A stretch of DNA of 64,000 bases from Asanoa ishikariensis (GTDB lineage Bacteria > Actinomycetota > Actinomycetes > Mycobacteriales > Micromonosporaceae). Below the pieces are notes generated by a model. That model saw only the letters and a program-made list of their open reading frames with translations. It had not been told where the DNA came from and did no database searches. Positions 1-64,000 of the stretch are shown piece after piece (the stretch's first letter is position 1; every line of letters begins with the position of its first letter). Both the position numbers and the translations under genes were made by a program. The stretch covers positions 682,001-746,000 of the forward strand of contig NZ_FNQB01000001.1 in NCBI RefSeq assembly GCF_900107455.1. The letters are read 5' to 3'.

Positions 1-1460
<1,460 letters not shown>

Positions 1461-1568
1461 CGTCAGCCCCGGATGCGCCGGACGAAGGGTGGCAGACCTT
1501 CGTTCTGTCCAAGATTCCCTGGGTCAGGTTAGCGAGCCGGCGCGGCCCGCACCCGGAAACTTGGAGAT

Positions 1569-2507
1569 CTAGCCAGCGGCGGCGCGGAGCTGCTCGCCGA
1601 CCTGCTCACAGATGTCGGCGCCGTACGTGTAGCCCTTGTTGATCTCGTACTTGGTCATCACGCCGACTACCCAGCCGTCGCCGATCGCCATGCAGCTCAC
1701 GTGGTACTCCTGCTCGCGCTGCCGGTCGACCCAGCCGTTCTTGATGGCGATCTTCTTCTGGTCGGCCGCCGGGAAGGCCTTGCGGATCCCGAAGTTGCCG
1801 GTGCCGCGCACCGCCCGCATCTCGTCGAGCAGGTACTTCGTCCATTTCGGACCCGCGGCGGTGCCGTTCGCGATGCAGGCGCCGAGGCGGGTGATGTCGG
1901 CGGGGGAGAGCAGCGTGCGGCTCCAACCGCCGTCGGCCGCGACCTTGCTGTCCTTGAGCTTGCACATGGTGATCAGCCGTTTGATCGACGGCGACCCGCC
2001 GTTGGCCTCGTAGAGCGACTGCGCGGCGTTGTTGTCGCTGTCCCTGATCATCGTCTCGACCTGGGCCATCCGCGACGCGCTCGGGTCGGTGCCCTGCTCG
2101 GCCGAGCGGCGCAGGAAGTCGGCGCCGATCCACGACTTGATCAACGAGGCGGTGGTGCTCAGGTCGGTGCGGTCGGCCGGGCCGGACATCTTCCCGGTGC
2201 GGGTGTCCAGCAGCGCCCACGAGTACCAGCCGGTGTGGTCGATCTGGACGTCCGTAGCCGCGACCGGCAGGGGCTTGAGCGTTGGCTTGGGCGTGGTCTT
2301 GGCCGGCGGCGTGGTCGGCGCCGCGTCCGGGTCACCAGTGGCGCCGGTCAGGCCGGGTGGGGTCTCCCAGCGGGCGGCGGCACGGGTGGCCATCGGTGAT
2401 CCCGGCCAGAGCCGGATTCCCGCGACCGCGAGGGCGGCGAGTACGACGGCTATGGCGACAACGGACGTGGTGCGCCGGGCTCGGCGCCGCTTAGAGGGAG
2501 TCGCCAA
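1569..2507 (-). CDS. Membrane-anchored serine hydrolase of the PBP/beta-lactamase fold, paralog 2
   Basis: 312 residues and the closest relative of the gene beside it: both share the WYSWALLDTRTG segment, SLIK (121-124), SDN (157-159), KNGW (256-259) and HVSCMAI near the C-terminus. The N-terminus has KRRRARR, a membrane anchor (about 15-32) and a Thr/Pro linker of about 40 residues. It starts 3 nt after the stop of paralog 3, so these two are probably cotranscribed; paralog 1 follows after 108 nt. A PBP-like or class A beta-lactamase-like fold is inferred from motif order. Substrate and activity are unknown. Confidence 0.75.
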   Translation of the reverse strand: MATPSKRRRARRTTSVVAIAVVLAALAVAGIRLWPGSPMATRAAARWETPPGLTGATGDPDAAPTTPPAKTTPKPTLKPLPVAATDVQIDHTGWYSWALLDTRTGKMSGPADRTDLSTTASLIKSWIGADFLRRSAEQGTDPSASRMAQVETMIRDSDNNAAQSLYEANGGSPSIKRLITMCKLKDSKVAADGGWSRTLLSPADITRLGACIANGTAAGPKWTKYLLDEMRAVRGTGNFGIRKAFPAADQKKIAIKNGWVDRQREQEYHVSCMAIGDGWVVGVMTKYEINKGYTYGADICEQVGEQLRAAAG

Positions 2508-2510
2508 CGC

Positions 2511-3476
2511 TCAGCCCTGGCTGCCGCTGGAAGAAGGGATCTTCAGCGCGGCGCCGACCTTCGGGGTCACCAACTGGGTCGCGGTGTCCTGACACACCTT
2601 GGCGCCATAAGCCAGGCCCTGCGAGATGGGGTAGCGCGTCTGCACGGCGAGTACCCAGTCCTTGCTGATGGCCATGCAACTGATGTGCCAGTCGTTGTCA
2701 TAGACGAGCGGTGTCCAGCCGTTCTTGATGCTGATCGGGCCCTGCTTGGTGGTGATCTCCTTGGGCAGGCCGTCGATGACGCCCCAGCGGCCGCCGCCGG
2801 ACGACCTCTGCTGCTGGGTGACCTTGCCTTCGACCTTGGTCATCTCTTTGAGCACCAGCGGGGTGTACTTCTTACCGGCGGCCTTGCCCGACTGGATGCA
2901 CTTGCCGAGCCGCGTCACGTCCTGCGCGGACATCTCGGTGAAGCTCCACCAGCCTTCGTAACCGGACACCGTGCCGAGGTGGGTGTTCTTCAACCCGCAC
3001 CAACTGATCATGCGCTTGGTCTGCGTGGTGCCGCCGCCAAGCCTGTTGATGGTGCCGGCGGCGTTGTCGTCACTGTTGCGAATCGCCCGCTGGACCATCA
3101 CCTGATTAGTAGAACTGAGCGGTTTGCCCGATTCGTCCAATTGACGTAAATAGTCCGAGACGATCCAAGTCTTGATCATCGACTCGGTCGAGCTCGTCTG
3201 TGACGCGCTGTTCTTCGAGCCGGAGATCTTGCCTGTCTTCAGGTCCATCAGGGCCCAGGAGTAAAAACCGTCGACCTTGACCGAGACCGGCTGGGGGGCG
3301 AGCGTCGGCTGGGGTGGTTCGACCACCTTTGGGGGGATCGTGGGCGCCGGGCCGGCAGCCGTCGCGGCGCTGCCGCCGCCGCCATCACTGATCTTGGCGT
3401 AGGCGGCGGGCACGAGCAGCACGCCGCCGAGCAGCAGGGCTGCGATGGCGAGCACCATAACCACGCGTGGACGCAT
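2511..3476 (-). CDS. Secreted or anchored serine hydrolase of the PBP/beta-lactamase fold, paralog 3
   Basis: 321 residues, first gene of the minus-strand triplet and the most divergent. It has an N-terminal signal or anchor (about residues 5-26, ending in AYA), a Gly/Pro linker, SMIK (99-102) as the SxxK motif and KNGW (251-254). The second motif reads SDD (135-137) where paralogs 1 and 2 have SDN. Asn at that place normally helps proton transfer and substrate binding, so catalysis may differ or be lost. An insertion rich in Gln, Ser and Gly (about 217-231) precedes the third motif. Its promoter should lie in the 325-bp divergent gap shared with paaA. Confidence 0.7.
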   Translation of the reverse strand: MRPRVVMVLAIAALLLGGVLLVPAAYAKISDGGGGSAATAAGPAPTIPPKVVEPPQPTLAPQPVSVKVDGFYSWALMDLKTGKISGSKNSASQTSSTESMIKTWIVSDYLRQLDESGKPLSSTNQVMVQRAIRNSDDNAAGTINRLGGGTTQTKRMISWCGLKNTHLGTVSGYEGWWSFTEMSAQDVTRLGKCIQSGKAAGKKYTPLVLKEMTKVEGKVTQQQRSSGGGRWGVIDGLPKEITTKQGPISIKNGWTPLVYDNDWHISCMAISKDWVLAVQTRYPISQGLAYGAKVCQDTATQLVTPKVGAALKIPSSSGSQG

Positions 3477-3801
3477 GAAGGTGATCTCCGGTTGTTTTCT
3501 GGCCGGGGGGTGGCTCTCGGTAACCGATCGCAGGGGGTGGCGATCTACCGCGTCGAAGTCTACGACCGTCCCCGCGTCGATAGCAGGGTCGAGATTGCGT
3601 TAGCGGCCCGATATAACGCTGTTTGGGCACCATTCGCCTACAGAGTTAAGGAAATCTTAGATGTCGAGGTGACCGGAGTCATTGTCCATAGTGGAAGAAA
3701 GCATTTGCAGATTGCAGGGATCCGGTCACCCAGGGTGATAGCGCGCCACGGGTTTGTTACAGGTGCTGGCTTGTGTGTCAGGAAGCTGTAACACTGAGAG
3801 C
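3477..3801. other. Divergent intergenic region, hydrolase triplet and paaA
   Basis: This 325-bp gap separates the divergent triplet and paaA transcription units and must hold both promoters. It is visibly less GC-rich than its surroundings between about 3600 and 3720. Apart from the inverted repeat at 3755-3793 I see no gene; short frames here lack coding character. Confidence 0.6.
3755..3793. promoter_or_regulatory. Inverted repeat upstream of paaA
   Basis: TGTTACAG (3755-3762) is repeated as its exact reverse complement CTGTAACA (3786-3793), with 23 bp between the arms and 8 bp between the right arm and the paaA start. Position and symmetry suggest an operator for a dimeric repressor of the phenylacetate genes. 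No paaR or paaX regulator gene is in the window, so the link is inference. Confidence 0.4.
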
Positions 3802-4854
3802 ATGTACGGGAATGACTTCGCGGGCCCGGATGCCGGGGCCGACGGTGGTCTCCTCGGGCAGGTCGAGGCCGCCGAGGCGGCGCTACGCGCCGCCGCGCAC
3901 CGTGGTCGGGTCGAAGGCGATCCGGCGGCACTTCAGGACTACTTCGACGCGGTGATCGACGCCGACCAGAAGATCGAGCCCCGCGACTGGATGCCCGACG
4001 CCTATCGGCGTGGCCTGGTCAGGCAAATCGCCCAGCACGCCCATTCCGAGATCATCGGAATGCAGCCCGAAGGAAGCTGGATCACCCGCGCGCCGTCGCT
4101 CAAGCGCAAGGCGATCCTGCTGGCCAAGGTCCAGGACGAGGCGGGGCACGGCCTTTATCTCTACGCGGCCGCCGAGACCCTCGGCGTCACCCGCGCGGAA
4201 CTGGTCGACATGCTCCTCGACGGCCGTCAGAAATACAGCTCGATCTTCAACTACCCGACGCTGACCTGGGCCGACATCGGCGCGATCGGCTGGCTGGTCG
4301 ACGGTGCCGCGATCGTCAACCAGGTGCCGCTGTGCCGCTGCTCCTACGGCCCGTACGCGCGGGCGATGATCAGGATCTGCAAGGAGGAGTCCTTCCACCA
4401 GCGGCAGGGCTACGAGATCCTGCACACCCTGTCGCACGGCACGCCGGAGCAGCACGCGATGGCCCAGGACGCCATCGACCGCTGGTGGTACCCGTCGCTG
4501 GCGATGTTCGGTCCGCCGGACACCGACTCCACCCACTCCGCGCAGTCGATGGCCTGGAAGATCAAGCGCTTCTCCAACGACGACCTGCGGCAGCGCTTCG
4601 TCGACATGTGCGTCCAGCAGGCCGGCGTGCTGGGCCTGCGGATCCCGGACCCCGGTCTCCGCTGGAACAGTGAGCGCCAGGCACACGACTTCACCTCGCC
4701 GGACTTCGACGAGCTGATGCGAGTGATCAAGGGCGACGGCCCGTGCAACGCGGAGCGGATGGCGCACCGGCGCCAGGCCCATTCAGACGGTGCCTGGGTA
4801 CGCGAGGCCGCCGCGGCGTACGCCGCCAAGCAGGAGGAAGTGGTGGTCGTATGA
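3802..4854 (+). CDS. paaA: 1,2-phenylacetyl-CoA epoxidase, catalytic subunit PaaA
   Basis: 350 residues from the ATG at 3802; an in-frame upstream start at 3754 would add 16 residues without family similarity and run through the putative operator. PaaA is the diiron ferritin-like subunit that epoxidises the ring of phenylacetyl-CoA. Iron-ligand motifs are visible: DEAGHG (E113, H116) and KEESFHQ (E195, E196, H199). It overlaps paaB by 4 nt (ATGA), the first of a chain of overlaps through paaD. The adjoining gene order paaABCDE fits a complete epoxidase operon. Confidence 0.95.
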
Positions 4855-5132
4855 CGGGCGAACCGTTGTTCGAGGTGTTCGTGCGCCCGCGTCGCGGGTT
4901 GTCGCACACGCACGTCGGCAGCCTGCACGCGCCCGACGCGGAGCTCGCCCTGCGCAACGCCCGGGACGTCTACACCCGGCGGGAAGAGGGCGTCTCTATC
5001 TGGGTCGTGCCGGCTACCGCCATCACCGCGTCGAGCCCCGACGAGAAGGACTCCTTCTTCGACCCGGCCGGTGACAAGGTCTACCGGCACCCCACCTTCT
5101 ACGACGTACCCGACGGAGCGAAGCACCTGTGA
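4851..5132 (+). CDS. paaB: 1,2-phenylacetyl-CoA epoxidase subunit PaaB
   Basis: 93 residues, the usual size of PaaB. The small subunit links PaaAC heterodimers in the epoxidase. Family features include the opening [19 protein letters not shown], the [16 protein letters not shown] segment and the ending [14 protein letters not shown]. The ATG overlaps the paaA stop and the 3' end overlaps the GTG of paaC by 4 nt, indicating translational coupling. It has no catalytic residues of its own. Confidence 0.95.
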
Positions 5133-5836
5133 CCACGGTCGACTACGTCCTCCGGCTGGGCGACGACGCACTCGTCACCGCCCAGCGGCTCGGCGCCTGG
5201 TATGCCGCCGGACCGGAGATGGAGGAAGACGTCGCGCTGGCGAACATCGCGCTCGACCAGCTCGGCGCCGCCCGGCTGCTGCTGACCTACGCCGGCGAGC
5301 TGGAGGGCGCGGGCCGCGACGAGGACGCACTGGCCTACCAGCGCGGCCCCGCGGACTTCCGCAACTGCCGGCTGGTCGAGCAGCCCGAGCCGGACTTCGG
5401 CACGGTGATCGCCAAGCTGTTGCTGCTTTCGGCGTTCCAGCTTCCGTTCTACGAAGCGCTGGCCGGCGCCGGCGACGAGCGGCTCGCCGCGATCGCCGGC
5501 AAGACCCGCAAGGAATCGGCCTACCACCTCGACCACAGCACACTGTGGACGCTGCGGCTGGGTGACGGCACCGACGAGTCGCACCGGCGCACGCAAGCGG
5601 CCTTCGACACGTTGTGGCCCTTCGTCGACGGCCTGTTCGCGAGCAGCGAAGGCGGCCCGGTCGACGCGGCCGAGTTGCGCAAGACGTGGACGTCCACTGT
5701 GGAGGACATCCTCGGTCGCGCCACCCTGACCGTGCCGACGCCGGTCGCCGAGCCGACCGGCGAGCGCACCCACCTGGTCGAGCTGTTGGCCGAGATGCAG
5801 CAACTGCACCGTGCCCATCCGGGAGCGCGGTGGTGA
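5129..5836 (+). CDS. paaC: 1,2-phenylacetyl-CoA epoxidase subunit PaaC
   Basis: 235 residues. PaaC is the non-catalytic ferritin-like partner of PaaA. Family segments include the opening LRLGDDALVTAQRLGAW, DVALANIALDQLGAARLLL, NCRLVEQPEPDFGTVIAKL and KESAYHLDHS. It starts with GTG overlapping the paaB stop and ends overlapping paaD by 4 nt. Length and order agree with known paa operons. Confidence 0.93.
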   Translation: MTTVDYVLRLGDDALVTAQRLGAWYAAGPEMEEDVALANIALDQLGAARLLLTYAGELEGAGRDEDALAYQRGPADFRNCRLVEQPEPDFGTVIAKLLLLSAFQLPFYEALAGAGDERLAAIAGKTRKESAYHLDHSTLWTLRLGDGTDESHRRTQAAFDTLWPFVDGLFASSEGGPVDAAELRKTWTSTVEDILGRATLTVPTPVAEPTGERTHLVELLAEMQQLHRAHPGARW

Positions 5837-6297
5837 CGGCCGCGCGCGAGGCGGTGGCCGGGGTCGTCGACCCGGAGCTGCGCGTGGTGACCATCGACGA
5901 GCTCGGCATCCTCCGCGAGGTCGAGACGGACGACCGCGGCCACGTCACCGTCACGATCACGCCGACCTACACGGGCTGCCCGGCGATGGACGTGATCCGC
6001 GCCGACATCGGTGCCGCCCTGCGCGCCGCCGGGCACGCCGACCACGAGGTCCGCACCGTCTTCGCGCCGGCCTGGAGCACCGACTGGATCTCACCCAGCG
6101 GGCGCGAGAAGCTGGCCGCCGCCGGTGTCGCACCGCCCGGCCCATCCCACGCCGTCGCGCTGTCGCTGGCCGTCCGCTGCACGAACTGCGGGTCGGCCGA
6201 CACCGAGCAGCTCAGCCGCTTCGGCTCGACCGCCTGCAAGGCGCTGTGGCGCTGCCGCGCCTGCCGCGAGCCGTTCGACGCGATGAAGGCCTACTGA
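5833..6297 (+). CDS. paaD: Phenylacetate degradation protein PaaD
   Basis: 154 residues from the GTG at 5833, chosen because it gives the same 4-nt GTGA overlap with paaC seen elsewhere in the operon; GTG at 5830 is possible. The N-terminal half is a MIP18/DUF59-type domain (VVDPELRVVTIDELGILR, then YTGCPAMDVI). The C-terminal tail has Cys pairs in RCTNCGS and RCRACREPF that could bind metal. PaaD is thought to help mature the iron-sulfur or diiron centres of the epoxidase; this is family knowledge. Confidence 0.9.
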   Translation: MTAAREAVAGVVDPELRVVTIDELGILREVETDDRGHVTVTITPTYTGCPAMDVIRADIGAALRAAGHADHEVRTVFAPAWSTDWISPSGREKLAAAGVAPPGPSHAVALSLAVRCTNCGSADTEQLSRFGSTACKALWRCRACREPFDAMKAY

Positions 6298-6299
6298 CG

Positions 6300-7391
6300 A
6301 TGAGCGTGACGATCAGCCGGCCGACCCGCCGGCGCCCGGTGTTCCACCCGCTGCCGGTGGCCGGCATCGACCGGCTGACCGACGACGCCGTCGCCATCAC
6401 CTTCGCGGTGCCCGCCGAGCTGCGCGAGCAGTTCGCCTTCCGGGCCGGCCAGCACCTGACCGTGCGCAAGGTCGACGACGACGCGCGGCGCTCGTACTCG
6501 ATCTGCTCGACGCCCGCCGAGTTGGCCGACACCGGGCTGCTCCGGATCGGCGTCAAGGAGATCCCTGGCGGCGTCTTCTCCAGCTACGCGGCCAGTGCGC
6601 TGCGCCGGGGCGACACGATCGACGTGATGCCGCCGCTGGGCAAGTTCACCTCGGCGTTCGAGGCCGGCCGGCAGCGGCACTACGGCGCGATCGCCGCGGG
6701 CTCGGGCATCACACCCGTCCTCTCGCTCGTCGCCACCGCACTCGCGGTCGAGGAACGCAGCCAGTTCACCCTGGTCTACGGCAACCGGTTCGCCCGCAGC
6801 GTGATGTTCGCCGACGAGCTCGGCGACCTCAAGGACCGGTACGCCGCCCGCCTGCACCTCGTACACGTGCTCTCCCAGGAACCCGGCGAGTCCGAGCTGC
6901 TGTCCGGCCGGATCGACGCCGACCGCCTGACCCGCATCCTCGACCGGCTCGTCCCGGCCGGCGAAGTCGACGAATGGTTCCTGTGCGGGCCGTACGGGCT
7001 GGTCACCGACGCGCGCAACGTGCTCACGGGTCACGGCACCGTGCACACCGAGCTGTTCCACGTCGACGAGGCACCCGAGCCGCCGCGCCGGCCCAGCACC
7101 GCCGACGACGCCGCACCCGTCGAGGTGTCCGTGCTGCTCGACGGCCGGGTCTCCACCCTGCGGATGCGCCGCGACGAGCGGGTGCTCGACGCCGCTTTGC
7201 GGGTCCGCTCCGAGCTGCCGTTCGCCTGCAAGGGCGGGGTGTGCTCGACCTGCCGGGCGCGGATCGTCGAGGGCGAGGTCACGATGGCCCGCAACTACGC
7301 GCTCGAGCCCGACGAGCTCGCCCGCGGCTACGTGCTGACCTGCCAGTCCAGCCCGGTCACCGACAAGCTGGTCGTCGACTACGACGGTTGA
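6300..7391 (+). CDS. paaE: 1,2-phenylacetyl-CoA epoxidase reductase PaaE
   Basis: 363 residues from the ATG 2 nt after paaD. PaaE passes electrons from NADPH through FAD and a [2Fe-2S] cluster to PaaA. A ferredoxin-reductase module comes first (flavin motif RSYSIC, then GSGITPVLS for the nucleotide). A plant-type ferredoxin domain follows, with ligands C310, C315, C318 and C348 (CKGGVCSTC and LTCQSS). It closes the operon; its last 13 nt overlap the 3' end of the convergent SWIM gene. paaK, paaG, paaZ and paaJ are absent from the window. Confidence 0.95.
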   Translation: MSVTISRPTRRRPVFHPLPVAGIDRLTDDAVAITFAVPAELREQFAFRAGQHLTVRKVDDDARRSYSICSTPAELADTGLLRIGVKEIPGGVFSSYAASALRRGDTIDVMPPLGKFTSAFEAGRQRHYGAIAAGSGITPVLSLVATALAVEERSQFTLVYGNRFARSVMFADELGDLKDRYAARLHLVHVLSQEPGESELLSGRIDADRLTRILDRLVPAGEVDEWFLCGPYGLVTDARNVLTGHGTVHTELFHVDEAPEPPRRPSTADDAAPVEVSVLLDGRVSTLRMRRDERVLDAALRVRSELPFACKGGVCSTCRARIVEGEVTMARNYALEPDELARGYVLTCQSSPVTDKLVVDYDG

Positions 7392-8203
7392 TCATCGCCG
7401 AGGTCCCGATAGACGGGCCGGAGCAGGTCGACCAGGGGAATGTGCCGCACCCGCACCGCCGGTGGGTCCAGCACGCGCAGCAGCAGCTCAGGCGGCGCCG
7501 TCGGGCCGCCGCCGGGCAGTTCTTTGAGCTTCGCCAGCGACACGCCCGAGCTGTAGAAGTCGTCCACGCGCAGCGGCCGGTCAGGCATGTCCAGCGGATC
7601 GGCCGGGGGTTCCGCGACGACCGGCCCGCGCAGCGCGCTCAGCAGCACGTCGCGCTCCCGGCCGCGCCAGGCCAGCACCAGGAACGGGTCGTCGTCGAAC
7701 GCCTCGGCGAGCAGGTAGAGCACCGCGGACAGGTGCTTGCAGGGAAAGCCCCAGTCCGGGCACGAGCAGCTCATGTCGAGCGCCGCCGGGAACAGCGGCA
7801 GCCCGAGGTCGTCGAAGATGGCCACGATCTGGGTCGGCATCTCACCGGCGAGCAGCTTGGCCCGGAACATCGCCTGGTGCGCCAGCGCCTCCTCGACCCG
7901 CGTCCAGGCTTCCCCGTCGAACACCGGGATCTTGACTTCCACCTGGTACGGCTCGGCGCGTGAGCCCTGCACCCGGGCGCTGAGCCGGCCCGGCTCGAGG
8001 TCGAGGTTGAGCACCTGGCCCTGGCGGGCGTACCGGCGGCCCCGGTCGAGCCGGCCCTTGTCGCAGATGCCCTCGAGGATGTCGATGAAGCGCCGCGACC
8101 ACCACTCCTCGCCGATCGAGCCGCGCCGCGAGCGGGCCTTGATGCCGCCCTCGACCTTGATCGTCTTGCCGCCGTCGAACCAGCCGTCCGGACCGACCGG
8201 CAT
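7379..8203 (-). CDS. SWIM zinc-finger protein
   Basis: 274 residues. The SWIM motif CxCx(n)CxH is seen as CSCPDWGFPCKH at about residues 143-154. The N-terminal part has segments typical of actinobacterial SWIM proteins (EEWWSRRFIDILEG, RGRRYARQGQVL). The ATG shares one base with the stop of the upstream SNF2 helicase gene (TGATG), so the two are probably made together and may act as partners on DNA or chromatin-like complexes. The biological role is not established. The start at 8203 is set by this coupling. The 3' end overlaps paaE tail-to-tail by 13 nt. Confidence 0.88.
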   Translation of the reverse strand: MPVGPDGWFDGGKTIKVEGGIKARSRRGSIGEEWWSRRFIDILEGICDKGRLDRGRRYARQGQVLNLDLEPGRLSARVQGSRAEPYQVEVKIPVFDGEAWTRVEEALAHQAMFRAKLLAGEMPTQIVAIFDDLGLPLFPAALDMSCSCPDWGFPCKHLSAVLYLLAEAFDDDPFLVLAWRGRERDVLLSALRGPVVAEPPADPLDMPDRPLRVDDFYSSGVSLAKLKELPGGGPTAPPELLLRVLDPPAVRVRHIPLVDLLRPVYRDLGDDQPS

Positions 8204-11088
8204 CAGCCCACCGCCTTCGGGTCGAGCGCGAACAGGTCGCGCAGCTCCTCGGTGGACAGCTCGGTCAGCCACTCCTCGCCGGTGCCGACGACCCGCTGAG
8301 CCAACGCCTTCTTGCGCTCGATCATCTCGTCCACCCGCTCCTCGATCGTGCCGGTGCAGACGAACTTGCGGACCTGCACGTTGCGCGCCTGCCCGATCCG
8401 GTACGCGCGGTCGGTGGCCTGGTCCTCGACCGCCGGATTCCACCACCGGTCGACGTGGATCACGTGGTTGGCGGCGGTCAGGTTGAGCCCCGTGCCGGCC
8501 GCCTTGAGTGACAACAGGAAGATCATCGGCTCCGGGTCGCTCTGGAACCGGGTGACCAGCTCGTCCCGCCGCTGCTTCGACAGTCCACCGTGGAGCCAGA
8601 GCACCGGCCGGTCGAGGTGGGCGGCCAGATAGGGCTGAAGCAGGGAGCCGAACTCCGCGTACTGCGTGAAGACCAGGCCCTTGTCGCCCTCTTCGACGAT
8701 CTCCTCGGCCAGCTCCTGCAACCGGGCGAGCTTGCCGGACCGGCCGGCCAGCTTGGAACCGTCGCGCAGCAGGTGCGCCGGGTGGTTGCAGACCTGCTTG
8801 AGCCGGGTCATCGCGGCCAGCACGTTGCCACGCCGCTCGATGCCCGCGCTCGACCCGATCTTGTTCATCATGTCGTCGACGACGGCCTGGTAGAGCGCCG
8901 CCTGCTCCGGGGTCAGCGGACACCAGACCTTCATCTCCAACTTCTCCGGCAGGTCGGAGATGATGGTCTTGTCGGTCTTGAGCCGCCGCAACACGAACGG
9001 CCCGGTAGCCCGCTTCAACGCGGCGGCGGCGTCCTCGTCCTGCCGCACCTCGATCGGCTCCTGGTAGCGCCGCCGGAACGTCTTGGCCGGCCCGAGCAGA
9101 CCCGGATTGGCGAAGTCCATGATGGACCAGAGTTCGGCCAGGTGGTTCTCGACCGGCGTGCCGGTCAGGGCGAGCCGGGTCCGAGCCGGGATGGCCCGCA
9201 CGGCCTGCGCCTGCCGCGTGGCGGAGTTCTTGATGGCCTGCGCCTCGTCGCACACGACCCGACCCCACTCCACGGCCCGCAAGGCGTCGAGATCCCGCAA
9301 CGCCGTCCCGTACGTGGTGATCACGAGATCGGAGTGCCCCAGTCTCGTTACGTCGCGGGTGGCGCCGTGGTGCACGTAGACGTCGAGCGAGGGCGCGAAC
9401 TTCTCGGCCTCCTTGCGCCAGTTGCTCACCAGCGACATGGGACAAATCAACAACGTGGTCCCGGCGGCACCGCGCTCGCGCTCGGCGAGCAGCAACGACA
9501 ACGTCTGGGCGGTCTTTCCCAAACCCATGTCGTCCGCGAGGATGCCGCCGATGCCCAGGCGCGAGAGGAAGTCCAGCCAGGACAAACCGCGTTCCTGGTA
9601 CGGGCGCAGGGTGCCCTGGAAGGTGGTTGGGGTCGGGGTCGGTTGCAGGCGGTGGTCCGCGTCCCCGGACAGCAGGTCGCCGAGCCAGCCGTCCGCGTCG
9701 ACCGCGACCAGGGGCAGGTCCTCCTCGCCGCCCGCGGCGACCTGGCCCAGCACCTCGGCGATCGTGAGCTCGCCGGTGCGGTGCTGCTCGACGGCTCGGA
9801 TGGCGGCGGTGAGCTGGCGGTCGTCGAGCTCGACCCAGCGGCCCTTGACCCGCAGCAGCGGCACCTTCAGGCGGGCCAGGTCGTGCAGGTCCGCGGCGCT
9901 GATCTCCTCGTCGCCGACCATCAGGTCGACCTTGAAGTCGACCAACTGGTCCTTGCCGACACCCTGCGCGGCCAACGCCTTGCCGCCGCTGCCGCCGGCC
10001 GTCGACTTGGCGCGGGTGGTCAGCTTCAGGCCCAGGCTCTTGCGGCCGGCCCAGGCCGGTAGTTGCACCCCGTACCCGGCGGCTTGCAGGAGTGGCGCGG
10101 CCTGGCGCAGGAAGGTGAACGCCGCCGCCGTGTCGAGGATGCTCTCCGTGGGTTGCGCTTCGCGGAGTGCCTCGTCGAGCGGAGGGAACAGCCGGACCGC
10201 CCGGCCGAGGCCGGCGAGCAGGGTCTCGTCCGGGCGTGCGGGCAGGCCGGGCACGCGCTGGCCCGCCCAGATCACCGACGCGGGTACGTACAACGACGGG
10301 TCGTCGACCGACTGGAGCGCGAACTCGAGGTCCCAGCGGTCGGTGGTCGGCAGCGGTTCGACCAGCCGGAAGCAGACCCGGACCGGCTCGTTGGCCTGGT
10401 GCGCCGCGCGGTGCCAGGCGTCCAGCGCGGTGCGCAGCGCGGCCAGTTCCGGGCGTTGCGTGGCGGTCGCGGTGACCGTCGCGTCGTCGGCGGTCAGGGC
10501 CCGCATCCACCGGTCGGCGACCGGCGCCTTCGGACCGGGGCGGTGACCGAGCAACAGCCGCTCCGGCAGGGTGCGGCGGGCGGCCGCATCGGTGAACACG
10601 TCGAGCAGATCGCGCAGCACCTCGCCCGGCGGAGGTGCGTCGACGGCCCGGACCGCGCCGGGCATGGCCGTGGCCAACTCTCGGAACGCGGTGGCGTCGC
10701 GGCCGGTCAACACCGGGCGCCAGCGGGCCGCGTGCGCGCCGTCGGCGGTGACCAGCGCCGGGAGCAGCCGACCCCGTCGGAACAGTCCGGTGGCGTACGA
10801 GGCGACCACCGCGAGGTAGCGCAGGTCACCGCCCGGGGTCCAGTCCAGGTCCGACTCGAGCGCGCCCAGCAACTCCAGCGCGGCGGCGGGCTCCAGCAGA
10901 AGGGCCTCGACCGGCCACGCGGCCAGGGTGGCGCCGGCCGGCGGTTCGTCGTCGGCAGGCAAACGCAGGCCGTCCGCCGTCGGCAGGGTGAGGGTCAGCG
11001 TCGCGGGCTCGCCGGGCACGTCGGGTGGCGTCTGCTCACCCCACAGACCCAGCCGCCCGCCGGTCCAAACCCCGTGTACGACCTGCAC
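8203..11088 (-). CDS. SNF2-family DEAD/DEAH-like helicase
   Basis: 961 residues. The N-terminal half (roughly to residue 480) is the bacterial SNF2-helicase-associated region, beginning VVHGVWTGGRLGLWGEQ. The C-terminal half is a two-lobe SNF2 motor: Walker A in ILADDMGLGKT (about 515-527), motif II DEAQ (about 612), TGTPVENHLAELW, and a helicase C lobe with GLVFTQYAEFG, LLSLKAAGTGLNLT and QATDRAYRIGQ. Such enzymes translocate on duplex DNA or remodel protein-DNA complexes. It is translationally coupled to the SWIM gene. Links to defence are speculative. Confidence 0.93.
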   Translation of the reverse strand: MQVVHGVWTGGRLGLWGEQTPPDVPGEPATLTLTLPTADGLRLPADDEPPAGATLAAWPVEALLLEPAAALELLGALESDLDWTPGGDLRYLAVVASYATGLFRRGRLLPALVTADGAHAARWRPVLTGRDATAFRELATAMPGAVRAVDAPPPGEVLRDLLDVFTDAAARRTLPERLLLGHRPGPKAPVADRWMRALTADDATVTATATQRPELAALRTALDAWHRAAHQANEPVRVCFRLVEPLPTTDRWDLEFALQSVDDPSLYVPASVIWAGQRVPGLPARPDETLLAGLGRAVRLFPPLDEALREAQPTESILDTAAAFTFLRQAAPLLQAAGYGVQLPAWAGRKSLGLKLTTRAKSTAGGSGGKALAAQGVGKDQLVDFKVDLMVGDEEISAADLHDLARLKVPLLRVKGRWVELDDRQLTAAIRAVEQHRTGELTIAEVLGQVAAGGEEDLPLVAVDADGWLGDLLSGDADHRLQPTPTPTTFQGTLRPYQERGLSWLDFLSRLGIGGILADDMGLGKTAQTLSLLLAERERGAAGTTLLICPMSLVSNWRKEAEKFAPSLDVYVHHGATRDVTRLGHSDLVITTYGTALRDLDALRAVEWGRVVCDEAQAIKNSATRQAQAVRAIPARTRLALTGTPVENHLAELWSIMDFANPGLLGPAKTFRRRYQEPIEVRQDEDAAAALKRATGPFVLRRLKTDKTIISDLPEKLEMKVWCPLTPEQAALYQAVVDDMMNKIGSSAGIERRGNVLAAMTRLKQVCNHPAHLLRDGSKLAGRSGKLARLQELAEEIVEEGDKGLVFTQYAEFGSLLQPYLAAHLDRPVLWLHGGLSKQRRDELVTRFQSDPEPMIFLLSLKAAGTGLNLTAANHVIHVDRWWNPAVEDQATDRAYRIGQARNVQVRKFVCTGTIEERVDEMIERKKALAQRVVGTGEEWLTELSTEELRDLFALDPKAVG

Positions 11089-11169
11089 CCTGACAACCTC
11101 CTACGCGACGCTCGACACTACCCGCGCGGTCCGACGAGCGGCCCGATCGGCGCGGGCTAGGCTCGGTGC

Positions 11170-12360
11170 GTGGATAACCGGCGGGAGATCGACGAGGTTC
11201 TGCAGCGGGGCGCCGACGGCGGGCGGATCACCGCCGAGGAGGCGTTGCTGCTCTACACCGAGGCGCCGTTTCATGCGCTCGGCGAGGCGGCCGACGCGGT
11301 GCGTCGCCGCCGCTATCCGGACGGCATCGTCACGTACCTGATCGATCGCAATATCAACTACACCAACGTCTGCGTGACGGCCTGCAAGTTCTGCGCCTTC
11401 TTCCGGGCGCCGAAGCACGCCGAGGGCTGGACCCACCCGACCGAGGAGATCCTGCGTCGCTGCGGCGAGGCGGTCGAGCTCGGCGCGACGCAGGTCATGC
11501 TCCAGGGCGGGCACCACCCGGAGTACGGCGTCGAGTACTACGAGGAGCTGTTCAGCTCCGTGAAGGCCGCCTATCCGCAGCTCGTCATCCACTCGATCGG
11601 CCCGTCCGAGATCCTGCACATGGCCAAGGTCTCCGGTGTGTCGCTGGACGAGGCGATCTCCCGGATCAAGACGGCCGGGCTCGACTCGATCGCCGGCGCC
11701 GGTGCGGAGATGCTGCCCGATCGGCCCCGCAAGGCGATCGCGCCGCTCAAGGAGTCGGGCGCGCGCTGGCTCGAGGTCATGGAGATCGCGCACGGGCTCG
11801 GTCTGGAGAGCACTGCGACGATGATGATGGGCACCGGCGAGACCAACGCGGAGCGCATCGAGCACCTGCGGATGATCCGCGACGTGCAGGACCGCACCCG
11901 CGGCTTCCGGGCCTTCATCCCGTGGACCTACCAGCCGGAGAACAACCACCTCAAGGGCCGGACCCAGGCGACCACCCTGGAATACCTGCGGTTGATCGCG
12001 GTGGCCCGACTGTTCTTCGAGAGCGTGCCGCACCTCCAGGCGTCCTGGCTGACGACCGGCAAGGACGTGGGCCAGCTCGCCCTGCACATGGGCGTCGACG
12101 ACCTCGGTTCGATCATGTTGGAGGAGAACGTCATCTCTTCCGCCGGTGCGCGGCATCGGTCCAACTTGCACGAACTGATCTGGATGATCCGATCCGCGGG
12201 CCGCATCCCGGCGCAGCGGGACACGCTCTACAACCACCTGCGGGTGCACCACACGCCGGCCGACGACCCGACCGACGACCGGGTGGTCTCGCACTTCTCG
12301 TCGATCGCGCTGCCCGGCGGCGGGGTCGGCACGCCCCTGCCGCTCGTCGAACAGCACTGA
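11170..12360 (+). CDS. mqnC: Cyclic dehypoxanthinyl futalosine synthase MqnC (radical SAM)
   Basis: 396 residues from GTG. MqnC cyclises dehypoxanthine futalosine in the futalosine route to menaquinone. The radical-SAM cluster motif CxxxCxxC is in CVTACKFC, preceded by the family signature RNINYTNVC and followed by MLQGGHHPEYG. These features favour MqnC over the aminofutalosine synthase MqnE. It is divergent from the SNF2 helicase, 81 bp away, and is followed by a strong intrinsic terminator. mqnA at the window edge and menG downstream belong to the same pathway. Confidence 0.93.
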   Translation: MDNRREIDEVLQRGADGGRITAEEALLLYTEAPFHALGEAADAVRRRRYPDGIVTYLIDRNINYTNVCVTACKFCAFFRAPKHAEGWTHPTEEILRRCGEAVELGATQVMLQGGHHPEYGVEYYEELFSSVKAAYPQLVIHSIGPSEILHMAKVSGVSLDEAISRIKTAGLDSIAGAGAEMLPDRPRKAIAPLKESGARWLEVMEIAHGLGLESTATMMMGTGETNAERIEHLRMIRDVQDRTRGFRAFIPWTYQPENNHLKGRTQATTLEYLRLIAVARLFFESVPHLQASWLTTGKDVGQLALHMGVDDLGSIMLEENVISSAGARHRSNLHELIWMIRSAGRIPAQRDTLYNHLRVHHTPADDPTDDRVVSHFSSIALPGGGVGTPLPLVEQH

Positions 12361-12668
12361 GAACGTTTCAGCGGGCCCTTCGGCAACATTTCGGCAACGG
12401 TCAGCACACGATTGGTACCGCCTGCTAGCGGGCGGTTTTCCACGGTCGATAGCGTCCGTGGCGTCGCCGAGAACGCGACCAATGGCAGCGCCCATGAGAC
12501 GCCGACCGCGAGACGGTCGTACATATAGAGCCGAGGCGGGATGGGAAACCATCCCGCCTCGGCGTTTTTCTATCTGATCACGGTCTAGCGCGGTCGCGCC
12601 GCGTGCGGTTAGCGTGCGCTGTTCCCCTTCTCAGCCGCCACACAGGCACCACTCGCCTCACAGCCCCC
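12361..12668 (+). other. Intergenic region after mqnC
   Basis: This gap of 308 bp holds the terminator at 12530-12569 and, after it, the promoter region of the surface-protein gene. A short frame beginning near 12482 runs through the terminator stem and is not credible as a gene. No RNA gene is recognised. Confidence 0.5.
12530..12569 (+). terminator. Intrinsic terminator after mqnC
   Basis: A perfect 15-bp stem (12530-12544 with 12549-12563) encloses a GAAA tetraloop and is followed by GTTTTT on the plus strand. The orientation fits termination of mqnC transcription, 170 nt after its stop. Confidence 0.9.
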
Positions 12669-13844
12669 ATGAGGAAGCAGATGAACACGCGCATGCGCGC
12701 CGTGGCCCTTCGCGCCGGTGCGGCCGCCGCTCTCGCGGTCGGCCTGGTCGCCGTCGCCGGCCCGGCGTACGCCGCCGATGGCCCGGACGTCGCCGTCACC
12801 CCGATCAGCCTCCACCTCGCCAAGGGCGTCAAGGAGGCGAAGGCCAAGCCGTTCCAGGTCGAGTTGCGCAACTTCGGCAACGCCGCGGCCAGCGACGTGT
12901 CCGTCAAGCTCGACCTGTCCGGCCTCAAGGGCAAGGTCGGCTACGTGACGCCGGACGGCTGCACGAAGTCGGGCCCGGCCGCGTACGCCTGCCCGATCGG
13001 TGACATCGCCGCCGACCAGGACGTGGTCATCGGCATCCCGCTCTTCAACGCCAACGGCAAGAAGGGCAACGGTGGCTCGTTCTCGATCACCGCGGTCGTT
13101 CCCGGCGACACGAACGAAGAGAACAACTCCGCGGACGTCGACGTCACCGTCGAGGCGAAGACCTACGACCTGACGGTCTGGGCGCAGGACATCTACGCCG
13201 ACGTGGTCGCCGACGGCGACGAGGTCGGCGAGGAGGCCCGCACCCCGGTGGCACCGGGCGGCACCGCGCCGCTCGATTCGGCGATCTTCAACCACGGCAG
13301 CAAGCGCGTGGTCGGCATCGGCTACTCGGTGATGCTGCCGGCTGGGGCCTCGATCGCCGCGATGCCGGAGAACTGCATCGTGTGGGAAGACGTCAACGGC
13401 ATCATCTGCGAGGACGACGAGGTCGTGCTCAAGCCGGGTGAGGTGCTGCTTCCGGAGATCAGCGTCAAGGTCGCCGACGACGCCACGGCCGGCGTGATCA
13501 CGGACGGCATCATCGACGCCCGGGCGCTCGAGCCCGGTGCGACCGACCCAGAGCAGCCCGGCGACGAGGCGCGGGCGGCCACCCAGGAGCAGCGCAAGGA
13601 ACTCGTCGACGCCGACGAGGCCGACAACCAGGCGCGCTTCGACATCTTCGTCGGTGCGGCCCCGACCGGCGAGCCGAGCACGCCGCCCGGCGAGCCCGGT
13701 GAGGGCGGCGGCGGTGGCCTCCCGGTCACCGGCCCGGCGGCCGGCATCATCGGTGGCATCGGCGCCCTGGTCGTCATCGCGGGCGTGGTGCTGTTCCTCG
13801 TCGCCCGCCGTCGCCGCATCGTCACGGTGACCCCCGACGCCTAG
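12669..13844 (+). CDS. LPXTG-type cell-wall-anchored surface protein
   Basis: 391 residues from the ATG at 12669 (an ATG at 12681 is also possible; the longer frame from 12603 precedes the signal peptide without support). It has a signal peptide (Arg-rich, then [18 protein letters not shown]), Ig-like repeats with [19 protein letters not shown] suggesting CARDB/DUF11-type domains, a Gly-rich linker, and a sortase signal: LPVTG at about 351-355, a hydrophobic helix, then RRRR. It is probably attached to peptidoglycan. Ligand and role are unknown. It stands alone between two terminators. Confidence 0.85.
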
Positions 13845-13870
13845 ACACGGTCAGCCAGCAAGCGACACCT

Positions 13871-13906
13871 CGGCCCGCTCCCGAACTGGGAGCGGGCCGT
13901 TTCATT
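13871..13906 (+). terminator. Intrinsic terminator after the surface-protein gene
   Basis: A 12-bp perfect stem (13871-13882 with 13888-13899) with a GAACT loop is followed by TTTCATT on the plus strand. It ends only about 12 bp before the menG start, so menG transcription must begin inside or very near it or use readthrough. Confidence 0.8.
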
Positions 13907-13917
13907 ACAGTGGCCGG

Positions 13918-14610
13918 GTGACGCGAGCCAACCTGGACAAGCAGCCGCACGAGGTCGCCGAGATGTTCGACGGGGTGGCCGAGCGGTACGACCTGACCAA
14001 CACCGTGCTCTCCTTCGGGCAGGACCGTGGCTGGCGGAAGGCCACCCGCGCGGCGCTGGAACTCCAGCCGGGCGAAAAAGTGCTCGACGTCGGCGCCGGC
14101 ACCGGTGTCTCGACCGAGGAACTCGCCCGTTCCGGCGCGTACGCGGTCGGCGCGGATCTGTCGGTCGGAATGCTGCGCGCGGGCCGGCACACCAGGCCGA
14201 CCGTTCCGCTGCTCGCCGGCGACGCATTGGCGCTGCCCTTTCCGGACGCCACCTTTGACGCCGTCACCATTTCCTTCGCACTTCGCAACGTCGTCGACAC
14301 CCGTGGCGCCCTGCGTGAGCTGGCCCGGGTGACCAGGCCCGGCGGCCGGCTGGTGGTCTGTGAGTTCAGCCACCCCACCAACTTCACCTTCCGCACCATC
14401 TACCTCTCGTATCTGATGCGGTCACTCCCCGCGGTCGCCCGTCGGGTGTCCAGCAACCCGGACGCGTACGTCTACCTGGCCGAGTCCATCCAGACGTGGC
14501 CTAACCAGCGAGATCTCGCGGCACGGATTCAGGAGACCGGATGGGGCGACGTCGGCTGGCGGAATTTGTCGGGCGGAATCGTCGCGCTGCACCGTGCCAC
14601 TCGCAAATGA
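13918..14610 (+). CDS. menG: Demethylmenaquinone methyltransferase MenG (UbiE family)
   Basis: 230 residues from GTG. MenG performs the last step of menaquinone synthesis, SAM-dependent methylation of demethylmenaquinone. UbiE/COQ5 features: [13 protein letters not shown], the SAM motif [16 protein letters not shown], and [19 protein letters not shown] with [11 protein letters not shown]. The length equals that of the family. It precedes the quinone-related flavoprotein and the nuo operon on the same strand. Terminal menaquinone synthesis from the futalosine pathway also needs this enzyme, in agreement with mqnA and mqnC. Confidence 0.93.
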
Positions 14611-14675
14611 GTGTTTTTCGGGAATGCCGGATTAGCGAAACGGACATCGATCGACAACTCGGTTCGGCCCTCGGG

Positions 14676-14691
14676 GTTAGGTATACCTAAC
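14676..14691. promoter_or_regulatory. Perfect 16-bp palindrome upstream of the menaquinone-reductase-like gene
   Basis: GTTAGGTATACCTAAC is a perfect palindrome, 106 bp before the GTG of the flavoprotein gene that leads into nuoA. It has TTAGG/CCTAA half sites like DtxR/IdeR iron boxes but only 4 bp between them, against 9 in the recalled iron-box consensus, so the regulator is unclear. Its AT-rich centre contrasts with the surrounding sequence. Confidence 0.5.
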
Positions 14692-14797
14692 TGGCCGTCC
14701 GCAGTATCCCCGGTTCTAGACTCCACCCGATGAGCTTGTGAAGCATTTCACGAGCCCGCGAGGAGCGAAGACAGCCGGAACCCCAGGGGGAGTCGTA

Positions 14798-16081
14798 GTG
14801 GCCGCCAGCAGGGACAACGACGCCGACGTGATCGTCGTCGGTGCCGGACCGGGTGGCTCCACTACCGCCTACCACCTGGCGCGGCACGGCGTACGCGTGC
14901 TGGTCCTGGAGAAGTCGCAGTTCCCCCGCGAGAAGGTCTGCGGCGACGGGCTCACCCCGCGCGCGGTCAAGCAACTGATCAAGTTGGGCCTCACCGCCGA
15001 CGGCTCCTTCGAGGAGCAGGGCTGGCTGCGCAACAAGGGCCTGCGGGTGATCGGCGGCGGCGTGCGGCTCGAGCTCGACTGGCCCGACCTCGCCAGCTTC
15101 CCCAACTACGGGCTGGTGCGCACCCGCTTCGACTTCGACGACCTGATCGCCAAGCAGGCCGTGAAGGCCGGCGCCGACCTGCGCACCGGAGTGACCGTCA
15201 CGGGCCCGGTGCTCGACGACACCGGCCGCGCGGTCGGCGTGACCGCCGAGGTCGAGGGTGGCGAGCCGCGCGAATACCGCGCGCCGCTGATCATCTCGGC
15301 CGACGGCGTCTCCGGCCGCTTCCCGCTCGCGCTGGGCCTGGCCAAGCGGGAGGACCGGCCGATCGGCGTGGCCGTCCGCCGCTACTACCACTCGCCGGCC
15401 AAGCACGACGACGACTACCTCGAGTCCTGGTTGGAGCTCCGCAGCAAGGAAGGCGGCGACCGCCTGCTGCCCGGCTACGGCTGGATCTTCGGCATGGGCG
15501 ACGGCCGGGTCAACGTCGGCCTCGGCGTGCTCAACTCGTCGGCGGCGTTCGGCAAGACCAACTACCGGCGGATGCTCACCGAGTGGCTGGGCGCGACGCC
15601 GCCCGAGTGGGGCATGAACGACGAGGCCAACGCCGACGGCCCGATCCTCGGTGCCGCGCTGCCGATGGGCTTCAACCGCGTGCCGCACTACACCCGCGGT
15701 GTGTTGCTGGTCGGCGACTCCGGTGGCATGGTCAACCCCTTCAACGGCGAGGGCATCGCGTACGCGATGGAGTCCGGTGAGCTCGCCGCCGAGGTGGTCG
15801 CGCAGGCGCTCGGTCGCACCGGTGCCGACCGCGAGCGCGCGCTGGCCGCGTACCCGGCCGAGCTGAAGGCCCGCTACGGCGGCTATTACCGGCTCGGCAA
15901 CATATTCGTGAAGATGATTGGCAACCCGCAGATCATGCGGATCGCCACGAAACACGGCATGCCGCACCCGACTCTGATGCGGTTCGTTCTCAAACTGCTG
16001 GCCAACCTCACGGATCCGCGCGGTGGCGACGCGATGGACCGAGTCATCAACGCGATGACCAAAGTGGTGCCAGCCGCGTAA
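14798..16081 (+). CDS. Geranylgeranyl-reductase family FAD protein, probable menaquinone reductase (MenJ-like)
   Basis: 427 residues from GTG at 14798, chosen because AGGGGG lies 7 nt upstream; the frame extends to 14738 without family similarity. The Rossmann FAD motif VIVVGAGPGGS is at the N-terminus. KVCGDGLTPRAV is the typical reductase-family segment, and GVLLVGDSGGMVNPFNGEGIAYAMESG is the second FAD-binding segment. Homologues hydrogenate isoprenoid chains, and MenJ of mycobacteria saturates one unit of menaquinone. Position between menG and nuo supports menaquinone as substrate, but this is inference. Confidence 0.85.
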   Translation: MAASRDNDADVIVVGAGPGGSTTAYHLARHGVRVLVLEKSQFPREKVCGDGLTPRAVKQLIKLGLTADGSFEEQGWLRNKGLRVIGGGVRLELDWPDLASFPNYGLVRTRFDFDDLIAKQAVKAGADLRTGVTVTGPVLDDTGRAVGVTAEVEGGEPREYRAPLIISADGVSGRFPLALGLAKREDRPIGVAVRRYYHSPAKHDDDYLESWLELRSKEGGDRLLPGYGWIFGMGDGRVNVGLGVLNSSAAFGKTNYRRMLTEWLGATPPEWGMNDEANADGPILGAALPMGFNRVPHYTRGVLLVGDSGGMVNPFNGEGIAYAMESGELAAEVVAQALGRTGADRERALAAYPAELKARYGGYYRLGNIFVKMIGNPQIMRIATKHGMPHPTLMRFVLKLLANLTDPRGGDAMDRVINAMTKVVPAA

Positions 16082-16185
16082 GCACGGCACTTGGGCCCGA
16101 CCCCGCCAAGCGAAGGCCCGCACAACGGTGAATACTCAGACGCTGATTCTCGACAGAGGGCAGGAAAGGACGAGCAGGGAAGACC

Positions 16186-16551
16186 ATGACGCTCTCGCCG
16201 TACGCACCGATCCTGGGGCTCATGGCCCTGGCTGCCTTCTTCGCGCTGTTCTCCGTCGCGTCGGCCCGGATCGCCGGCCCGCGCCGGTACAACCGGGCCA
16301 AGCTCGACGCATACGAGTGCGGCATCGAACCTAGCCCGCAGCCCGTTGGCGGCGGCCGGTTCCCGATCAAGTTTTACCTGACGGCGATGCTGTTCATCGT
16401 CTTCGACATCGAAATCATCTTCCTGTACCCGTGGGCCGTGAGCTTCGATTCGCTCGGGCTGTTCGGGTTCGTCGAGATGGTCATGTTCATCGGCACCGTG
16501 TTCATCGCATACGCCTATGTCTGGCGTCGCGGCGGCCTGGACTGGGACTGA
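16186..16551 (+). CDS. nuoA: NADH-quinone oxidoreductase subunit A
   Basis: 121 residues with three hydrophobic helices. NuoA is a small membrane subunit of Complex I. The conserved loop reads [11 protein letters not shown], followed by [19 protein letters not shown], both family hallmarks, and EIIFLYPWA. It is the first gene of a complete nuoA-N operon in canonical order; nuoB starts 17 nt downstream behind GGGAGG. Confidence 0.96.
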
Positions 16552-16567
16552 AGGGAGGCACGCCAGC

Positions 16568-17242
16568 ATGGGTATCGAAGAGAAACTCCCCGCGGGCGTC
16601 CTGCTCACCTCCGTGGAGAAGCTCGTCAACTGGTCCCGCAAGTCGTCGGTCTGGGGCGCCACGTTCGGCCTGGCCTGCTGCGCGATCGAGATGATGGCGG
16701 CCGGCGGCCCGCACTACGACCTGGGTCGCTGGGGCATGGAGGTGTTCCGTGCGTCGCCCCGCCAGGCCGATCTGATGATCGTGGCTGGCCGGGTGTCGCA
16801 GAAGATGGCGCCCGTGCTGCGGCAGATCTACGACCAGATGGCCGAGCCCCGTTGGGTGCTCTCGATGGGCGTCTGTGCGAGCAGCGGCGGCATGTTCAAC
16901 AACTACGCCATCGTGCAGGGCGTCGACCACGTCGTGCCGGTCGACATGTACCTGCCCGGCTGCCCGCCGCGGCCCGAGATGCTGATCGACGCGATCCTCA
17001 AGCTGCGCGAGAAGATCAATCACGAGCCGCTCGGCCCCAACGGCCGGCGCATGCTCGAGCAGCGCAAGGAGCGCGGTGACGTTCCCGTCGTGCCGTACGG
17101 CTCGATGCCTTCGTCCTACCGCAACGACAAGGCCCGGCGCGCCGAGTGGACCCAGGCGGTCCGCGACGGCCGCGAGGAACAGCTGCGGATCGAGAACTGG
17201 ATGAAGGAAGAACGTCACCTCCAGGGAGGTGGGCGGTGGTGA
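16568..17242 (+). CDS. nuoB: NADH-quinone oxidoreductase subunit B
   Basis: 224 residues from the ATG at 16568; the frame extends upstream to 16517 but that would overlap nuoA. NuoB carries cluster N2, the last iron-sulfur centre before quinone. Ligands are visible as the tandem Cys C37-C38 in [11 protein letters not shown]103 in GVCASSGG and C132 in LPGCPPRPE. The C-terminal tail of about 60 charged residues is longer than the core family. It overlaps nuoC by 4 nt. Confidence 0.96.
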
Positions 17243-18009
17243 CCACCAGTCCTGACAAGGATCCCGTGACCGACGCACAGGCGCCCAGCGCCAAGCCCGG
17301 TGGCGGAGTGCCCGTGCAGGCGACGCCGGTCGGTGCCACCACCGGCGCCCCGGCCGAGCTGCCGCCGTCCTCTGTGGCCGGTCGCGGCATGTTCGGCATC
17401 TCCGGCTCCGGCGACACCTCCGGCTTCGGCGGCCTGGTCCGCCGGCGGGTGGGTGCCGGTGGCAGCGAGCGCCCGTACGGCGGCTACTTCGACGAGGTCT
17501 ACGACGCGCTGGAGGAGGCCTTCCCGGGTCTCGACGACGCCATCGAGAAGGTGGTCGTCGACCGGGGTGAGCTGACCCTGCACGTCAAGGCCGAGCGGAT
17601 CCTCGACGTCGCCCGCACGATGCGCGACGAGGAGTCGCTGCGCTTCGAGCTGTGCTCCTCGGTGTCCGGTGTGGACTATCTCGGCTCCGACGAGCGCCGG
17701 CTGCACGTGACCTACCACCTCACGTCGATGACCTACCGGCGTCGGGTGCGGCTCGAGGTCGCGGTCGGCACCGAACACCCGCACGTGCCGTCGGTCGCGC
17801 CGGTCTACCCGACCGCCGACTGGCAGGAGCGGGAGACGTACGACATGTTCGGCATCATCTTCGACGGCCACCCCGGTCTGACCCGCATCCTCATGCCGGA
17901 CGACTGGGAGGGCTACCCGCAACGCAAGGACTACCCGCTCGGCGGGGTTCCGGTGGAGTACAAGGGCGCCGAGATCCCACCGCCGGACCGGCGGAGGAGT
18001 TACCAGTGA
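17239..18009 (+). CDS. nuoC: NADH-quinone oxidoreductase subunit C
   Basis: 256 residues from GTG at 17239 (GTGA overlap with nuoB; GTG at 17236 is equally possible, with AGGGAGGT just upstream). This is the 30-kDa peripheral-arm subunit. The signature [16 protein letters not shown] is present, followed by [20 protein letters not shown]. An N-terminal extension of about 60 residues rich in Pro, Ala and Gly precedes the core, a variation common in actinobacteria. It overlaps nuoD by 4 nt. Confidence 0.95.
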
Positions 18010-19334
18010 CTACTAACCCCAGCTATGCCCCCGAGCGCGAGACGTCCGAGGGCAAGGTCTTCACCGTCACCGGTGGTGACTGGGACACCGTCGTCAACGG
18101 CACCGACCCGGTCAGCGACGAGCGCATCATCGTCAACATGGGTCCGCAGCACCCGTCGACGCACGGCGTGCTGCGGCTGATCCTCGAGCTCGAGGGTGAG
18201 ACGGTCCGCGAGATGCGCTCGGTCGTGGGCTACCTGCACACCGGCATCGAGAAGTCGATCGAATACCGCAACTGGACGCAGGGCACGACGTTCGTGACCC
18301 GGATGGACTACCTCTCGCCGATCTTCAACGAGACCGCCTACAGCCTGGCGGTCGAGAAGCTGCTCGGCATCGAGGACCAGATCACCGAGCGGGCGTCCAC
18401 CATTCGCGTGCTGATGATGGAGCTCAACCGGATCTCGTCACACCTGGTCTGGCTGGCCACCACCGGCATGGAGCTGGGCGCCATCTCGATCATGTTGTAC
18501 GGCTTCCGCGAGCGCGAGTACATCCTCGAGATCTTCGAGATGATCACGGGCCTGCGGATGAACATGGCCTACGTGCGCCCGGGCGGCGTCGCGCAGGACG
18601 TGCCGGACAGCGCGGTCAAGAAGATCCAAGAGTTCCTCGTGATGATGCCGAAGCGGCTCAAGGAATACGAGGACCTGCTCTCCGGCCAGCCGATCTGGAC
18701 CGAGCGGACCCAGGGCGTCGCGGTGCTCGACGTGACCGCCTGCGTGGCGCTCGGCGTGACCGGCCCGGTGCTGCGTTCCGCCGGCCTGCCGTGGGACCTG
18801 CGCAAGACCGAGCCGTACTGCGGCTACGAGAACTACGAGTTCGACGTGCCCACCTCCAACGACGCCGACGTGTGGGGTCGTTACCAGGTGCGGCTCGCCG
18901 AGATCCGTGAGTCGCTCAAGCTCGTCGAGCAGGCGCTCGACAAGCTCCGGCCGGGCCCGATCATGGTCGCCGACAAGAAGATCGCGTGGCCGGCACAGCT
19001 CGCGCTCGGCGTCGACGGCCTCGGCAACTCGCTGGAGCACGTCGCCAAGATCATGGGTCAGTCGATGGAGTCGCTGATCCACCACTTCAAGCTCGTCACC
19101 GAGGGCTTCCGGGTGCCGCCCGGCCAGGTCTACGTGGCGATCGAGGGCCCGCGCGGGGAGTTGGGCGCCCACGCGGTGTCCGACGGCGGCACCCGGCCCT
19201 ACCGGGTGCACTTCCGCGAGCCCAGCTTCGTGAACCTTCAGGCGCTTCCCGCGATGGCCGAAGGCGGCCTGATCGCCGACGTCATCGCTGGCGGCGCCTC
19301 GCTGGACCCCGTGATGGGTGGGTGTGACCGATGA
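18006..19334 (+). CDS. nuoD: NADH-quinone oxidoreductase subunit D
   Basis: 442 residues from GTG at 18006. NuoD is the 49-kDa subunit that shapes the quinone site with NuoB. Family segments: [21 protein letters not shown] near residue 45, [18 protein letters not shown], and the C-terminal [12 protein letters not shown] rather than upstream starts is supported by the 4-nt overlap with nuoC and by the family N-terminus. It overlaps nuoE by 4 nt. Confidence 0.96.
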
Positions 19335-20047
19335 CGACGCCAACGACGGTCTTCGACGAGGAGATCCGACAGCGGGCCAGGGAGATCCTGACGCGCTACC
19401 CGGCCGACCGCGCCCGGTCCGCCCTGCTGCCGCTGCTGCATCTCGTGCAGTCGGTCGAGGGGCACGTCTCCCCGGCCGGTGTGGAGTTCTGCGCCGAGGT
19501 GCTGGGCATCAACAAGGCCCAGGTCGGCGCGGTCGCGTCCTTCTACACGATGTACAAGCGCCGCCCGACCGGTGACTACCTGGTCAGCGTCTGCACCAAC
19601 ACGATGTGCAACGTGCTCGGCGGCCAGGAGGTCTACGACACGCTCAGCGAGCACCTCGGCGTCGGGCACGACGAGACCACCACCGACGGGTCGATCACGC
19701 TGGAGCACGCCGAGTGCCTGGCGGCCTGCGACTACGGCCCGGTCGTGACCGTCAACTACGACTTCTTCGACAACGTCACCCCCGGTGCCGCGGTCGACCT
19801 GGTCGACGAGCTCCAGCGGGGCAACCGTCCGCAGCCCAGCCGCGGCGCCCGGCTCTGCACGCTCAAGGAAATGTCGCTCCAGCTCGCCGGCTTCCCGGAC
19901 ACCCGAGACGACGCGGTCGCCGACGGCGTCCCGGGCGAGCCGACGCTGCGCGGCCTGCACCTCGCACAACAGCACGGCATCGCGGTCGCGGGGTTCAACC
20001 CGGACACCCCGATCAAGAAGGCCGGCGCCAAGGAGGACAAGAAGTGA
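19331..20047 (+). CDS. nuoE: NADH-quinone oxidoreductase subunit E
   Basis: 238 residues. NuoE is the 24-kDa thioredoxin-like [2Fe-2S] subunit of the NADH-dehydrogenase module. Ligands C88 and C93 (CTNTMC) and C129 and C133 (CLAAC) are spaced as in the family. A C-terminal tail of about 70 residues, Lys-rich at the end, extends past the core. ATGA overlaps with nuoD and a GTGA overlap with nuoF frame the gene. Confidence 0.95.
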
Positions 20048-21363
20048 CCACCACTCCTCGGCGGGAAGTTCTCGAGAAGCTCACCCCGGTCCTGACCAAG
20101 CGCTGGCTGTCGCCGAACGCCTGGGCGCTGAAGACCTACGAGCAGCTCGACGGCTACGCGGCGCTCAAGAAGTCGCTGAAGGCCAACCCCGACGACCTGA
20201 TCCAGCTCATCAAGGACTCGGGCCTGCGCGGCCGTGGCGGCGCGGGCTTCCCGACGGGTTTGAAGTGGGGCTTCATCCCGCAGGGCGACGGCAAGCCGCA
20301 CTACCTCGTCGTCAACGCGGACGAGGGCGAGCCGGGCACCTGCAAGGACCTGCCGCTGATGACGCACGACCCGCACTCGCTGATCGAAGGCGTGATCATC
20401 GCGTCGTACGCGATCCGCGCCGAGCGGGCCTACATCTACATCCGCGGCGAGGCCGTGCACGCCGCTCGCCGGCTGCGCAACGCGGTCGTCGAGGCCTACG
20501 ACAAGGGCTACCTCGGCCGCAACATCCTCGGCTCGGGCTTCAACCTCGACGTGGTCGTGCACAGCGGCGCCGGCGCGTACATCTGCGGTGAAGAGACGGC
20601 GCTGCTGGACTCGCTCGAGGGCTTCCGCGGCCAGCCCCGCCTGCGCCCGCCGTTCCCGGCGACCCACGGCCTCTACGCCTCGCCGACGGTGGTCAACAAC
20701 GTCGGCACCATTGCCAGCGTGCCCTACATCGTGCTGGGCGGCGCCGACTGGTGGAAGACGATGGGCACCGAGAAGTCGTCGGGCCCGATGATCTACTCGC
20801 TGTCCGGCCGGATCAACAACCCGGGGCAGTACGAGGCCTCGATGGGCATCACGCTGCGCGAGCTGATCGAGCTCGCCGGCGGTATGCAGGAGGGTCACGA
20901 GCTGCGCTTCTGGACCCCGGGTGGCTCGTCGACCCCGCTGCTCACGGCCGACCACATGGACGTGCCGCTCGACTTCGAGGGTGTGGCCGGTGCCGGCAGC
21001 ATCCTGGGCACCACGGCGACGCAGCTCTTCTCCGACCAGGACTGCCCGGTCTACGCGACGTTCCGGTGGCTGGAGTTCTACCACCACGAGTCGTGCGGCA
21101 AGTGCACTCCGTGCCGCGAGGGCAATTACTGGATGGTCCGGGTCTACCAGCGGATCCTGTCCGGTCAGGGCACCCACGAAGACCTCGACACGCTGCTCGA
21201 CACCTGTGACAACATCCTGGGCCGCTCGTTCTGCGGTCTGGGCGACGGCGCGACGAGCCCGGTGACGTCCTCGTTGCAGTACTTCAAGCAGGACTACCTC
21301 GACTACATCGAGGGCCGGACGGCTCCGCGCCTGTCCGACAAGGCTCTCGTGGGGGCGCACTGA
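20044..21363 (+). CDS. nuoF: NADH-quinone oxidoreductase subunit F
   Basis: 439 residues from GTG at 20044. NuoF binds NADH, FMN and a [4Fe-4S] cluster. The glycine-rich motif [10 protein letters not shown] (63-72) binds the nucleotide, [14 protein letters not shown] is conserved, and the cluster Cys are in [12 protein letters not shown] (about 349-356) with a fourth near residue 397 (SFCGLGDGA). The stop shares one base with the nuoG start (TGATG). Confidence 0.96.
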
Positions 21364-23801
21364 TGACGGATGTAGCCAAGAAGGCCGACGAGGTCACGCT
21401 GACCATCGACGGCGTCGAGGTGACCGCGCCGAAGGGGACGCTGCTCATCCGCGTCGCCGAGCAGCTCGGCATCGCGATCCCGCGGTTCTGCGACCACCCG
21501 CTGCTGGCGCCCGCGGGCGCCTGCCGGCAGTGCCTGGTCGAGGTCGAGGGGCAGCGCAAGCCGGTCGCCTCCTGCACCCAGGCGGTCGCCGACGGCATGG
21601 TGGTCAAGACCCAGCTCAGCTCTCCGGTCGCCAAGAAGGCGCAGGAGGGCATCATGGAGCTGCTCCTGATCAACCACCCGCTCGACTGCCCGATGTGCGA
21701 CAAGGGCGGTGAGTGCCCGCTCCAGAATCAGGCGATGTCGACCGGTCGGGCCGACTCGCGGTTCCACGAGCACAAGCGGGAATACCCCAAGCCGATCAAC
21801 ATCTCCTCGCAGGTCCTGCTGGACCGCGAGCGGTGCGTGCTCTGCCAGCGCTGCACCCGGTTCTCCGAGGAGATCGCGGGCGACAAGTTCATCGACCTGA
21901 TGAACCGCAGCAGCAACGAAGAGATCAACGTCTACCGCGACGAGGTGTACGACGCCGACGCGGGCGAGGACGCGGAGGGCGACGTCCCCTTCAACTCCTA
22001 CTTCTCCGGCAACACGGTGCAGATCTGCCCGGTCGGCGCGCTGACCGGTTCGCAGTACCGGTTCCGGTCGCGGCCGTTCGACCTGGTTTCCTCCCCGTCG
22101 ACGTGTGAGCACTGCGCTTCGGGCTGCAGCATGCGGACCGACCACCGGCGCGGGAAGGTGCTGCGCCGACTGGCCGGCGACGACGCGGCGGTCAACGAGG
22201 AGTGGAACTGCGACAAGGGTCGCTGGGGCTTCCGCTACGCGACCGCCACCGACCGGCTCACCACACCGCTGGTCCGCGACGCGGCCACGGGCGAGTTGCG
22301 TGAGGCGTCCTGGAGCGAGGCGCTGAGCGTCGCCGCCGAGGGGCTGCGCACCGCGCGCGACGGCGCGCACGGCGTCGGCGTGCTGACCGGCGGCCGGCTG
22401 ACCGTCGAGGACGCGTACGCGTACGCCAAGTTCGCCCGGGTCGCACTCGGCACCAACGACATCGACTTCCGTTCGCGGCCGCTGTCGGTCGAGGAGACGG
22501 AGTTCCTGGCCTCCTCCGTCGTCGGCACCACCGATGTCACGTACACCGACATCGACTCGGCGCCGGCGGTGGTCATCGTCGGGCTGGAGCCCGAAGAGGA
22601 GTCGCCGATCCTCTTCCTCCGCCTGCGCAAGCAGTTCACCAAGCGCAAGCTGCCGATCTACGCGCTCTCGCCGTACGTGACGCGGGGCCTGGAGAAGCTC
22701 GGCGCCAAGGTCGCCCGGATCATCCCGGGCGAGGAGGCGCGGGTGCTCGCCGAGCACGACGTGGTCGCCGAGGCGCTCAAGGCGCCGGGCGCACTGCTGC
22801 TCGTCGGCGAGCGGCTCGCCTCGGTGCCCGGTGGCCTGTCGGCCGCCGCGGCCCTGGCGGAGCGCACGGGCGCGAAGCTGGCCTGGGTGCCGCGGCGCGC
22901 GGGTGACCGCGGCGCGGTCGACGCGGGCTGCCTGCCGAACCTGCTGCCCGGTGGCCGGCTGGCCGTCGACGCGGCGGCGCGGGCCGAACTGGCCGGCGCC
23001 TGGGACGTGGCCGCGGGCGTGATCCCGAGCCAGCCCGGCCGTGACACCGACACGATGCTGGTGGCCGCGGCCGGTGGCCGACTCGGCGCGCTGGTCGTGG
23101 CCGGCGTCGACCCGGCCGACCTGTCCGACCCCAAGCTCGCCGAGCAGGCCCTCGACGCGGTGCCTTTCCTGGTCAGCCTCGAGGTCCGGCTCAGCGCGGT
23201 CAGCCGCCGGGCCGACGTGGTCTTCCCGGTCGCACCGGTCGCCGAGAAGGCCGGCAGCTTCCTCGACTGGGAGGGCCGGCTGCGGACCTTCGAGACGGTG
23301 CTGCCGACCGAGTCCATGAACGACGGCCGGGTGCTCGACGCGCTCGCCGCCGCGCTGGACGTCACGCTCGGCACGGGCGACGTCAACACGGTCCGCCGCG
23401 AGCTCGGTAGCCTCCCGGTGACCCGGGCCGACCGCCCGCACGCGCCGCTGCACGAGCCGACCGACGTGGTCGAGCCCGGCGACGGCGAGGCGGTGCTGGC
23501 GACCTGGCACCAGCTCATCGACCTGGGCAGCCTGCTCGACGGCAACGAGGAACTGGCCGGCACGGCCCGGCCGCCGGTGGTCCGGCTCGACAAGGTGACC
23601 GCCGAGGCGATCGGCGTCGCCGACGGCGACGCGGTCACCGTCGGCACCGGCCGCGGTGCGGTCACGCTGCCGGCGATGATCACGGAGATGCCGGCCGGCG
23701 TCGTCTGGCTGCCGACCAACTCGCCCGGTGCGACCACTCGGCGGACGCTCGGCGTCACCTCGGGCGCGGTCGTCTCGATCTCGGCTGGAGGGGTTCGATG
23801 A
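21363..23801 (+). CDS. nuoG: NADH-quinone oxidoreductase subunit G
   Basis: 812 residues, the largest peripheral subunit. N-terminal ferredoxin domain ligands are C43, C54, C57 and C71. A His-Cys cluster follows (H105, C109, C112, C118), then a ferredoxin-like group (C158, C161, C164, C222) and the molybdopterin-oxidoreductase-like domain with C248, C251 and C255. That domain has lost catalysis in Complex I. The C-terminus resembles a molybdopterin-binding beta-barrel. It overlaps nuoH by 4 nt. Confidence 0.95.
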
Positions 23802-25186
23802 CGCCTGCGGTGTACCTCGCGCAGGACCCGACGCTGTCCGACTTCGGGCACGATCCCTGGTGGATCGTGCTTATCAAGATTGTCTTCGCGTTCGTCTTCG
23901 CGGTGCTCGCCACGCTGCTCGGCGTCTGGTTCGAGCGGCGCGTCGTCGGCTTCATGCAGGTGCGGCCCGGCCCCAACCAGGTCGGCCCGTTCGGCCTGCT
24001 GCAGACGCTGGCCGACGGCCTGAAGATGGCCTTCAAGGAAGACATCCTGCCGAAGGCCGCCGACAAGGTCGTCTACTTCTTCGCGCCGACGATCTCGGTG
24101 ATCTGCGCGGTGACCGCGCTGGCGGTCATCCCGTTCGGCCCGATGGTGAGCATCTTCGGCCACCAGACGCCGCTGCAGGTCACCGACGTCTCGGTGGCCG
24201 TGCTGGTGATCCTGGCCGCGTCCTCGATGGGCATCTACGGCATCGTGCTGGGCGGCTGGGCCTCGGGTTCGACGTACCCGCTGCTCGGTGGTCTGCGGTC
24301 GAGCGCCCAGATGATCTCGTACGAGGTCGCCATGGGTCTGTCGATCGTCGCGGTGTTCATGACCGCCGGCACGATGTCGACCAGCGGCATCGTCGCTGCC
24401 CAGGCCGGCAGCGACCGGAGCGCCTCGCTCGGCGGCTTCGACTTCTTCGCGCCCGGCTGGTACGCGATCCTGCTGCTGCCCAGCTTCGTCATCTACTTCA
24501 TCTCCGCCGTCGGTGAGACCAACCGCGCGCCGTTCGACCTGCCCGAGGCGGAGTCCGAACTGGTCGCCGGCTTCATGACCGAATACAGCTCGCTGAAGTT
24601 CGCGCTGTTCATGCTCGCGGAATACGTGAACATGGTGACCGTCTCCGCGGTCGCCACGACGCTGTTCCTCGGCGGCTGGCGTGCGCCCTGGCCGATCAGC
24701 ATCTGGTCCGGAGCCAACGAGGGTTGGTTCGGCCTGATCTGGTTCTTCGCCAAGGTCATCCTGCTGGTGTTCGTCTTCGTCTGGCTCCGCGGCACGCTGC
24801 CCCGGCTGCGCTACGACCAGTTCATGCGGCTCGGCTGGCGAGTGCTGCTGCCGATCAACCTGGTCTGGATCCTCGCGCTGGCCGGCATCCGGGTGCTCCA
24901 GAAGGAGAACAGCGACGCGGTGCGCTGGGGGATCATCGGCGGCGCGTTGGTCGTCATCCTGTTGATCACCCTGCTCTGGCCGGACCGCAAGAAGCGCCCG
25001 CAGGTCACGCTGCAGGAACAGGTCAACCAGCGGCCGCAGGGCAGCTTCCCGCTTCCGCCGATGGACCTCGTGGTGCCGCCGAGCCCCCGGGCCCGGCGTG
25101 GGGTGGCGGAGCGGCAGCCGGCCAACGTGGGCGGTGGCGCACCCGACGTCATCGAGTCCACCACGTCCGAAGAGAAGGAAGGCTGA
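23798..25186 (+). CDS. nuoH: NADH-quinone oxidoreductase subunit H
   Basis: 462 residues with about eight membrane helices. NuoH (ND1) anchors the peripheral arm and forms part of the quinone channel. Signature segments: [19 protein letters not shown] and [21 protein letters not shown] hydrophilic C-terminal tail of about 70 residues rich in Pro, Arg and Gln goes beyond the usual core and is probably cytoplasmic. One base separates its stop from the nuoI start. Confidence 0.95.
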
Positions 25187-25187
25187 G

Positions 25188-25769
25188 ATGGGCGCCATCA
25201 CGGGCACGTTCAAGGGCTTCGGCGTCACGTTCTCGCACATGTTCCGCAAGATCGTGACGACCGACTACCCGTTCGAGCCGGCTCCGGCGGCACCGCGCTA
25301 CCACGGCCGACACATCCTCAACCGGCACCCGGACGGGCTGGAGAAGTGCATCGGGTGCGAGCTGTGCGCCTGGGCCTGCCCGGCCGACGCGATCTACGTC
25401 GAGGGTGGCGACAACACCGACGAGCAGCGCTTCTCGCCGGGTGAGCGGTACGCCAGCATCTACCAGATCAACTACGCCCGCTGCATCTTCTGCGGTCTGT
25501 GTATCGAGGCGTGCCCGACGCGTTCGCTGACGATGAGCAACGAGTACGAGCTCGCCCGCGACTCCCGCCAGGACCTGATCTTCACCAAGGAGCAGCTGCT
25601 CGCGCCGCTGCTGCCCGGCATGGAGCAGCCGCCGCACCCGATGCGGCTGGGCGAGACGGAGAAGGACTACTACCTCGGCGCGCTCACCAACCCGGGCACC
25701 TCGGCCGGCGCCGAGAAGGCACCGTGGTCGGAGACCGGCACGAAGGACGCGACGGGAGAAGCGTCATGA
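25188..25769 (+). CDS. nuoI: NADH-quinone oxidoreductase subunit I
   Basis: 193 residues from the ATG at 25188; the frame extends to 25098 inside nuoH. NuoI holds two [4Fe-4S] clusters (N6a, N6b) joining the electron wire to N2. Motifs: [12 protein letters not shown] (C54, C57, C60, C64) and [12 protein letters not shown] (C99, C102, C105, C109). It overlaps nuoJ by 4 nt. Confidence 0.96.
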
Positions 25770-26527
25770 CCAACATTGCGTTGGCGGCGACGGTCACCAC
25801 CGGTGAGGCGGTGACCTTCTGGATCCTCGCCCCGCTCGCGCTGCTCGGCGCGATCGGCATGGTGGCGGCACGCAACGCCGTGCACTCGGCGCTCTGGCTG
25901 GTGCTGACCATGCTCTGCCTGGGCGTGTTCTACGTCGTGCAGGCCGGTCCGTTCATCGGCATGGTGCAGATCATCGTCTACACCGGCGCGATCATGATGC
26001 TGTTCCTGTTCGTGCTGATGCTGGTCGGCCGGGACGCGTCGGACTCGCTGATCGAGACACTGCGCGGCCAGCGGGTCGCCGCGATTCTCGTCGGGCTCGG
26101 CTTCGCCGGCCTGGTCGGCACGCTGGTCGCCCGCTCGGTCAGCGACACCACGGCGGTGGGCCTGGAGGCGGCGAACCGCGACGGCAACGTCCAGGGCATC
26201 GCGGCGCTGCTGTTCACCAACTACGTGTTCGCGTTCGAGGCGACCTCGGCGCTGCTGATCACCGCGGCGGTGGGCGCGATGGTGCTGGCGCACATCCACA
26301 AGCCGAAGAGCGAGCGGCTGGGCCAGCCGGACCTCATGCGGCTGCGCTTCCGCGCCGGCAACCACCCCGGGTCGAAGGCCGGCCCCGGCGTGTACGCCAC
26401 CTCAGACTCGGTCGCCACCCCGGCGCGGCTGCCGGACGGCACGCTCAGCCGGGCAAGCATTCCCGAGATCCTCCCGACGCGTGAGCTCAGCCCGCGCGAG
26501 ACCGCCCCGAAGGGCACCGAGAAATGA
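25766..26527 (+). CDS. nuoJ: NADH-quinone oxidoreductase subunit J
   Basis: 253 residues with five predicted helices in the first 170 residues. NuoJ (ND6) is a membrane subunit near the quinone-coupling region. [19 protein letters not shown] is the family hallmark with a pi-bulge region. The C-terminal 80 residues are hydrophilic and variable. It overlaps nuoK by 4 nt. Confidence 0.94.
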
Positions 26528-26823
26528 ACCCGAGCTACTACCTGGTGCTGGCCGGCATCTTGTTCACGATCGGTGCCGTGGGCGTGTTGATCCGCCGCAA
26601 CGCGATCGTGCTCTTCATGTGCATCGAGCTGATGCTCAACTCGGCCAACCTGACGCTGGTCACGTTCAGCCGGATCAACGGCAACCTCAATGGCCAGATC
26701 ATCGCGTTCTTTGTCATGGTCGTCGCCGCGGCGGAGGTCGTGGTCGGTCTGGCGATCATCATGACGATCTTCCGGACGCGACGCTCGGCGAGCGTCGACG
26801 ACGCGAACCTGCTGAAGTACTAG
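26524..26823 (+). CDS. nuoK: NADH-quinone oxidoreductase subunit K
   Basis: 99 residues and three helices, the usual NuoK (ND4L) size. Conserved Glu residues lie in [13 protein letters not shown] and [13 protein letters not shown], which take part in proton translocation. It lies 13 nt before nuoL. Confidence 0.95.
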
Positions 26824-26836
26824 AGGGGCCGTATTC

Positions 26837-28756
26837 GTGGAACAGACGATCGAGTACGCCCACGCGACGGGCGTACTGGGCAGCGTGTGGCTGCTCATAG
26901 CCATCCCGCTCGTGAGCGCGGCGGTCATCCTGCTGCTCGGCCGCCGGAGCGCGAAGTTCGCGCACTGGCTCGGCACAGCGGCCATCGGCTCCGCCTTCGT
27001 GCTGACTTTGATCTACTTCTTCTCGCTGCGCGACCAGCCCAACCGGGCGGTGGAGCGCAACCTGTGGGAGTTCATCCACGTCGGCAACCTCAAGGTTGAC
27101 ATCGGTCTGCTGTTCGACCCGCTGGCCGCCGTCTTCTGCCTGCTGATCACCGGTGTGGGTTTCCTGATCCACCTGTACGCGGTCGGCTACATGGCGCACG
27201 ACGAGCGCCGGCACACCTTCTTCGGCTACTTCAACCTCTTCGCCGCCGCGATGTTGCTGCTGGTCCTCGGCAACAACTACGTGATGCTCTACCTCGGCTG
27301 GGAGGGCGTCGGCCTGGCGTCGTACCTGCTGATCTCGTTCTGGTACACGCGTCCGGCGGCGGCGACCGCGGGCAAGAAGGCGTTCCTGATGAACCGCGTC
27401 GGCGACGCCGGCCTGGTCATCGCGATCTTCACGATGTTCGCCTACCTCGGCTCGACGAACTACGCGGACGTCTTCAACGGCGTCGGCGGCCTGTCGTCGA
27501 CCGTCGTGCTGCTGATGGGCCTGCTGCTCCTGCTCGGCGCGACCGGCAAGTCCGGCCAGTTCCCGTTGCAGGCGTGGTTGCCGGACGCGATGGAGGGCCC
27601 GACCCCGGTCTCGGCCCTGATCCACGCGGCCACGATGGTGACCGCGGGCGTCTACCTGATCGCCCGGTCCAACGCGATCTTCTCGGCCAACGAGGTGCTG
27701 CAGACCGTCGTGGTGAGCGTCGGTGCGCTGACGCTGCTGATCGGCTGCATCATCGGCGCGGCCAAGGACGACATCAAGCGCGTGCTGGCCTGGTCGACGG
27801 TCTCGCAGATCGGCTACATGTTCCTGGGCGTCGGTCTGGGTGGCGGCGCGTACGCGCTGGCGATCATCCACCTGCTCGCGCACGGCTTCTTCAAGGCCAA
27901 CATGTTCCTCGGCGCCGGCTCGGTCATGCACGGCATGAAGGACCAGGTCAACATCCGCCGCTTCGGTGGGCTGTGGAAGCTGATGCCGTGGACGTTCGGC
28001 ACGTTCACCGCCGGCTGGCTGGCGATCGTCGGCTTCCCGGGCTTCTCCGGCTTCTTCACCAAGGAGCCGATCATCGTCGCCGCCTTCGAGCGTGAGGGCT
28101 GGACTGCCTGGCTGTTCGGCTGGGCCGCGCTGCTCGGCGCCGGGCTCACCGCGTTCTACATGACCCGGCTCTGGGTGCTCACCTTCCTCGGGCCGAAGCG
28201 GTGGACCGAGGACATCGACCACCCGCACGAGTCGCCACCGATCATGGTCGGGCCGCTGGTGCTGCTCGCGATCGGCTCCGCGATCGCCGGTGGCCTGATG
28301 GCCAGCCCGGTCGCCAAGTGGCTCGAGCCGCCGCTGCCAGAGGAGGCACATGACCTGCACCCGGTCATGTCCCACGGGGTGATCACCACGCTCTCGCTGG
28401 TGCTCACGTTCGCCGGCATCGGCCTGGCCTACCTGCTGTTCCGCCGCGGCACCGCCGTGGTCGAGCAGCCGGCCGGTGTGGTCGTCACCGCGGCCCGCCG
28501 CAACCTCTACGCCGACGCCTTCAACGAGATCGTCTTCGAGAAGCCCGGCATCTTCCTGACCCGCGCGCTGGTCTTCCTCGACAACCGGGGCATCGACGGC
28601 GCGGTCAACGGCCTCGCGGCCGCGGTCGGCGGCGGCTCCGGCCGGTTGCGTCGGCTGCAGACCGGCTTCGTCCGGTCCTATGCGATGTCAATGATGACCG
28701 GCGCGCTGCTCGTGGTCGCCGCGTTCGTCGCCGTGCAGATGGGATGGCTGAGCTAG
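26837..28756 (+). CDS. nuoL: NADH-quinone oxidoreductase subunit L
   Basis: 639 residues from GTG, an antiporter-like proton-pumping subunit with many membrane helices and the long lateral helix expected near the C-terminus. Segments GWEGVGLASYLLISFWYTR, FPLQAWLPDAMEGPTPVSALIHAATMV and HGFFKANMFLGAGSVMH are diagnostic. It is preceded by GAGGGG near 26823. The end adjoins nuoM. Confidence 0.95.
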   Translation: MEQTIEYAHATGVLGSVWLLIAIPLVSAAVILLLGRRSAKFAHWLGTAAIGSAFVLTLIYFFSLRDQPNRAVERNLWEFIHVGNLKVDIGLLFDPLAAVFCLLITGVGFLIHLYAVGYMAHDERRHTFFGYFNLFAAAMLLLVLGNNYVMLYLGWEGVGLASYLLISFWYTRPAAATAGKKAFLMNRVGDAGLVIAIFTMFAYLGSTNYADVFNGVGGLSSTVVLLMGLLLLLGATGKSGQFPLQAWLPDAMEGPTPVSALIHAATMVTAGVYLIARSNAIFSANEVLQTVVVSVGALTLLIGCIIGAAKDDIKRVLAWSTVSQIGYMFLGVGLGGGAYALAIIHLLAHGFFKANMFLGAGSVMHGMKDQVNIRRFGGLWKLMPWTFGTFTAGWLAIVGFPGFSGFFTKEPIIVAAFEREGWTAWLFGWAALLGAGLTAFYMTRLWVLTFLGPKRWTEDIDHPHESPPIMVGPLVLLAIGSAIAGGLMASPVAKWLEPPLPEEAHDLHPVMSHGVITTLSLVLTFAGIGLAYLLFRRGTAVVEQPAGVVVTAARRNLYADAFNEIVFEKPGIFLTRALVFLDNRGIDGAVNGLAAAVGGGSGRLRRLQTGFVRSYAMSMMTGALLVVAAFVAVQMGWLS

Positions 28757-28758
28757 CA

Positions 28759-30294
28759 ATGCAGGACTTCCCGTACCTCTCGGTGCTGACGGGGTTGCCG
28801 CTCCTCGGCGCGCTCGTCGTCTGGTGCCTGCCCAAGGCCAAGCCGGAGCTCGCCAAGGTCGTCGCCCTGGCGTGGTCGCTCGTGGTGTTCGTGCTGTCGG
28901 TCGTCATGTGGGTGGCCTTCAGCGCCGGGGGCGAACGCTTCCAGCTCCGCGAGTCGTACCAGTGGATCCCGACCTGGGACGCCCGGTTCACCTTCGCGGT
29001 CGACGGCATCGCGCTGGTCATGCTGATGCTGATCACGGTGTTGGTGCCGCTGGTGATCCTGGCGTCGTGGCACGACGCCGACAAGAGCCGGCGGAGCATC
29101 CCGACGTACTTCGCGCTGCTGCTCGTCCTCGAGTGCACGATGATCGGCGTCTTCGCGGCCGCCGACGTCTTCCTGTTCTACGTGTTCTTCGAGGTCATGC
29201 TCGTGCCGATGTACTTCCTGATCGGCAGCTTCGGCGGACACCAGCGGCAGTACGCGGCCGTCAAGTTCTTCCTGTACTCGCTGGTCGGCGGCCTGTTCAT
29301 GCTGGCCGCGGTGATCGGCCTCTGGGTGGTCGGCGGGCACACCTTCGACTGGGCGGCGCTGACCAGCAGCGAGTTCGCGACCAACACCGGTCGCTGGCTG
29401 TTCCTGGGCTTCTTCCTCGCTTTCGCGATCAAGGCGCCGTTCTTCCCGTTCCACACCTGGCTGCCGGACGCCGGTGGCGCCGCTCCCGCGGGCGCGGCCG
29501 CACTGCTGGTCGGCGTGCTCGACAAGGTCGGCACGTTCGGCATCCTGCGCTACTGCCTGCCGCTGTTCCCGGAGGCGTCGCGCTGGTTCGCGCCCTGGGC
29601 GATCGCGCTGGCGGTGATCGGCATCATCTACGCCGCACTGCTGGCGATCGGCCAGAACGACCTCAAGCGACTGGTGTCGTACACCTCGATCGCGCACTTC
29701 GGTTTCATCGGTGTGGGCATCTTCGCCTTCACCACCCAGGCCGGCACCGGCGCGGTGCTCTACATGCTCAACCACGGCCTGGCCACCGGCCTGCTGTTCC
29801 TCGTGGTCGGCATGCTGGTCGCCCGTCGCGACTCCTCGAACATCCGCGACTTCGGCGGCGCCGGCAAGCTGGTCCCGGTGCTGGCCGGCGTGCTGTTCTT
29901 CGCCGGTCTGGCCTCGCTGGCCCTGCCCGGCACGGCGCCGTTCGTCTCGGAGTTCCTGGTGCTGATCGGCACCTTCACCGTCAACAAGCCGGTGGCGGTG
30001 ATCGCGACGCTCGGCATCATCCTGGCGGCCGCGTACGTGCTCTGGATGGTGCAGCGGACGACGCAGGGCAACCTGAACCCGGCGCTGCTCGACGAGCCAC
30101 GCATGCGGCGTGACCTGTCGGTGCGGGAGAAGGTCGTGGTCGCACCGCTGATCCTGCTGATCCTGTTCCTCGGCTTCTACCCGAAGCCGGTCACTGACGT
30201 GATCAACCCAGCCGTTCAGGCCACCATGCAAGACGTGGGCAAGTCGGATCCGGCCCCCATCTCCGGCACCACCACGGAGGCAGCAGTCAAATGA
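28759..30294 (+). CDS. nuoM: NADH-quinone oxidoreductase subunit M
   Basis: 511 residues from the ATG at 28759; an ATG at 28744 would overlap nuoL by 13 nt and add five residues. Antiporter-like proton channel with about 14 helices. Diagnostic segments: FYVFFEVMLVPMYFLIG (key Glu), IKAPFFPFHTWLPDAGG, and LNHGLATGLLFLVVGML. It overlaps nuoN by 4 nt. Confidence 0.94.
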   Translation: MQDFPYLSVLTGLPLLGALVVWCLPKAKPELAKVVALAWSLVVFVLSVVMWVAFSAGGERFQLRESYQWIPTWDARFTFAVDGIALVMLMLITVLVPLVILASWHDADKSRRSIPTYFALLLVLECTMIGVFAAADVFLFYVFFEVMLVPMYFLIGSFGGHQRQYAAVKFFLYSLVGGLFMLAAVIGLWVVGGHTFDWAALTSSEFATNTGRWLFLGFFLAFAIKAPFFPFHTWLPDAGGAAPAGAAALLVGVLDKVGTFGILRYCLPLFPEASRWFAPWAIALAVIGIIYAALLAIGQNDLKRLVSYTSIAHFGFIGVGIFAFTTQAGTGAVLYMLNHGLATGLLFLVVGMLVARRDSSNIRDFGGAGKLVPVLAGVLFFAGLASLALPGTAPFVSEFLVLIGTFTVNKPVAVIATLGIILAAAYVLWMVQRTTQGNLNPALLDEPRMRRDLSVREKVVVAPLILLILFLGFYPKPVTDVINPAVQATMQDVGKSDPAPISGTTTEAAVK

Positions 30295-31853
30295 CGATCA
30301 AGTTCCCGGACTTCGACTACGCCGCGATCGCGCCGATCCTCATCGTGTTCGGCGTGGCGGCGATCGGAATCCTCGTCGAGGCGTTCGTACCGAAGCGCGG
30401 TCGCTACCTGACCCAGCTCGTACTGGCGCTGACCGGTCTGGTCGCGGCGCTGATCGTGCTGATCACCCAGGCCGACACCCGCGTGGTGACCGCCGGTCAG
30501 GCGATCGCGATCGACGGCCCGGCGCTGTTCCTGCAGGGCTCGATCATCGTGCTCGCCATCATGTCGGTGCTGCTGATCGGCGAGCGGGCGCTGGAGAAGG
30601 GCGGCCCGTTCGTCGCGCAGGCGGCGATCACGGTGGGCTCCGAGGACGACCGCAAGCAGGCGGCACACGCCGACGGCGCGACCGAGGTCTACCCGCTGGC
30701 CACGTTCGCCATCGGCGGCATGATGCTCTTCGTCTCCGCCAACGACCTGCTGACGATGTTCATCGCGCTCGAGGTGCTCTCGCTGCCGCTGTACCTGATG
30801 TGCGCGCTGGCCCGCCGCCGGCGCCTGGTCAGCCAGGAAGCGGCGCTCAAGTACTTCATGCTCGGCGCGTACGCGTCGGCGTTCTTCCTGTTCGGTGTCG
30901 CGCTGGTCTACGGCTTCACGTCGTCGGTGCAGGCGGCCCCGGGCCGGCAGGCCGGTGGCGTCGACTTCGCCACCATCCACGCCGCGGCGACCGCGTCGCC
31001 GGCCAACCGCGCGCTGCTCTTCGCCGGCCTGGCGATGATCGCGATCGGCCTGCTGTTCAAGGCGGCCGCGGCACCGTTCCACGTGTGGACGCCCGACGTC
31101 TACCAGGGCGCACCGACGCCGGTCACCGGCTTCATGGCCGCCTGCACCAAGGTCGCCGCGTTCGGCGCCCTGCTGCGGGTGCTCTACGTCGCCTTCGACG
31201 GCGCGCGCTGGGACTTCACCCCGGTGCTCGGCGCGATCGCGATCCTGACGATGCTCGTCGGTGCGGTGCTCGCGGTCACGCAGACCGACCTCAAGCGGCT
31301 GCTCGCCTACTCGTCGATCGCCAACGCCGGCTACCTGCTGGTCGGTGTGCTCGCCGGGGTCCGCGAGGGCATCTCCAGCACGATGTTCTACCTGGTGGCC
31401 TACGGCTTCACCGTGATCGCCGCGTTCGCGGTGGTGACCCTGGTGCGCGACGCCGACGGGGAGGCCACCCACCTGTCCCGCTGGGCCGGCCTGGGCCGCC
31501 GTTCGCCGGTGTTCGCCGGCGTCTTCACGTTCATCCTGCTGGCCTTCGCCGGCATCCCGCTCACCAGCGGCTTCATCAGCAAGTTCGCGGTGTTCGGGGC
31601 GGCGTTGGACGGTGGACAGACGTGGCTGGTGATCGCCGGTGTGATCACGAGCATGATCCTCGCGTTCCCGTACCTGCGCGTGGTGGTCATGATGTGGCTC
31701 TCCGAGCCGGGTGAGTCCACCCCGACGATCGCCGTGCCCGGCGCGCTGACCGCCGCGGCGCTGGTGATCGGCGTGGCGGCGACCCTGGTGCTCGGTGTGG
31801 CGCCGGCACCGCTGCTCAATCTGTCGGACACCGCTGCGCAGTTCATCCGATAA
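30291..31853 (+). CDS. nuoN: NADH-quinone oxidoreductase subunit N
   Basis: 520 residues, the third antiporter-like subunit and last gene of the operon. Diagnostic segments: LEVLSLPLYLMCALARR, FKAAAAPFHVWTPDVYQGAPTPVTGFM and KRLLAYSSIANAGYLLVG. A terminator begins 12 nt after the stop. The fourteen nuo genes run without significant gaps, consistent with one transcript of about 15.7 kb. Confidence 0.95.
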   Translation: MTIKFPDFDYAAIAPILIVFGVAAIGILVEAFVPKRGRYLTQLVLALTGLVAALIVLITQADTRVVTAGQAIAIDGPALFLQGSIIVLAIMSVLLIGERALEKGGPFVAQAAITVGSEDDRKQAAHADGATEVYPLATFAIGGMMLFVSANDLLTMFIALEVLSLPLYLMCALARRRRLVSQEAALKYFMLGAYASAFFLFGVALVYGFTSSVQAAPGRQAGGVDFATIHAAATASPANRALLFAGLAMIAIGLLFKAAAAPFHVWTPDVYQGAPTPVTGFMAACTKVAAFGALLRVLYVAFDGARWDFTPVLGAIAILTMLVGAVLAVTQTDLKRLLAYSSIANAGYLLVGVLAGVREGISSTMFYLVAYGFTVIAAFAVVTLVRDADGEATHLSRWAGLGRRSPVFAGVFTFILLAFAGIPLTSGFISKFAVFGAALDGGQTWLVIAGVITSMILAFPYLRVVVMMWLSEPGESTPTIAVPGALTAAALVIGVAATLVLGVAPAPLLNLSDTAAQFIR

Positions 31854-31864
31854 TCCCGTTTCAT

Positions 31865-31920
31865 CGAATGGGGGTCGCTTTCGCGGCCCCCATTCGGCGT
31901 TTCCGGCTTTTTTCGCCGGC
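31865..31920 (+). terminator. Intrinsic terminator after nuoN
   Basis: Arms 31865-31878 and 3183-31896 pair over 14 bp with one G-T pair around a TTTC loop (second arm 31883-31896). A run of six T follows from about 31908, inside a second short CCGGC/GCCGG hairpin. It marks the end of the nuo operon. Confidence 0.85.
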
Positions 31921-31967
31921 CACGCTGGGTACCTCCGCGCGCTGAGTCGATTTCGCGGTGTGGCATC

Positions 31968-32996
31968 GTGGGTTACGTGGTGAGGGGGGCTGAAGAGCTG
32001 ACGTCGATCGGGGTCGACTTCGTCGATCCGGAGGTCGAAGCGTCGGCGCGTGCGGTCCTGGCCGCGGTCGAAGACGAGTTGCGCACGTGCGTGACGAGTG
32101 CCGATCCGATGGTCACGGAAGCGGCGCGGCATCTCGTCGAGGCAGGCGGCAAGCGGTTCCGTCCGCTGCTGGTCGCGCTCGGCGCGCAGTTCGGAGACCC
32201 GACGGCGCCGATGGTGGTGCCGGCCGCGGTGGTGATGGAGCTGACCCACCTGGCGACGCTCTACCACGACGACGTGATGGACGAGGCGCCCGTGCGGCGC
32301 GGCGTGCGCAGCGCGAACTCGCGGTGGACCAACTCGGTGGCCATCCTGGTGGGCGACTACCTGTTCGCCCGGGCCGCGGATCTCGCCGCCGACCTCGGCA
32401 CCGAGGCCGTCCGGCTGCAGGCGCGCACGTTCGCGCGGCTGGTGCACGGCCAGATCGCCGAGACCGTCGGGCCGCGGTCCGGTATGGACCCGGTCGCGCA
32501 CTACCTCGACGTCCTCGCGGAGAAGACCGGCTCGCTGATCGCCACCTCGGCCCGGTTCGGCGGCATGTTCGGCGGTGCTGGTCCGGAGGCGACCGAGGCG
32601 CTGGGCCGCTACGGCGAGAAGATGGGCATCGCGTTCCAGCTCTCCGACGACCTGCTCGACATCGCGTCCGAGTCGGAGCAGAGCGGCAAGACGCCCGGCA
32701 CCGACCTGCGCGAGGGCGTGCCGACCCTGCCGGTGTTGTTCGCGCTGGCCTCCGACGACGCTTCCCCGGCGGCGATCCGCCTGCGGGAGATCCTCGCCGC
32801 CGGCCCGGTCACCGACGACGCCCTGCATGCCGAGGCGCTGTTCCTGCTGCGCGAGTCGACCGCGATGAAGCAGGCGCGTGAGACGGTGCGGAGCTATGCC
32901 GAGGAGGCGCGGGAACGGCTCGCTCCGTTGCCCAACAACGCGACCCGGGCGGCTCTGGAGTCGCTTTGTGACTTCATCGCCGACCGTACGGGCTGA
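31968..32996 (+). CDS. Trans-polyprenyl diphosphate synthase (menaquinone side chain)
   Basis: 342 residues from GTG at 31968; a GTG at 31977 or 31980 is possible. Family of all-trans isoprenyl diphosphate synthases. First Asp-rich motif DDVMD (in LYHDDVMDEAPVRRG) and second DDLLD (in FQLSDDLLDIASES) are both intact, with GGKRFRPLLV upstream. Small residues rather than Phe/Tyr before the first DDxxD suggest a long product such as hepta- to nonaprenyl diphosphate, but chain length cannot be fixed from sequence. Position directly after nuo and near menG supports a role in menaquinone side-chain supply. Confidence 0.9.
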   Translation: MGYVVRGAEELTSIGVDFVDPEVEASARAVLAAVEDELRTCVTSADPMVTEAARHLVEAGGKRFRPLLVALGAQFGDPTAPMVVPAAVVMELTHLATLYHDDVMDEAPVRRGVRSANSRWTNSVAILVGDYLFARAADLAADLGTEAVRLQARTFARLVHGQIAETVGPRSGMDPVAHYLDVLAEKTGSLIATSARFGGMFGGAGPEATEALGRYGEKMGIAFQLSDDLLDIASESEQSGKTPGTDLREGVPTLPVLFALASDDASPAAIRLREILAAGPVTDDALHAEALFLLRESTAMKQARETVRSYAEEARERLAPLPNNATRAALESLCDFIADRTG

Positions 32997-32999
32997 GGC

Positions 33000-33120
33000 G
33001 GTCTGGATCTCGGTCTCGGCTCGGTCCCTGGTCGCTCTTGGCTCGCTCTCGGCGCGGTCTCTGGTTGGTCTCGGCTCGCTCTCGGCTCGCTCTTGGCTCG
33101 CTCTTGATCTCGGGCGGCTG
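33000..33120. repeat. Degenerate short tandem repeat, intergenic
   Basis: Variants of TCGGCTCGCTCT and TTGGCTCGCTCT recur several times with interspersed GGTCTCTGG-like units, all pyrimidine-rich on the plus strand. The stretch follows the stop of the polyprenyl synthase. Unit length varies and there are no unique spacers, so it is not a CRISPR array. No coding or terminator signal is seen in it. Confidence 0.6.
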
Positions 33121-33279
33121 ATCTTGTTTGCTTGGTCAGGTCGCTGACACTACCGGGCGGATGAACGCCACGTATCGGGCGCATCGACGCTCCGTGTCGA
33201 TAAATTTGGCGTTCTCGATACCAACAGGCATTTCGCGGACCGGAGCTTTTTCATATGGTGTAAGCCCCGGCCCGCGGAG

Positions 33280-34080
33280 GTGGGTGTGCGCGACCCTCTG
33301 GCAGAACCATCGGACCTGATCCGCAGCGTCTCTCGCGCCCTACGCGTGCTGGAAGCGGTGGGTCGGGCTCCGAAGGGGCTCACCGTCAAACAGGTCGCGC
33401 GCCGGTGCGAGCTCACCGTCGCGACGACCTACCACCTGGTGCGGACGCTGGCCTACGAGGGCTACGTCATCCGCCGGGAGGACGGCACCTACATCGTCGG
33501 GCTCGAGGTCGCCGATCGCTACCGCGAGCTCGTGGCGGCGTTCCGTGGGCCACCCGCGGTCGGTGACGCGCTGCGCAAGGCGGCCGTCGACACCGGCTAC
33601 AGCCATTTTCTCGGCCGCTTCGTCGGCGGACAGGTCGCCATCACCGCGTCAGCGGAGGGCCCGCGGTCACCGTACCTGGAGGAAATGGTCCCCGGATTCG
33701 ACGAGGGAGCGCACGCGACGGCGTTGGGGAAGGCCCTGCTGGCCACACTGACGCCCGATCAGCGGTTCCGTTACCTCCGGGAATACGGGATGCGGCCGTT
33801 CACCCAGCAGACGCTGACGACGACCGAGTCGTTCGAGAGCGACCTGGCCGCCGGCGAGCGCCGCGGCATGCACCTCGAAATGGGGCAATACCGACCCGGC
33901 GTGGCCTGCGCGGCGGTGATCGTCTCGCCCGACCGCGACATGGAACGCCGGGTCGTCCTCGCCTGCGCGTTGCCGGCGGCCGAGATGATGACGTCGGCCC
34001 GCGTGGTCCGGGCGAAGCTGTTGGCGGTAGCCCGGACGGTCTCTGACGCATTGGGTGCACCAGACAACGGAAATGGCTGA
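33280..34080 (+). CDS. IclR-family transcriptional regulator
   Basis: 266 residues from GTG. Winged-helix HTH at about residues 12-70 (LRVLEAVGRAPKGLTVKQVA, CELTVATTYHLVRTL), followed by the IclR effector domain (HATALGKALLATL is a typical pocket segment). IclR proteins usually sense small organic ligands and control nearby catabolic genes, yet no such operon is adjacent; the sigma factor gene follows on the same strand at 34101. Target and ligand are unknown. Confidence 0.9.
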   Translation: MGVRDPLAEPSDLIRSVSRALRVLEAVGRAPKGLTVKQVARRCELTVATTYHLVRTLAYEGYVIRREDGTYIVGLEVADRYRELVAAFRGPPAVGDALRKAAVDTGYSHFLGRFVGGQVAITASAEGPRSPYLEEMVPGFDEGAHATALGKALLATLTPDQRFRYLREYGMRPFTQQTLTTTESFESDLAAGERRGMHLEMGQYRPGVACAAVIVSPDRDMERRVVLACALPAAEMMTSARVVRAKLLAVARTVSDALGAPDNGNG

Positions 34081-34100
34081 ACCGCTGCCGCCTGCCGTAC

Positions 34101-34655
34101 GTGCACTGGAATGGAAACAGACCAGGGGAGGCCGGGAGCTTGGCCGACGACGACGCTGAGCTGCTGCGCGCGCTCAACGAAGAGCACGGTGACGCACTCT
34201 TCGCGCATGCGCTGCGGTTGGTGAGCGGCGACCGGCAACGGGCCGAAGACCTGGTGCAGGAGACGATGCTGCGAGCCTGGCGCCATCCGGAGGCGCTCGA
34301 CCCGGAGCGCGGCTCCGTGCGGGCGTGGCTCTTCACGACCGCACGACACCTCGCCATCGACGCGTGGCGCCGGCGGACGTCGCGGGTCGGCGAGGTGGTC
34401 ACCGACGACCTGCCCGAGCCGCCGCCCGAGGTCGACGAGGCCGACCGGGCGGTCGAGGCGTGGACGGTCGCGGAGGCGTTGGGCCGTTTGTCGCCCGCGC
34501 ATCGCGACGTCATCGTCGAATGTTTCTACCAAGGACGCTCGGTCGCCGAGGCGGCCGTCCGGCTGGGCGTGCCACCAGGCACGGTCAAGTCGCGCACGCA
34601 TTACGCGCTGCGCTCGTTGCGCCTCGTACTGGCGGAGATGGGGGTGACTCAGTGA
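34101..34655 (+). CDS. ECF sigma factor
   Basis: 184 residues from GTG 34101; a TTG at 34140 (171 residues) is preceded by GGGAG and may be the true start. Sigma region 2 is seen in GDRQRAEDLVQETMLRAWRH, and region 4 with its helix-turn-helix in SVAEAAVRLGVPPGTVKSR. There is no region 1 or 3, as in ECF factors. Its stop overlaps the GTG of a zinc-finger anti-sigma gene by 4 nt, so it is probably held inactive at the membrane until an envelope or redox signal; the signal is unknown. It resembles SigL-type pairs. Confidence 0.9.
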   Translation: MHWNGNRPGEAGSLADDDAELLRALNEEHGDALFAHALRLVSGDRQRAEDLVQETMLRAWRHPEALDPERGSVRAWLFTTARHLAIDAWRRRTSRVGEVVTDDLPEPPPEVDEADRAVEAWTVAEALGRLSPAHRDVIVECFYQGRSVAEAAVRLGVPPGTVKSRTHYALRSLRLVLAEMGVTQ

Positions 34656-35377
34656 CGAACTGCCCGCACGCGCTCGACGACGGCGCCTACGTTCTGGGTG
34701 CCCTGTCGCCGAGCGAACGCGCCGAGTACGAACGGCACCTCGCCGGCTGCCCGGCGTGCCGGGAGGCGGTCGCGGAGATCGCCGTGCTGCCCGGCCTGCT
34801 CGGGCGGCTGGCCGACCCGGACCACCTGGACCTGTCGGCGGTGGCGCCCCCGCCGGACCGGCTGCCCGCGTTGCTGACCCGGGTCGGCGACGAGCGGCGG
34901 AGCGCGCTCAAGCTGCGCCGCCGTCGGCGCGTGGGCGCGGTGCTGGTCGCCGCCGGGCTCGCCGCCGTTGTCGGGGTCGGAGTCGCGGGTGTCGACGCCG
35001 GTTGGTTCGGTGGTCGCTCAAGCGCCGGGTCCTTCACCGCCCGGGGCACGCAGATCACCGGCAAGCTGGTCGCGATGCAGCCCGTGGGCAACACGGTGCC
35101 GGTCACCGCGGAGATCGGCATCAACGGCACCAAGTGGGGCACCGAGATCAGCATGCGGTGCACGTACAAGGCCGGCGGGGACAGCTCGAAGTCGTGGACG
35201 TTCCGGCTCGTGGCGCACGGCGCCGACGGGGCCAAGGAGCAGGTCGGCTCGTGGGTGGCCGCGGCCGGCGAGACGGTCGAGATGAACGGTGCCACCCGGT
35301 TCACCGGGCGTGAGCTGGTGCGGTTGGAGCTGACCCGATACGACGGGACGGCGCTGCTGTCGTACGACGTGCCCTAG
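34652..35377 (+). CDS. Membrane anti-sigma factor with zinc-finger (zf-HC2) domain
   Basis: 241 residues from GTG. The N-terminal domain has HALDDGAYVLG and HLAGCPACREAV, the HxxxCxxC zinc-binding motif of ZAS anti-sigma factors. One membrane helix follows (about residues 91-111, after RRRRR). The extracytoplasmic C-terminal domain of about 125 residues is of the RskA/anti-sigma-K type. Overlap with the sigma gene supports a cognate pair. Confidence 0.88.
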   Translation: MTNCPHALDDGAYVLGALSPSERAEYERHLAGCPACREAVAEIAVLPGLLGRLADPDHLDLSAVAPPPDRLPALLTRVGDERRSALKLRRRRRVGAVLVAAGLAAVVGVGVAGVDAGWFGGRSSAGSFTARGTQITGKLVAMQPVGNTVPVTAEIGINGTKWGTEISMRCTYKAGGDSSKSWTFRLVAHGADGAKEQVGSWVAAAGETVEMNGATRFTGRELVRLELTRYDGTALLSYDVP

Positions 35378-35391
35378 CTCGCGCTTGTGTC

Positions 35392-36315
35392 CTAGCTCGT
35401 GGCTTTCGCTAGCTCTAGTCGGGCGTTTCGGTTGGCGCGGGCGGTGCGTCGTGCCGTGCGGAGGCCGTCGGCGGTGAAGACGATCAGGGCGAGCCAGACG
35501 AGCGCGAAGCCGGCGAGCCGGGCTGGTGGCATCGGTTCGTGGTACAGGAAGACGCCGAGGGCGAGCTGGAGGATCGGCGTCAGGTACTGCAGGATGCCGA
35601 GCGCGGTCAGCGGGATCCGGTTGGCGGCGCCGGCGAAGAAGAGCAGCGGGATGGCGGTCACCGCGCCGGCCAGCACCAGCAGGATCGTGATGTGCGCGTC
35701 GTCGCCGAAGGTGCTGTGCGGAGTGCTGGTCAGGTAGAGCAGGTAGGCCAGGCACGGCAGCGCGAGGACGCCGGACTCGACGAGGAGCCCTTCCGCCGCC
35801 GCCAGCTTGAGTCGCTTCTTCACCAGGCCGTAGCCGCCGAAACTGACCGCCAGCGTGAGCGCGATGTAGGGAAGCCGCCCGTAGTCGATCGTGAGCACCG
35901 CGACGGCGCCGGCACCGATGCCGACCGCGAGCCATTGCAGCGGCCGCAGCCGTTCCCGCAGCACGGTGACGCCGAGGACGACGGTGACCAGCGGGTTGAT
36001 GAAGTAGCCGAGCGCGGTCTCGACCACGCGGTCGCTGTTGACGCCGTAGATGTACATCCACCAGTTGACCGCGAGCAGCATGGCGGCGAACGCGATCGCG
36101 GCGACGGCGCGGGGTCGCTTGAGCAGAGCGAGCAGTTGTTTCCCGCGTCGCAGGGCCAGCAGGATCAACGCGACCAGGACCACCGACCAGACCACTCGGT
36201 GGGCGAGGATCTCGACGGAGCCGGCTTGGTGTAGCTGCTTGATGTAGATCGGCATGAACCCCCAGAGGAGGTACGCGCCGAGGCCGAACAGGTATCCCTT
36301 GCGCAGTTCGGTCAT
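35392..36315 (-). CDS. rarD: RarD-like EamA-family transporter
   Basis: 307 residues with about ten membrane helices. The opening KGYLFGLGAYLLWGFMPIY and EILAHRVVWS are typical of RarD, a drug/metabolite-superfamily permease named for a chloramphenicol-sensitivity phenotype. NWWMYIYGVNSDRVVETALGYFINPL matches the second EamA half. Substrate is unknown. Its ATG overlaps the stop of the upstream GNAT gene by 4 nt, so both are one transcription unit. Confidence 0.88.
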   Translation of the reverse strand: MTELRKGYLFGLGAYLLWGFMPIYIKQLHQAGSVEILAHRVVWSVVLVALILLALRRGKQLLALLKRPRAVAAIAFAAMLLAVNWWMYIYGVNSDRVVETALGYFINPLVTVVLGVTVLRERLRPLQWLAVGIGAGAVAVLTIDYGRLPYIALTLAVSFGGYGLVKKRLKLAAAEGLLVESGVLALPCLAYLLYLTSTPHSTFGDDAHITILLVLAGAVTAIPLLFFAGAANRIPLTALGILQYLTPILQLALGVFLYHEPMPPARLAGFALVWLALIVFTADGLRTARRTARANRNARLELAKATS

Positions 36316-36935
36316 GGGGTGTTCCGCCGGTCGATCTCCATCCAGCGGTCCGGGCGGGCGACCGGCTCGAACCCGGCCTTGGCGTAGACGCCGTGCGCGT
36401 CCATCGTCGCCAGGATGATCCGGAGCACGCCGATGTCGGCGAGCAGGTCACGGGCGGTCTCGGCGAGCCAGGTGCCCAGGCCGTGCCCGCGTTCGGCCGG
36501 GTCGACGTAGACGTCGCACAACCACCCGAAGGTGGCCTGGTCGGTGACGACCCGGGCGAAGGCGACCTGGGCGTCTTCGCGGTAGACGCCGAGGACTACG
36601 GAGTGCGCGAGGGAGCGCTCGACGATGTCGCGGGGGCGGTTCGCGGCCCAGTAGGAGTCGGTCGAGAGCCAGCGGAAGACCCGGTCGACGTCGATCCGGC
36701 TGGGGTCGGACGAGAGCAGGTGCGCGCCCCGAACCTCGTGCCAGATCGGAATCCCGCCGCTGTCGGCTTCGGCTTCCGTGCCCGGTCGTGCTGCCTCCGT
36801 GCCCGGCCGTGCTGCCTCCGTGCCCGGTCGTGCGGCCTCCGTGCCCGGTCGTGCGGCGTCCAGGGTGGGCGGCGTCGTTCGGACCGGGCTCGTGCCGTCG
36901 GCCGTGCGCGCGCTGTCCCTGGTGGTCGTATCCAC
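36312..36935 (-). CDS. GNAT-family N-acetyltransferase with repetitive N-terminus
   Basis: 207 residues. The acetyltransferase core (about 68-207) contains VYVDPAERGHGLGTWL, the acetyl-CoA pyrophosphate loop (Q/RxxGxG/A) and AKAGFEPVARPDRWMEI. The N-terminal 65 residues carry four exact ARPGTEA-type heptads from a 21-bp repeat and are probably disordered; an internal start is conceivable but none has a clear ribosome-binding site. Substrate is unknown. It is coupled to the RarD-like gene. Confidence 0.83.
   Translation of the reverse strand: MDTTTRDSARTADGTSPVRTTPPTLDAARPGTEAARPGTEAARPGTEAARPGTEAEADSGGIPIWHEVRGAHLLSSDPSRIDVDRVFRWLSTDSYWAANRPRDIVERSLAHSVVLGVYREDAQVAFARVVTDQATFGWLCDVYVDPAERGHGLGTWLAETARDLLADIGVLRIILATMDAHGVYAKAGFEPVARPDRWMEIDRRNTP
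36775..36858. repeat. 21-bp tandem repeat, four copies, inside the GNAT gene
   Basis: Four consecutive 21-bp units starting at 36775, 36796, 36817 and 36838 differ at a few positions. On the coding (minus) strand they encode (ARPGTEA)4, in frame. Confidence 0.9.
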
Positions 36936-36948
36936 ACAGCCGACGTTA

Positions 36949-36975
36949 GCCCGCGACCGATTGACGGTCGCGGGC
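36949..36975 (-). terminator. Hairpin downstream of the holin-like gene
   Basis: An 11-bp perfect stem (36949-36959 with 36965-36975) surrounds a 5-nt loop. A second stem of seven GC pairs lies near 36990-37010. They follow the minus-strand holin-like gene, but no U tract is evident, so termination may be Rho-dependent or weak. Confidence 0.5.
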
Positions 36976-37031
36976 CAATGCCGTGCTCGCGGCCCTGTGC
37001 GGGGCCGCTTTCTTCGCTTTTGCCGGTGGGA

Positions 37032-37427
37032 TCAGTCCCGATCGAAGATCAGGCCCAGCACCCAGGTGACGAGGCTCACGAACAGCGCGCCCAGCACCGC
37101 CGCGGGCCAGAAGCTCTCGACGTCGAACGGCAGGTCGACCTGCTCGGCGATCCACCCTGTCAGCAGGAACAGCAACGCGTTGACGACGATGGCGATCAGC
37201 CCGAGGGTCAGGATGTAAAGCCCGCACCCGAGCGTCTTGATGATCGGCTGCAGCACGGCGTTGACCACACCGAAGATCACCGCGACCAGGATGACGGTCA
37301 GCACCACCTGGCCGGTGGAGTCGGTGTCCAGCGTGATGCCGGGAATGATCAGAGTCGCCAGCCAGAACGCGAACGCCGTGGCCAGCAGTCTGACAAGAAC
37401 ACCCTTCATGAAACCCATGCGCGGCAT
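37032..37427 (-). CDS. Small four-helix membrane protein, holin-4-like (YvlD family)
   Basis: 131 residues from the ATG at 37427; ATGs at 37418 and 37409 give near-equal proteins and no ribosome-binding site decides. Four hydrophobic segments fill the protein, with VLVRLLATAFAFWLATLI, NAVLQPIIK and ILTLGLIAIVVNALLFLL matching the phage-holin-4/DUF360 family. The name comes from distant similarity; chromosomal members are not lysis genes, and no phage genes are near. It follows eccE by 31 nt, perhaps in the same transcript. Confidence 0.8.
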   Translation of the reverse strand: MPRMGFMKGVLVRLLATAFAFWLATLIIPGITLDTDSTGQVVLTVILVAVIFGVVNAVLQPIIKTLGCGLYILTLGLIAIVVNALLFLLTGWIAEQVDLPFDVESFWPAAVLGALFVSLVTWVLGLIFDRD

Positions 37428-37458
37428 AGTGCCATGGAGATCGCCACTAGTCGCCCCC

Positions 37459-39786
37459 TCACAGTGAGTTTCCAGGCCTGGTCACGGGCTGCGACGCATC
37501 GACGTCGCTCGGTGTTGCCGCCTCGCCCCAGCGAGTAGCCGGCCCGACCACCGACCGCTCGATCGGCGTCGTCGCCAGCACGGCCCATCGCAACGCGTCG
37601 CCGCTGACGACCGCCACCATGTCGTCGCGGATCCGGGTCAGCCAGTCGGCGGCAGCGCCGAACCCGAGGGCGTCGGCGGCGATGGCCGCCTCCGGCGGTC
37701 GGAGAGTTCCCAGCACGACCAGGTCGGCGGTAGTTAGTAGGTCGACGTCCGCCTCGGTCAGCTCATCCCGCACGGTCAGCACGGCCTGCCATCTGGCGCC
37801 TGGCTCTGGGGCCGTGCTCGGCCTGGCGCTGCCTGCGCCGGGTTCGGCATCGAGGTCGTCCTCGCCGCCGACTTCGAGCATGTGCCGTCGGGTCGAGCGG
37901 GCGACTGCGGGTTCACGTGGGTGCCCGCTCGCCGTCATCCCGTCGGTGTCGCGTTCGACGGTCGCTGCGCTGGCGGTGTCTTGGCGGCGGGCCGGTGTCC
38001 CGCGAGTGGTGTCGCGTTCGACGGTCGCTGCGCTGGCGGTGTCTTGGCGGCGGGCCGGAGTCCCGCGAGCGGTGTCGCGTTCGACGGTCGCTGCCGTGCC
38101 TTGGCGGCCAGCCGAAGTCCCACGAGTGGCCACGTCGACGATCGTCAGCAGCGGCTCCCACGGCGTCGCCGTCGCCTGCGGATGACCATTGTTTCGATGG
38201 GCCGTCGCTGATCCGTCGGTCGTAGGCCCCGCGATCGGTTCGCGGATGGGTGGCGATCCGCGTGCTTGAACCCAGCGGTGGAGAGGTGCGGCGTCGGGCG
38301 TCACGGTCATGGCGCCGGCCGCGGCGCCGATCTCCTCGGCGAACTCGTGCCAGGCCGCCCACCTGCGCGTCCGCACGTCGATCCGGGTGCCCAACGCCAA
38401 CGCGCGCAGCGTGAGGATCTGAGCGGTCCGTAGCTCACCCGCCACGACTATCCGGGTGCCGGTCGGCCGAAACACTCGTGCGACCACCGGGGCGCCGTGC
38501 CGGTCGTAGCCCAACACCATCCCGGCGGGTGGCAGCACCTCGCTGGCCGTGGCGGCGCCAACCGGGCTCGGTCCTCTCCTGGGGCGCGGGCTCGGTCTTG
38601 GCCGGCCAGGGTCGCCGGCCGCCGACGAGCTCTCGGGTGCGCGTGCCTGACCTGGTCCGACCGTAGGTGCGCGTGCGCCACCGGTCGGCAGGCCCAGCGT
38701 CCTGGAGTGCCCGCCGAACGGCAGTGTTTCGGCAACCGTGAAGCGATGGTCGCCGTCGAGCCGCTGGACGGTCGCACGCTCGACTGCCGCGAGCTCGCCG
38801 AGGGCCCGGTCGGCGTGTGCCAGGTGCTGCGGTGACTCGCCGGCCAGCCGAACGTGCAAGCGCACCTCCGGAGCCGAGGTGACCGCGGCCGACACGGTCG
38901 TCGCGGCTGCCGGCAGGCTGAGCAGCCGGCCCATGGCCCGCGTCCGGTGAGCCGCGCCCTCGTCGCCCGGCGCGCTGGCCAGCGTCATGCGGTAGCAGGC
39001 CTGCCACAGCCCGCCGATCGCGACGAACGGCCAGCGGTCGTCGACGCCGGAGCGGCCGTCGTGGTGCGCGAGCTCGGCCACCGTGGCCAGCGCGTCGTCG
39101 TGGTCGAGGCGGCGGTGCGGGCCGATCCGCCGGGCGACGCGGCGGGTGATGCCGGACATCGTCGGGCGTAGGGCGCTGTCAGACCATCCGGGCGGTCGCA
39201 CGACGCGCACGACGACGAAGGTCCGCCGCTGCGGCAACACCCGGTCGTAGGTCAACTGCCGATACGACGCGGCCGCGGCGGTGCGGGCCGTTCGCGGCCG
39301 GCCGGTGGCGACCAGCAGGTCCAACCTGACGTGCGGCGGCTCGGCGGCCCGAGCGATCAGGGCCGCGATGTCGGGCAGCGCGGTGGGCTCGACGGCGAGG
39401 ACCGGCTCGTCCAACTCGAAGACGGTCACCAGGCCGTCCGCGTCGACGAAGCCGCCGTCGTGCGTCGTGGCCAGGTCGGGTGCCAGAAAACGGGCCAGCT
39501 CCTCGGGCGTGGTGTGCGCTGGCAACGCGTGCCGACGTGTCGCGTATCGGACGCCCGTCGCCAGCCAGTCGAACAGCCACCGGCCGCGCACACGGGCAAA
39601 AGCGACGACAACCAGCACGGCTGCGGCCGCTCCGGCGGCGCTGACCAGGAGCGGGCCTCGGCCGACAGCCACCAGGACCAGAGCGACCGCCACCTGAGCC
39701 GTAACCACCTGGCCGGCCCGAATGCGCATCCACTGTGGAGCTGACCGAACAGCCTTGCGAGAGGGGTCCACTGTCATCGATGTCAT
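37459..39786 (-). CDS. eccE: Type VII secretion protein EccE, extended form
   Basis: 775 residues from the ATG at 39786, which has GGGAGG 8 nt upstream; the frame extends to 39825 without such a site. Two N-terminal membrane helices (about 30-75) precede the EccE domain with FDWLATGVRYATRR and LVTVFELDEPVLAVEPTALP. EccE caps the periplasmic side of ESX membrane complexes. It is longer than usual (about 450): a Pro/Arg insertion near residue 400 and a low-complexity segment with 21-residue repeats (about 553-615) explain this. It is divergent from eccB, 77 bp away. Confidence 0.85.
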   Translation of the reverse strand: MTSMTVDPSRKAVRSAPQWMRIRAGQVVTAQVAVALVLVAVGRGPLLVSAAGAAAAVLVVVAFARVRGRWLFDWLATGVRYATRRHALPAHTTPEELARFLAPDLATTHDGGFVDADGLVTVFELDEPVLAVEPTALPDIAALIARAAEPPHVRLDLLVATGRPRTARTAAAASYRQLTYDRVLPQRRTFVVVRVVRPPGWSDSALRPTMSGITRRVARRIGPHRRLDHDDALATVAELAHHDGRSGVDDRWPFVAIGGLWQACYRMTLASAPGDEGAAHRTRAMGRLLSLPAAATTVSAAVTSAPEVRLHVRLAGESPQHLAHADRALGELAAVERATVQRLDGDHRFTVAETLPFGGHSRTLGLPTGGARAPTVGPGQARAPESSSAAGDPGRPRPSPRPRRGPSPVGAATASEVLPPAGMVLGYDRHGAPVVARVFRPTGTRIVVAGELRTAQILTLRALALGTRIDVRTRRWAAWHEFAEEIGAAAGAMTVTPDAAPLHRWVQARGSPPIREPIAGPTTDGSATAHRNNGHPQATATPWEPLLTIVDVATRGTSAGRQGTAATVERDTARGTPARRQDTASAATVERDTTRGTPARRQDTASAATVERDTDGMTASGHPREPAVARSTRRHMLEVGGEDDLDAEPGAGSARPSTAPEPGARWQAVLTVRDELTEADVDLLTTADLVVLGTLRPPEAAIAADALGFGAAADWLTRIRDDMVAVVSGDALRWAVLATTPIERSVVGPATRWGEAATPSDVDASQPVTRPGNSL
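37945..38127. repeat. 63-bp tandem repeat inside eccE
   Basis: Units start at 37945, 38008 and 38071; the third is partial. On the minus strand each encodes about 21 residues of the type RGTPARRQDTASAATVERDT, in frame. The segment is hydrophilic and probably unstructured. Confidence 0.9.
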
Positions 39787-39863
39787 CGCGGTAGCCTCCC
39801 GTCCGTATTCGGCGCGGTTACCCACCGCATTTTAGAGCCGTCACTGCCCACAAGGGAGTCCCG

Positions 39864-41204
39864 ATGCCGTCGCGGCAGGACCAGCTCCAGTCGCACCAGT
39901 TCATGGTGCAGCGCGTGGTGTCCGCGCTGGTCATGCGCGAGACCGACCCGGCGCAGCCGCCTTTCCGGCGGGCGGCCGGCGCGACGTTGGCCGGAGTGCT
40001 CGTCGCGGCGATCGCTTTGGGCGGATTCGTCGTATATGGCGCCCTCGCCGACGGTGGCGGCACCGCGTGGCGCGACACCTCCGCGGTGATCGTCGAGCGT
40101 GAGTCCGGCGCCCGCTACGTCTATCGCGAGGGCAAGCTGCATCTGGTCGTCAACTACGCGTCGGCACTGCTCGCGGTCGGCTCGCCGCAGCCGAAGACGG
40201 TGCTGGTGTCGCGCCGCTCCATCGAGGGTGTGCCACGGGGCAGCACGCTGGGCATCGCCGAGGCGCCGGACTCGTTGCCCGCGGCCGGTCGTCTGCTCGG
40301 TCCACCGTGGACCGTGTGCGCCCTGCCCGGGCCGGCGTCGGCGGTGCTGGTCGGCGCGACGGGCGCGGGTGGTGTGCGACTCGGCGACCGCGGGGTGCTG
40401 GCGCGACATTCGGACGGCTCCCTGCATCTCGTCTGGCAAGGTCATCGTTATCGGGTCCGCGATCCGGGCCTCGCATTGACCGCGCTCGGCTGGACGACCG
40501 CGCCGGTGCTGGTCGCTCCGGCGTTGTTGGACGCGCTGCCGGCCGGTGCGGACCTGGCCGTGCCCCGCATCTCCGGTGCTGGCGAACCCTCCACCGCCGT
40601 GCCCTCGGCGCTGATCGGTGAAGTCTTTGTCGTGACCAGTCAGGGCGGCGGGCGGCAGTATGCGCTGGCGGTGCGCGACGGCCTCGCCGGCATCACGCAG
40701 GTGCAGGCCGACCTGCTGTTGACGGCGGGTCGGCAGGACCAGCCCACGGACCTGAGCCAGGGGCGGTTCGCCGCCACCGCGAAGGCGCCGGATCTGGTGC
40801 CGGACGGGCTCGTGCCCACGGTGACCCCTTCCCTGGTCGAGTCAGTCGGGCGTGCGCTGTGCGCCGAGGTGCGGGACGAGCGCGGCGTCGCCGATGTCGT
40901 GGTCGATGCCGACCTGCCTGATCTGGCGGATGCCGTCAGCTCGCGGCCGGGCGACGGGGTCGACCACGTGGTCGTGGCACCGGGCCGGGCCGCCCTGGTC
41001 GAGACGGTCGCGCTGGGCAATCGGACCGGGGGAACGGTCAGCATCGTCACGGACCTCGGCCGCCGGCACGCGGTGGTCGGTGCGGAGACCCTGGCGATGC
41101 TCGGTTATGGCGGCGTGCGGCCGCTGCGGCTGCCGTCGGCGGTGGTGGCATTGATCGAGGAGAGTGCATCCCTCGATCCTGCCCGGGCCAGGGAGCCGGT
41201 TTGA
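39864..41204 (+). CDS. eccB: Type VII secretion protein EccB
   Basis: 446 residues with AGGGAG upstream of the ATG. EccB opens with the family signature RQDQLQSHQFMVQRVVSALV and MRETDP, has one membrane helix (about 38-60) and a large periplasmic domain. EccB is part of the ESX membrane core. eccE is divergent upstream; two WXG100 genes follow. eccC, eccD and mycP, needed for a full system, are absent from this window and must lie elsewhere if the system works. Confidence 0.93.
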   Translation: MPSRQDQLQSHQFMVQRVVSALVMRETDPAQPPFRRAAGATLAGVLVAAIALGGFVVYGALADGGGTAWRDTSAVIVERESGARYVYREGKLHLVVNYASALLAVGSPQPKTVLVSRRSIEGVPRGSTLGIAEAPDSLPAAGRLLGPPWTVCALPGPASAVLVGATGAGGVRLGDRGVLARHSDGSLHLVWQGHRYRVRDPGLALTALGWTTAPVLVAPALLDALPAGADLAVPRISGAGEPSTAVPSALIGEVFVVTSQGGGRQYALAVRDGLAGITQVQADLLLTAGRQDQPTDLSQGRFAATAKAPDLVPDGLVPTVTPSLVESVGRALCAEVRDERGVADVVVDADLPDLADAVSSRPGDGVDHVVVAPGRAALVETVALGNRTGGTVSIVTDLGRRHAVVGAETLAMLGYGGVRPLRLPSAVVALIEESASLDPARAREPV

Positions 41205-41206
41205 GG

Positions 41207-41232
41207 TTATCCACAGGCAGAAGTTGTCCACA
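41207..41232. promoter_or_regulatory. Pair of DnaA-box-like sites before the WXG100 genes
   Basis: TTATCCACA (41207-41215) and TTGTCCACA (41224-41232) lie in the same orientation, 17 nt start to start. Both match known DnaA 9-mers. They are just after the eccB stop and about 105 bp before the first WXG100 start. A nearly identical pair occurs at 57402-57428. Confidence 0.5.
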
Positions 41233-41335
41233 GCGGGTGTTCCTAGGGCTACCGAACGTGTGCCCGCAGGTCTAACGTCAGCGACGGCATGCGAGACATT
41301 CGCCAACTTCGACGCGAGAGCGGGGTGACGTCCGG

Positions 41336-41653
41336 GTGTCCCAGACCCAGGCCCAGGCGGCGGTGATGCAGCAGACCGCGGCCAGGTTCGAGCAGGTCGA
41401 CCAGACGCTACAAAGCATGCTGACCAGCCTCATGGCCGAGCTCGCCGTCCTGCGGACCGCTTGGCGTGGCGCGGGCGGCCGCTCGTTCGAGCAGGTCAAA
41501 CAGCAGTGGTCCCAGGACCAGGCGACCATGCAGCGCGCCCTGCGCGAAACGGCCGGCGCGATCCGCACCGCGGGAAGACACTACGAGGCCGCGGACGGCG
41601 ACGCCGCGAGCCGGATCGCCATCACCAATCGCGGCATCCAGCTGCCGTTGTAG
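41336..41653 (+). CDS. WXG100-family ESX substrate, first of pair
   Basis: 105 residues from GTG. The central motif reads AWRGAGGRSF (WxG) between two helices, and the C-terminal part has YEAAD, the YxxxD/E ESX secretion signal. Length and layout match EsxB-like proteins (CFP-10 type). It is followed after 12 nt by the second WXG100 gene; such pairs form heterodimers exported by type VII secretion. EccB and EccE genes are adjacent. Confidence 0.9.
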   Translation: MSQTQAQAAVMQQTAARFEQVDQTLQSMLTSLMAELAVLRTAWRGAGGRSFEQVKQQWSQDQATMQRALRETAGAIRTAGRHYEAADGDAASRIAITNRGIQLPL

Positions 41654-41665
41654 AGGAGAGATGTG

Positions 41666-41959
41666 ATGAACGACGACGTCCTGGTCGTCAACTTTCCCGC
41701 CCTGCAGCAGGCCAGCGCCGATATCCAACGGGCGCTGAACACCCTCGACACCCAGTTGGGCCAACTGGAACGCGATGCCGCACCGCTCATCGCCTCGTGG
41801 GATGGCGAGGCCAGACAGGCATACGACCAACGCCAGTCCCGCTGGCGCACCGCCTCCGCGGACCTGCAGTCGATGCTCCGCGACATCAAGCGTGCGCTGG
41901 ACGACTCCGCGGCCGACTACCTGAGCACGGAGAAGAAGAACACCAGCCTCTTTCAGTGA
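41666..41959 (+). CDS. WXG100-family ESX substrate, second of pair
   Basis: 97 residues from ATG 41666, chosen because AGGAG lies 7 nt upstream (a GTG at 41663 would add one residue). The motif is IASWDGEARQAY (WxG) and the C-terminus has YLSTE (YxxxE). Sequence is strongly helical. The pair with the preceding gene fits EsxA/EsxB organisation. No stop-proximal terminator is seen. Confidence 0.9.
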   Translation: MNDDVLVVNFPALQQASADIQRALNTLDTQLGQLERDAAPLIASWDGEARQAYDQRQSRWRTASADLQSMLRDIKRALDDSAADYLSTEKKNTSLFQ

Positions 41960-42439
41960 ACGGACGGCGACCGCGAACGTCCGTGGTGTCCAGAAAGTCC
42001 GTGCCGCTTGTCACCCGGTCGCGGCGTTGCAGGTGATCTGCGTCCACGTCGCGGTCAACTACCGCTAGCGTCACGCCGGTGTTGGTTGCCAGGTCGGGTG
42101 GGCCGGACGCGGGCGAAGTGTCCGTGCGGTCACCGGAGCGGGGCGCCAGGACGCGGTTGGGAGCACGCCCGTGCACGCTGGCGGGACGGTGACGGAGACC
42201 TAGGCAACTGGCAAGATGACGATTGGCAGGGAGAAGGCGGCGGCGGCTACGGTCGCGAAGGGACGTGGTGCGCAGCCGGCGTTTCGTCGAGCACCTTTCG
42301 GGTCTGCCCGTGGGTCCGAATCGGGAGGGTATCGACGGTGGGCACGGTGAGACCGCCCGTGACGTCCCTACATCGTGATCTAGCCGACACCTTGTAGGTT
42401 GTACGCGATGCGTCTGGCCTGTCCGGGAAGGAGGTGGCC
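41960..42439. other. Gene-poor gap between the WXG100 pair and the SseB-like gene
   Basis: 480 bp lie between the genes. The minus strand at 41979-42160 holds a probable mycosin remnant (separate entry). The part from about 42180 to 42427 shows no convincing frame and presumably contains the promoter of the giant gene. Confidence 0.5.
41979..42160 (-). pseudogene. Probable remnant of a mycosin (MycP-type S8 protease) gene
   Basis: A minus-strand frame reads TGVTLAVVDRDVDADH followed by RRDRVTSGTDFLD at about 41979-42080. Mycosins and other subtilases have here GVTVAVVDSGVDA and a similar GTDFLD, so the catalytic Asp region is recognisable but altered (DRDVD for DSGVD), and no GHGT His segment or later domain follows: the frame meets the end of the WXG100 gene. 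ESX loci usually encode MycP, so a decayed copy here is plausible. It rests on about 34 residues and could be chance. Confidence 0.4.
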
Positions 42440-45400
42440 GTGACCGACTGGGAACCGGCCACCGAGGTCGAGGCCGCGATGCGAGACGCGCTCCGTGCCG
42501 GAGACCAGGAACTCTACTTCCGCATCCTGGCTCGCTCCGAGCTGCTGCTGCCGGTGTCGTCCGACGCGCTCGCCGGGCGGGCACAGGTCGGTTGGGGCAC
42601 CTGGACCACCAACGGCCGCACGCACGTCCTCGCCTTCACGTCCGGTGAGGCCCTGCGCGTCTGCCTGGCCGACAACGCCGGGTCGGCGCGCCGCATGCCC
42701 TACCACGACCTCGCCGCCACCTGGCCAAACCTGGAGTGGTGGCTCGCGGTCAACCCGGGCCTGCCGATCGAGGGCTACCTGCCGGCGTGGTTCGTCGCCC
42801 AACTCGCCCGCGGTGACGTCCGTCTGCCGGGCCGCACCATGGGCGCCCGCGCCCGCCTCGACCGGGCCGAGTCCGCCGCGCGCGCTCGCGCCCGGGCGTC
42901 CGTGCCGGGGCAGGTAGTCCAGGGCGAGATCATCGAGCCTCCGTTCGTCGACCGGGCCGCCGCCGTGACCGGTCCAGTGCTCGAGCCGGACAGCATCGAG
43001 CCGCCGCAGCGCAACCGTCCGACCCGGCCGCCCGGCTTCGACTCGCCGCTCGCCTCCATGCGCCGGCGGGGCGGGGTGCCGGCACCGACCGACGCCACTC
43101 CGTCGTCGCCCGCGGCGCCGCCGCCTTTCCGTCCCGTCCCGACGCCGCAGGTCACCGACGTCACTCCCGAGCCCTATCGGGCGCCGGTCCTCCCCCCGCA
43201 GGTCACCGATGACACGCCGGAGCCGTATCGGGCGCCGGTCCTACCCTCGCGGGTCGCCGACGCGACCCCGGAGCCCTATCGGGCGCCGGTCCTACCCTCC
43301 CGGGTCGCCGACGCGACCCCGGAGCCGTATCGGGCGCCAGTCCTACCCCCGCGAGTCACTGATGCCACCCCGGAGCCCTATCGCGCGCCGGTCGCACCCC
43401 CACAGGTGAGTGACACCACGCCACACTCGCAGCGCCCGGTCCAGCGGCCTGCGGCCAACGGGGAGTCGGCTTGGCCGCCGCCGGTGGTCCACGGCGACCA
43501 AGCACCGCGGCCGTCGCGCCAGCCTGCGGATCCGCCGCGAGAGGTCACCGAACGTCCGACGCCGGCCATGCGGCCGCGATCGCCGTTCCGCGAAGACCCG
43601 GCGCGGTCGAGCCCACCCGGGCGGTTCGCCGGGCCGCCGCGCCCTCCGCGGCCCCAGGTCCGGCCCACCTCGGGCGGGGGTTTCTTCGGCGCACCGGACC
43701 AGGCCGAACAGGGTCAGCCAACCGGCCAGCCGGGCACTCCGGCGCGCGACGAGCAACGTCAGACGAACTGGTCGCCGGCCAACGGCGCAGCCGCGAGCGT
43801 GCCGCACGAGACCAGACCATCCGCGGGTACGCCCAACGGGTCCGCCACGCAGCCGTCGCCCTGGCCGGCGGCGGGCCGCGACGCGCCCGGTTGGGCGGAC
43901 AGCACGCCGCCGGCACCAGCACCGGCATGGCCGGCCGCGTCCGCGTCACCAACGGTCCCGCCGCCCGACGCGCAGTCCTGGACTGCCCGGCAGTCCGGGC
44001 CAGTGGGGCCGGATCTGTCGGGCACGAACGTTCAGCGCCCCGCCGGACCGATTCCCCCGTCGGACCTGGGACCCGTCCGCCGGACGCCCGGCCAGTCCTG
44101 GCCCGAGGCCTCGGTCGCCGGTGCACCGCGACCGGCAGAGCCTCCGGTCGCGCAGCCGTGGCCAGGTCGACCGTCCGTCCCCGCTCCCGGCGGGGCTACC
44201 GTCGCGGGCGACCCAAATTGGCCCGCCCGCGCTAGCGGCTCCGCGCCGGCCCAGCGATGGGCCGAGCCCGCGTCGGACGCGGCAGCGACCAGCAGCCCCA
44301 CCTCCTTCCAACCCGTCTCCGGCGCTCCGGCGTCTACGACGCCGCAGACCTGGGACCGGGTCGTCCCGACGTCCGAGGCGCCCAGTGGTGCAGCGTCGGG
44401 TGACCCGCAAGCTCCCTCACCAGCGGCAGGCCTATGGCCGGAGCGGCAGCTACCCGCGACGCCGATCGAGCCCGAGCCGGCGGTCGGCCCCAAGCCGGCG
44501 CCACGCGCCACTGATCTGTGGCCGGACCAGAGTCGGCCCGACGCGGAGCCCGCGGCTCGCGTCGCCGACCTGTGGTCGGCTCAGCAACCCACCGGCGGCC
44601 CGTCCGCAGGGACGGAGAAGAACCGAGCTACCGACCTGTGGTCCGGTCAACGTCCCCCGGGCGAGCCGGCCGCCGACGCCGCGGCCCCGGCGGGTTCGGA
44701 CAAGCCGCGTGCCACCGACTTGTGGTCCGGTGGGAAGCCGGCCGACGGTGGCCCGCAGCCAGGCTCGGACAAGTCGCAGGCCACGGACCTTCGGCCCAGT
44801 GAGCAGCGGGCGGATGGCGCCCCGCGCCTAGCCTCGGACAAGCCGCGTGCCACCGACTTGTGGTCCGGTGAGAAGCTGGCCGACGGTGGGCTGCAGCCAG
44901 GCTCGGACAAGTCGCAGGCTACGGACCTGTGGCCCGGTAAGCGGCCGGCCGACGGTGGGCTGCAGCCAGGCTCGGACAAGTCGCAGGCCACGGACCTGTG
45001 GCCCGGTGAGCAGCCCGCCGATGACACCCCGCGCCTTGGCTCGGACAAGTCTCGCGCGACTGACCTTTGGTCGGGTGCGCGGCCGGTAGATGGGTTGGCT
45101 GACGCCACCCAGCGGGTGGATTCGGATAAGCCGCGCGCCACGGATCTGTGGTCGGGTGAGCAGCCGGGCGGCGGGTCGTCGGACGGCGCCCCACGCCAGG
45201 GTTCCGAGAAGCCCAAAGCGACAGACTTGTGGTCAGGTGAGCGGCCGACCGCTGACGCCGCTCAGCAGATGAGCTTGGACAAACCGCGTGCCACCGAACC
45301 GGGGTCCGTCGACGCCGGGACGCAGGCGGGTTCGGGTGGGCCGCGCGCCACCGACTTGTGGTCGGAGCAGAAGTCACCTGAGGCCGCCAAGCCGGCGCCG

Positions 45401-47290
45401 CGCGCGACTGACTTGTGGTCCGGTCAGCAGCACGCCGAAGGCGAAGGATCGGACCAGCCGCGCGCGACGGACCTCTGGACAGAGCAGAAGGCCGCGGAGC
45501 CGGCCGCACGTGCGACTGACCTGTGGTCCGGCCAGAAGCCGACCGCCGGGTCGGACGCGACCGAAGCGGCCGCGCCGCCGCTGGGTCAGCTACCGTCCAC
45601 CGAGCGGAGCGGGGCCGAAGACGCGGCTCCCGCAGAGGCGGCGCCCCGCACCGGAGACCTGTGGTCCGAGCAGAAGCCCGACGAGCCGGCGATCGCGGCG
45701 CCGGCCAAGGCTGACGAGGCATCCGCTGGACCGGGGTCGCGCGCCGCGGATCTGTGGTCGACGGGCGAGAAGCAGGCGGGCACCGACGAGTCAGCTCCTC
45801 GCGTGGTCGACCTCTGGGCGAATCAGGCGGCCGAGCCGGCCAAGGCTGACGAGCAGCCGGCCACAGCGCCCGCCGTGAACCTTTGGACGGACCAGAAACC
45901 GTCACCCGCCGCGACACCAGCTTCCGACCTGTGGTCGGATCAGCGGCCGGCAGAGCCGAGCCCCGGGGCAGAGCCGCGACCGGCCGATCCGCAAGCAACC
46001 GGGTCAGACCCCCAACCCACCGACCTGTGGTCGAGTGGGACCACGACCGAAGCCCCGTCGTGGTCGGACCGCGCCTCCGCGGGCACCGCCGAGAACCCCG
46101 TGGCCACTCCCGCGCAGTCCTGGTCGGGCCGCGCTTCGGCCGCGACCGGCGTCGACCGCCAGTGGACAGATCCCGCGACACCAGCGGGCGACGACGCGGC
46201 GCAGCAATCGTGGACCGACCGCACGCCGACCACCGGCACCGAAGCACCGTCCTGGCTGGAGCGACCGGTGGCGCGGCAGGAGCCCTCCGTCTTCGCCGCC
46301 AATGCTGGCCCGGTGCCGGCGGACTTCCAGCCGGCCAACGATGTCGAGGAGAGCCTGCTCACCGCCGCCGGTTCCGGCAGCACCGACACGTTCCTGTCGA
46401 CCTTGCTGCTCGCGCGCGTGCTGCTTCCCGTGTCCACCGAGTCCAGGGCCGGCGCGCAACCAGGCAGCGACGGTTTCGCCTGGCACACCGAGACCATGGA
46501 CGACGAGCCCCATGTCGTGGTGTTCACCTCGGCCGAGCGGATGGCCGAGTACCTGGACAAGGGCACAGAGACGGTCACCGTCAAGTTCGTCCGGCTGATC
46601 AACAGTTGGCCGAAGGAGAACTGGTCGTTCGCCGTCAACCCGGGTACGCCGGTGGGCGCGAAGCTGCCTGGTGCTCAGATCGTCGCGTTGGCGAGTTGGG
46701 CCGCCGAGGTCGGGCTCGACGCCGGCGAGGACGAGCCGGTCGTCGCGGCGCAGCCCAAGGAGGAAGCGCCGGCGCCGGATCCCGCGCCGGCTGCCGTCGA
46801 CGCGGCGCTGCCGACGATGATGCAGAAGACCATCGCGCCGAGCCAGGTCGACTACTACCTGGAGCGGGGGTACGACCGGGTCTCGGGCTTCGTGCACCGG
46901 GTCACCGAGGTCTCGCACCTGCGCACCCCGGGCCAACTGTTCACCGCGCTGGGCCTCGGCTACGCCAAGAGCCCGTTCGTCGCCGACGCGGCCGAGGTCT
47001 ACGTGTTGCGTTGGCCGGCGTACCGCCCAAGCCTTTACCGCATTCCGTACGGCGGTCAGAACGAGAACGCCATGCGGGCCATGGAGGGCTGGGTCATCGA
47101 GCGGTCGCCCTTCCGGGGCAACGGTTTCGCGCCCGGCGAGGGCAGCGACGTGATCGCGGAGTTCAAGGTGGACAGTGCCCGGTTGCCGCACGGGGCCCAG
47201 CTCTGGCTGATCCGCGCGGACGGTTCCGAGAAGGTGGTCGCCACCCTCGACGCCGACGCGCCCGGCTGGACCCGGGCCGGTGACCAGTGA
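42440..47290 (+). CDS. Giant repeat-rich SseB-like protein, candidate ESX-associated effector or adaptor
   Basis: 1616 residues from GTG 42440, 5 nt after AAGGAGG (GTG 42434 overlaps that site). Layout: SseB-like N-terminal domain (about 3-130; ELLLPVSSD, THVLAFTSGEALRV, WWLAVNPGLPIEGYLP); five 17-residue TPEPYRAPVLP repeats (about 237-323); Pro/Ser/Ala stretch with PSW units; about 22 ATDLW-type repeats (690-1200); second SseB-like domain (about 1293-1440); and a globular C-terminal domain (about 1457-1616; VDYYLERGYDRVSGF, YRIPYGG, EGWVIERSPF). No signal peptide or membrane helix. Encoded just after eccB and WXG100 genes and coupled to a small gene. The C-terminal domain is not identified; ADP-ribosyltransferase-like activity was considered but is unproven. 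Confidence 0.75.
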   Translation: MTDWEPATEVEAAMRDALRAGDQELYFRILARSELLLPVSSDALAGRAQVGWGTWTTNGRTHVLAFTSGEALRVCLADNAGSARRMPYHDLAATWPNLEWWLAVNPGLPIEGYLPAWFVAQLARGDVRLPGRTMGARARLDRAESAARARARASVPGQVVQGEIIEPPFVDRAAAVTGPVLEPDSIEPPQRNRPTRPPGFDSPLASMRRRGGVPAPTDATPSSPAAPPPFRPVPTPQVTDVTPEPYRAPVLPPQVTDDTPEPYRAPVLPSRVADATPEPYRAPVLPSRVADATPEPYRAPVLPPRVTDATPEPYRAPVAPPQVSDTTPHSQRPVQRPAANGESAWPPPVVHGDQAPRPSRQPADPPREVTERPTPAMRPRSPFREDPARSSPPGRFAGPPRPPRPQVRPTSGGGFFGAPDQAEQGQPTGQPGTPARDEQRQTNWSPANGAAASVPHETRPSAGTPNGSATQPSPWPAAGRDAPGWADSTPPAPAPAWPAASASPTVPPPDAQSWTARQSGPVGPDLSGTNVQRPAGPIPPSDLGPVRRTPGQSWPEASVAGAPRPAEPPVAQPWPGRPSVPAPGGATVAGDPNWPARASGSAPAQRWAEPASDAAATSSPTSFQPVSGAPASTTPQTWDRVVPTSEAPSGAASGDPQAPSPAAGLWPERQLPATPIEPEPAVGPKPAPRATDLWPDQSRPDAEPAARVADLWSAQQPTGGPSAGTEKNRATDLWSGQRPPGEPAADAAAPAGSDKPRATDLWSGGKPADGGPQPGSDKSQATDLRPSEQRADGAPRLASDKPRATDLWSGEKLADGGLQPGSDKSQATDLWPGKRPADGGLQPGSDKSQATDLWPGEQPADDTPRLGSDKSRATDLWSGARPVDGLADATQRVDSDKPRATDLWSGEQPGGGSSDGAPRQGSEKPKATDLWSGERPTADAAQQMSLDKPRATEPGSVDAGTQAGSGGPRATDLWSEQKSPEAAKPAPRATDLWSGQQHAEGEGSDQPRATDLWTEQKAAEPAARATDLWSGQKPTAGSDATEAAAPPLGQLPSTERSGAEDAAPAEAAPRTGDLWSEQKPDEPAIAAPAKADEASAGPGSRAADLWSTGEKQAGTDESAPRVVDLWANQAAEPAKADEQPATAPAVNLWTDQKPSPAATPASDLWSDQRPAEPSPGAEPRPADPQATGSDPQPTDLWSSGTTTEAPSWSDRASAGTAENPVATPAQSWSGRASAATGVDRQWTDPATPAGDDAAQQSWTDRTPTTGTEAPSWLERPVARQEPSVFAANAGPVPADFQPANDVEESLLTAAGSGSTDTFLSTLLLARVLLPVSTESRAGAQPGSDGFAWHTETMDDEPHVVVFTSAERMAEYLDKGTETVTVKFVRLINSWPKENWSFAVNPGTPVGAKLPGAQIVALASWAAEVGLDAGEDEPVVAAQPKEEAPAPDPAPAAVDAALPTMMQKTIAPSQVDYYLERGYDRVSGFVHRVTEVSHLRTPGQLFTALGLGYAKSPFVADAAEVYVLRWPAYRPSLYRIPYGGQNENAMRAMEGWVIERSPFRGNGFAPGEGSDVIAEFKVDSARLPHGAQLWLIRADGSEKVVATLDADAPGWTRAGDQ
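43154..43408 (+). repeat. 51-bp tandem repeat, five copies
   Basis: In-frame units of 51 bp each encode TPEPYRAPVLP plus six variable residues (for example SRVADA, PRVTDA). The GAG of the first two units lies at 43169 and 43220. Confidence 0.9.
44508..46038 (+). repeat. ATDLW repeat array, about 22 copies
   Basis: Thirteen exact ATDLW segments and about nine variants (VADLW, AADLW, VDLW, VNLW, SDLW, TDLW and others) occur every 17-35 residues. The commonest context is ATDLWSGEQPADG followed by GSDKSQ or GSDKPR. Spacer length varies, but the reading frame is always kept. The segments are acidic with regularly placed Trp, suggesting short linear binding motifs. Confidence 0.9.
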
Positions 47291-47652
47291 TGCGCGACGG
47301 CTACGTGGCCCGCTGGAAGGACCGCGAATACGACGCCAGCCCCGACGGCGACCAGGTCCGGATCTACCAGCCGGACCCGGGCGACGGCTTCACCGAGGTA
47401 CGCGGCGGGCGGCACGTCCGGGTCGTCCCGGTGGCCGACGTCGCCGAGCTCGCGTACGTGCGGACCACCTGCTCGTGGAAGGGTGAGCCGTTCATCGTGC
47501 TGGCCGAGCACGACGGGTGGCTGCGGGTCGAGTACACGGGTGGGCGCGCCCCGATCGCCGAGTCGTTGGGCCTCGAGGCCTTCGATTTCGGCGTCTACCA
47601 GGGCTGGGCGCCCGCCAACGAGGTCACCGACCTGCGCGAGCAACGCGCCTGA
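47290..47652 (+). CDS. Small uncharacterised protein coupled to the giant SseB-like gene
   Basis: 120 residues from the ATG whose A is the last base of the upstream stop (TGATG). A GTG at 47287 would add one residue. It is soluble, beta-rich in appearance, with VARWKDREYDASPDGDQVRI and YVRTTCSWKGEPFIVLAEHDG, and has no signal peptide. Tight coupling to a protein with a large C-terminal globular domain suggests that it binds that domain as immunity, chaperone or partner. It converges with the next gene with a 9-nt gap. Confidence 0.75.
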   Translation: MRDGYVARWKDREYDASPDGDQVRIYQPDPGDGFTEVRGGRHVRVVPVADVAELAYVRTTCSWKGEPFIVLAEHDGWLRVEYTGGRAPIAESLGLEAFDFGVYQGWAPANEVTDLREQRA

Positions 47653-47661
47653 CGAGCGCGG

Positions 47662-48582
47662 CTAGGACTTCGCCCACCTGAGCACCTCGCCCAGCACCAG
47701 GTCCGGCGCCTCCAGGTGCGGATAGTGGCCGACACCTTCCAACAAGCGCCACTCGTACGGCGCCACGCAGTAACGCCCGGAGCCCTGCGCCGTGCGCGGC
47801 AGCACCGCCGTGTCGAGCGCGCCGTGTAGCTGCAAGGTCGGCGTGGTCAGCGGCGTCTGCATCTGCTTGACGAACCGGTACCCGTGCAGCCGCAGCACCG
47901 ACCGGAACGCCCACCGGTAGCCCTCCAGCGCGCAGAACGCCGCCTGCGGGATCCGCATCGCCGACCGGCAGCGCGCCACGTAGTCGGCGAAGCCGGGGGT
48001 CTCCGGCCACGCCGGGCCGGACCAGCGCCGCAAGAACTCGCCGACCATCGCCGCGCCGTCCCGCACGAGGACGTGTTCGTAGCGCGGCAACTGGAAGCGC
48101 AGCGTCGGCGTCGCGGCACTGAACTGCCCGCGCGGGTCGGCGAAGATCGCAGCCCGGAGCCGCAACGGGTGGGCGGCGCCGAGCACGACCAGGCGGCGGA
48201 CCATCTTCGGGTGGAACGCGGCGGCCGCCCAGCCGACCATCCCGCCGAACCCGGCGCCGACGATAGTGGCCTGCCGTTCGCCGAGCGCCCGGATCAGCCC
48301 GGCGACGTCGGCCGCCATGGTGAACCCGTCGTACCCCCGCGGTGGTTTGTCGCTCGCACCGTATCCGCGCATGTCGACCGCGACCGCCCGAAAGCCGGCG
48401 TCGGCGACCGCGGGCAGCATCTCGTGCCACGCCCACCAGAACTCGGGGAACCCGTGCAGGAACAGCACGAGCGGCCCGGTGCCGGCCTCCACGATGTGGA
48501 AGCGGTTGCCGTTGGCGCCCACCGACCGGTGTGTCCACGGCCCGTCGACCAGCACGCTCGTCTCGTCTACCTGCGGTTCCAT
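47662..48582 (-). CDS. Alpha/beta hydrolase, epoxide-hydrolase-like, nucleophile missing
   Basis: 306 residues from the ATG at 48582 (the frame runs farther upstream without family similarity). The fold is clear: HGFPEFWWAWHEM (43-55, oxyanion side), RGYGASDKP, acid LHGALDTAV (D257) and GVGHYPHLE (H286). The nucleophile elbow, normally GHDWGG or GxSxG, reads GAGFGG, so position 111 is Gly. An active epoxide hydrolase or dehalogenase would have Asp, an esterase Ser. The protein is therefore probably inactive or uses another mechanism. Confidence 0.8.
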   Translation of the reverse strand: MEPQVDETSVLVDGPWTHRSVGANGNRFHIVEAGTGPLVLFLHGFPEFWWAWHEMLPAVADAGFRAVAVDMRGYGASDKPPRGYDGFTMAADVAGLIRALGERQATIVGAGFGGMVGWAAAAFHPKMVRRLVVLGAAHPLRLRAAIFADPRGQFSAATPTLRFQLPRYEHVLVRDGAAMVGEFLRRWSGPAWPETPGFADYVARCRSAMRIPQAAFCALEGYRWAFRSVLRLHGYRFVKQMQTPLTTPTLQLHGALDTAVLPRTAQGSGRYCVAPYEWRLLEGVGHYPHLEAPDLVLGEVLRWAKS

Positions 48583-48663
48583 CCGGCCAGCGTAGGTCAG
48601 CGGCGCCCCTAACCGGCTCCGGAGATCTCCCGGAGGGGCGGCTAAGGGATTACCGTCAGGGGT

Positions 48664-49770
48664 ATGACACTGCCTGTCCCTTACGTCGACGTCAGCGGTA
48701 CGCCGGGTGAATGCGGCTTCGCGTACGGACAGGCGGCGCGCGGTCAGATAGCCGCGAACCTGGACCTCTACGCCGGTCGATTCCGGGCCGTGGGGCTCGA
48801 CGCAGCCACCACCAGAAGCGCCGGCGAGACCTTCCGGGCGCAGACCGTGCGGCTCTACCCCCGGATCGCGGAGATGCTCGACGCCACGGCGGAGGGTGCG
48901 GAAGTCGCCGTCGGTGATCTCTACGCGGTCAATGCCCGCACCGAGCTGATCTACGGCACGCCACCGGACGGCGCGGCCGGCGGTTGCACGGTGCTCGGCG
49001 CGCTCGGCACGCACACCGCCACCGGGCACACGCTCATGGCGCAGAACTGGGACTGGCACCCTGACCAGCGCGGCGCGATGGTGCTGCTGGGCACGACCGA
49101 CGAGCGTGGGCACCGGGTCGTCGCGCTGACCGAGGCCGGCATGCTCGCCAAGGCCGGGCTCAACTCGGCCGGCCTTGGCATCTGCGTCAACATGCTGACC
49201 ACCGACCGCGACGGCGTTACGAAGGACAACCCGGGCGTGCCGTACCACGTGGTGCTTCGCGCCGCCCTCGAGAGCGACACCCTGGGCCGGGCGCTCAAGG
49301 CGGTCGTGCCGAGCCCGCGCAACGCCTCGATGAACCTGCTGCTCGGCCAGTCCGGCCCGGCCGGCGGTGAGCTGATCGACCTGGAGCTCGTGCCGGGGGT
49401 GGCGGGCTGGCTCCACCCCGAGGGCGGGGTGCTCGCGCACGCCAACCACCTGGAGACGGCGCTGCCCGTGCGCGACCTGATCAACGACTTCGGCGGGTCG
49501 ACGCTGTTCCGCGCGGCCCGGGCCCGGCGCCTGCTGACCGCCGCGGCCGAGCCGGGCAAGCTGACCGAGGACGACCTGGCCACGATCCTGCGCGACCACC
49601 AGAGCTACCCGAACGCGATCTGCCGGCACGTCGACGAGCACGACGCCTACGGGGAGCGGTCCGAGACGGTCTACGCGGTGCTGATGGACCTCGACGAGCG
49701 CCGGATCGGGATCGCCGAGGGGCCGCCCTGCGACCACGAGTTCACCTGGGTCGAGCTCACAAACGCTTGA
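48664..49770 (+). CDS. C45-family Ntn-hydrolase (acyltransferase-like)
   Basis: 368 residues. Members resemble acyl-CoA:6-aminopenicillanate acyltransferase and are made as precursors that cleave themselves before a catalytic Cys. Here GGCTVLGA puts C108 at the expected processing site, with TLMAQNWDWHPDQ and GLGICVNMLTT following as in the family. The N-terminal 107 residues would form the small chain. Substrate is unknown; no penicillin genes are near. Its last 14 nt overlap the convergent lipoprotein gene. Confidence 0.85.
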   Translation: MTLPVPYVDVSGTPGECGFAYGQAARGQIAANLDLYAGRFRAVGLDAATTRSAGETFRAQTVRLYPRIAEMLDATAEGAEVAVGDLYAVNARTELIYGTPPDGAAGGCTVLGALGTHTATGHTLMAQNWDWHPDQRGAMVLLGTTDERGHRVVALTEAGMLAKAGLNSAGLGICVNMLTTDRDGVTKDNPGVPYHVVLRAALESDTLGRALKAVVPSPRNASMNLLLGQSGPAGGELIDLELVPGVAGWLHPEGGVLAHANHLETALPVRDLINDFGGSTLFRAARARRLLTAAAEPGKLTEDDLATILRDHQSYPNAICRHVDEHDAYGERSETVYAVLMDLDERRIGIAEGPPCDHEFTWVELTNA

Positions 49771-50179
49771 ACGAGATCAGCTCGTACGGGATGCCCTCGC
49801 CGCAGTCGATCTTCGCTAGCAGCGGGCCGACCTTGGCCGTGATGTAGCTGCCCTCCGCGAGGGCGAGACCGGCGGCGTTGTGCAGTGCGAAGCGCTGGTT
49901 GTCGTCGTTGACGACCGCGTAGCAAGGACCGGAACCGCCCTTGACCACGCGCCCGCTGATCATGTCGCCCTCGATGTAGTCGCTGGGCGTCGACGGGCCG
50001 ACCTTCGGCGGCGGTGGAGCAGGGGGACGGGTCGGCGACGGCGTGCGCCCCGACGGCGGCACCGAGGACAGCGTCCGCGATGGCTCCGCCGAAGACACCT
50101 CGCCCGTTCCCGTGCCGCCACACGCGCCCGTCAACCCGATCGCCAACAGGAGGGCGGCGGCGGCGAAGCGTCGGCTCAC
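49757..50179 (-). CDS. Small putative lipoprotein
   Basis: 140 residues from GTG 50179; GGGAGGT lies upstream with a 5-nt gap, while the longer frame to 50272 has no support. A signal peptide ends in the lipobox LTGAC, so the mature protein is probably lipid-linked. A Pro-rich linker (PPAPPPPKVGPS) leads to a domain of about 80 residues with two Cys. Function is not recognised. Confidence 0.75.
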   Translation of the reverse strand: MSRRFAAAALLLAIGLTGACGGTGTGEVSSAEPSRTLSSVPPSGRTPSPTRPPAPPPPKVGPSTPSDYIEGDMISGRVVKGGSGPCYAVVNDDNQRFALHNAAGLALAEGSYITAKVGPLLAKIDCGEGIPYELISFKRL

Positions 50180-50230
50180 GTGCACCTCCCTTGGACGCTG
50201 AAGCGGTACCCCTGGTTCCAGGAATGGAAC

Positions 50231-50260
50231 GCCCCCGCACCACCGAAGTGATGCGGGGGC
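50231..50260 (-). terminator. Hairpin after the M6 protease gene
   Basis: Nine perfect pairs (50231-50239 with 50252-50260) enclose a 12-nt loop, 45 nt after the minus-strand M6 stop and before the lipoprotein gene. No U tract is visible. Confidence 0.5.
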
Positions 50261-50304
50261 GCATACCCGCAAGACCAGATCTCTCTAGGTCGTACCAGAG
50301 AAGG

Positions 50305-52743
50305 TCAGTTGACCTTGATCTTGACGGAGGTGCCCTTCTCCTCGATCACCCTGATCTTCACGCCGATCGCGGGCAGCTTGACGCCGTGGTTCGGCAGCGC
50401 CGCGTCGAAGTAGTTCTTGGTGTCGTCGAAGAGCGGGTTCGCCTCCGGCCCGCGGACGTACATGGCCTGGCCCTCGTGGTGCACGGTGAAGGAGTCGGCC
50501 TTGCGCAGGCTGAACGGCGCGTCGTAGATCTGGACCCGGGTGCGCCACGGCTGGCCGTCGAGGCGGTACAGGGTCTTCGGGCGGGCGTCGATGTAGAGGT
50601 TGAGGCCCTCACCGGGGTGCTGGCTCACCTCGTTGTCGTCCTGCGAGGTGTCCCAATAGGAGATCAGCAGACCCGTCTGGTACGGGTAGTGGTCAACCTT
50701 GTCCCCGCCGGTCTTCTGGAAGTAGTACGGGCCGTACTGCAGGTACTTGTCGAAGCCGACGTAGGTCCGCCAGCCCGCGATGTAGTAGTGCGGGTGCTGG
50801 GTGATGAACGTCGACGTGATGTTCTGGAAGCCGTCCACCGTCCAACCCTGGTTGCCGGCCGCGTCGCCGTCGGCGAACACCGAGGTGCCGCCGCTGGTGA
50901 TGGCGAGCTTGTCGACGAACAGACCGTTGGGCAGGTCGACGCCGTAGTTGCCTTGCTGAGCCGGGTCGGTCGCGTAGCGGAACCGCAGGCCGATCGTCTT
51001 GTTGGCGAACGCCGACAGGTCGAACGTCGCGTCGGTCCAGGTCTCCTGGACACCGTCGATGCCAGCGCCACCGTCGGCCTCGGCGGCCGTGGTGATGTTG
51101 CCCTTGATCGGGACGAAGCCGCTTCCGGAGTCGACCTCGACGTACGCGAAGTCGCACGGGTCGGCACCGCAGTCCTCGATGTCCCACCGGGCTTTGAAGG
51201 TCAGCGTGGAAGCAGCGGCGGGCAGCGTGACCTGGCGCGTCAGCGTGTGCGCCGCCGTGTTGGACAGGTCGTCGTCGCTGCCGCTCCACCACTGGTAGGT
51301 GCCGTCGGCGGCGGGGCCGACGTCATGGCTGACGTCCTTGAGGCCCAGCGGAACGACCAGCGCCTGCGGGTTCTTGGAGTTGTACTCCTCAGGGCCGAGG
51401 GTCCAGGTGTCCTTGACCCCGGCCGGGGTGACCACGTAGTCGAGCCAGCCGAGCTGGAGCTTGTTCCAGGCGCCCAGGTCGCCGGCGCGGTCGCCGATGA
51501 ACTGCTCGCCCTTGGCGCCGAGGCGGCTCTGCGCCATCAGCGTCCAGTACTCGTTGGGGCCGTCACCGGCGCTGTCGTAGTCGTCCGGCAGGCCCAGGTC
51601 GTGCGAGTACTCGTGGTAGAAGACGCTGCGACCACCGTTTTCCGGCTGGATCGTGTAGTCGTAGATCCACACGCCACTGTTGCCGATCTGCGAGCCGCCG
51701 ATCTTGAAGTCGGGCGGGCCTTCCGTCTGGCTCGGGAAGACGCTCCAGCGGTGGGCCCACGAGGCGTCCTCGCCCTGCTGCGGGTCACCGTCGGACTGGT
51801 CGCCGCCGGCGTGGACGATCTGGAAGTGGTCGATGTAGCCGTCGGGCTCGTTGAAGTCGCCGTCGTTGTCGTGGTCGTAGCGGTCCCACACGTCGAAGCT
51901 CTTCAGCTCGGCGTTGACCTCGGCGACCGGGCGCCCCTGCGCGATCTGGTCGCTGTACCAGACGTTGGCGGCGTCGCGGATGAGTTCCCAGGTGTTGCTG
52001 CAGTTGCTGCCCGTGCAGACGGCGGGGTCGTCACCGGGCTGACCGTCGCGCACCGGGTCGTTGGAACGGGCGTAGCGCGCCTCGTTGTAGGGCACCTTCA
52101 CCCAGTTGGTGACCTTGCCGTCCACGGTGTAGCGGCCCGAGGACTGCTGCTCCATGTACTGCTTCAGCGACTCGTCGTTCTTGCCGGTGCCGAAGTAGAG
52201 CTTCTGGTAGTGGGCCTGGTTGAAGTCCGGCTGCCAGACCGTCGAGTTGTCGACCGCCCGGTTGGGTGCCGGGATCTTGTTGTGCAGCGGACCTTCGAAG
52301 GTGCTCGGACCGGGGATGTTGGGGTTCGTGTCCTTGTCCGGGAAGCTCGGGTGGCGCTGGTTGCCGAACTCGGCCAGCACCACGAAGATCTTGTCGGACC
52401 TCTCCCGCTGGAGCTCGACGTACTGGTCGACCTTCTTCTTGCCGGTCCGCTTCTGGTCGGCCTTGCTCAGGTCCTTCTTGCCGACCTTGACGACCTTGCT
52501 GCCGTTGATCATCTGCGGCGCGGCATCGCCGGCGATGACGTCCTGGATCGCGCCGTCGCGGAGTTCGCGACGCTTCGACTCGAGCGGGTTGGGCAGGTCG
52601 TCCGAGACCTGTTGGGGCTCGGACTGCGTGGGGGCTTTCGCCGCCGCCATCGGCGACTGACCGAGCGCCGCACCGCTCAGCGCGAAGCTGGTCGTCGTCG
52701 CGACCAGCGACAGACCCAGCAGCCCCACTGCGACTTTGCGCAC
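50305..52743 (-). CDS. Secreted M6-family metalloprotease (immune inhibitor A-like)
   Basis: 812 residues from GTG 52743, which has GGAGG 7 nt upstream; the frame extends farther only through the leader region. A signal peptide (RKVAVGLLGLSLVATTTSFA) is followed by a propeptide-like stretch. The peptidase domain has the zinc motif HEYSH (377-381) in FYHEYSHDLGLPDDYD, typical of M6 peptidases, and VLAEFGNQRHPSFPDKDT near residue 145. A C-terminal half with beta-rich repeats, of the immune-inhibitor-A VEG and MAM-like type, follows. It is an exoprotease probably used for nutrition or interaction. Confidence 0.9.
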   Translation of the reverse strand: MRKVAVGLLGLSLVATTTSFALSGAALGQSPMAAAKAPTQSEPQQVSDDLPNPLESKRRELRDGAIQDVIAGDAAPQMINGSKVVKVGKKDLSKADQKRTGKKKVDQYVELQRERSDKIFVVLAEFGNQRHPSFPDKDTNPNIPGPSTFEGPLHNKIPAPNRAVDNSTVWQPDFNQAHYQKLYFGTGKNDESLKQYMEQQSSGRYTVDGKVTNWVKVPYNEARYARSNDPVRDGQPGDDPAVCTGSNCSNTWELIRDAANVWYSDQIAQGRPVAEVNAELKSFDVWDRYDHDNDGDFNEPDGYIDHFQIVHAGGDQSDGDPQQGEDASWAHRWSVFPSQTEGPPDFKIGGSQIGNSGVWIYDYTIQPENGGRSVFYHEYSHDLGLPDDYDSAGDGPNEYWTLMAQSRLGAKGEQFIGDRAGDLGAWNKLQLGWLDYVVTPAGVKDTWTLGPEEYNSKNPQALVVPLGLKDVSHDVGPAADGTYQWWSGSDDDLSNTAAHTLTRQVTLPAAASTLTFKARWDIEDCGADPCDFAYVEVDSGSGFVPIKGNITTAAEADGGAGIDGVQETWTDATFDLSAFANKTIGLRFRYATDPAQQGNYGVDLPNGLFVDKLAITSGGTSVFADGDAAGNQGWTVDGFQNITSTFITQHPHYYIAGWRTYVGFDKYLQYGPYYFQKTGGDKVDHYPYQTGLLISYWDTSQDDNEVSQHPGEGLNLYIDARPKTLYRLDGQPWRTRVQIYDAPFSLRKADSFTVHHEGQAMYVRGPEANPLFDDTKNYFDAALPNHGVKLPAIGVKIRVIEEKGTSVKIKVN

Positions 52744-52937
52744 GTGGATACCTCCGGTATGAGGGAGCCGTCCTCGGGGGGTGACGGGGACGGAACGAGC
52801 AAGCCCCGAATAAGGGGCCACTGAGGAAACTAAGCACTACAGAGCCAGGAGGGAAGCGGGACGCGTCGATTTATTTCAAAAATCTTGGTGGCGCGTACAC
52901 CGGCCGTCATATAGATGCCCTCCACCTGCATACGAAA

Positions 52938-52967
52938 GCGGGCGAGCCCCGTACAGGGCTCGCCCGC
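52938..52967 (-). terminator. Intrinsic terminator after acs
   Basis: A perfect 12-bp stem (52938-52949 with 52956-52967) with a CGTACA loop. Read on the minus strand it is followed by TTTCGT, fitting the end of acs, whose stop is 18 nt away. Confidence 0.85.
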
Positions 52968-52985
52968 TCAGTTCGTCGGACCTGG

Positions 52986-54947
<1,962 letters not shown>

Positions 54948-55155
54948 CGTCACGCTCCCTGCGCAGGGGTTGGGGGGTCTGTGGAGGAATCTAGTGTCCG
55001 GGCCGCCTGGGCTGGGAGGGGTCGGTGGGCCCGGGCGCGCGCCGAGTGGACCCGCCCGCGCGCCGGTTGGAGGCGGCTGCGTCCGTACGTGTTCGAATCT
55101 TGCCATTACCGCGCGCTTTCGCGCAGCCTTCGCGCGCTCCGCTAGCGTTGCCGTC

Positions 55156-55911
55156 GTGACCGCTCTCGCTGATCCGCTCGCGCCTCTGCTGGCGCTCGCC
55201 GACGTGCAGGATGCCGTCGGGCAGGCCCGCGCCGCCGCCGATGCCGCGATGCGACATCGGGCATTGCGCCGACAGGGTGGCGTGGTCGCCGCCGAGATCA
55301 GCTTGCGGTCCGCGGTCGCTTCGGCGGCTTTGGAGGGATACGCGCATGATCGTGAGCTGGTGCGCTCCGGCGTGGTGACCGACACCGTGGTGCAGGGCTG
55401 CCTACGGGTCGCAGCGGCGCTCCCGTCGCTGGTCGACACCTGGCCGAAGGCGCCTCGGCAGGTGCTGGCGCGGCTGCACGTGCTGGCGGCGCGGGGTTCG
55501 GTGCCCATGGACGCGCTCGGGCATCCGGTCGACCCGTCCTCCGGTCCGCGACTGGACGCGCTGGCGGCGCTGGTGGCCGGCGGGACGTCGGCGCCACCGC
55601 TGGTGCTGGCGGCCGTCGTACACGGTGAGCTGTTGGCTCTGCGGCCCTTTGCCGGTGTGCCCGGGGTGGTGGCACGCGCCGCGGCCCGGTTGACGCTGAT
55701 GTCGTCGGGCTTCGACCCGCGTGGGCTGATCGCGCCCGAGGTGGGGCATCTGGCCCGGGAGCCGGAGTACCTGGGTGCGGCGGGTGCGTTCGCGACCGGC
55801 ACGCCGGACGGGGTGCGCTCCTGGCTGCGGCATTGCGCCGGTGCGGTGTCGCTGGGTGCGGCTTCGCTGGAAGAAGTGGCCGAACAGACGTGGACGGCGC
55901 CTCAATCCTGA
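55156..55911 (+). CDS. Degenerate Fic-fold protein
   Basis: 251 residues from GTG 55156. The N-terminal helix SLRSAVASAALEGYAHD resembles the (S/T)xxxExG region of Fic proteins. The segment HGELLALRPFAGVPGVVAR (156-174) aligns with the Fic loop HPFxDGNGRxxR, but the catalytic His is replaced by Arg and GNGR by GVPG, so AMPylation is not expected. Homologues next to acs are often named oxidoreductase, without evidence in this sequence. It is divergent from acs, 208 bp away. Confidence 0.65.
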   Translation: MTALADPLAPLLALADVQDAVGQARAAADAAMRHRALRRQGGVVAAEISLRSAVASAALEGYAHDRELVRSGVVTDTVVQGCLRVAAALPSLVDTWPKAPRQVLARLHVLAARGSVPMDALGHPVDPSSGPRLDALAALVAGGTSAPPLVLAAVVHGELLALRPFAGVPGVVARAAARLTLMSSGFDPRGLIAPEVGHLAREPEYLGAAGAFATGTPDGVRSWLRHCAGAVSLGAASLEEVAEQTWTAPQS

Positions 55912-55920
55912 GGCGCCGTC
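55893..55920. terminator. Hairpin over the Fic-like stop codon, possible 3' end of a minus-strand RNA
   Basis: A perfect 12-bp stem (55893-55904 with 55909-55920) and an ATCC loop; the TGA stop lies in the second arm. It may serve both the plus-strand gene and, read on minus, the RNA candidate at 55921-56199. There is no T run on either side. Confidence 0.5.
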
Positions 55921-56199
55921 ACTCACGTCCGGCCGGGTTACCAAGCGTGCACCTTTAGTCGTCGTCGGCGGTCGCTTGCCGCGATCCGCCGGGACGTGCC
56001 TGCCGCGGCTGGTCGCGCGTGGGTGCCCGGTGGCCGTGCACGGAGCCCTTCGTGAGTTGGGGTCCGCATCCCCTTTTCTACGCCGATGCCCGCTTGATCG
56101 GAACCCTTTGACCGGTGCTTTGACCTGGACGTGTCGCGGGTTGCCGCGGGTTGGTTACGCGGTGCTGGCCCGCGCGGTGGTGGCCTGCGCGGTGGTGGC
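55921..56199 (-). ncRNA. Candidate Ms1/6S-like RNA by synteny and nested pairing
   Basis: A 279-bp gap without a gene lies between the convergent Fic-like and HAD genes. As I recall, MTS2823/Ms1 of mycobacteria lies downstream of the HAD gene Rv3661, and S. coelicolor scr3559 lies between SCO3558 (HAD) and SCO3559; both are RNA-polymerase-binding or 6S-like RNAs. Four complementary arms nest in order: 55924-55930 with 56127-56133 (7 bp), 55935-55939 with 56102-56106 (5), 55942-55947 with 56091-56096 (6) and 55965-55970 with 56081-56086 (6), giving a rod with unequal bulges. An inner hairpin is at 56059-56073. Ends and strand are inferred; no promoter is assigned. Confidence 0.45.
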
Positions 56200-57006
56200 T
56201 TATGCGGTGCTGGGTGCGGTGCGGGTGCGGCGGTGGCGGCCGTACCAGGCGATGCCTATCGCGACACCGACTCCGACGCCGATCGCGGCGGCGGCGACTG
56301 GGACGGCCGGGCGCTCGCGCAGCCGGCGGCCGATCGGGATGGGGTGCCGGAACTCGAGCACGGGCCAGTTGTTCTCGGCGGCCAGGCGGCGCAGCGCGCG
56401 GGGCGGGTTGACGGCGCTCGGGTGGCCGACGCATTCGAGCAGCGGGATGTCAGAGGTCGAGTCGGAGTAGGCGTAGCAGTCGGCCAGGTCGTAGCCGCGC
56501 TCCTTGGCCAGCGCGGTGACCGCGTCGACCTTGGCGGTGCCGGCGGCGTAGAACTCGACCTGGCCGTTGTAGCGACCGTCGGTGACGCCCATCCGGGTCG
56601 CGATCACGTCGGTGATGCCGAGCAGGGCGCCGATCGGCTTGACGATCTCCTCGCCGGAGGCGGAGACCAGCACCACGTCGCGGCCGGCCGCCTGGTGCTC
56701 GTCGATCAGGGCCGCGGCCTCGGCGTAGATGTATGGGTTGATCAGCTCGTGCAGGGTCTCGGTGACGATCTGACCGACCTGGTCGACCGGCCAGCCCTTG
56801 CAGAGGGTAGCCAGGTAGTCACGAATCCGCGCCATCGACTGGTCGTCGGTGCCACCGAGACGGAACATCAGTTGCGCGTACGCCGACTTCACGACGTCAC
56901 GGCGCGTGATGAGGCCGTCACGGTAGAACGGCCGACCAAAGGCCAAGGCACTCGACTTGGCGATGACGGTCTTGTCCAGATCGAAAAACGCGGCGCTCCG
57001 ACCCAC
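56200..57006 (-). CDS. HAD-IB family phosphatase with C-terminal membrane helix
   Basis: 268 residues from GTG 57006, where the HAD motif I FFDLDKTVI (D-x-D-x-T) follows directly; the longer frame to 57129 is not family-like. Motif II is VLVSASGEE, and SDSTSDIPLLECVGHPSAVNP gives motifs III-IV. The C-terminal AVPVAAAAIGVGVGVAIGIAWYG is a membrane anchor. Relatives include SerB-like phosphatases and the Rv3661 protein. No ribosome-binding site is seen, and TAGACT lies about 6 nt before the start, so the mRNA may be leaderless. Confidence 0.88.
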   Translation of the reverse strand: MGRSAAFFDLDKTVIAKSSALAFGRPFYRDGLITRRDVVKSAYAQLMFRLGGTDDQSMARIRDYLATLCKGWPVDQVGQIVTETLHELINPYIYAEAAALIDEHQAAGRDVVLVSASGEEIVKPIGALLGITDVIATRMGVTDGRYNGQVEFYAAGTAKVDAVTALAKERGYDLADCYAYSDSTSDIPLLECVGHPSAVNPPRALRRLAAENNWPVLEFRHPIPIGRRLRERPAVPVAAAAIGVGVGVAIGIAWYGRHRRTRTAPSTA

Positions 57007-57051
57007 GATCGAAAGTCTAATGTGCGGCGCGAAACGTGCTGCCCCTACCGG

Positions 57052-57091
57052 GGTACGACATGTACCGCATAGCCTGGTACAACTTGGTACC
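57052..57091. promoter_or_regulatory. Two adjacent GGTAC-GTACC dyads
   Basis: GGTAC-5-GTACC (57052-57066) and GGTAC-6-GTACC (57076-57091) are separated by 9 bp, about two and a half helix turns centre to centre. They sit 46 bp before the HAD start. Paired dyads of this kind suggest an operator bound by two dimers. Confidence 0.4.
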
Positions 57092-57193
57092 GCCCCCAGG
57101 ACGCGGCGACGGATGTCACGGATCTCCATCGGCGTGTCGTGCGAGTTGGGGCAAACGCCACTCGACGCGCACCGCGCATATCAGGCATGCTAG

Positions 57194-57330
57194 TTGAGAC
57201 ACGATTTCCAGTCGTGTTTCCGACCCTCGGCGGTTGCACCCCCCGTAACCGCTGAGTGGGTTCGGCTCGACCCCCCCGGAGCCGAACCTCAGGCGACCCC
57301 CGTCTCCCCCCGACGGGGGTCGTCGTTTTT
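57194..57330 (+). ncRNA. Candidate structured RNA, four consecutive hairpins
   Basis: In order on the plus strand: 9-bp stem 57196-57204 with 57212-57220 (one G-T); 10-bp stem 57226-57235 with 57247-57256 (one G-T); 10-bp stem 57259-57268 with 57279-57288; and 11-bp stem 57294-57304 with 57312-57322 followed by TCGTTTTT. Nothing codes on this strand upstream (the HAD gene is on minus), so the terminator must end a short RNA or an ssd leader transcript. Start and promoter are not defined. Confidence 0.5.
57294..57330 (+). terminator. Intrinsic terminator upstream of ssd
   Basis: A perfect 11-bp stem with a seven-base C-rich loop and a run of five T on the plus strand. It lies 187 bp before ssd, with no plus-strand gene before it for 1.4 kb, so it supports an unannotated RNA or a transcription attenuator. 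Confidence 0.8.
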
Positions 57331-57401
57331 CGTCCGTCCTCTGTGTCCCGCACGTCCCCACACGTACCCCCGCGTAGCAGATCGCGGTTCTCCGTGGCGG
57401 G

Positions 57402-57428
57402 TTGTCCACAGGTTCTGGGTTATCCACA
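57402..57428. promoter_or_regulatory. Pair of DnaA-box-like sites before the Tad operon
   Basis: TTGTCCACA (57402-57410) and TTATCCACA (57420-57428), same orientation, 18 nt start to start. The same two 9-mers in swapped order occur at 41207-41232. They lie about 90 bp before the ssd start. Confidence 0.5.
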
Positions 57429-57516
57429 GCGGTTGGCATTGGCCTGGATTGGCCACGTCACCGCATCAGAAGGTGGGCGGGTCCTTTCCCGCTCCCACCT
57501 TTGTTGGAGGCCCCCG

Positions 57517-58587
57517 ATGCCTGCCCGACCTGGTTTCCGGCTGCCACTGGTCGTGACGGCCGATGCTGATCTGCTCGACGACCTGTTGCGGATCGCGGCC
57601 GCCGCCGGCACCGAGGTCGACGTCGCTCCCGACCCGGCCGCGGCCCGGCCGCGCTGGTCCCGGACGCCGCTCGTGCTGGTCGGCGCCGACCAGGCCGAGG
57701 CCTGCCTGCGGGCGCGGCTGCCGCGCCGCCAAGGGCTGGTGCTGGTCGGTTCCGAGCCGGCTTGGGATCTCGCCGAGCCACTCGGCGCGGAATACGTGCT
57801 GCGGTTGCCAGAAGCCGAGGAGTGGCTGTTGCGCCGGCTCGGCGGGCTTTTCGCGGAAGGCGCCGGCCGGGTCGTCGCTGTGGTCGGTGGGCGTGGCGGG
57901 GCCGGGGCGAGTGTGCTGGCCGGGGCGTTGGCGGTGGTCGCGGCGCGGGACGGCCGTCGCACGCTGCTGGTCGACGCGGACCCGCTCGGCGGCGGTCTCG
58001 ACCTGATCCTCGGCTGGGAGGGTCTCGAGGGGTTGCGCTGGCCCGGCCTGGCCGGCACCGACGGCCAACTTGATCCGCTGGCGTTGGTCCGGTCGTTGCC
58101 GCAACGCGGTGACCTGGTGATCGTCTCCTTCGATCGGGGCGAGCCGCTGCCACTGCCCGCCCCCGCGATGACCGCGGTGCTCGACGCCGGCCGCCGCGCG
58201 CGCGACGTGGTGGTGGTCGACCTGCCCCGCCGGCTCGACGACGCCGCGGTCGCCGCGTTGCAGGGCGCCGACCACACGTTGCTCGTCGTGCCGGCCGAGC
58301 TCCGGGCGACGGCCGCGGCCACCCAGGTCGCCAAGACGGCCGCGCTGCACTGCTCGTCGGTGTCGGTGGTGGTTCGCGGCCCGGCGCCGGGCAACCTGTC
58401 GGCCCCCGAGGTGGCCCGGTCGGTGGGCTTCCCGCTGACCGGTTTGTTGCTCCCGCCCGAGCCGGGATTGGCCCGGGGCCTCGAGCACGGCGAAGCGCCG
58501 GGGACCGGCAGTCGCGGCCCGCTCGTGGACCTGTGCCGCGTGGTTCTCGCCGACCTCCTTGGCGCGGCTACGGAGGCGGCGGCATGA
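57517..58587 (+). CDS. ssd: Septum-site-determining protein Ssd, CpaE/TadZ-like
   Basis: 356 residues from the ATG at 57517, 6 nt after TTGGAGG. An N-terminal receiver-like region is followed by a MinD/ParA-type ATPase fold. The deviant Walker A reads VVGGRGGAGASVLA, with no Lys after GGAG, and LLVDADPLGGGLDLI is the switch I/Walker A' Asp area. Such proteins localise the Tad secretion machine at the cell pole or septum; the homologue in M. tuberculosis is named Ssd for its effect on septation. It overlaps tadA by 4 nt. Confidence 0.85.
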   Translation: MPARPGFRLPLVVTADADLLDDLLRIAAAAGTEVDVAPDPAAARPRWSRTPLVLVGADQAEACLRARLPRRQGLVLVGSEPAWDLAEPLGAEYVLRLPEAEEWLLRRLGGLFAEGAGRVVAVVGGRGGAGASVLAGALAVVAARDGRRTLLVDADPLGGGLDLILGWEGLEGLRWPGLAGTDGQLDPLALVRSLPQRGDLVIVSFDRGEPLPLPAPAMTAVLDAGRRARDVVVVDLPRRLDDAAVAALQGADHTLLVVPAELRATAAATQVAKTAALHCSSVSVVVRGPAPGNLSAPEVARSVGFPLTGLLLPPEPGLARGLEHGEAPGTGSRGPLVDLCRVVLADLLGAATEAAA

Positions 58588-59804
58588 CCGCGACGTTGCC
58601 GGCCAACCCGCCGCCGTTCGGTCGGCCCTCCGCCGGCGATCTGGCCGGGCGGGTGCGCAGACGGTTCGCCGCGAGTCGCGACGAGGTCAGCCCGGCCGCG
58701 GTCGTCGCGGCGGTGCGGGACACCGGCGGCCCGGTGCTCGGCGACCGCGACGTGTTGCGGCTGGCCGCCCGGGTGCATGACGAGCTGGTCGGTGCGGGGC
58801 CGCTGGGTCCGTTGCTGGCTGACCCGTCGGTCACCGACGTGCTGGTCAATGCCACCGAGGTGTGGGCCGACCGGGGCGACGGCCTGCACCGCGAGCGGGT
58901 CGTCCTTTCCTCGGCCGAGTGGGTCCGCCGCTTGGCGCAACGGCTCGTCGCCGCGGCCGGCCGGCGGCTCGACGACGGGTCGCCCTACGCCGACGCGATC
59001 CTGCCCGACGGCACCCGGTTGCACGCCGTGCTCCCACCGGTGGCCACGGGCGGCCCCTACCTGTCGCTGCGCACCTTCCGGCGTCGGCCCTACCGGCTGG
59101 CCGACCTGGTGGCCCGCGACACCGTGCCGGCGCCGGTCGCCGACCTGCTGGCCGCGATCGTGGCGGCCCGGCTGGCGTACCTGGTGATCGGCGGCGCCGG
59201 CTCCGGCAAGACCACGCTGCTCAACACGCTGATCGAGCTCGTGCCCCGCGACGAGCGGATCGTGCTGGTCGAAGACGCGGCCGAGCTGCGCCCGGCCCAT
59301 CCGCACGTGGTCGGGCTGCAATGCAAGGTGTCCAACGTGGAGGGTGCGGGCCAGGTCGAGATGACCGACCTGGTCCGGCAGGCGCTGCGGATGCGACCGG
59401 ATCGCCTGGTGGTCGGCGAATGCCGGGGTGCCGAGATCGTCGACCTGTTGCGGGCGCTCAACACCGGGCACGAGGGTGGCGCGGGCACGTTGCACGCCAA
59501 CGCGATCTCCGACGTGCCGGCTCGGTTGGAGGCGCTCGGTCTGCTGGGCGGGCTGCCCAGGGTGGCGTTGCACGCGCAGGCTGCGGCGGCCTTGCAGGTG
59601 GTGCTCCAGATGCGGCGGGCCGCCTCGGGCCGGGTCCTGGAGACGGTCGGGCTGGTCGCGACCGAGGGTCCGGACCGGTTCGTGACGGTGCGGCCGGCCT
59701 GGGTGCGTTCGACCGGCGTCGGCGTCGCGGCGGGCGAGTTGGGGTCGTTGCTGGCCGCGCGCGGCGTGCGGGTTCCGGATCTGTTGTGGCCGGGTGGGCG
59801 GTGA
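58584..59804 (+). CDS. tadA: Tad secretion ATPase TadA (CpaF-like)
   Basis: 406 residues. The type II/IV secretion ATPase powers Flp pilus assembly. An N-terminal domain (GPLGPLLADPSVTDVLVN) precedes the motor: Walker A in GGAGSGKTTLLNT (about 203-215), Asp box LVEDAAELRP, MRPDRLVVGECRGAE (Walker B region) and GHEGGAGTLHANA (His box). It overlaps ssd and tadB by 4 nt each. Confidence 0.93.
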   Translation: MTATLPANPPPFGRPSAGDLAGRVRRRFAASRDEVSPAAVVAAVRDTGGPVLGDRDVLRLAARVHDELVGAGPLGPLLADPSVTDVLVNATEVWADRGDGLHRERVVLSSAEWVRRLAQRLVAAAGRRLDDGSPYADAILPDGTRLHAVLPPVATGGPYLSLRTFRRRPYRLADLVARDTVPAPVADLLAAIVAARLAYLVIGGAGSGKTTLLNTLIELVPRDERIVLVEDAAELRPAHPHVVGLQCKVSNVEGAGQVEMTDLVRQALRMRPDRLVVGECRGAEIVDLLRALNTGHEGGAGTLHANAISDVPARLEALGLLGGLPRVALHAQAAAALQVVLQMRRAASGRVLETVGLVATEGPDRFVTVRPAWVRSTGVGVAAGELGSLLAARGVRVPDLLWPGGR

Positions 59805-60529
59805 AGGCTGTGTTGGTCCGTCGCTCGCGGGCCCTGCGGCGGCGGCAACGGTTGGTGCTTTCGCCTCCGTCTCCGCTTTCGCCTTTGCCGCCTTTGCCGT
59901 CGCCGTCGTCGGCTGCTCGCGCGGTGTCGGTGGCTCGGGTGCTGGCCGGTCCGTTGGCGTTTCCACTGGGTTTCGGTGCGCCCGCGTCTGTGGGTTTCGT
60001 CCTCGGCGGTGTGGTGGCCGCAGTTGCCCTGGGCGCCTACGGCACCGTGGCTGTGTTCTTTCTGCGCCGACGTCGGGTCGCCACGGCGTGTCGTGCGGCG
60101 AGGTCCGCGTTGCTGGATCGGTTGACCGGTATAGCCGCCGACCTCCGGGCCGGGCTTCCGGCCACCGCCGCTCTGGCCGACGATCCTTCCCGCGATGACG
60201 GTCTGATCGCGCTGGCCCGGTCGGCGGTGACGCTCGCGGAACGCACCGGTGCGCCGTTGGCCGATCTGGTCGACCGCATCGAGGCCGACGCCCGTGCCGG
60301 CGATCGTGCCCGGGCCGCCGCGGTCGCGCAGGCGGCCGGTGCGGAGGCCACCGCCCTGCTGCTGGCGGCGTTGCCGCTGGGCGGGTTGATGCTGGGCTAC
60401 GCGATCGGGTCGGACCCGTTGGCGGTGCTGCTGCACACCCCGTTGGGCGCACTGTGTGCATTCGGAGCGGTCGCGTTGCAGATCCTCGGTCTGGCGTGGT
60501 CGCAACGTCTGCAACCGAGGCTGTCATGA
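59801..60529 (+). CDS. tadB: Tad inner-membrane platform protein TadB
   Basis: 242 residues from GTG with a 4-nt overlap with tadA. The type II secretion F domain (about 95-200) has LTGIAADLRAGLPATAALAD, and hydrophobic segments flank it. An N-terminal Ser/Pro-rich stretch (RLVLSPPSPLSPLPPLP) is unusual. It is shorter than many TadB proteins. It overlaps tadC by 4 nt. Confidence 0.85.
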   Translation: MKAVLVRRSRALRRRQRLVLSPPSPLSPLPPLPSPSSAARAVSVARVLAGPLAFPLGFGAPASVGFVLGGVVAAVALGAYGTVAVFFLRRRRVATACRAARSALLDRLTGIAADLRAGLPATAALADDPSRDDGLIALARSAVTLAERTGAPLADLVDRIEADARAGDRARAAAVAQAAGAEATALLLAALPLGGLMLGYAIGSDPLAVLLHTPLGALCAFGAVALQILGLAWSQRLQPRLS

Positions 60530-61197
60530 CCCGGCTGCTGGCGCGTCGAACGACCGCACGGCGTCGGCTGGCACGTCTCGGGGCCACGCCTCCGAAACAG
60601 CGTCGTCCAGCCCCCGCGAAGATCGGCGCGTTGGCGACTGCGGCCGCCACGGCCGTGATCGTCGACGGATGGTGGGGGCTGGCACTCGCCGCACCGGCTG
60701 CGGTCGTCGCACATCGGGTCATCGGGCGGCTGGAACCCGCCGAGGCCAAGCGACGACGACTCCGCGAAGAGGCCGACGCACCCATCTGCGCGGACCTGAT
60801 CGCCGCCGCACTGCGCGCGGGCGCACCGGTCGACGTCGCGGTGCTCGGGGTGGCAGATGCGCTCGGTGGGCCGCTGCGGGAACGCCTAACCACGGTCGGC
60901 CGGTCGCTGCGGTTAGGCGCGGAGCCTCCAGAGGCGTGGAGCCACCTCGTCGGAATGCCAGGCGGCGACCGGATGGCCGCGGCGGCGATCCGCTCGTCGG
61001 CAAGCGGTTCGGCCCTGGCCGGCGCGCTGACCCGGCTGGCCGACGACCTCCGCGCCGACCGCGCGGTGGCGATGGAGGCCGCCGCCCGTCGCGCGGGCGT
61101 GCTCATCGTGCTGCCACTCGGCTTCTGTTTCCTGCCGGCCTTCATCCTCGCCGGCCTCGTACCGGTGATCGTCGCCATCCTCGGCGACGTCCTCTGA
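60526..61197 (+). CDS. tadC: Tad inner-membrane platform protein TadC
   Basis: 223 residues, ATG overlapping tadB. A hydrophobic pair near residues 36-65 is followed by the F domain (DLIAAALRAGAPVDVAVL, LSxxR-like loops) and a C-terminal helix IVLPLGFCFLPAFILAGLVPVIV. It forms the pilus platform with TadB. The pilin gene follows after 23 nt. Confidence 0.86.
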   Translation: MTRLLARRTTARRRLARLGATPPKQRRPAPAKIGALATAAATAVIVDGWWGLALAAPAAVVAHRVIGRLEPAEAKRRRLREEADAPICADLIAAALRAGAPVDVAVLGVADALGGPLRERLTTVGRSLRLGAEPPEAWSHLVGMPGGDRMAAAAIRSSASGSALAGALTRLADDLRADRAVAMEAAARRAGVLIVLPLGFCFLPAFILAGLVPVIVAILGDVL

Positions 61198-61220
61198 CCT
61201 ACTGAAAGGAGTCTTCTCGC

Positions 61221-61388
61221 ATGCGTACGCTCCTTGCCCGGCTGCGCGCCGACGACGGGATGACCACCGCGGAGTACGCGGTCGGCACCCTGGCGGCCGT
61301 CGCGTTCGCCGCCGGGCTGTTGAAGGTCGTCACCTCCGACAAGGTGATCGCGGCCCTCTCCGCGGTCATCAGCCGAGCGCTCGGCTGA
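61221..61388 (+). CDS. flp: Flp-type pilin (DUF4244-like), 55 residues
   Basis: A short gene directly after tadC: GAAAGGAG lies upstream of the ATG. The 55-residue product starts RTLLARLRADDG and has GMTTAEYAVGTLAAVAF, with the G and the Glu at +5 (GxxxxEY) of a type IVb prepilin, so cleavage after G13 is expected. One hydrophobic helix (about 19-34) follows. It is the probable major pilin of the Tad system. The stop shares one base with the tadE start. Confidence 0.88.
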   Translation: MRTLLARLRADDGMTTAEYAVGTLAAVAFAAGLLKVVTSDKVIAALSAVISRALG

Positions 61389-61858
61389 TGACCATGGCCC
61401 GCCTCACGCGATCCACACCGGCGCGCCGACTCCCAAGCGGCGAACCTCCGACGCCGCCGGGAGTCCTCCGGGGCCGACGCGCCGGGTTGCGGCCGCGGTG
61501 GACGGGCCGTGGCCGCGACCGCGGTTCGACAACGGCAGAGCTGGCAGCCGCCACACCGGCGTTGGCACTGCTGCTCTTCGTCGGAGTCGCCGCGGTCGCG
61601 GCCACCCAAACCAAACTCCAGTGCGCCGACGCGGCCCGCGACGCGGCCCTGGCCGCAGCCCGAGGCCAGGAAGGCGGCCTATCCAGGACCCAAACAGCCC
61701 CAGACGGCGCCACCATCACAATCTCGATCAACGGCGACGTCGTCACGGCCACCGTCCGTGCTCCGGCCCGCGTGGTCGGCACCCGCCTACCGCCGATCGA
61801 GGTATCAGCCACCGCGGTCGCCGCCCGCGAGCCCGACGACGCGGGAATCCCATGGTGA
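61388..61858 (+). CDS. TadE-like pseudopilin
   Basis: 156 residues. The membrane signal DRGSTTAELAAATPALALLLF is of the TadE type, with the prepilin-like Gly-Glu spacing. A hydrophilic N-terminal stretch of about 45 residues precedes it, and a short periplasmic domain follows. TadE proteins are minor components of the Flp pilus assembly. Start shares one base with the pilin stop; the end overlaps tadG by 4 nt. Confidence 0.84.
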   Translation: MTMARLTRSTPARRLPSGEPPTPPGVLRGRRAGLRPRWTGRGRDRGSTTAELAAATPALALLLFVGVAAVAATQTKLQCADAARDAALAAARGQEGGLSRTQTAPDGATITISINGDVVTATVRAPARVVGTRLPPIEVSATAVAAREPDDAGIPW

Positions 61859-62421
61859 CCGGGTCTGGCAGGAGCCAATCCTGGCCCAGGGCGCGTTGCC
61901 GATGGGCGTTCACGCTTTGCGACCGCGGCGGCGCAGGGTCCGCGGTGCGGCGGCGATCGGCCTTCGTGCTTGCTGATCACGACGCGGCGCGGACCGCGAA
62001 GCGGCGGGCCTTTGCGCTTCGCGGTCAGCGCTGGGCGGAGTCCGCGGTGCGGCGGCGGTCGGCCTTGGTAGGCGATCGTGGTGCGGCGACCATCTGGGTG
62101 CTCGGTGTTGGGCTGGCGTTCGTGTTGCTGGGGCTGGCCTGTGCGGCGGTTGGTGTGGCGGCGGTCGGTCGTCATCAGGCACAGACCGCCGCCGACCTCG
62201 GTGCTCTTGCCGGCGCCGCGCGCACGCTGGAAGGTCCGGATGCGGCCTGCGCTCGGGCCGCCGAGATCGTTGCCGCCAACGGTGGGCGGATGAGCGGTTG
62301 TGTCGTGCACGGCTTCGACGTTGTCGTGACGGTCGCGGTCGTGGTCCGGCTGCCACCGAGCGGATCGGTGCGGGTCGCGACGGCTCGCGCGCGGGCCGGT
62401 CCGGTCGGGTGGTTGCCGTGA
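61855..62421 (+). CDS. TadE/TadG-like pilus assembly protein
   Basis: 188 residues from GTG at 61855 (4-nt overlap). The recognised part starts near residue 73: GDRGAATIWVLGVGLAF, one membrane helix, then QTAADLGALAGA, as in TadG and Rv3654c-type proteins. The first 70 residues are Arg-rich with two SAVRRRSA copies and look unlike the family, so a TTG at 62065 could be the real start. It is the last gene of the Tad operon in the window. Confidence 0.8.
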   Translation: MTGSGRSQSWPRARCRWAFTLCDRGGAGSAVRRRSAFVLADHDAARTAKRRAFALRGQRWAESAVRRRSALVGDRGAATIWVLGVGLAFVLLGLACAAVGVAAVGRHQAQTAADLGALAGAARTLEGPDAACARAAEIVAANGGRMSGCVVHGFDVVVTVAVVVRLPPSGSVRVATARARAGPVGWLP

Positions 62422-62507
62422 CGAGGGGGCCCGGGCGCGAACCGCGTGCGCCACCGCGCTGGCAATTGGTTGTGCGTCGAGCTCCCGCGCGTCGGGCGTT
62501 GCGCGTT

Positions 62508-63650
62508 CTAGAGCTCGGCCACCGGATCGCGGTAGGCGCGGGCGATCAATGTGACCCAGTCGTAGACCGCGTTTTCGTTGGGCGCCAACGGCCCAGGCAC
62601 GAAGTGGGGTGAGGAGACACCACGTTGGACGGACTCACACGCCGCCCAATCCTGGCGGTTGGTGAGGTCCCAGAACTCCACGGCGTAGGCGGGGTCGGTC
62701 ACCTCGTCCAGGAACAACCACTCGCAGGTGACGTGGGTGCGGTGCGGCGAAAGCGGTTGGAGGAGGTGGGTCATCACGTAGTCCGGATGCAGCGAGATGA
62801 GCAGGTTCGGGAAGAGGCCGAGGTACCGGACCAGGCGCCGGTCGACGCCCGGCAGCGTGACGCCGTGTGAGCGGCCGTCGAGCGACATGGTTTCCGCGTG
62901 GTCGCGTAGGTCCATCGAGCCGCCGACCCAGGCGGCGCCGGGCTCGCGCCAGTTGCTGCCGGAGTTCGGCGGCGACACCGCGCACAGCTCGGGGTGGATC
63001 AGCGGGCAGTGGTAGCACTCGTGGTAGTTCTCCGCGATGACCTTCCAGTTGGCCGCCACCTCGTACTCGTGTCGGGCCTTGCTGACCAACGACTCTGGTC
63101 GGTACGGCTCGACGTGCGCGGCGAGCGTGCCGATGTGCGCGTCGAACGGCCGCGCGGTGCCGGTGGCGTTGACGAACAGCCAACCGTGCCAGTCGGCGGT
63201 TGGCAGTTCGACCAGGCCGTAGGCCGCGGCGGCGAAGTCCGCACCCATCCGTGGCGCGGTCCGCACGTGGCCGTCGAGGGTGTAGGACCAGCCGTGGTAC
63301 GGGCAGAGCACCGCCGGTCGGTCAGCGACCTCACCTTCGGCCAGCAACTCGTGCGCACGGTGCCGGCAGACGTTGGCGAAGGCTCGTGGCGTGTCGGCGT
63401 CGAAGGTGAGCAGCACGCCGACGTCGCCGACCTTGACCGCGCGCTGGTTGCCGCCGGCGCCGAGCGCCGTCGTGCGACCGAGTGACACCCACGAGCCGGC
63501 GAACAGGTGGCGCTGTTCCCAGGCGAACACGTGCTCACCGACGTACGCGGCGGCCGGCAGCATGGTTGATTGCCCGAACGGACGGAGTGCCGGCTCCAGC
63601 GCGGAAGCTTCGAGAGGCGCACCCACCATGCCGCCATCATCACCGACCAT
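62508..63650 (-). CDS. Rieske-type aromatic ring-hydroxylating oxygenase, alpha subunit
   Basis: 380 residues (an ATG at 63629 would remove seven). The Rieske [2Fe-2S] motif is CRH...CPYHGW (VCRHRAHEL, LCPYHGWSY), and the mononuclear iron site is ENYHECYHCPLIHPEL with the usual Asn/His pattern. Such oxygenases hydroxylate aromatics, betaines or other substrates and need reductase partners not found here. Substrate is unknown. It converges with the Tad operon. Confidence 0.88.
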   Translation of the reverse strand: MVGDDGGMVGAPLEASALEPALRPFGQSTMLPAAAYVGEHVFAWEQRHLFAGSWVSLGRTTALGAGGNQRAVKVGDVGVLLTFDADTPRAFANVCRHRAHELLAEGEVADRPAVLCPYHGWSYTLDGHVRTAPRMGADFAAAAYGLVELPTADWHGWLFVNATGTARPFDAHIGTLAAHVEPYRPESLVSKARHEYEVAANWKVIAENYHECYHCPLIHPELCAVSPPNSGSNWREPGAAWVGGSMDLRDHAETMSLDGRSHGVTLPGVDRRLVRYLGLFPNLLISLHPDYVMTHLLQPLSPHRTHVTCEWLFLDEVTDPAYAVEFWDLTNRQDWAACESVQRGVSSPHFVPGPLAPNENAVYDWVTLIARAYRDPVAEL

Positions 63651-63682
63651 CGCCCAACGGGAAACCGGGCCGGCTTAAGTGG

Positions 63683-64000
63683 TCAGGCCGCGGCGTCTTC
63701 CGCTGACCGCTGTGCCAGGGCCGGTCGGGTCGGGGCGGCGACCCCGTCCTGCGTCTGCTCGTCGCTGGTCGAGCCGTCCGCTCGGCTCGCGGGTACGGCG
63801 GAGTGCGCGCCGCTCGCCCGGCGACGCTTGGCCGCCGGCGGCGCCGCGTGGTGTCCGTCGGCGACAGGCTGCTTCGTCGCAGCCAACTTGGCCCGGGCCT
63901 GCGGTACCCGCGCGGCAGCAACCCCGGCCGCCACGTCGGCCTGCGGTTGGCCTCCGGCGGTGGCGTCGGTGGGTGCGAGCTTCGTCCGCCTCCGTGGAAC
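63683..64000 (-). CDS. C-terminal end of an unidentified Ala/Pro/Arg-rich protein
   Basis: The minus-strand frame is open from the right edge to 63683; the N-terminal part lies outside. About 105 residues are seen, low in complexity (HHAAPPAAKRRRASG, RSAEDAAA), without recognised motif. Composition suggests a disordered tail. It ends 33 nt before the Rieske gene start, so they could be cotranscribed. It may be an artefact of high GC. Confidence 0.4.
   Translation of the reverse strand, partial: VPRRRTKLAPTDATAGGQPQADVAAGVAAARVPQARAKLAATKQPVADGHHAAPPAAKRRRASGAHSAVPASRADGSTSDEQTQDGVAAPTRPALAQRSAEDAAA

What the first reader, a model, noticed from the sequence alone, without database searches (positions are those of the whole stretch)
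55893..56199. Candidate Ms1/MTS2823/scr3559-like (6S-like) RNA between HAD and Fic-like genes
Seen: a gene-free gap between convergent genes, four complementary arm pairs nested in the right order (7, 5, 6 and 6 bp), an inner GGGG/CCCC hairpin, and a 12-bp hairpin at the distal end. Known from memory: RNA-polymerase-binding or 6S-like RNAs of mycobacteria and Streptomyces lie just downstream of the same HAD-family gene, near ssd and acs. Inference: this species encodes the family member here on the minus strand. Such stems are common by chance at 70% GC, so the nesting is supportive, not decisive.
Basis: partly seen in the sequence, partly recalled or inferred. Interest (0 to 1): 0.8.

Follow-up and report, generated by a model that had tools for sequence, protein, structure and literature searches.

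The report
Ms1-type RNA gene beside HAD gene

Summary
The minus strand of the gap carries a conserved RNA gene of the Ms1/scr3559 family. By homology the RNA runs 56067->55892 (about 176 nt), not 56199->55893. The conserved fold has 16 of 44 pairs with two-sided changes. A covariance model from 33 relatives (R1) finds one place in this genome, matches 109 of 393 genomes of the class, own included, and hits a locus with an exact published scr3559 oligo and one with 29 of 30 letters of the published anti-Ms1 oligo. Rfam's Ms1 model (RF02566) does not match the window, but it and R1 both hit two intermediate loci. R1 is weak on Mycobacteriaceae (24-46 bits). Ms1 in 21 Micromonosporaceae genera was predicted in 2022 (PMC9130861). 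A new, compact member of a known kind; transcription and polymerase binding are untested here.

The parts
55892..56067 (-). Ms1/scr3559-family RNA gene, about 176 nt; 5' end inferred at G56067, 3' end at the terminator hairpin
   Evidence: R1 match 1-172/172, 166.3 bits, E 9.8e-25; the only other match at E<=1 is a 33-bit one on the opposite strand of the same place. Start: Rfam Ms1 matches in L110 and L204 begin at the homologous ACGG; (A/G)CG(G/A) follows the -10 by 6-7 nt in 74 of 89 loci with the motif
56075..56080 (-). -10 element TAGAAA (inferred from sequence)
   Evidence: GTA[CGA]A[AC]A near the R1 start in 89 of 112 loci against 6 of 598 control stretches; 19 of 20 displaced copies have it; the inverted Hamadaea copy too
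56098..56103 (-). -35-like TTCCGA, 17 nt upstream of the -10 (weak evidence)
   Evidence: position and partial conservation seen; no separate test
56041..56066 (-). 5' hairpin P1
   Evidence: 93.7% paired, 4 of 6 pairs with two-sided changes
56026..56036 (-). 5' strand of closing stem (CGGCCACCGGG)
   Evidence: 98.5% paired in both helices; 1 of 8 pairs with a two-sided change, 5 of 8 never vary
55926..55937 (-). 3' strand of closing stem
   Evidence: as above; in family f17 part of it is only 65.6% paired
56018..56025 (-). near-invariant 5' core strand CACCCACG
   Evidence: ACCCACG in 32 of 33 family, 20 of 20 displaced, 28 of 28 class, 12 of 12 f2 (Mycobacteriaceae, inferred), 6 of 6 g68 (Streptomyces, inferred) and 2 of 2 f3 copies
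55936..55950 (-). near-invariant 3' core strand GCACGCTTGGTAACC
   Evidence: ACGC[ACT]TGNTA in 33 of 33 family, 14 of 20 displaced, 27 of 28 class, 12 of 12 f2, 5 of 6 g68 and 1 of 2 f3 copies
55961..55995 (-). distal stem-loop
   Evidence: 8 of 10 pairs with two-sided changes in the family; in family f17 two mid-stem pairs are lost in 15 of 16 sequences
   Evidence: 99.2% paired, 3 of 11 pairs with two-sided changes; 99.4% paired in f17; terminal hairpins seen by eye in many displaced copies
56200..57009 (-). HAD-family hydrolase gene, syntenic neighbour upstream of the RNA
   Evidence: PF12710 E 8e-34

Best explanation
The minus strand of the gap encodes an autonomous small RNA of the Ms1/scr3559 family. 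It is probably made from its own housekeeping-type promoter (inferred from sequence), starts near 56067 (inferred by homology) and ends at the hairpin 55893-55920. It folds into a rod with a 5' hairpin, a closing stem, a sequence-constrained internal region and a distal stem (supported by conservation and covariation). As Ms1 and scr3559 do, it is expected to accumulate in stationary phase and to bind the core RNA polymerase mostly without the primary sigma factor, holding enzyme in reserve (inferred; not tested here).
For: Covariation: 16 of 44 pairs with two-sided changes, score 0.193 against shuffled 0.092, 0 of 500 shuffles as high. Check on 15 sequences of another family (f17) plus the window copy: 91.8% paired, score 0.104 against 0.066, 0 of 500. 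Strand: 50 G-U against 10 A-C cells; 166 bits on the minus strand against 33 on the plus. Spread: 87 of 121 family genomes and 109 of 393 class genomes, own genome included in both. Link to known RNAs. Promoter motif enrichment. Synteny. The two core motifs occur in order, 30-260 nt apart, once on the two strands of the 64-kb window, at this RNA.
Against: RF02566 does not match the window even at E up to 10. R1 is weak on the same order outside the family: 3 genomes reach E 0.01, and on 12 f2 loci it gives only 24-46 bits. The RNA is shorter (about 176 nt) than scr3559 (228 by its published ends) and Ms1 (about 304). In f17, two of five covariation measures do not stand out (26 and 162 of 500 shuffles), and parts of the closing and distal stems are not kept. 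Pairing inside the invariant core cannot be judged, as it does not vary. R1 found no copy in 34 of 121 family genomes, so the RNA is dispensable or missed there. No transcript data.
Confidence: 0.88

Rival explanations
1. It is a true 6S RNA: it binds the polymerase holoenzyme with the primary sigma factor and templates short product RNAs.
For: Length (176 nt) lies in the 150-210 nt range given for 6S RNAs (PMC4191392, passage). scr3559 showed about 45-fold enrichment on HrdB in stationary phase (PMC11077062, passage), and PMC8539372 cites binding assays of scr3559 with RNAP-HrdB (passage).
Against: No Rfam 6S match. scr3559 was about 1250-fold enriched on polymerase in stationary phase, and M. 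smegmatis Ms1 binds core without sigma (passages).
Confidence: 0.05
2. A regulatory RNA of the same descent that has lost polymerase binding and acts otherwise, for example by base pairing.
For: It lacks the extra sequence that Streptomyces-type copies have between the start and the R1 region.
Against: Both core strands are kept in 91 of 101 copies tested, f2 and g68 included.
Confidence: 0.05
3. Not a separate gene: 3' end of the HAD messenger, with the 12-bp hairpin serving as a shared terminator of the convergent genes.
For: The hairpin overlaps the end of the convergent gene; the RNA lies on the HAD strand.
Against: The -10 motif is kept in 19 of 20 displaced copies and in the inverted Hamadaea copy; in 25 of 62 class genomes checked no HAD ortholog was found.
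Confidence: 0.03
4. Chance stems in GC-rich DNA.
Against: Covariation and cross-class homology.
Confidence: 0.005

Closest known systems
scr3559 / Ms1 of Streptomyces coelicolor
   Same: In the oligo-bearing locus L205: downstream of the same HAD gene on the same strand, R1 match, TACAAA before the start. Core strands and hairpin in the g68 copies
   Different: 222-228 nt from ACGG to the R1 3' end in 7 of 7 loci (228 by the published ends) against about 176 here
Ms1 of Mycobacterium smegmatis / MTS2823 (Rfam RF02566)
   Same: Synteny, start (ACGG), core strands; both models hit the same intermediates
   Different: About 304 nt; the Rfam model does not match the window
6S RNA
   Same: Rod-like RNA thought to mimic an open promoter; similar length
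   Different: No Rfam match; Ms1 RNAs are reported to bind core enzyme
CoRP RNA of Corynebacterium glutamicum
   Same: Abundant polymerase-bound RNA of an actinobacterium (PMC11077062, passages)
   Different: Described there as a new type; not compared here

Membership tests
Ms1/scr3559 family | Lies just downstream of the HAD gene, same strand | tested here: met
   27 of 37 class genomes with both alike
Ms1/scr3559 family | Homologous to experimentally shown members | tested here: met
   R1 hits a locus with an exact scr3559 oligo and one with 29 of 30 letters of the anti-Ms1 oligo; R1 and RF02566 share two intermediates
Ms1/scr3559 family | Reaches the gathering score of Rfam RF02566 (162 bits) | tested here: not met
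   no match. Not taken as defining: the Streptomyces-type loci L104 and L205 do not reach it either, and PMC9130861 says Rfam's Ms1 covers only near relatives of mycobacteria
Ms1/scr3559 family | Long hairpin with conserved internal bubble and short end hairpins | tested here: inconclusive
   rod, end hairpins and conserved internal strands are there; whether the internal strands are open cannot be told, as they do not vary
Ms1/scr3559 family | Own promoter and terminator | tested here: met
   by sequence only
Ms1/scr3559 family | Abundant in stationary phase | not testable with these tools
   no expression data
Ms1/scr3559 family | Binds core RNA polymerase without primary sigma factor | not testable with these tools
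   needs pull-down
6S RNA | Match to an Rfam 6S model | tested here: not met
   none
6S RNA | Binds holoenzyme and templates product RNAs | not testable with these tools
   needs pull-down and product RNA assay

The most novel reading that the evidence does not exclude
The RNA is a compact Ms1 that shows the minimal working unit of the family: two near-invariant internal strands (CACCCACG and GCACGCnTGGTAACC) held by a short closing stem, shared by sequence from Mycobacteriaceae to Streptomyces and Micromonosporaceae, and so the likely polymerase contact. The family is thus united by sequence and not only by gene order, and lineages with the HAD gene intact (Micromonospora, Salinispora and others) have lost it, perhaps several times, and may use another polymerase-bound RNA.
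Probability: 0.45. Interest if true: 0.55.

Novelty: new member of a known kind. Interest (0 to 1): 0.42.

Why it matters
Ms1 RNAs outside mycobacteria were assigned by gene order plus sequence similarity within related groups, and the 2022 study wrote that its homology search for distant Ms1 RNAs was not successful (PMC9130861). A model from one family reaches Streptomyces-type loci, families f17, f20 and f25 and, weakly, Mycobacteriaceae. It gives a start site, a promoter, a fold and two testable contact strands, and it finds copies away from the HAD gene.

Tried and rejected
1) Rfam alone: at gathering score the window has only the 6C RNA. Weak hits in the gap (best Scr1601, 21.6 bits against a gathering score of 100, E 0.083) were dropped.

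2) From the published anti-Ms1 oligo I first wrote that GGCGTAG lay inside the RNA (note). One search showed that the oligo matches the middle of the mycobacterial RNA; GTAGAAA corresponds to the -10 (note). The earlier idea was dropped.

4) A HAD gene tree: absences are scattered among present lineages, suggesting several losses, but it is one short protein and I do not rely on it.

5) A CRP-like palindrome in mycobacterial Ms1 promoters: a paper search gave 3 papers; passages of one (PMC3207917) tie CRP to MTS0997. Not pursued.

6) Rows dropped or not given: of 37 nhmmer hits among 70 family loci, L067 (weak), L050, L055 and L070 were left out, so alignment A1 and R1 rest on 33. R1 later matched L050, L055, L070 and L058 strongly and L067 only at 12.7 bits. 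A3 holds 15 of 21 f17 loci held. One search covers 62 of the 108 class hits other than the own genome.

Full report
WHAT WAS CLAIMED.

NAMES. That family f1 is Micromonosporaceae is inferred: contig lengths tie G091 to Phytohabitans flavus and G021 to Rugosimonospora africana. 'Mycobacteriaceae' for f2 rests on the anti-Ms1 oligo and RF02566 matches, 'Streptomyces' for g68 on the scr3559 oligo, 'Micromonospora' for g4 on the HAD tree.

OBSERVATION. The HAD-domain gene (PF12710) ends at 56200 on the minus strand, and the convergent plus-strand gene ends at 55911; the latter has no Pfam match. The 12-bp hairpin is perfect but overlaps the last 19 bp of that gene. Across 33 relatives they are 59.7% paired, with no covariation beyond shuffling. 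The single-sequence fold is only mildly stable (z -1.93; 4 of 100 shuffles as good).

CONSERVATION. The HAD gene was found in 116 of 121 genomes of the family. I took the stretch downstream from 70 loci. A profile from six of them matched 37 of 70; 33 were aligned (A1). The consensus has 44 pairs: a 5' hairpin, a closing stem, an internal region, a small hairpin, a distal stem and a terminal hairpin. On A1, 96.9% of cells pair, 16 pairs have two-sided changes, and the covariation score is 0.193 against 0.092 in shuffles (0 of 500 as high). The structure was derived from these same sequences, so I carried it to 15 sequences of another family (f17) aligned with the window copy (A3). There 91.8% of cells pair and the score is 0.104 against 0.066 (0 of 500), but two measures do not stand out (26 and 162 of 500), one helix of the closing stem is 65.6% paired and the inner helix of the distal stem 64.9%. 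G-U cells outnumber A-C cells 50 to 10 on A1, which favours the minus strand.

EXTENT. Near the R1 start, GTA[CGA]A[AC]A occurs in 89 of 112 loci against 6 of 598 control stretches of the same loci; in 74 of the 89 the next (A/G)CG(G/A) begins 6 or 7 nt later. The Rfam Ms1 matches in L110 and L204 start at the homologous ACGG, and the published start of M. smegmatis Ms1 is an adenine (PMC4191392, passages). By this homology the window RNA starts at G56067 and ends at the hairpin, 55892/55893: about 176 nt. The -10 motif is present in 19 of 20 displaced copies and in the inverted Hamadaea copy.

SPREAD. R1 finds one place in the own genome, 166.3 bits, E 9.8e-25; a 33-bit hit is the opposite strand of the same place. 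It matches 87 of 121 family genomes, 33 of 44 genera, and 109 of 393 class genomes, own genome included. Outside the family only 3 genomes of the same order reach E 0.01, but all three hits lie downstream of HAD on its strand. Of 62 class genomes with hits that were checked, 37 have a HAD ortholog; in 27 the RNA is under 1 kb downstream on the same strand, in 8 it is 1.3-3.5 kb away on the same contig (3 of these on the other strand), in 2 on another contig. In 25 no ortholog was found. Among 80 named HAD loci, 57 have an R1 match at E up to 0.05, two of them on the opposite strand. The 23 without are 9 Micromonospora, 2 Salinispora, 2 Stackebrandtia, 7 Blastococcus or Geodermatophilus, and one each of Prescottella, Streptacidiphilus and Streptomyces. 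The Prescottella locus does match RF02566 (151 bits, below gathering).

LINK TO KNOWN RNAS. The exact scr3559 oligo 6SR printed in PMC8539372 (passages) occurs in 1 of 295 genomes of the genus of G396; the neighbouring published oligo is read next to it. In that locus (L205) R1 gives 52 bits, E 1.3e-6, downstream of HAD on the same strand. The anti-Ms1 oligo of PMC4191392 occurs with one mismatch in 1 of 248 genomes of the genus of G163; in that locus (L204) R1 gives 35.6 bits, E 7.2e-4, inside an RF02566 match of 322 bits. On 12 f2 loci R1 gives 24-46 bits. RF02566 and R1 both find L121 and L122 (49 and 37 bits; 40 and 39 bits). RF02566 does not find the window, nor L104 and L205 at gathering. 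The two internal strands ACCCACG and ACGC[ACT]TGNTA are both present in 91 of 101 copies tested.

MECHANISM. Supported here: a conserved structured RNA, its strand, a likely promoter and terminator. From the literature: M. smegmatis Ms1 binds core polymerase without sigma, binds much less without its internal bubble, and rises in stationary phase (PMC4191392, passages); scr3559 binds polymerase mostly without HrdB (PMC9130861, abstract; PMC11077062, passages). Inferred: the window RNA does the same.

KNOWN OR NEW. Of PMC9130861 I saw the abstract, sections 19 and 22, part 1 of 2 of section 23, and passages. Its table lists 21 Micromonosporaceae genera with predicted Ms1, without Micromonospora or Salinispora. 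The genus of the window could not be named with these tools, so I cannot say whether it is listed. Two paper searches (12 of 153 papers listed; 5 papers) showed no title on Ms1 in Micromonospora; I saw titles and abstract openings only. The member, its bounds and its fold I did not find described in what I read; the kind is known.

LIMITS. No expression data. R1 E-values come from a short calibration. Scans of over 40 genomes used stricter filters and may miss weak copies, so absences are provisional.

Noticed in passing
window 57256-57328 (+): 6C RNA (Rfam RF01066, 68.7 bits) between the HAD gene and a ParA-like gene; a 6C match is also in L180, L188, L196 and L204.
   Followed up: no
L011, L013-L015, L023, L024, L031; family genomes G003, G045, G065: By eye the HAD gene and its convergent neighbour are under about 100 bp apart in these loci, and R1 finds no copy in those genomes. 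The HAD tree places some among named Micromonospora and suggests several losses.
   Followed up: partly
L198, L199, L202 (Geodermatophilaceae MAGs), L163 (Frankiales MAG): R1 hits of 87-93.5 and 61.6 bits on the HAD strand, although PMC9130861 reported no Ms1 in Geodermatophilales or Frankiales; 7 of 7 Blastococcus/Geodermatophilus loci have none. MAG labels are the records' own.
   Followed up: partly
L205: The oligo 6SR, published as complementary to scr3559 (PMC8539372), equals the HAD strand and spans the -10, so that paper's RNA would lie on the strand opposite to the one in PMC9130861; the conserved family here lies on the HAD strand.
   Followed up: partly
L146 4284-4455; L206-L225: RNA copies inverted relative to HAD (Hamadaea MAG) or lying away from it, with the -10 motif kept in 19 of 20 displaced copies.
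   Followed up: partly
L111-L115, L118: A palindrome TGTGAC-N4-GTCACG lies between -35 and -10 of these f2 copies (seen), resembling a CRP site (consensus recalled); not seen in the window.
   Followed up: partly
class family f17 (for example L075-L093): Strong R1 hits (99-129 bits) in genomes where the only HAD matches were distant relatives away from the RNA.
   Followed up: no
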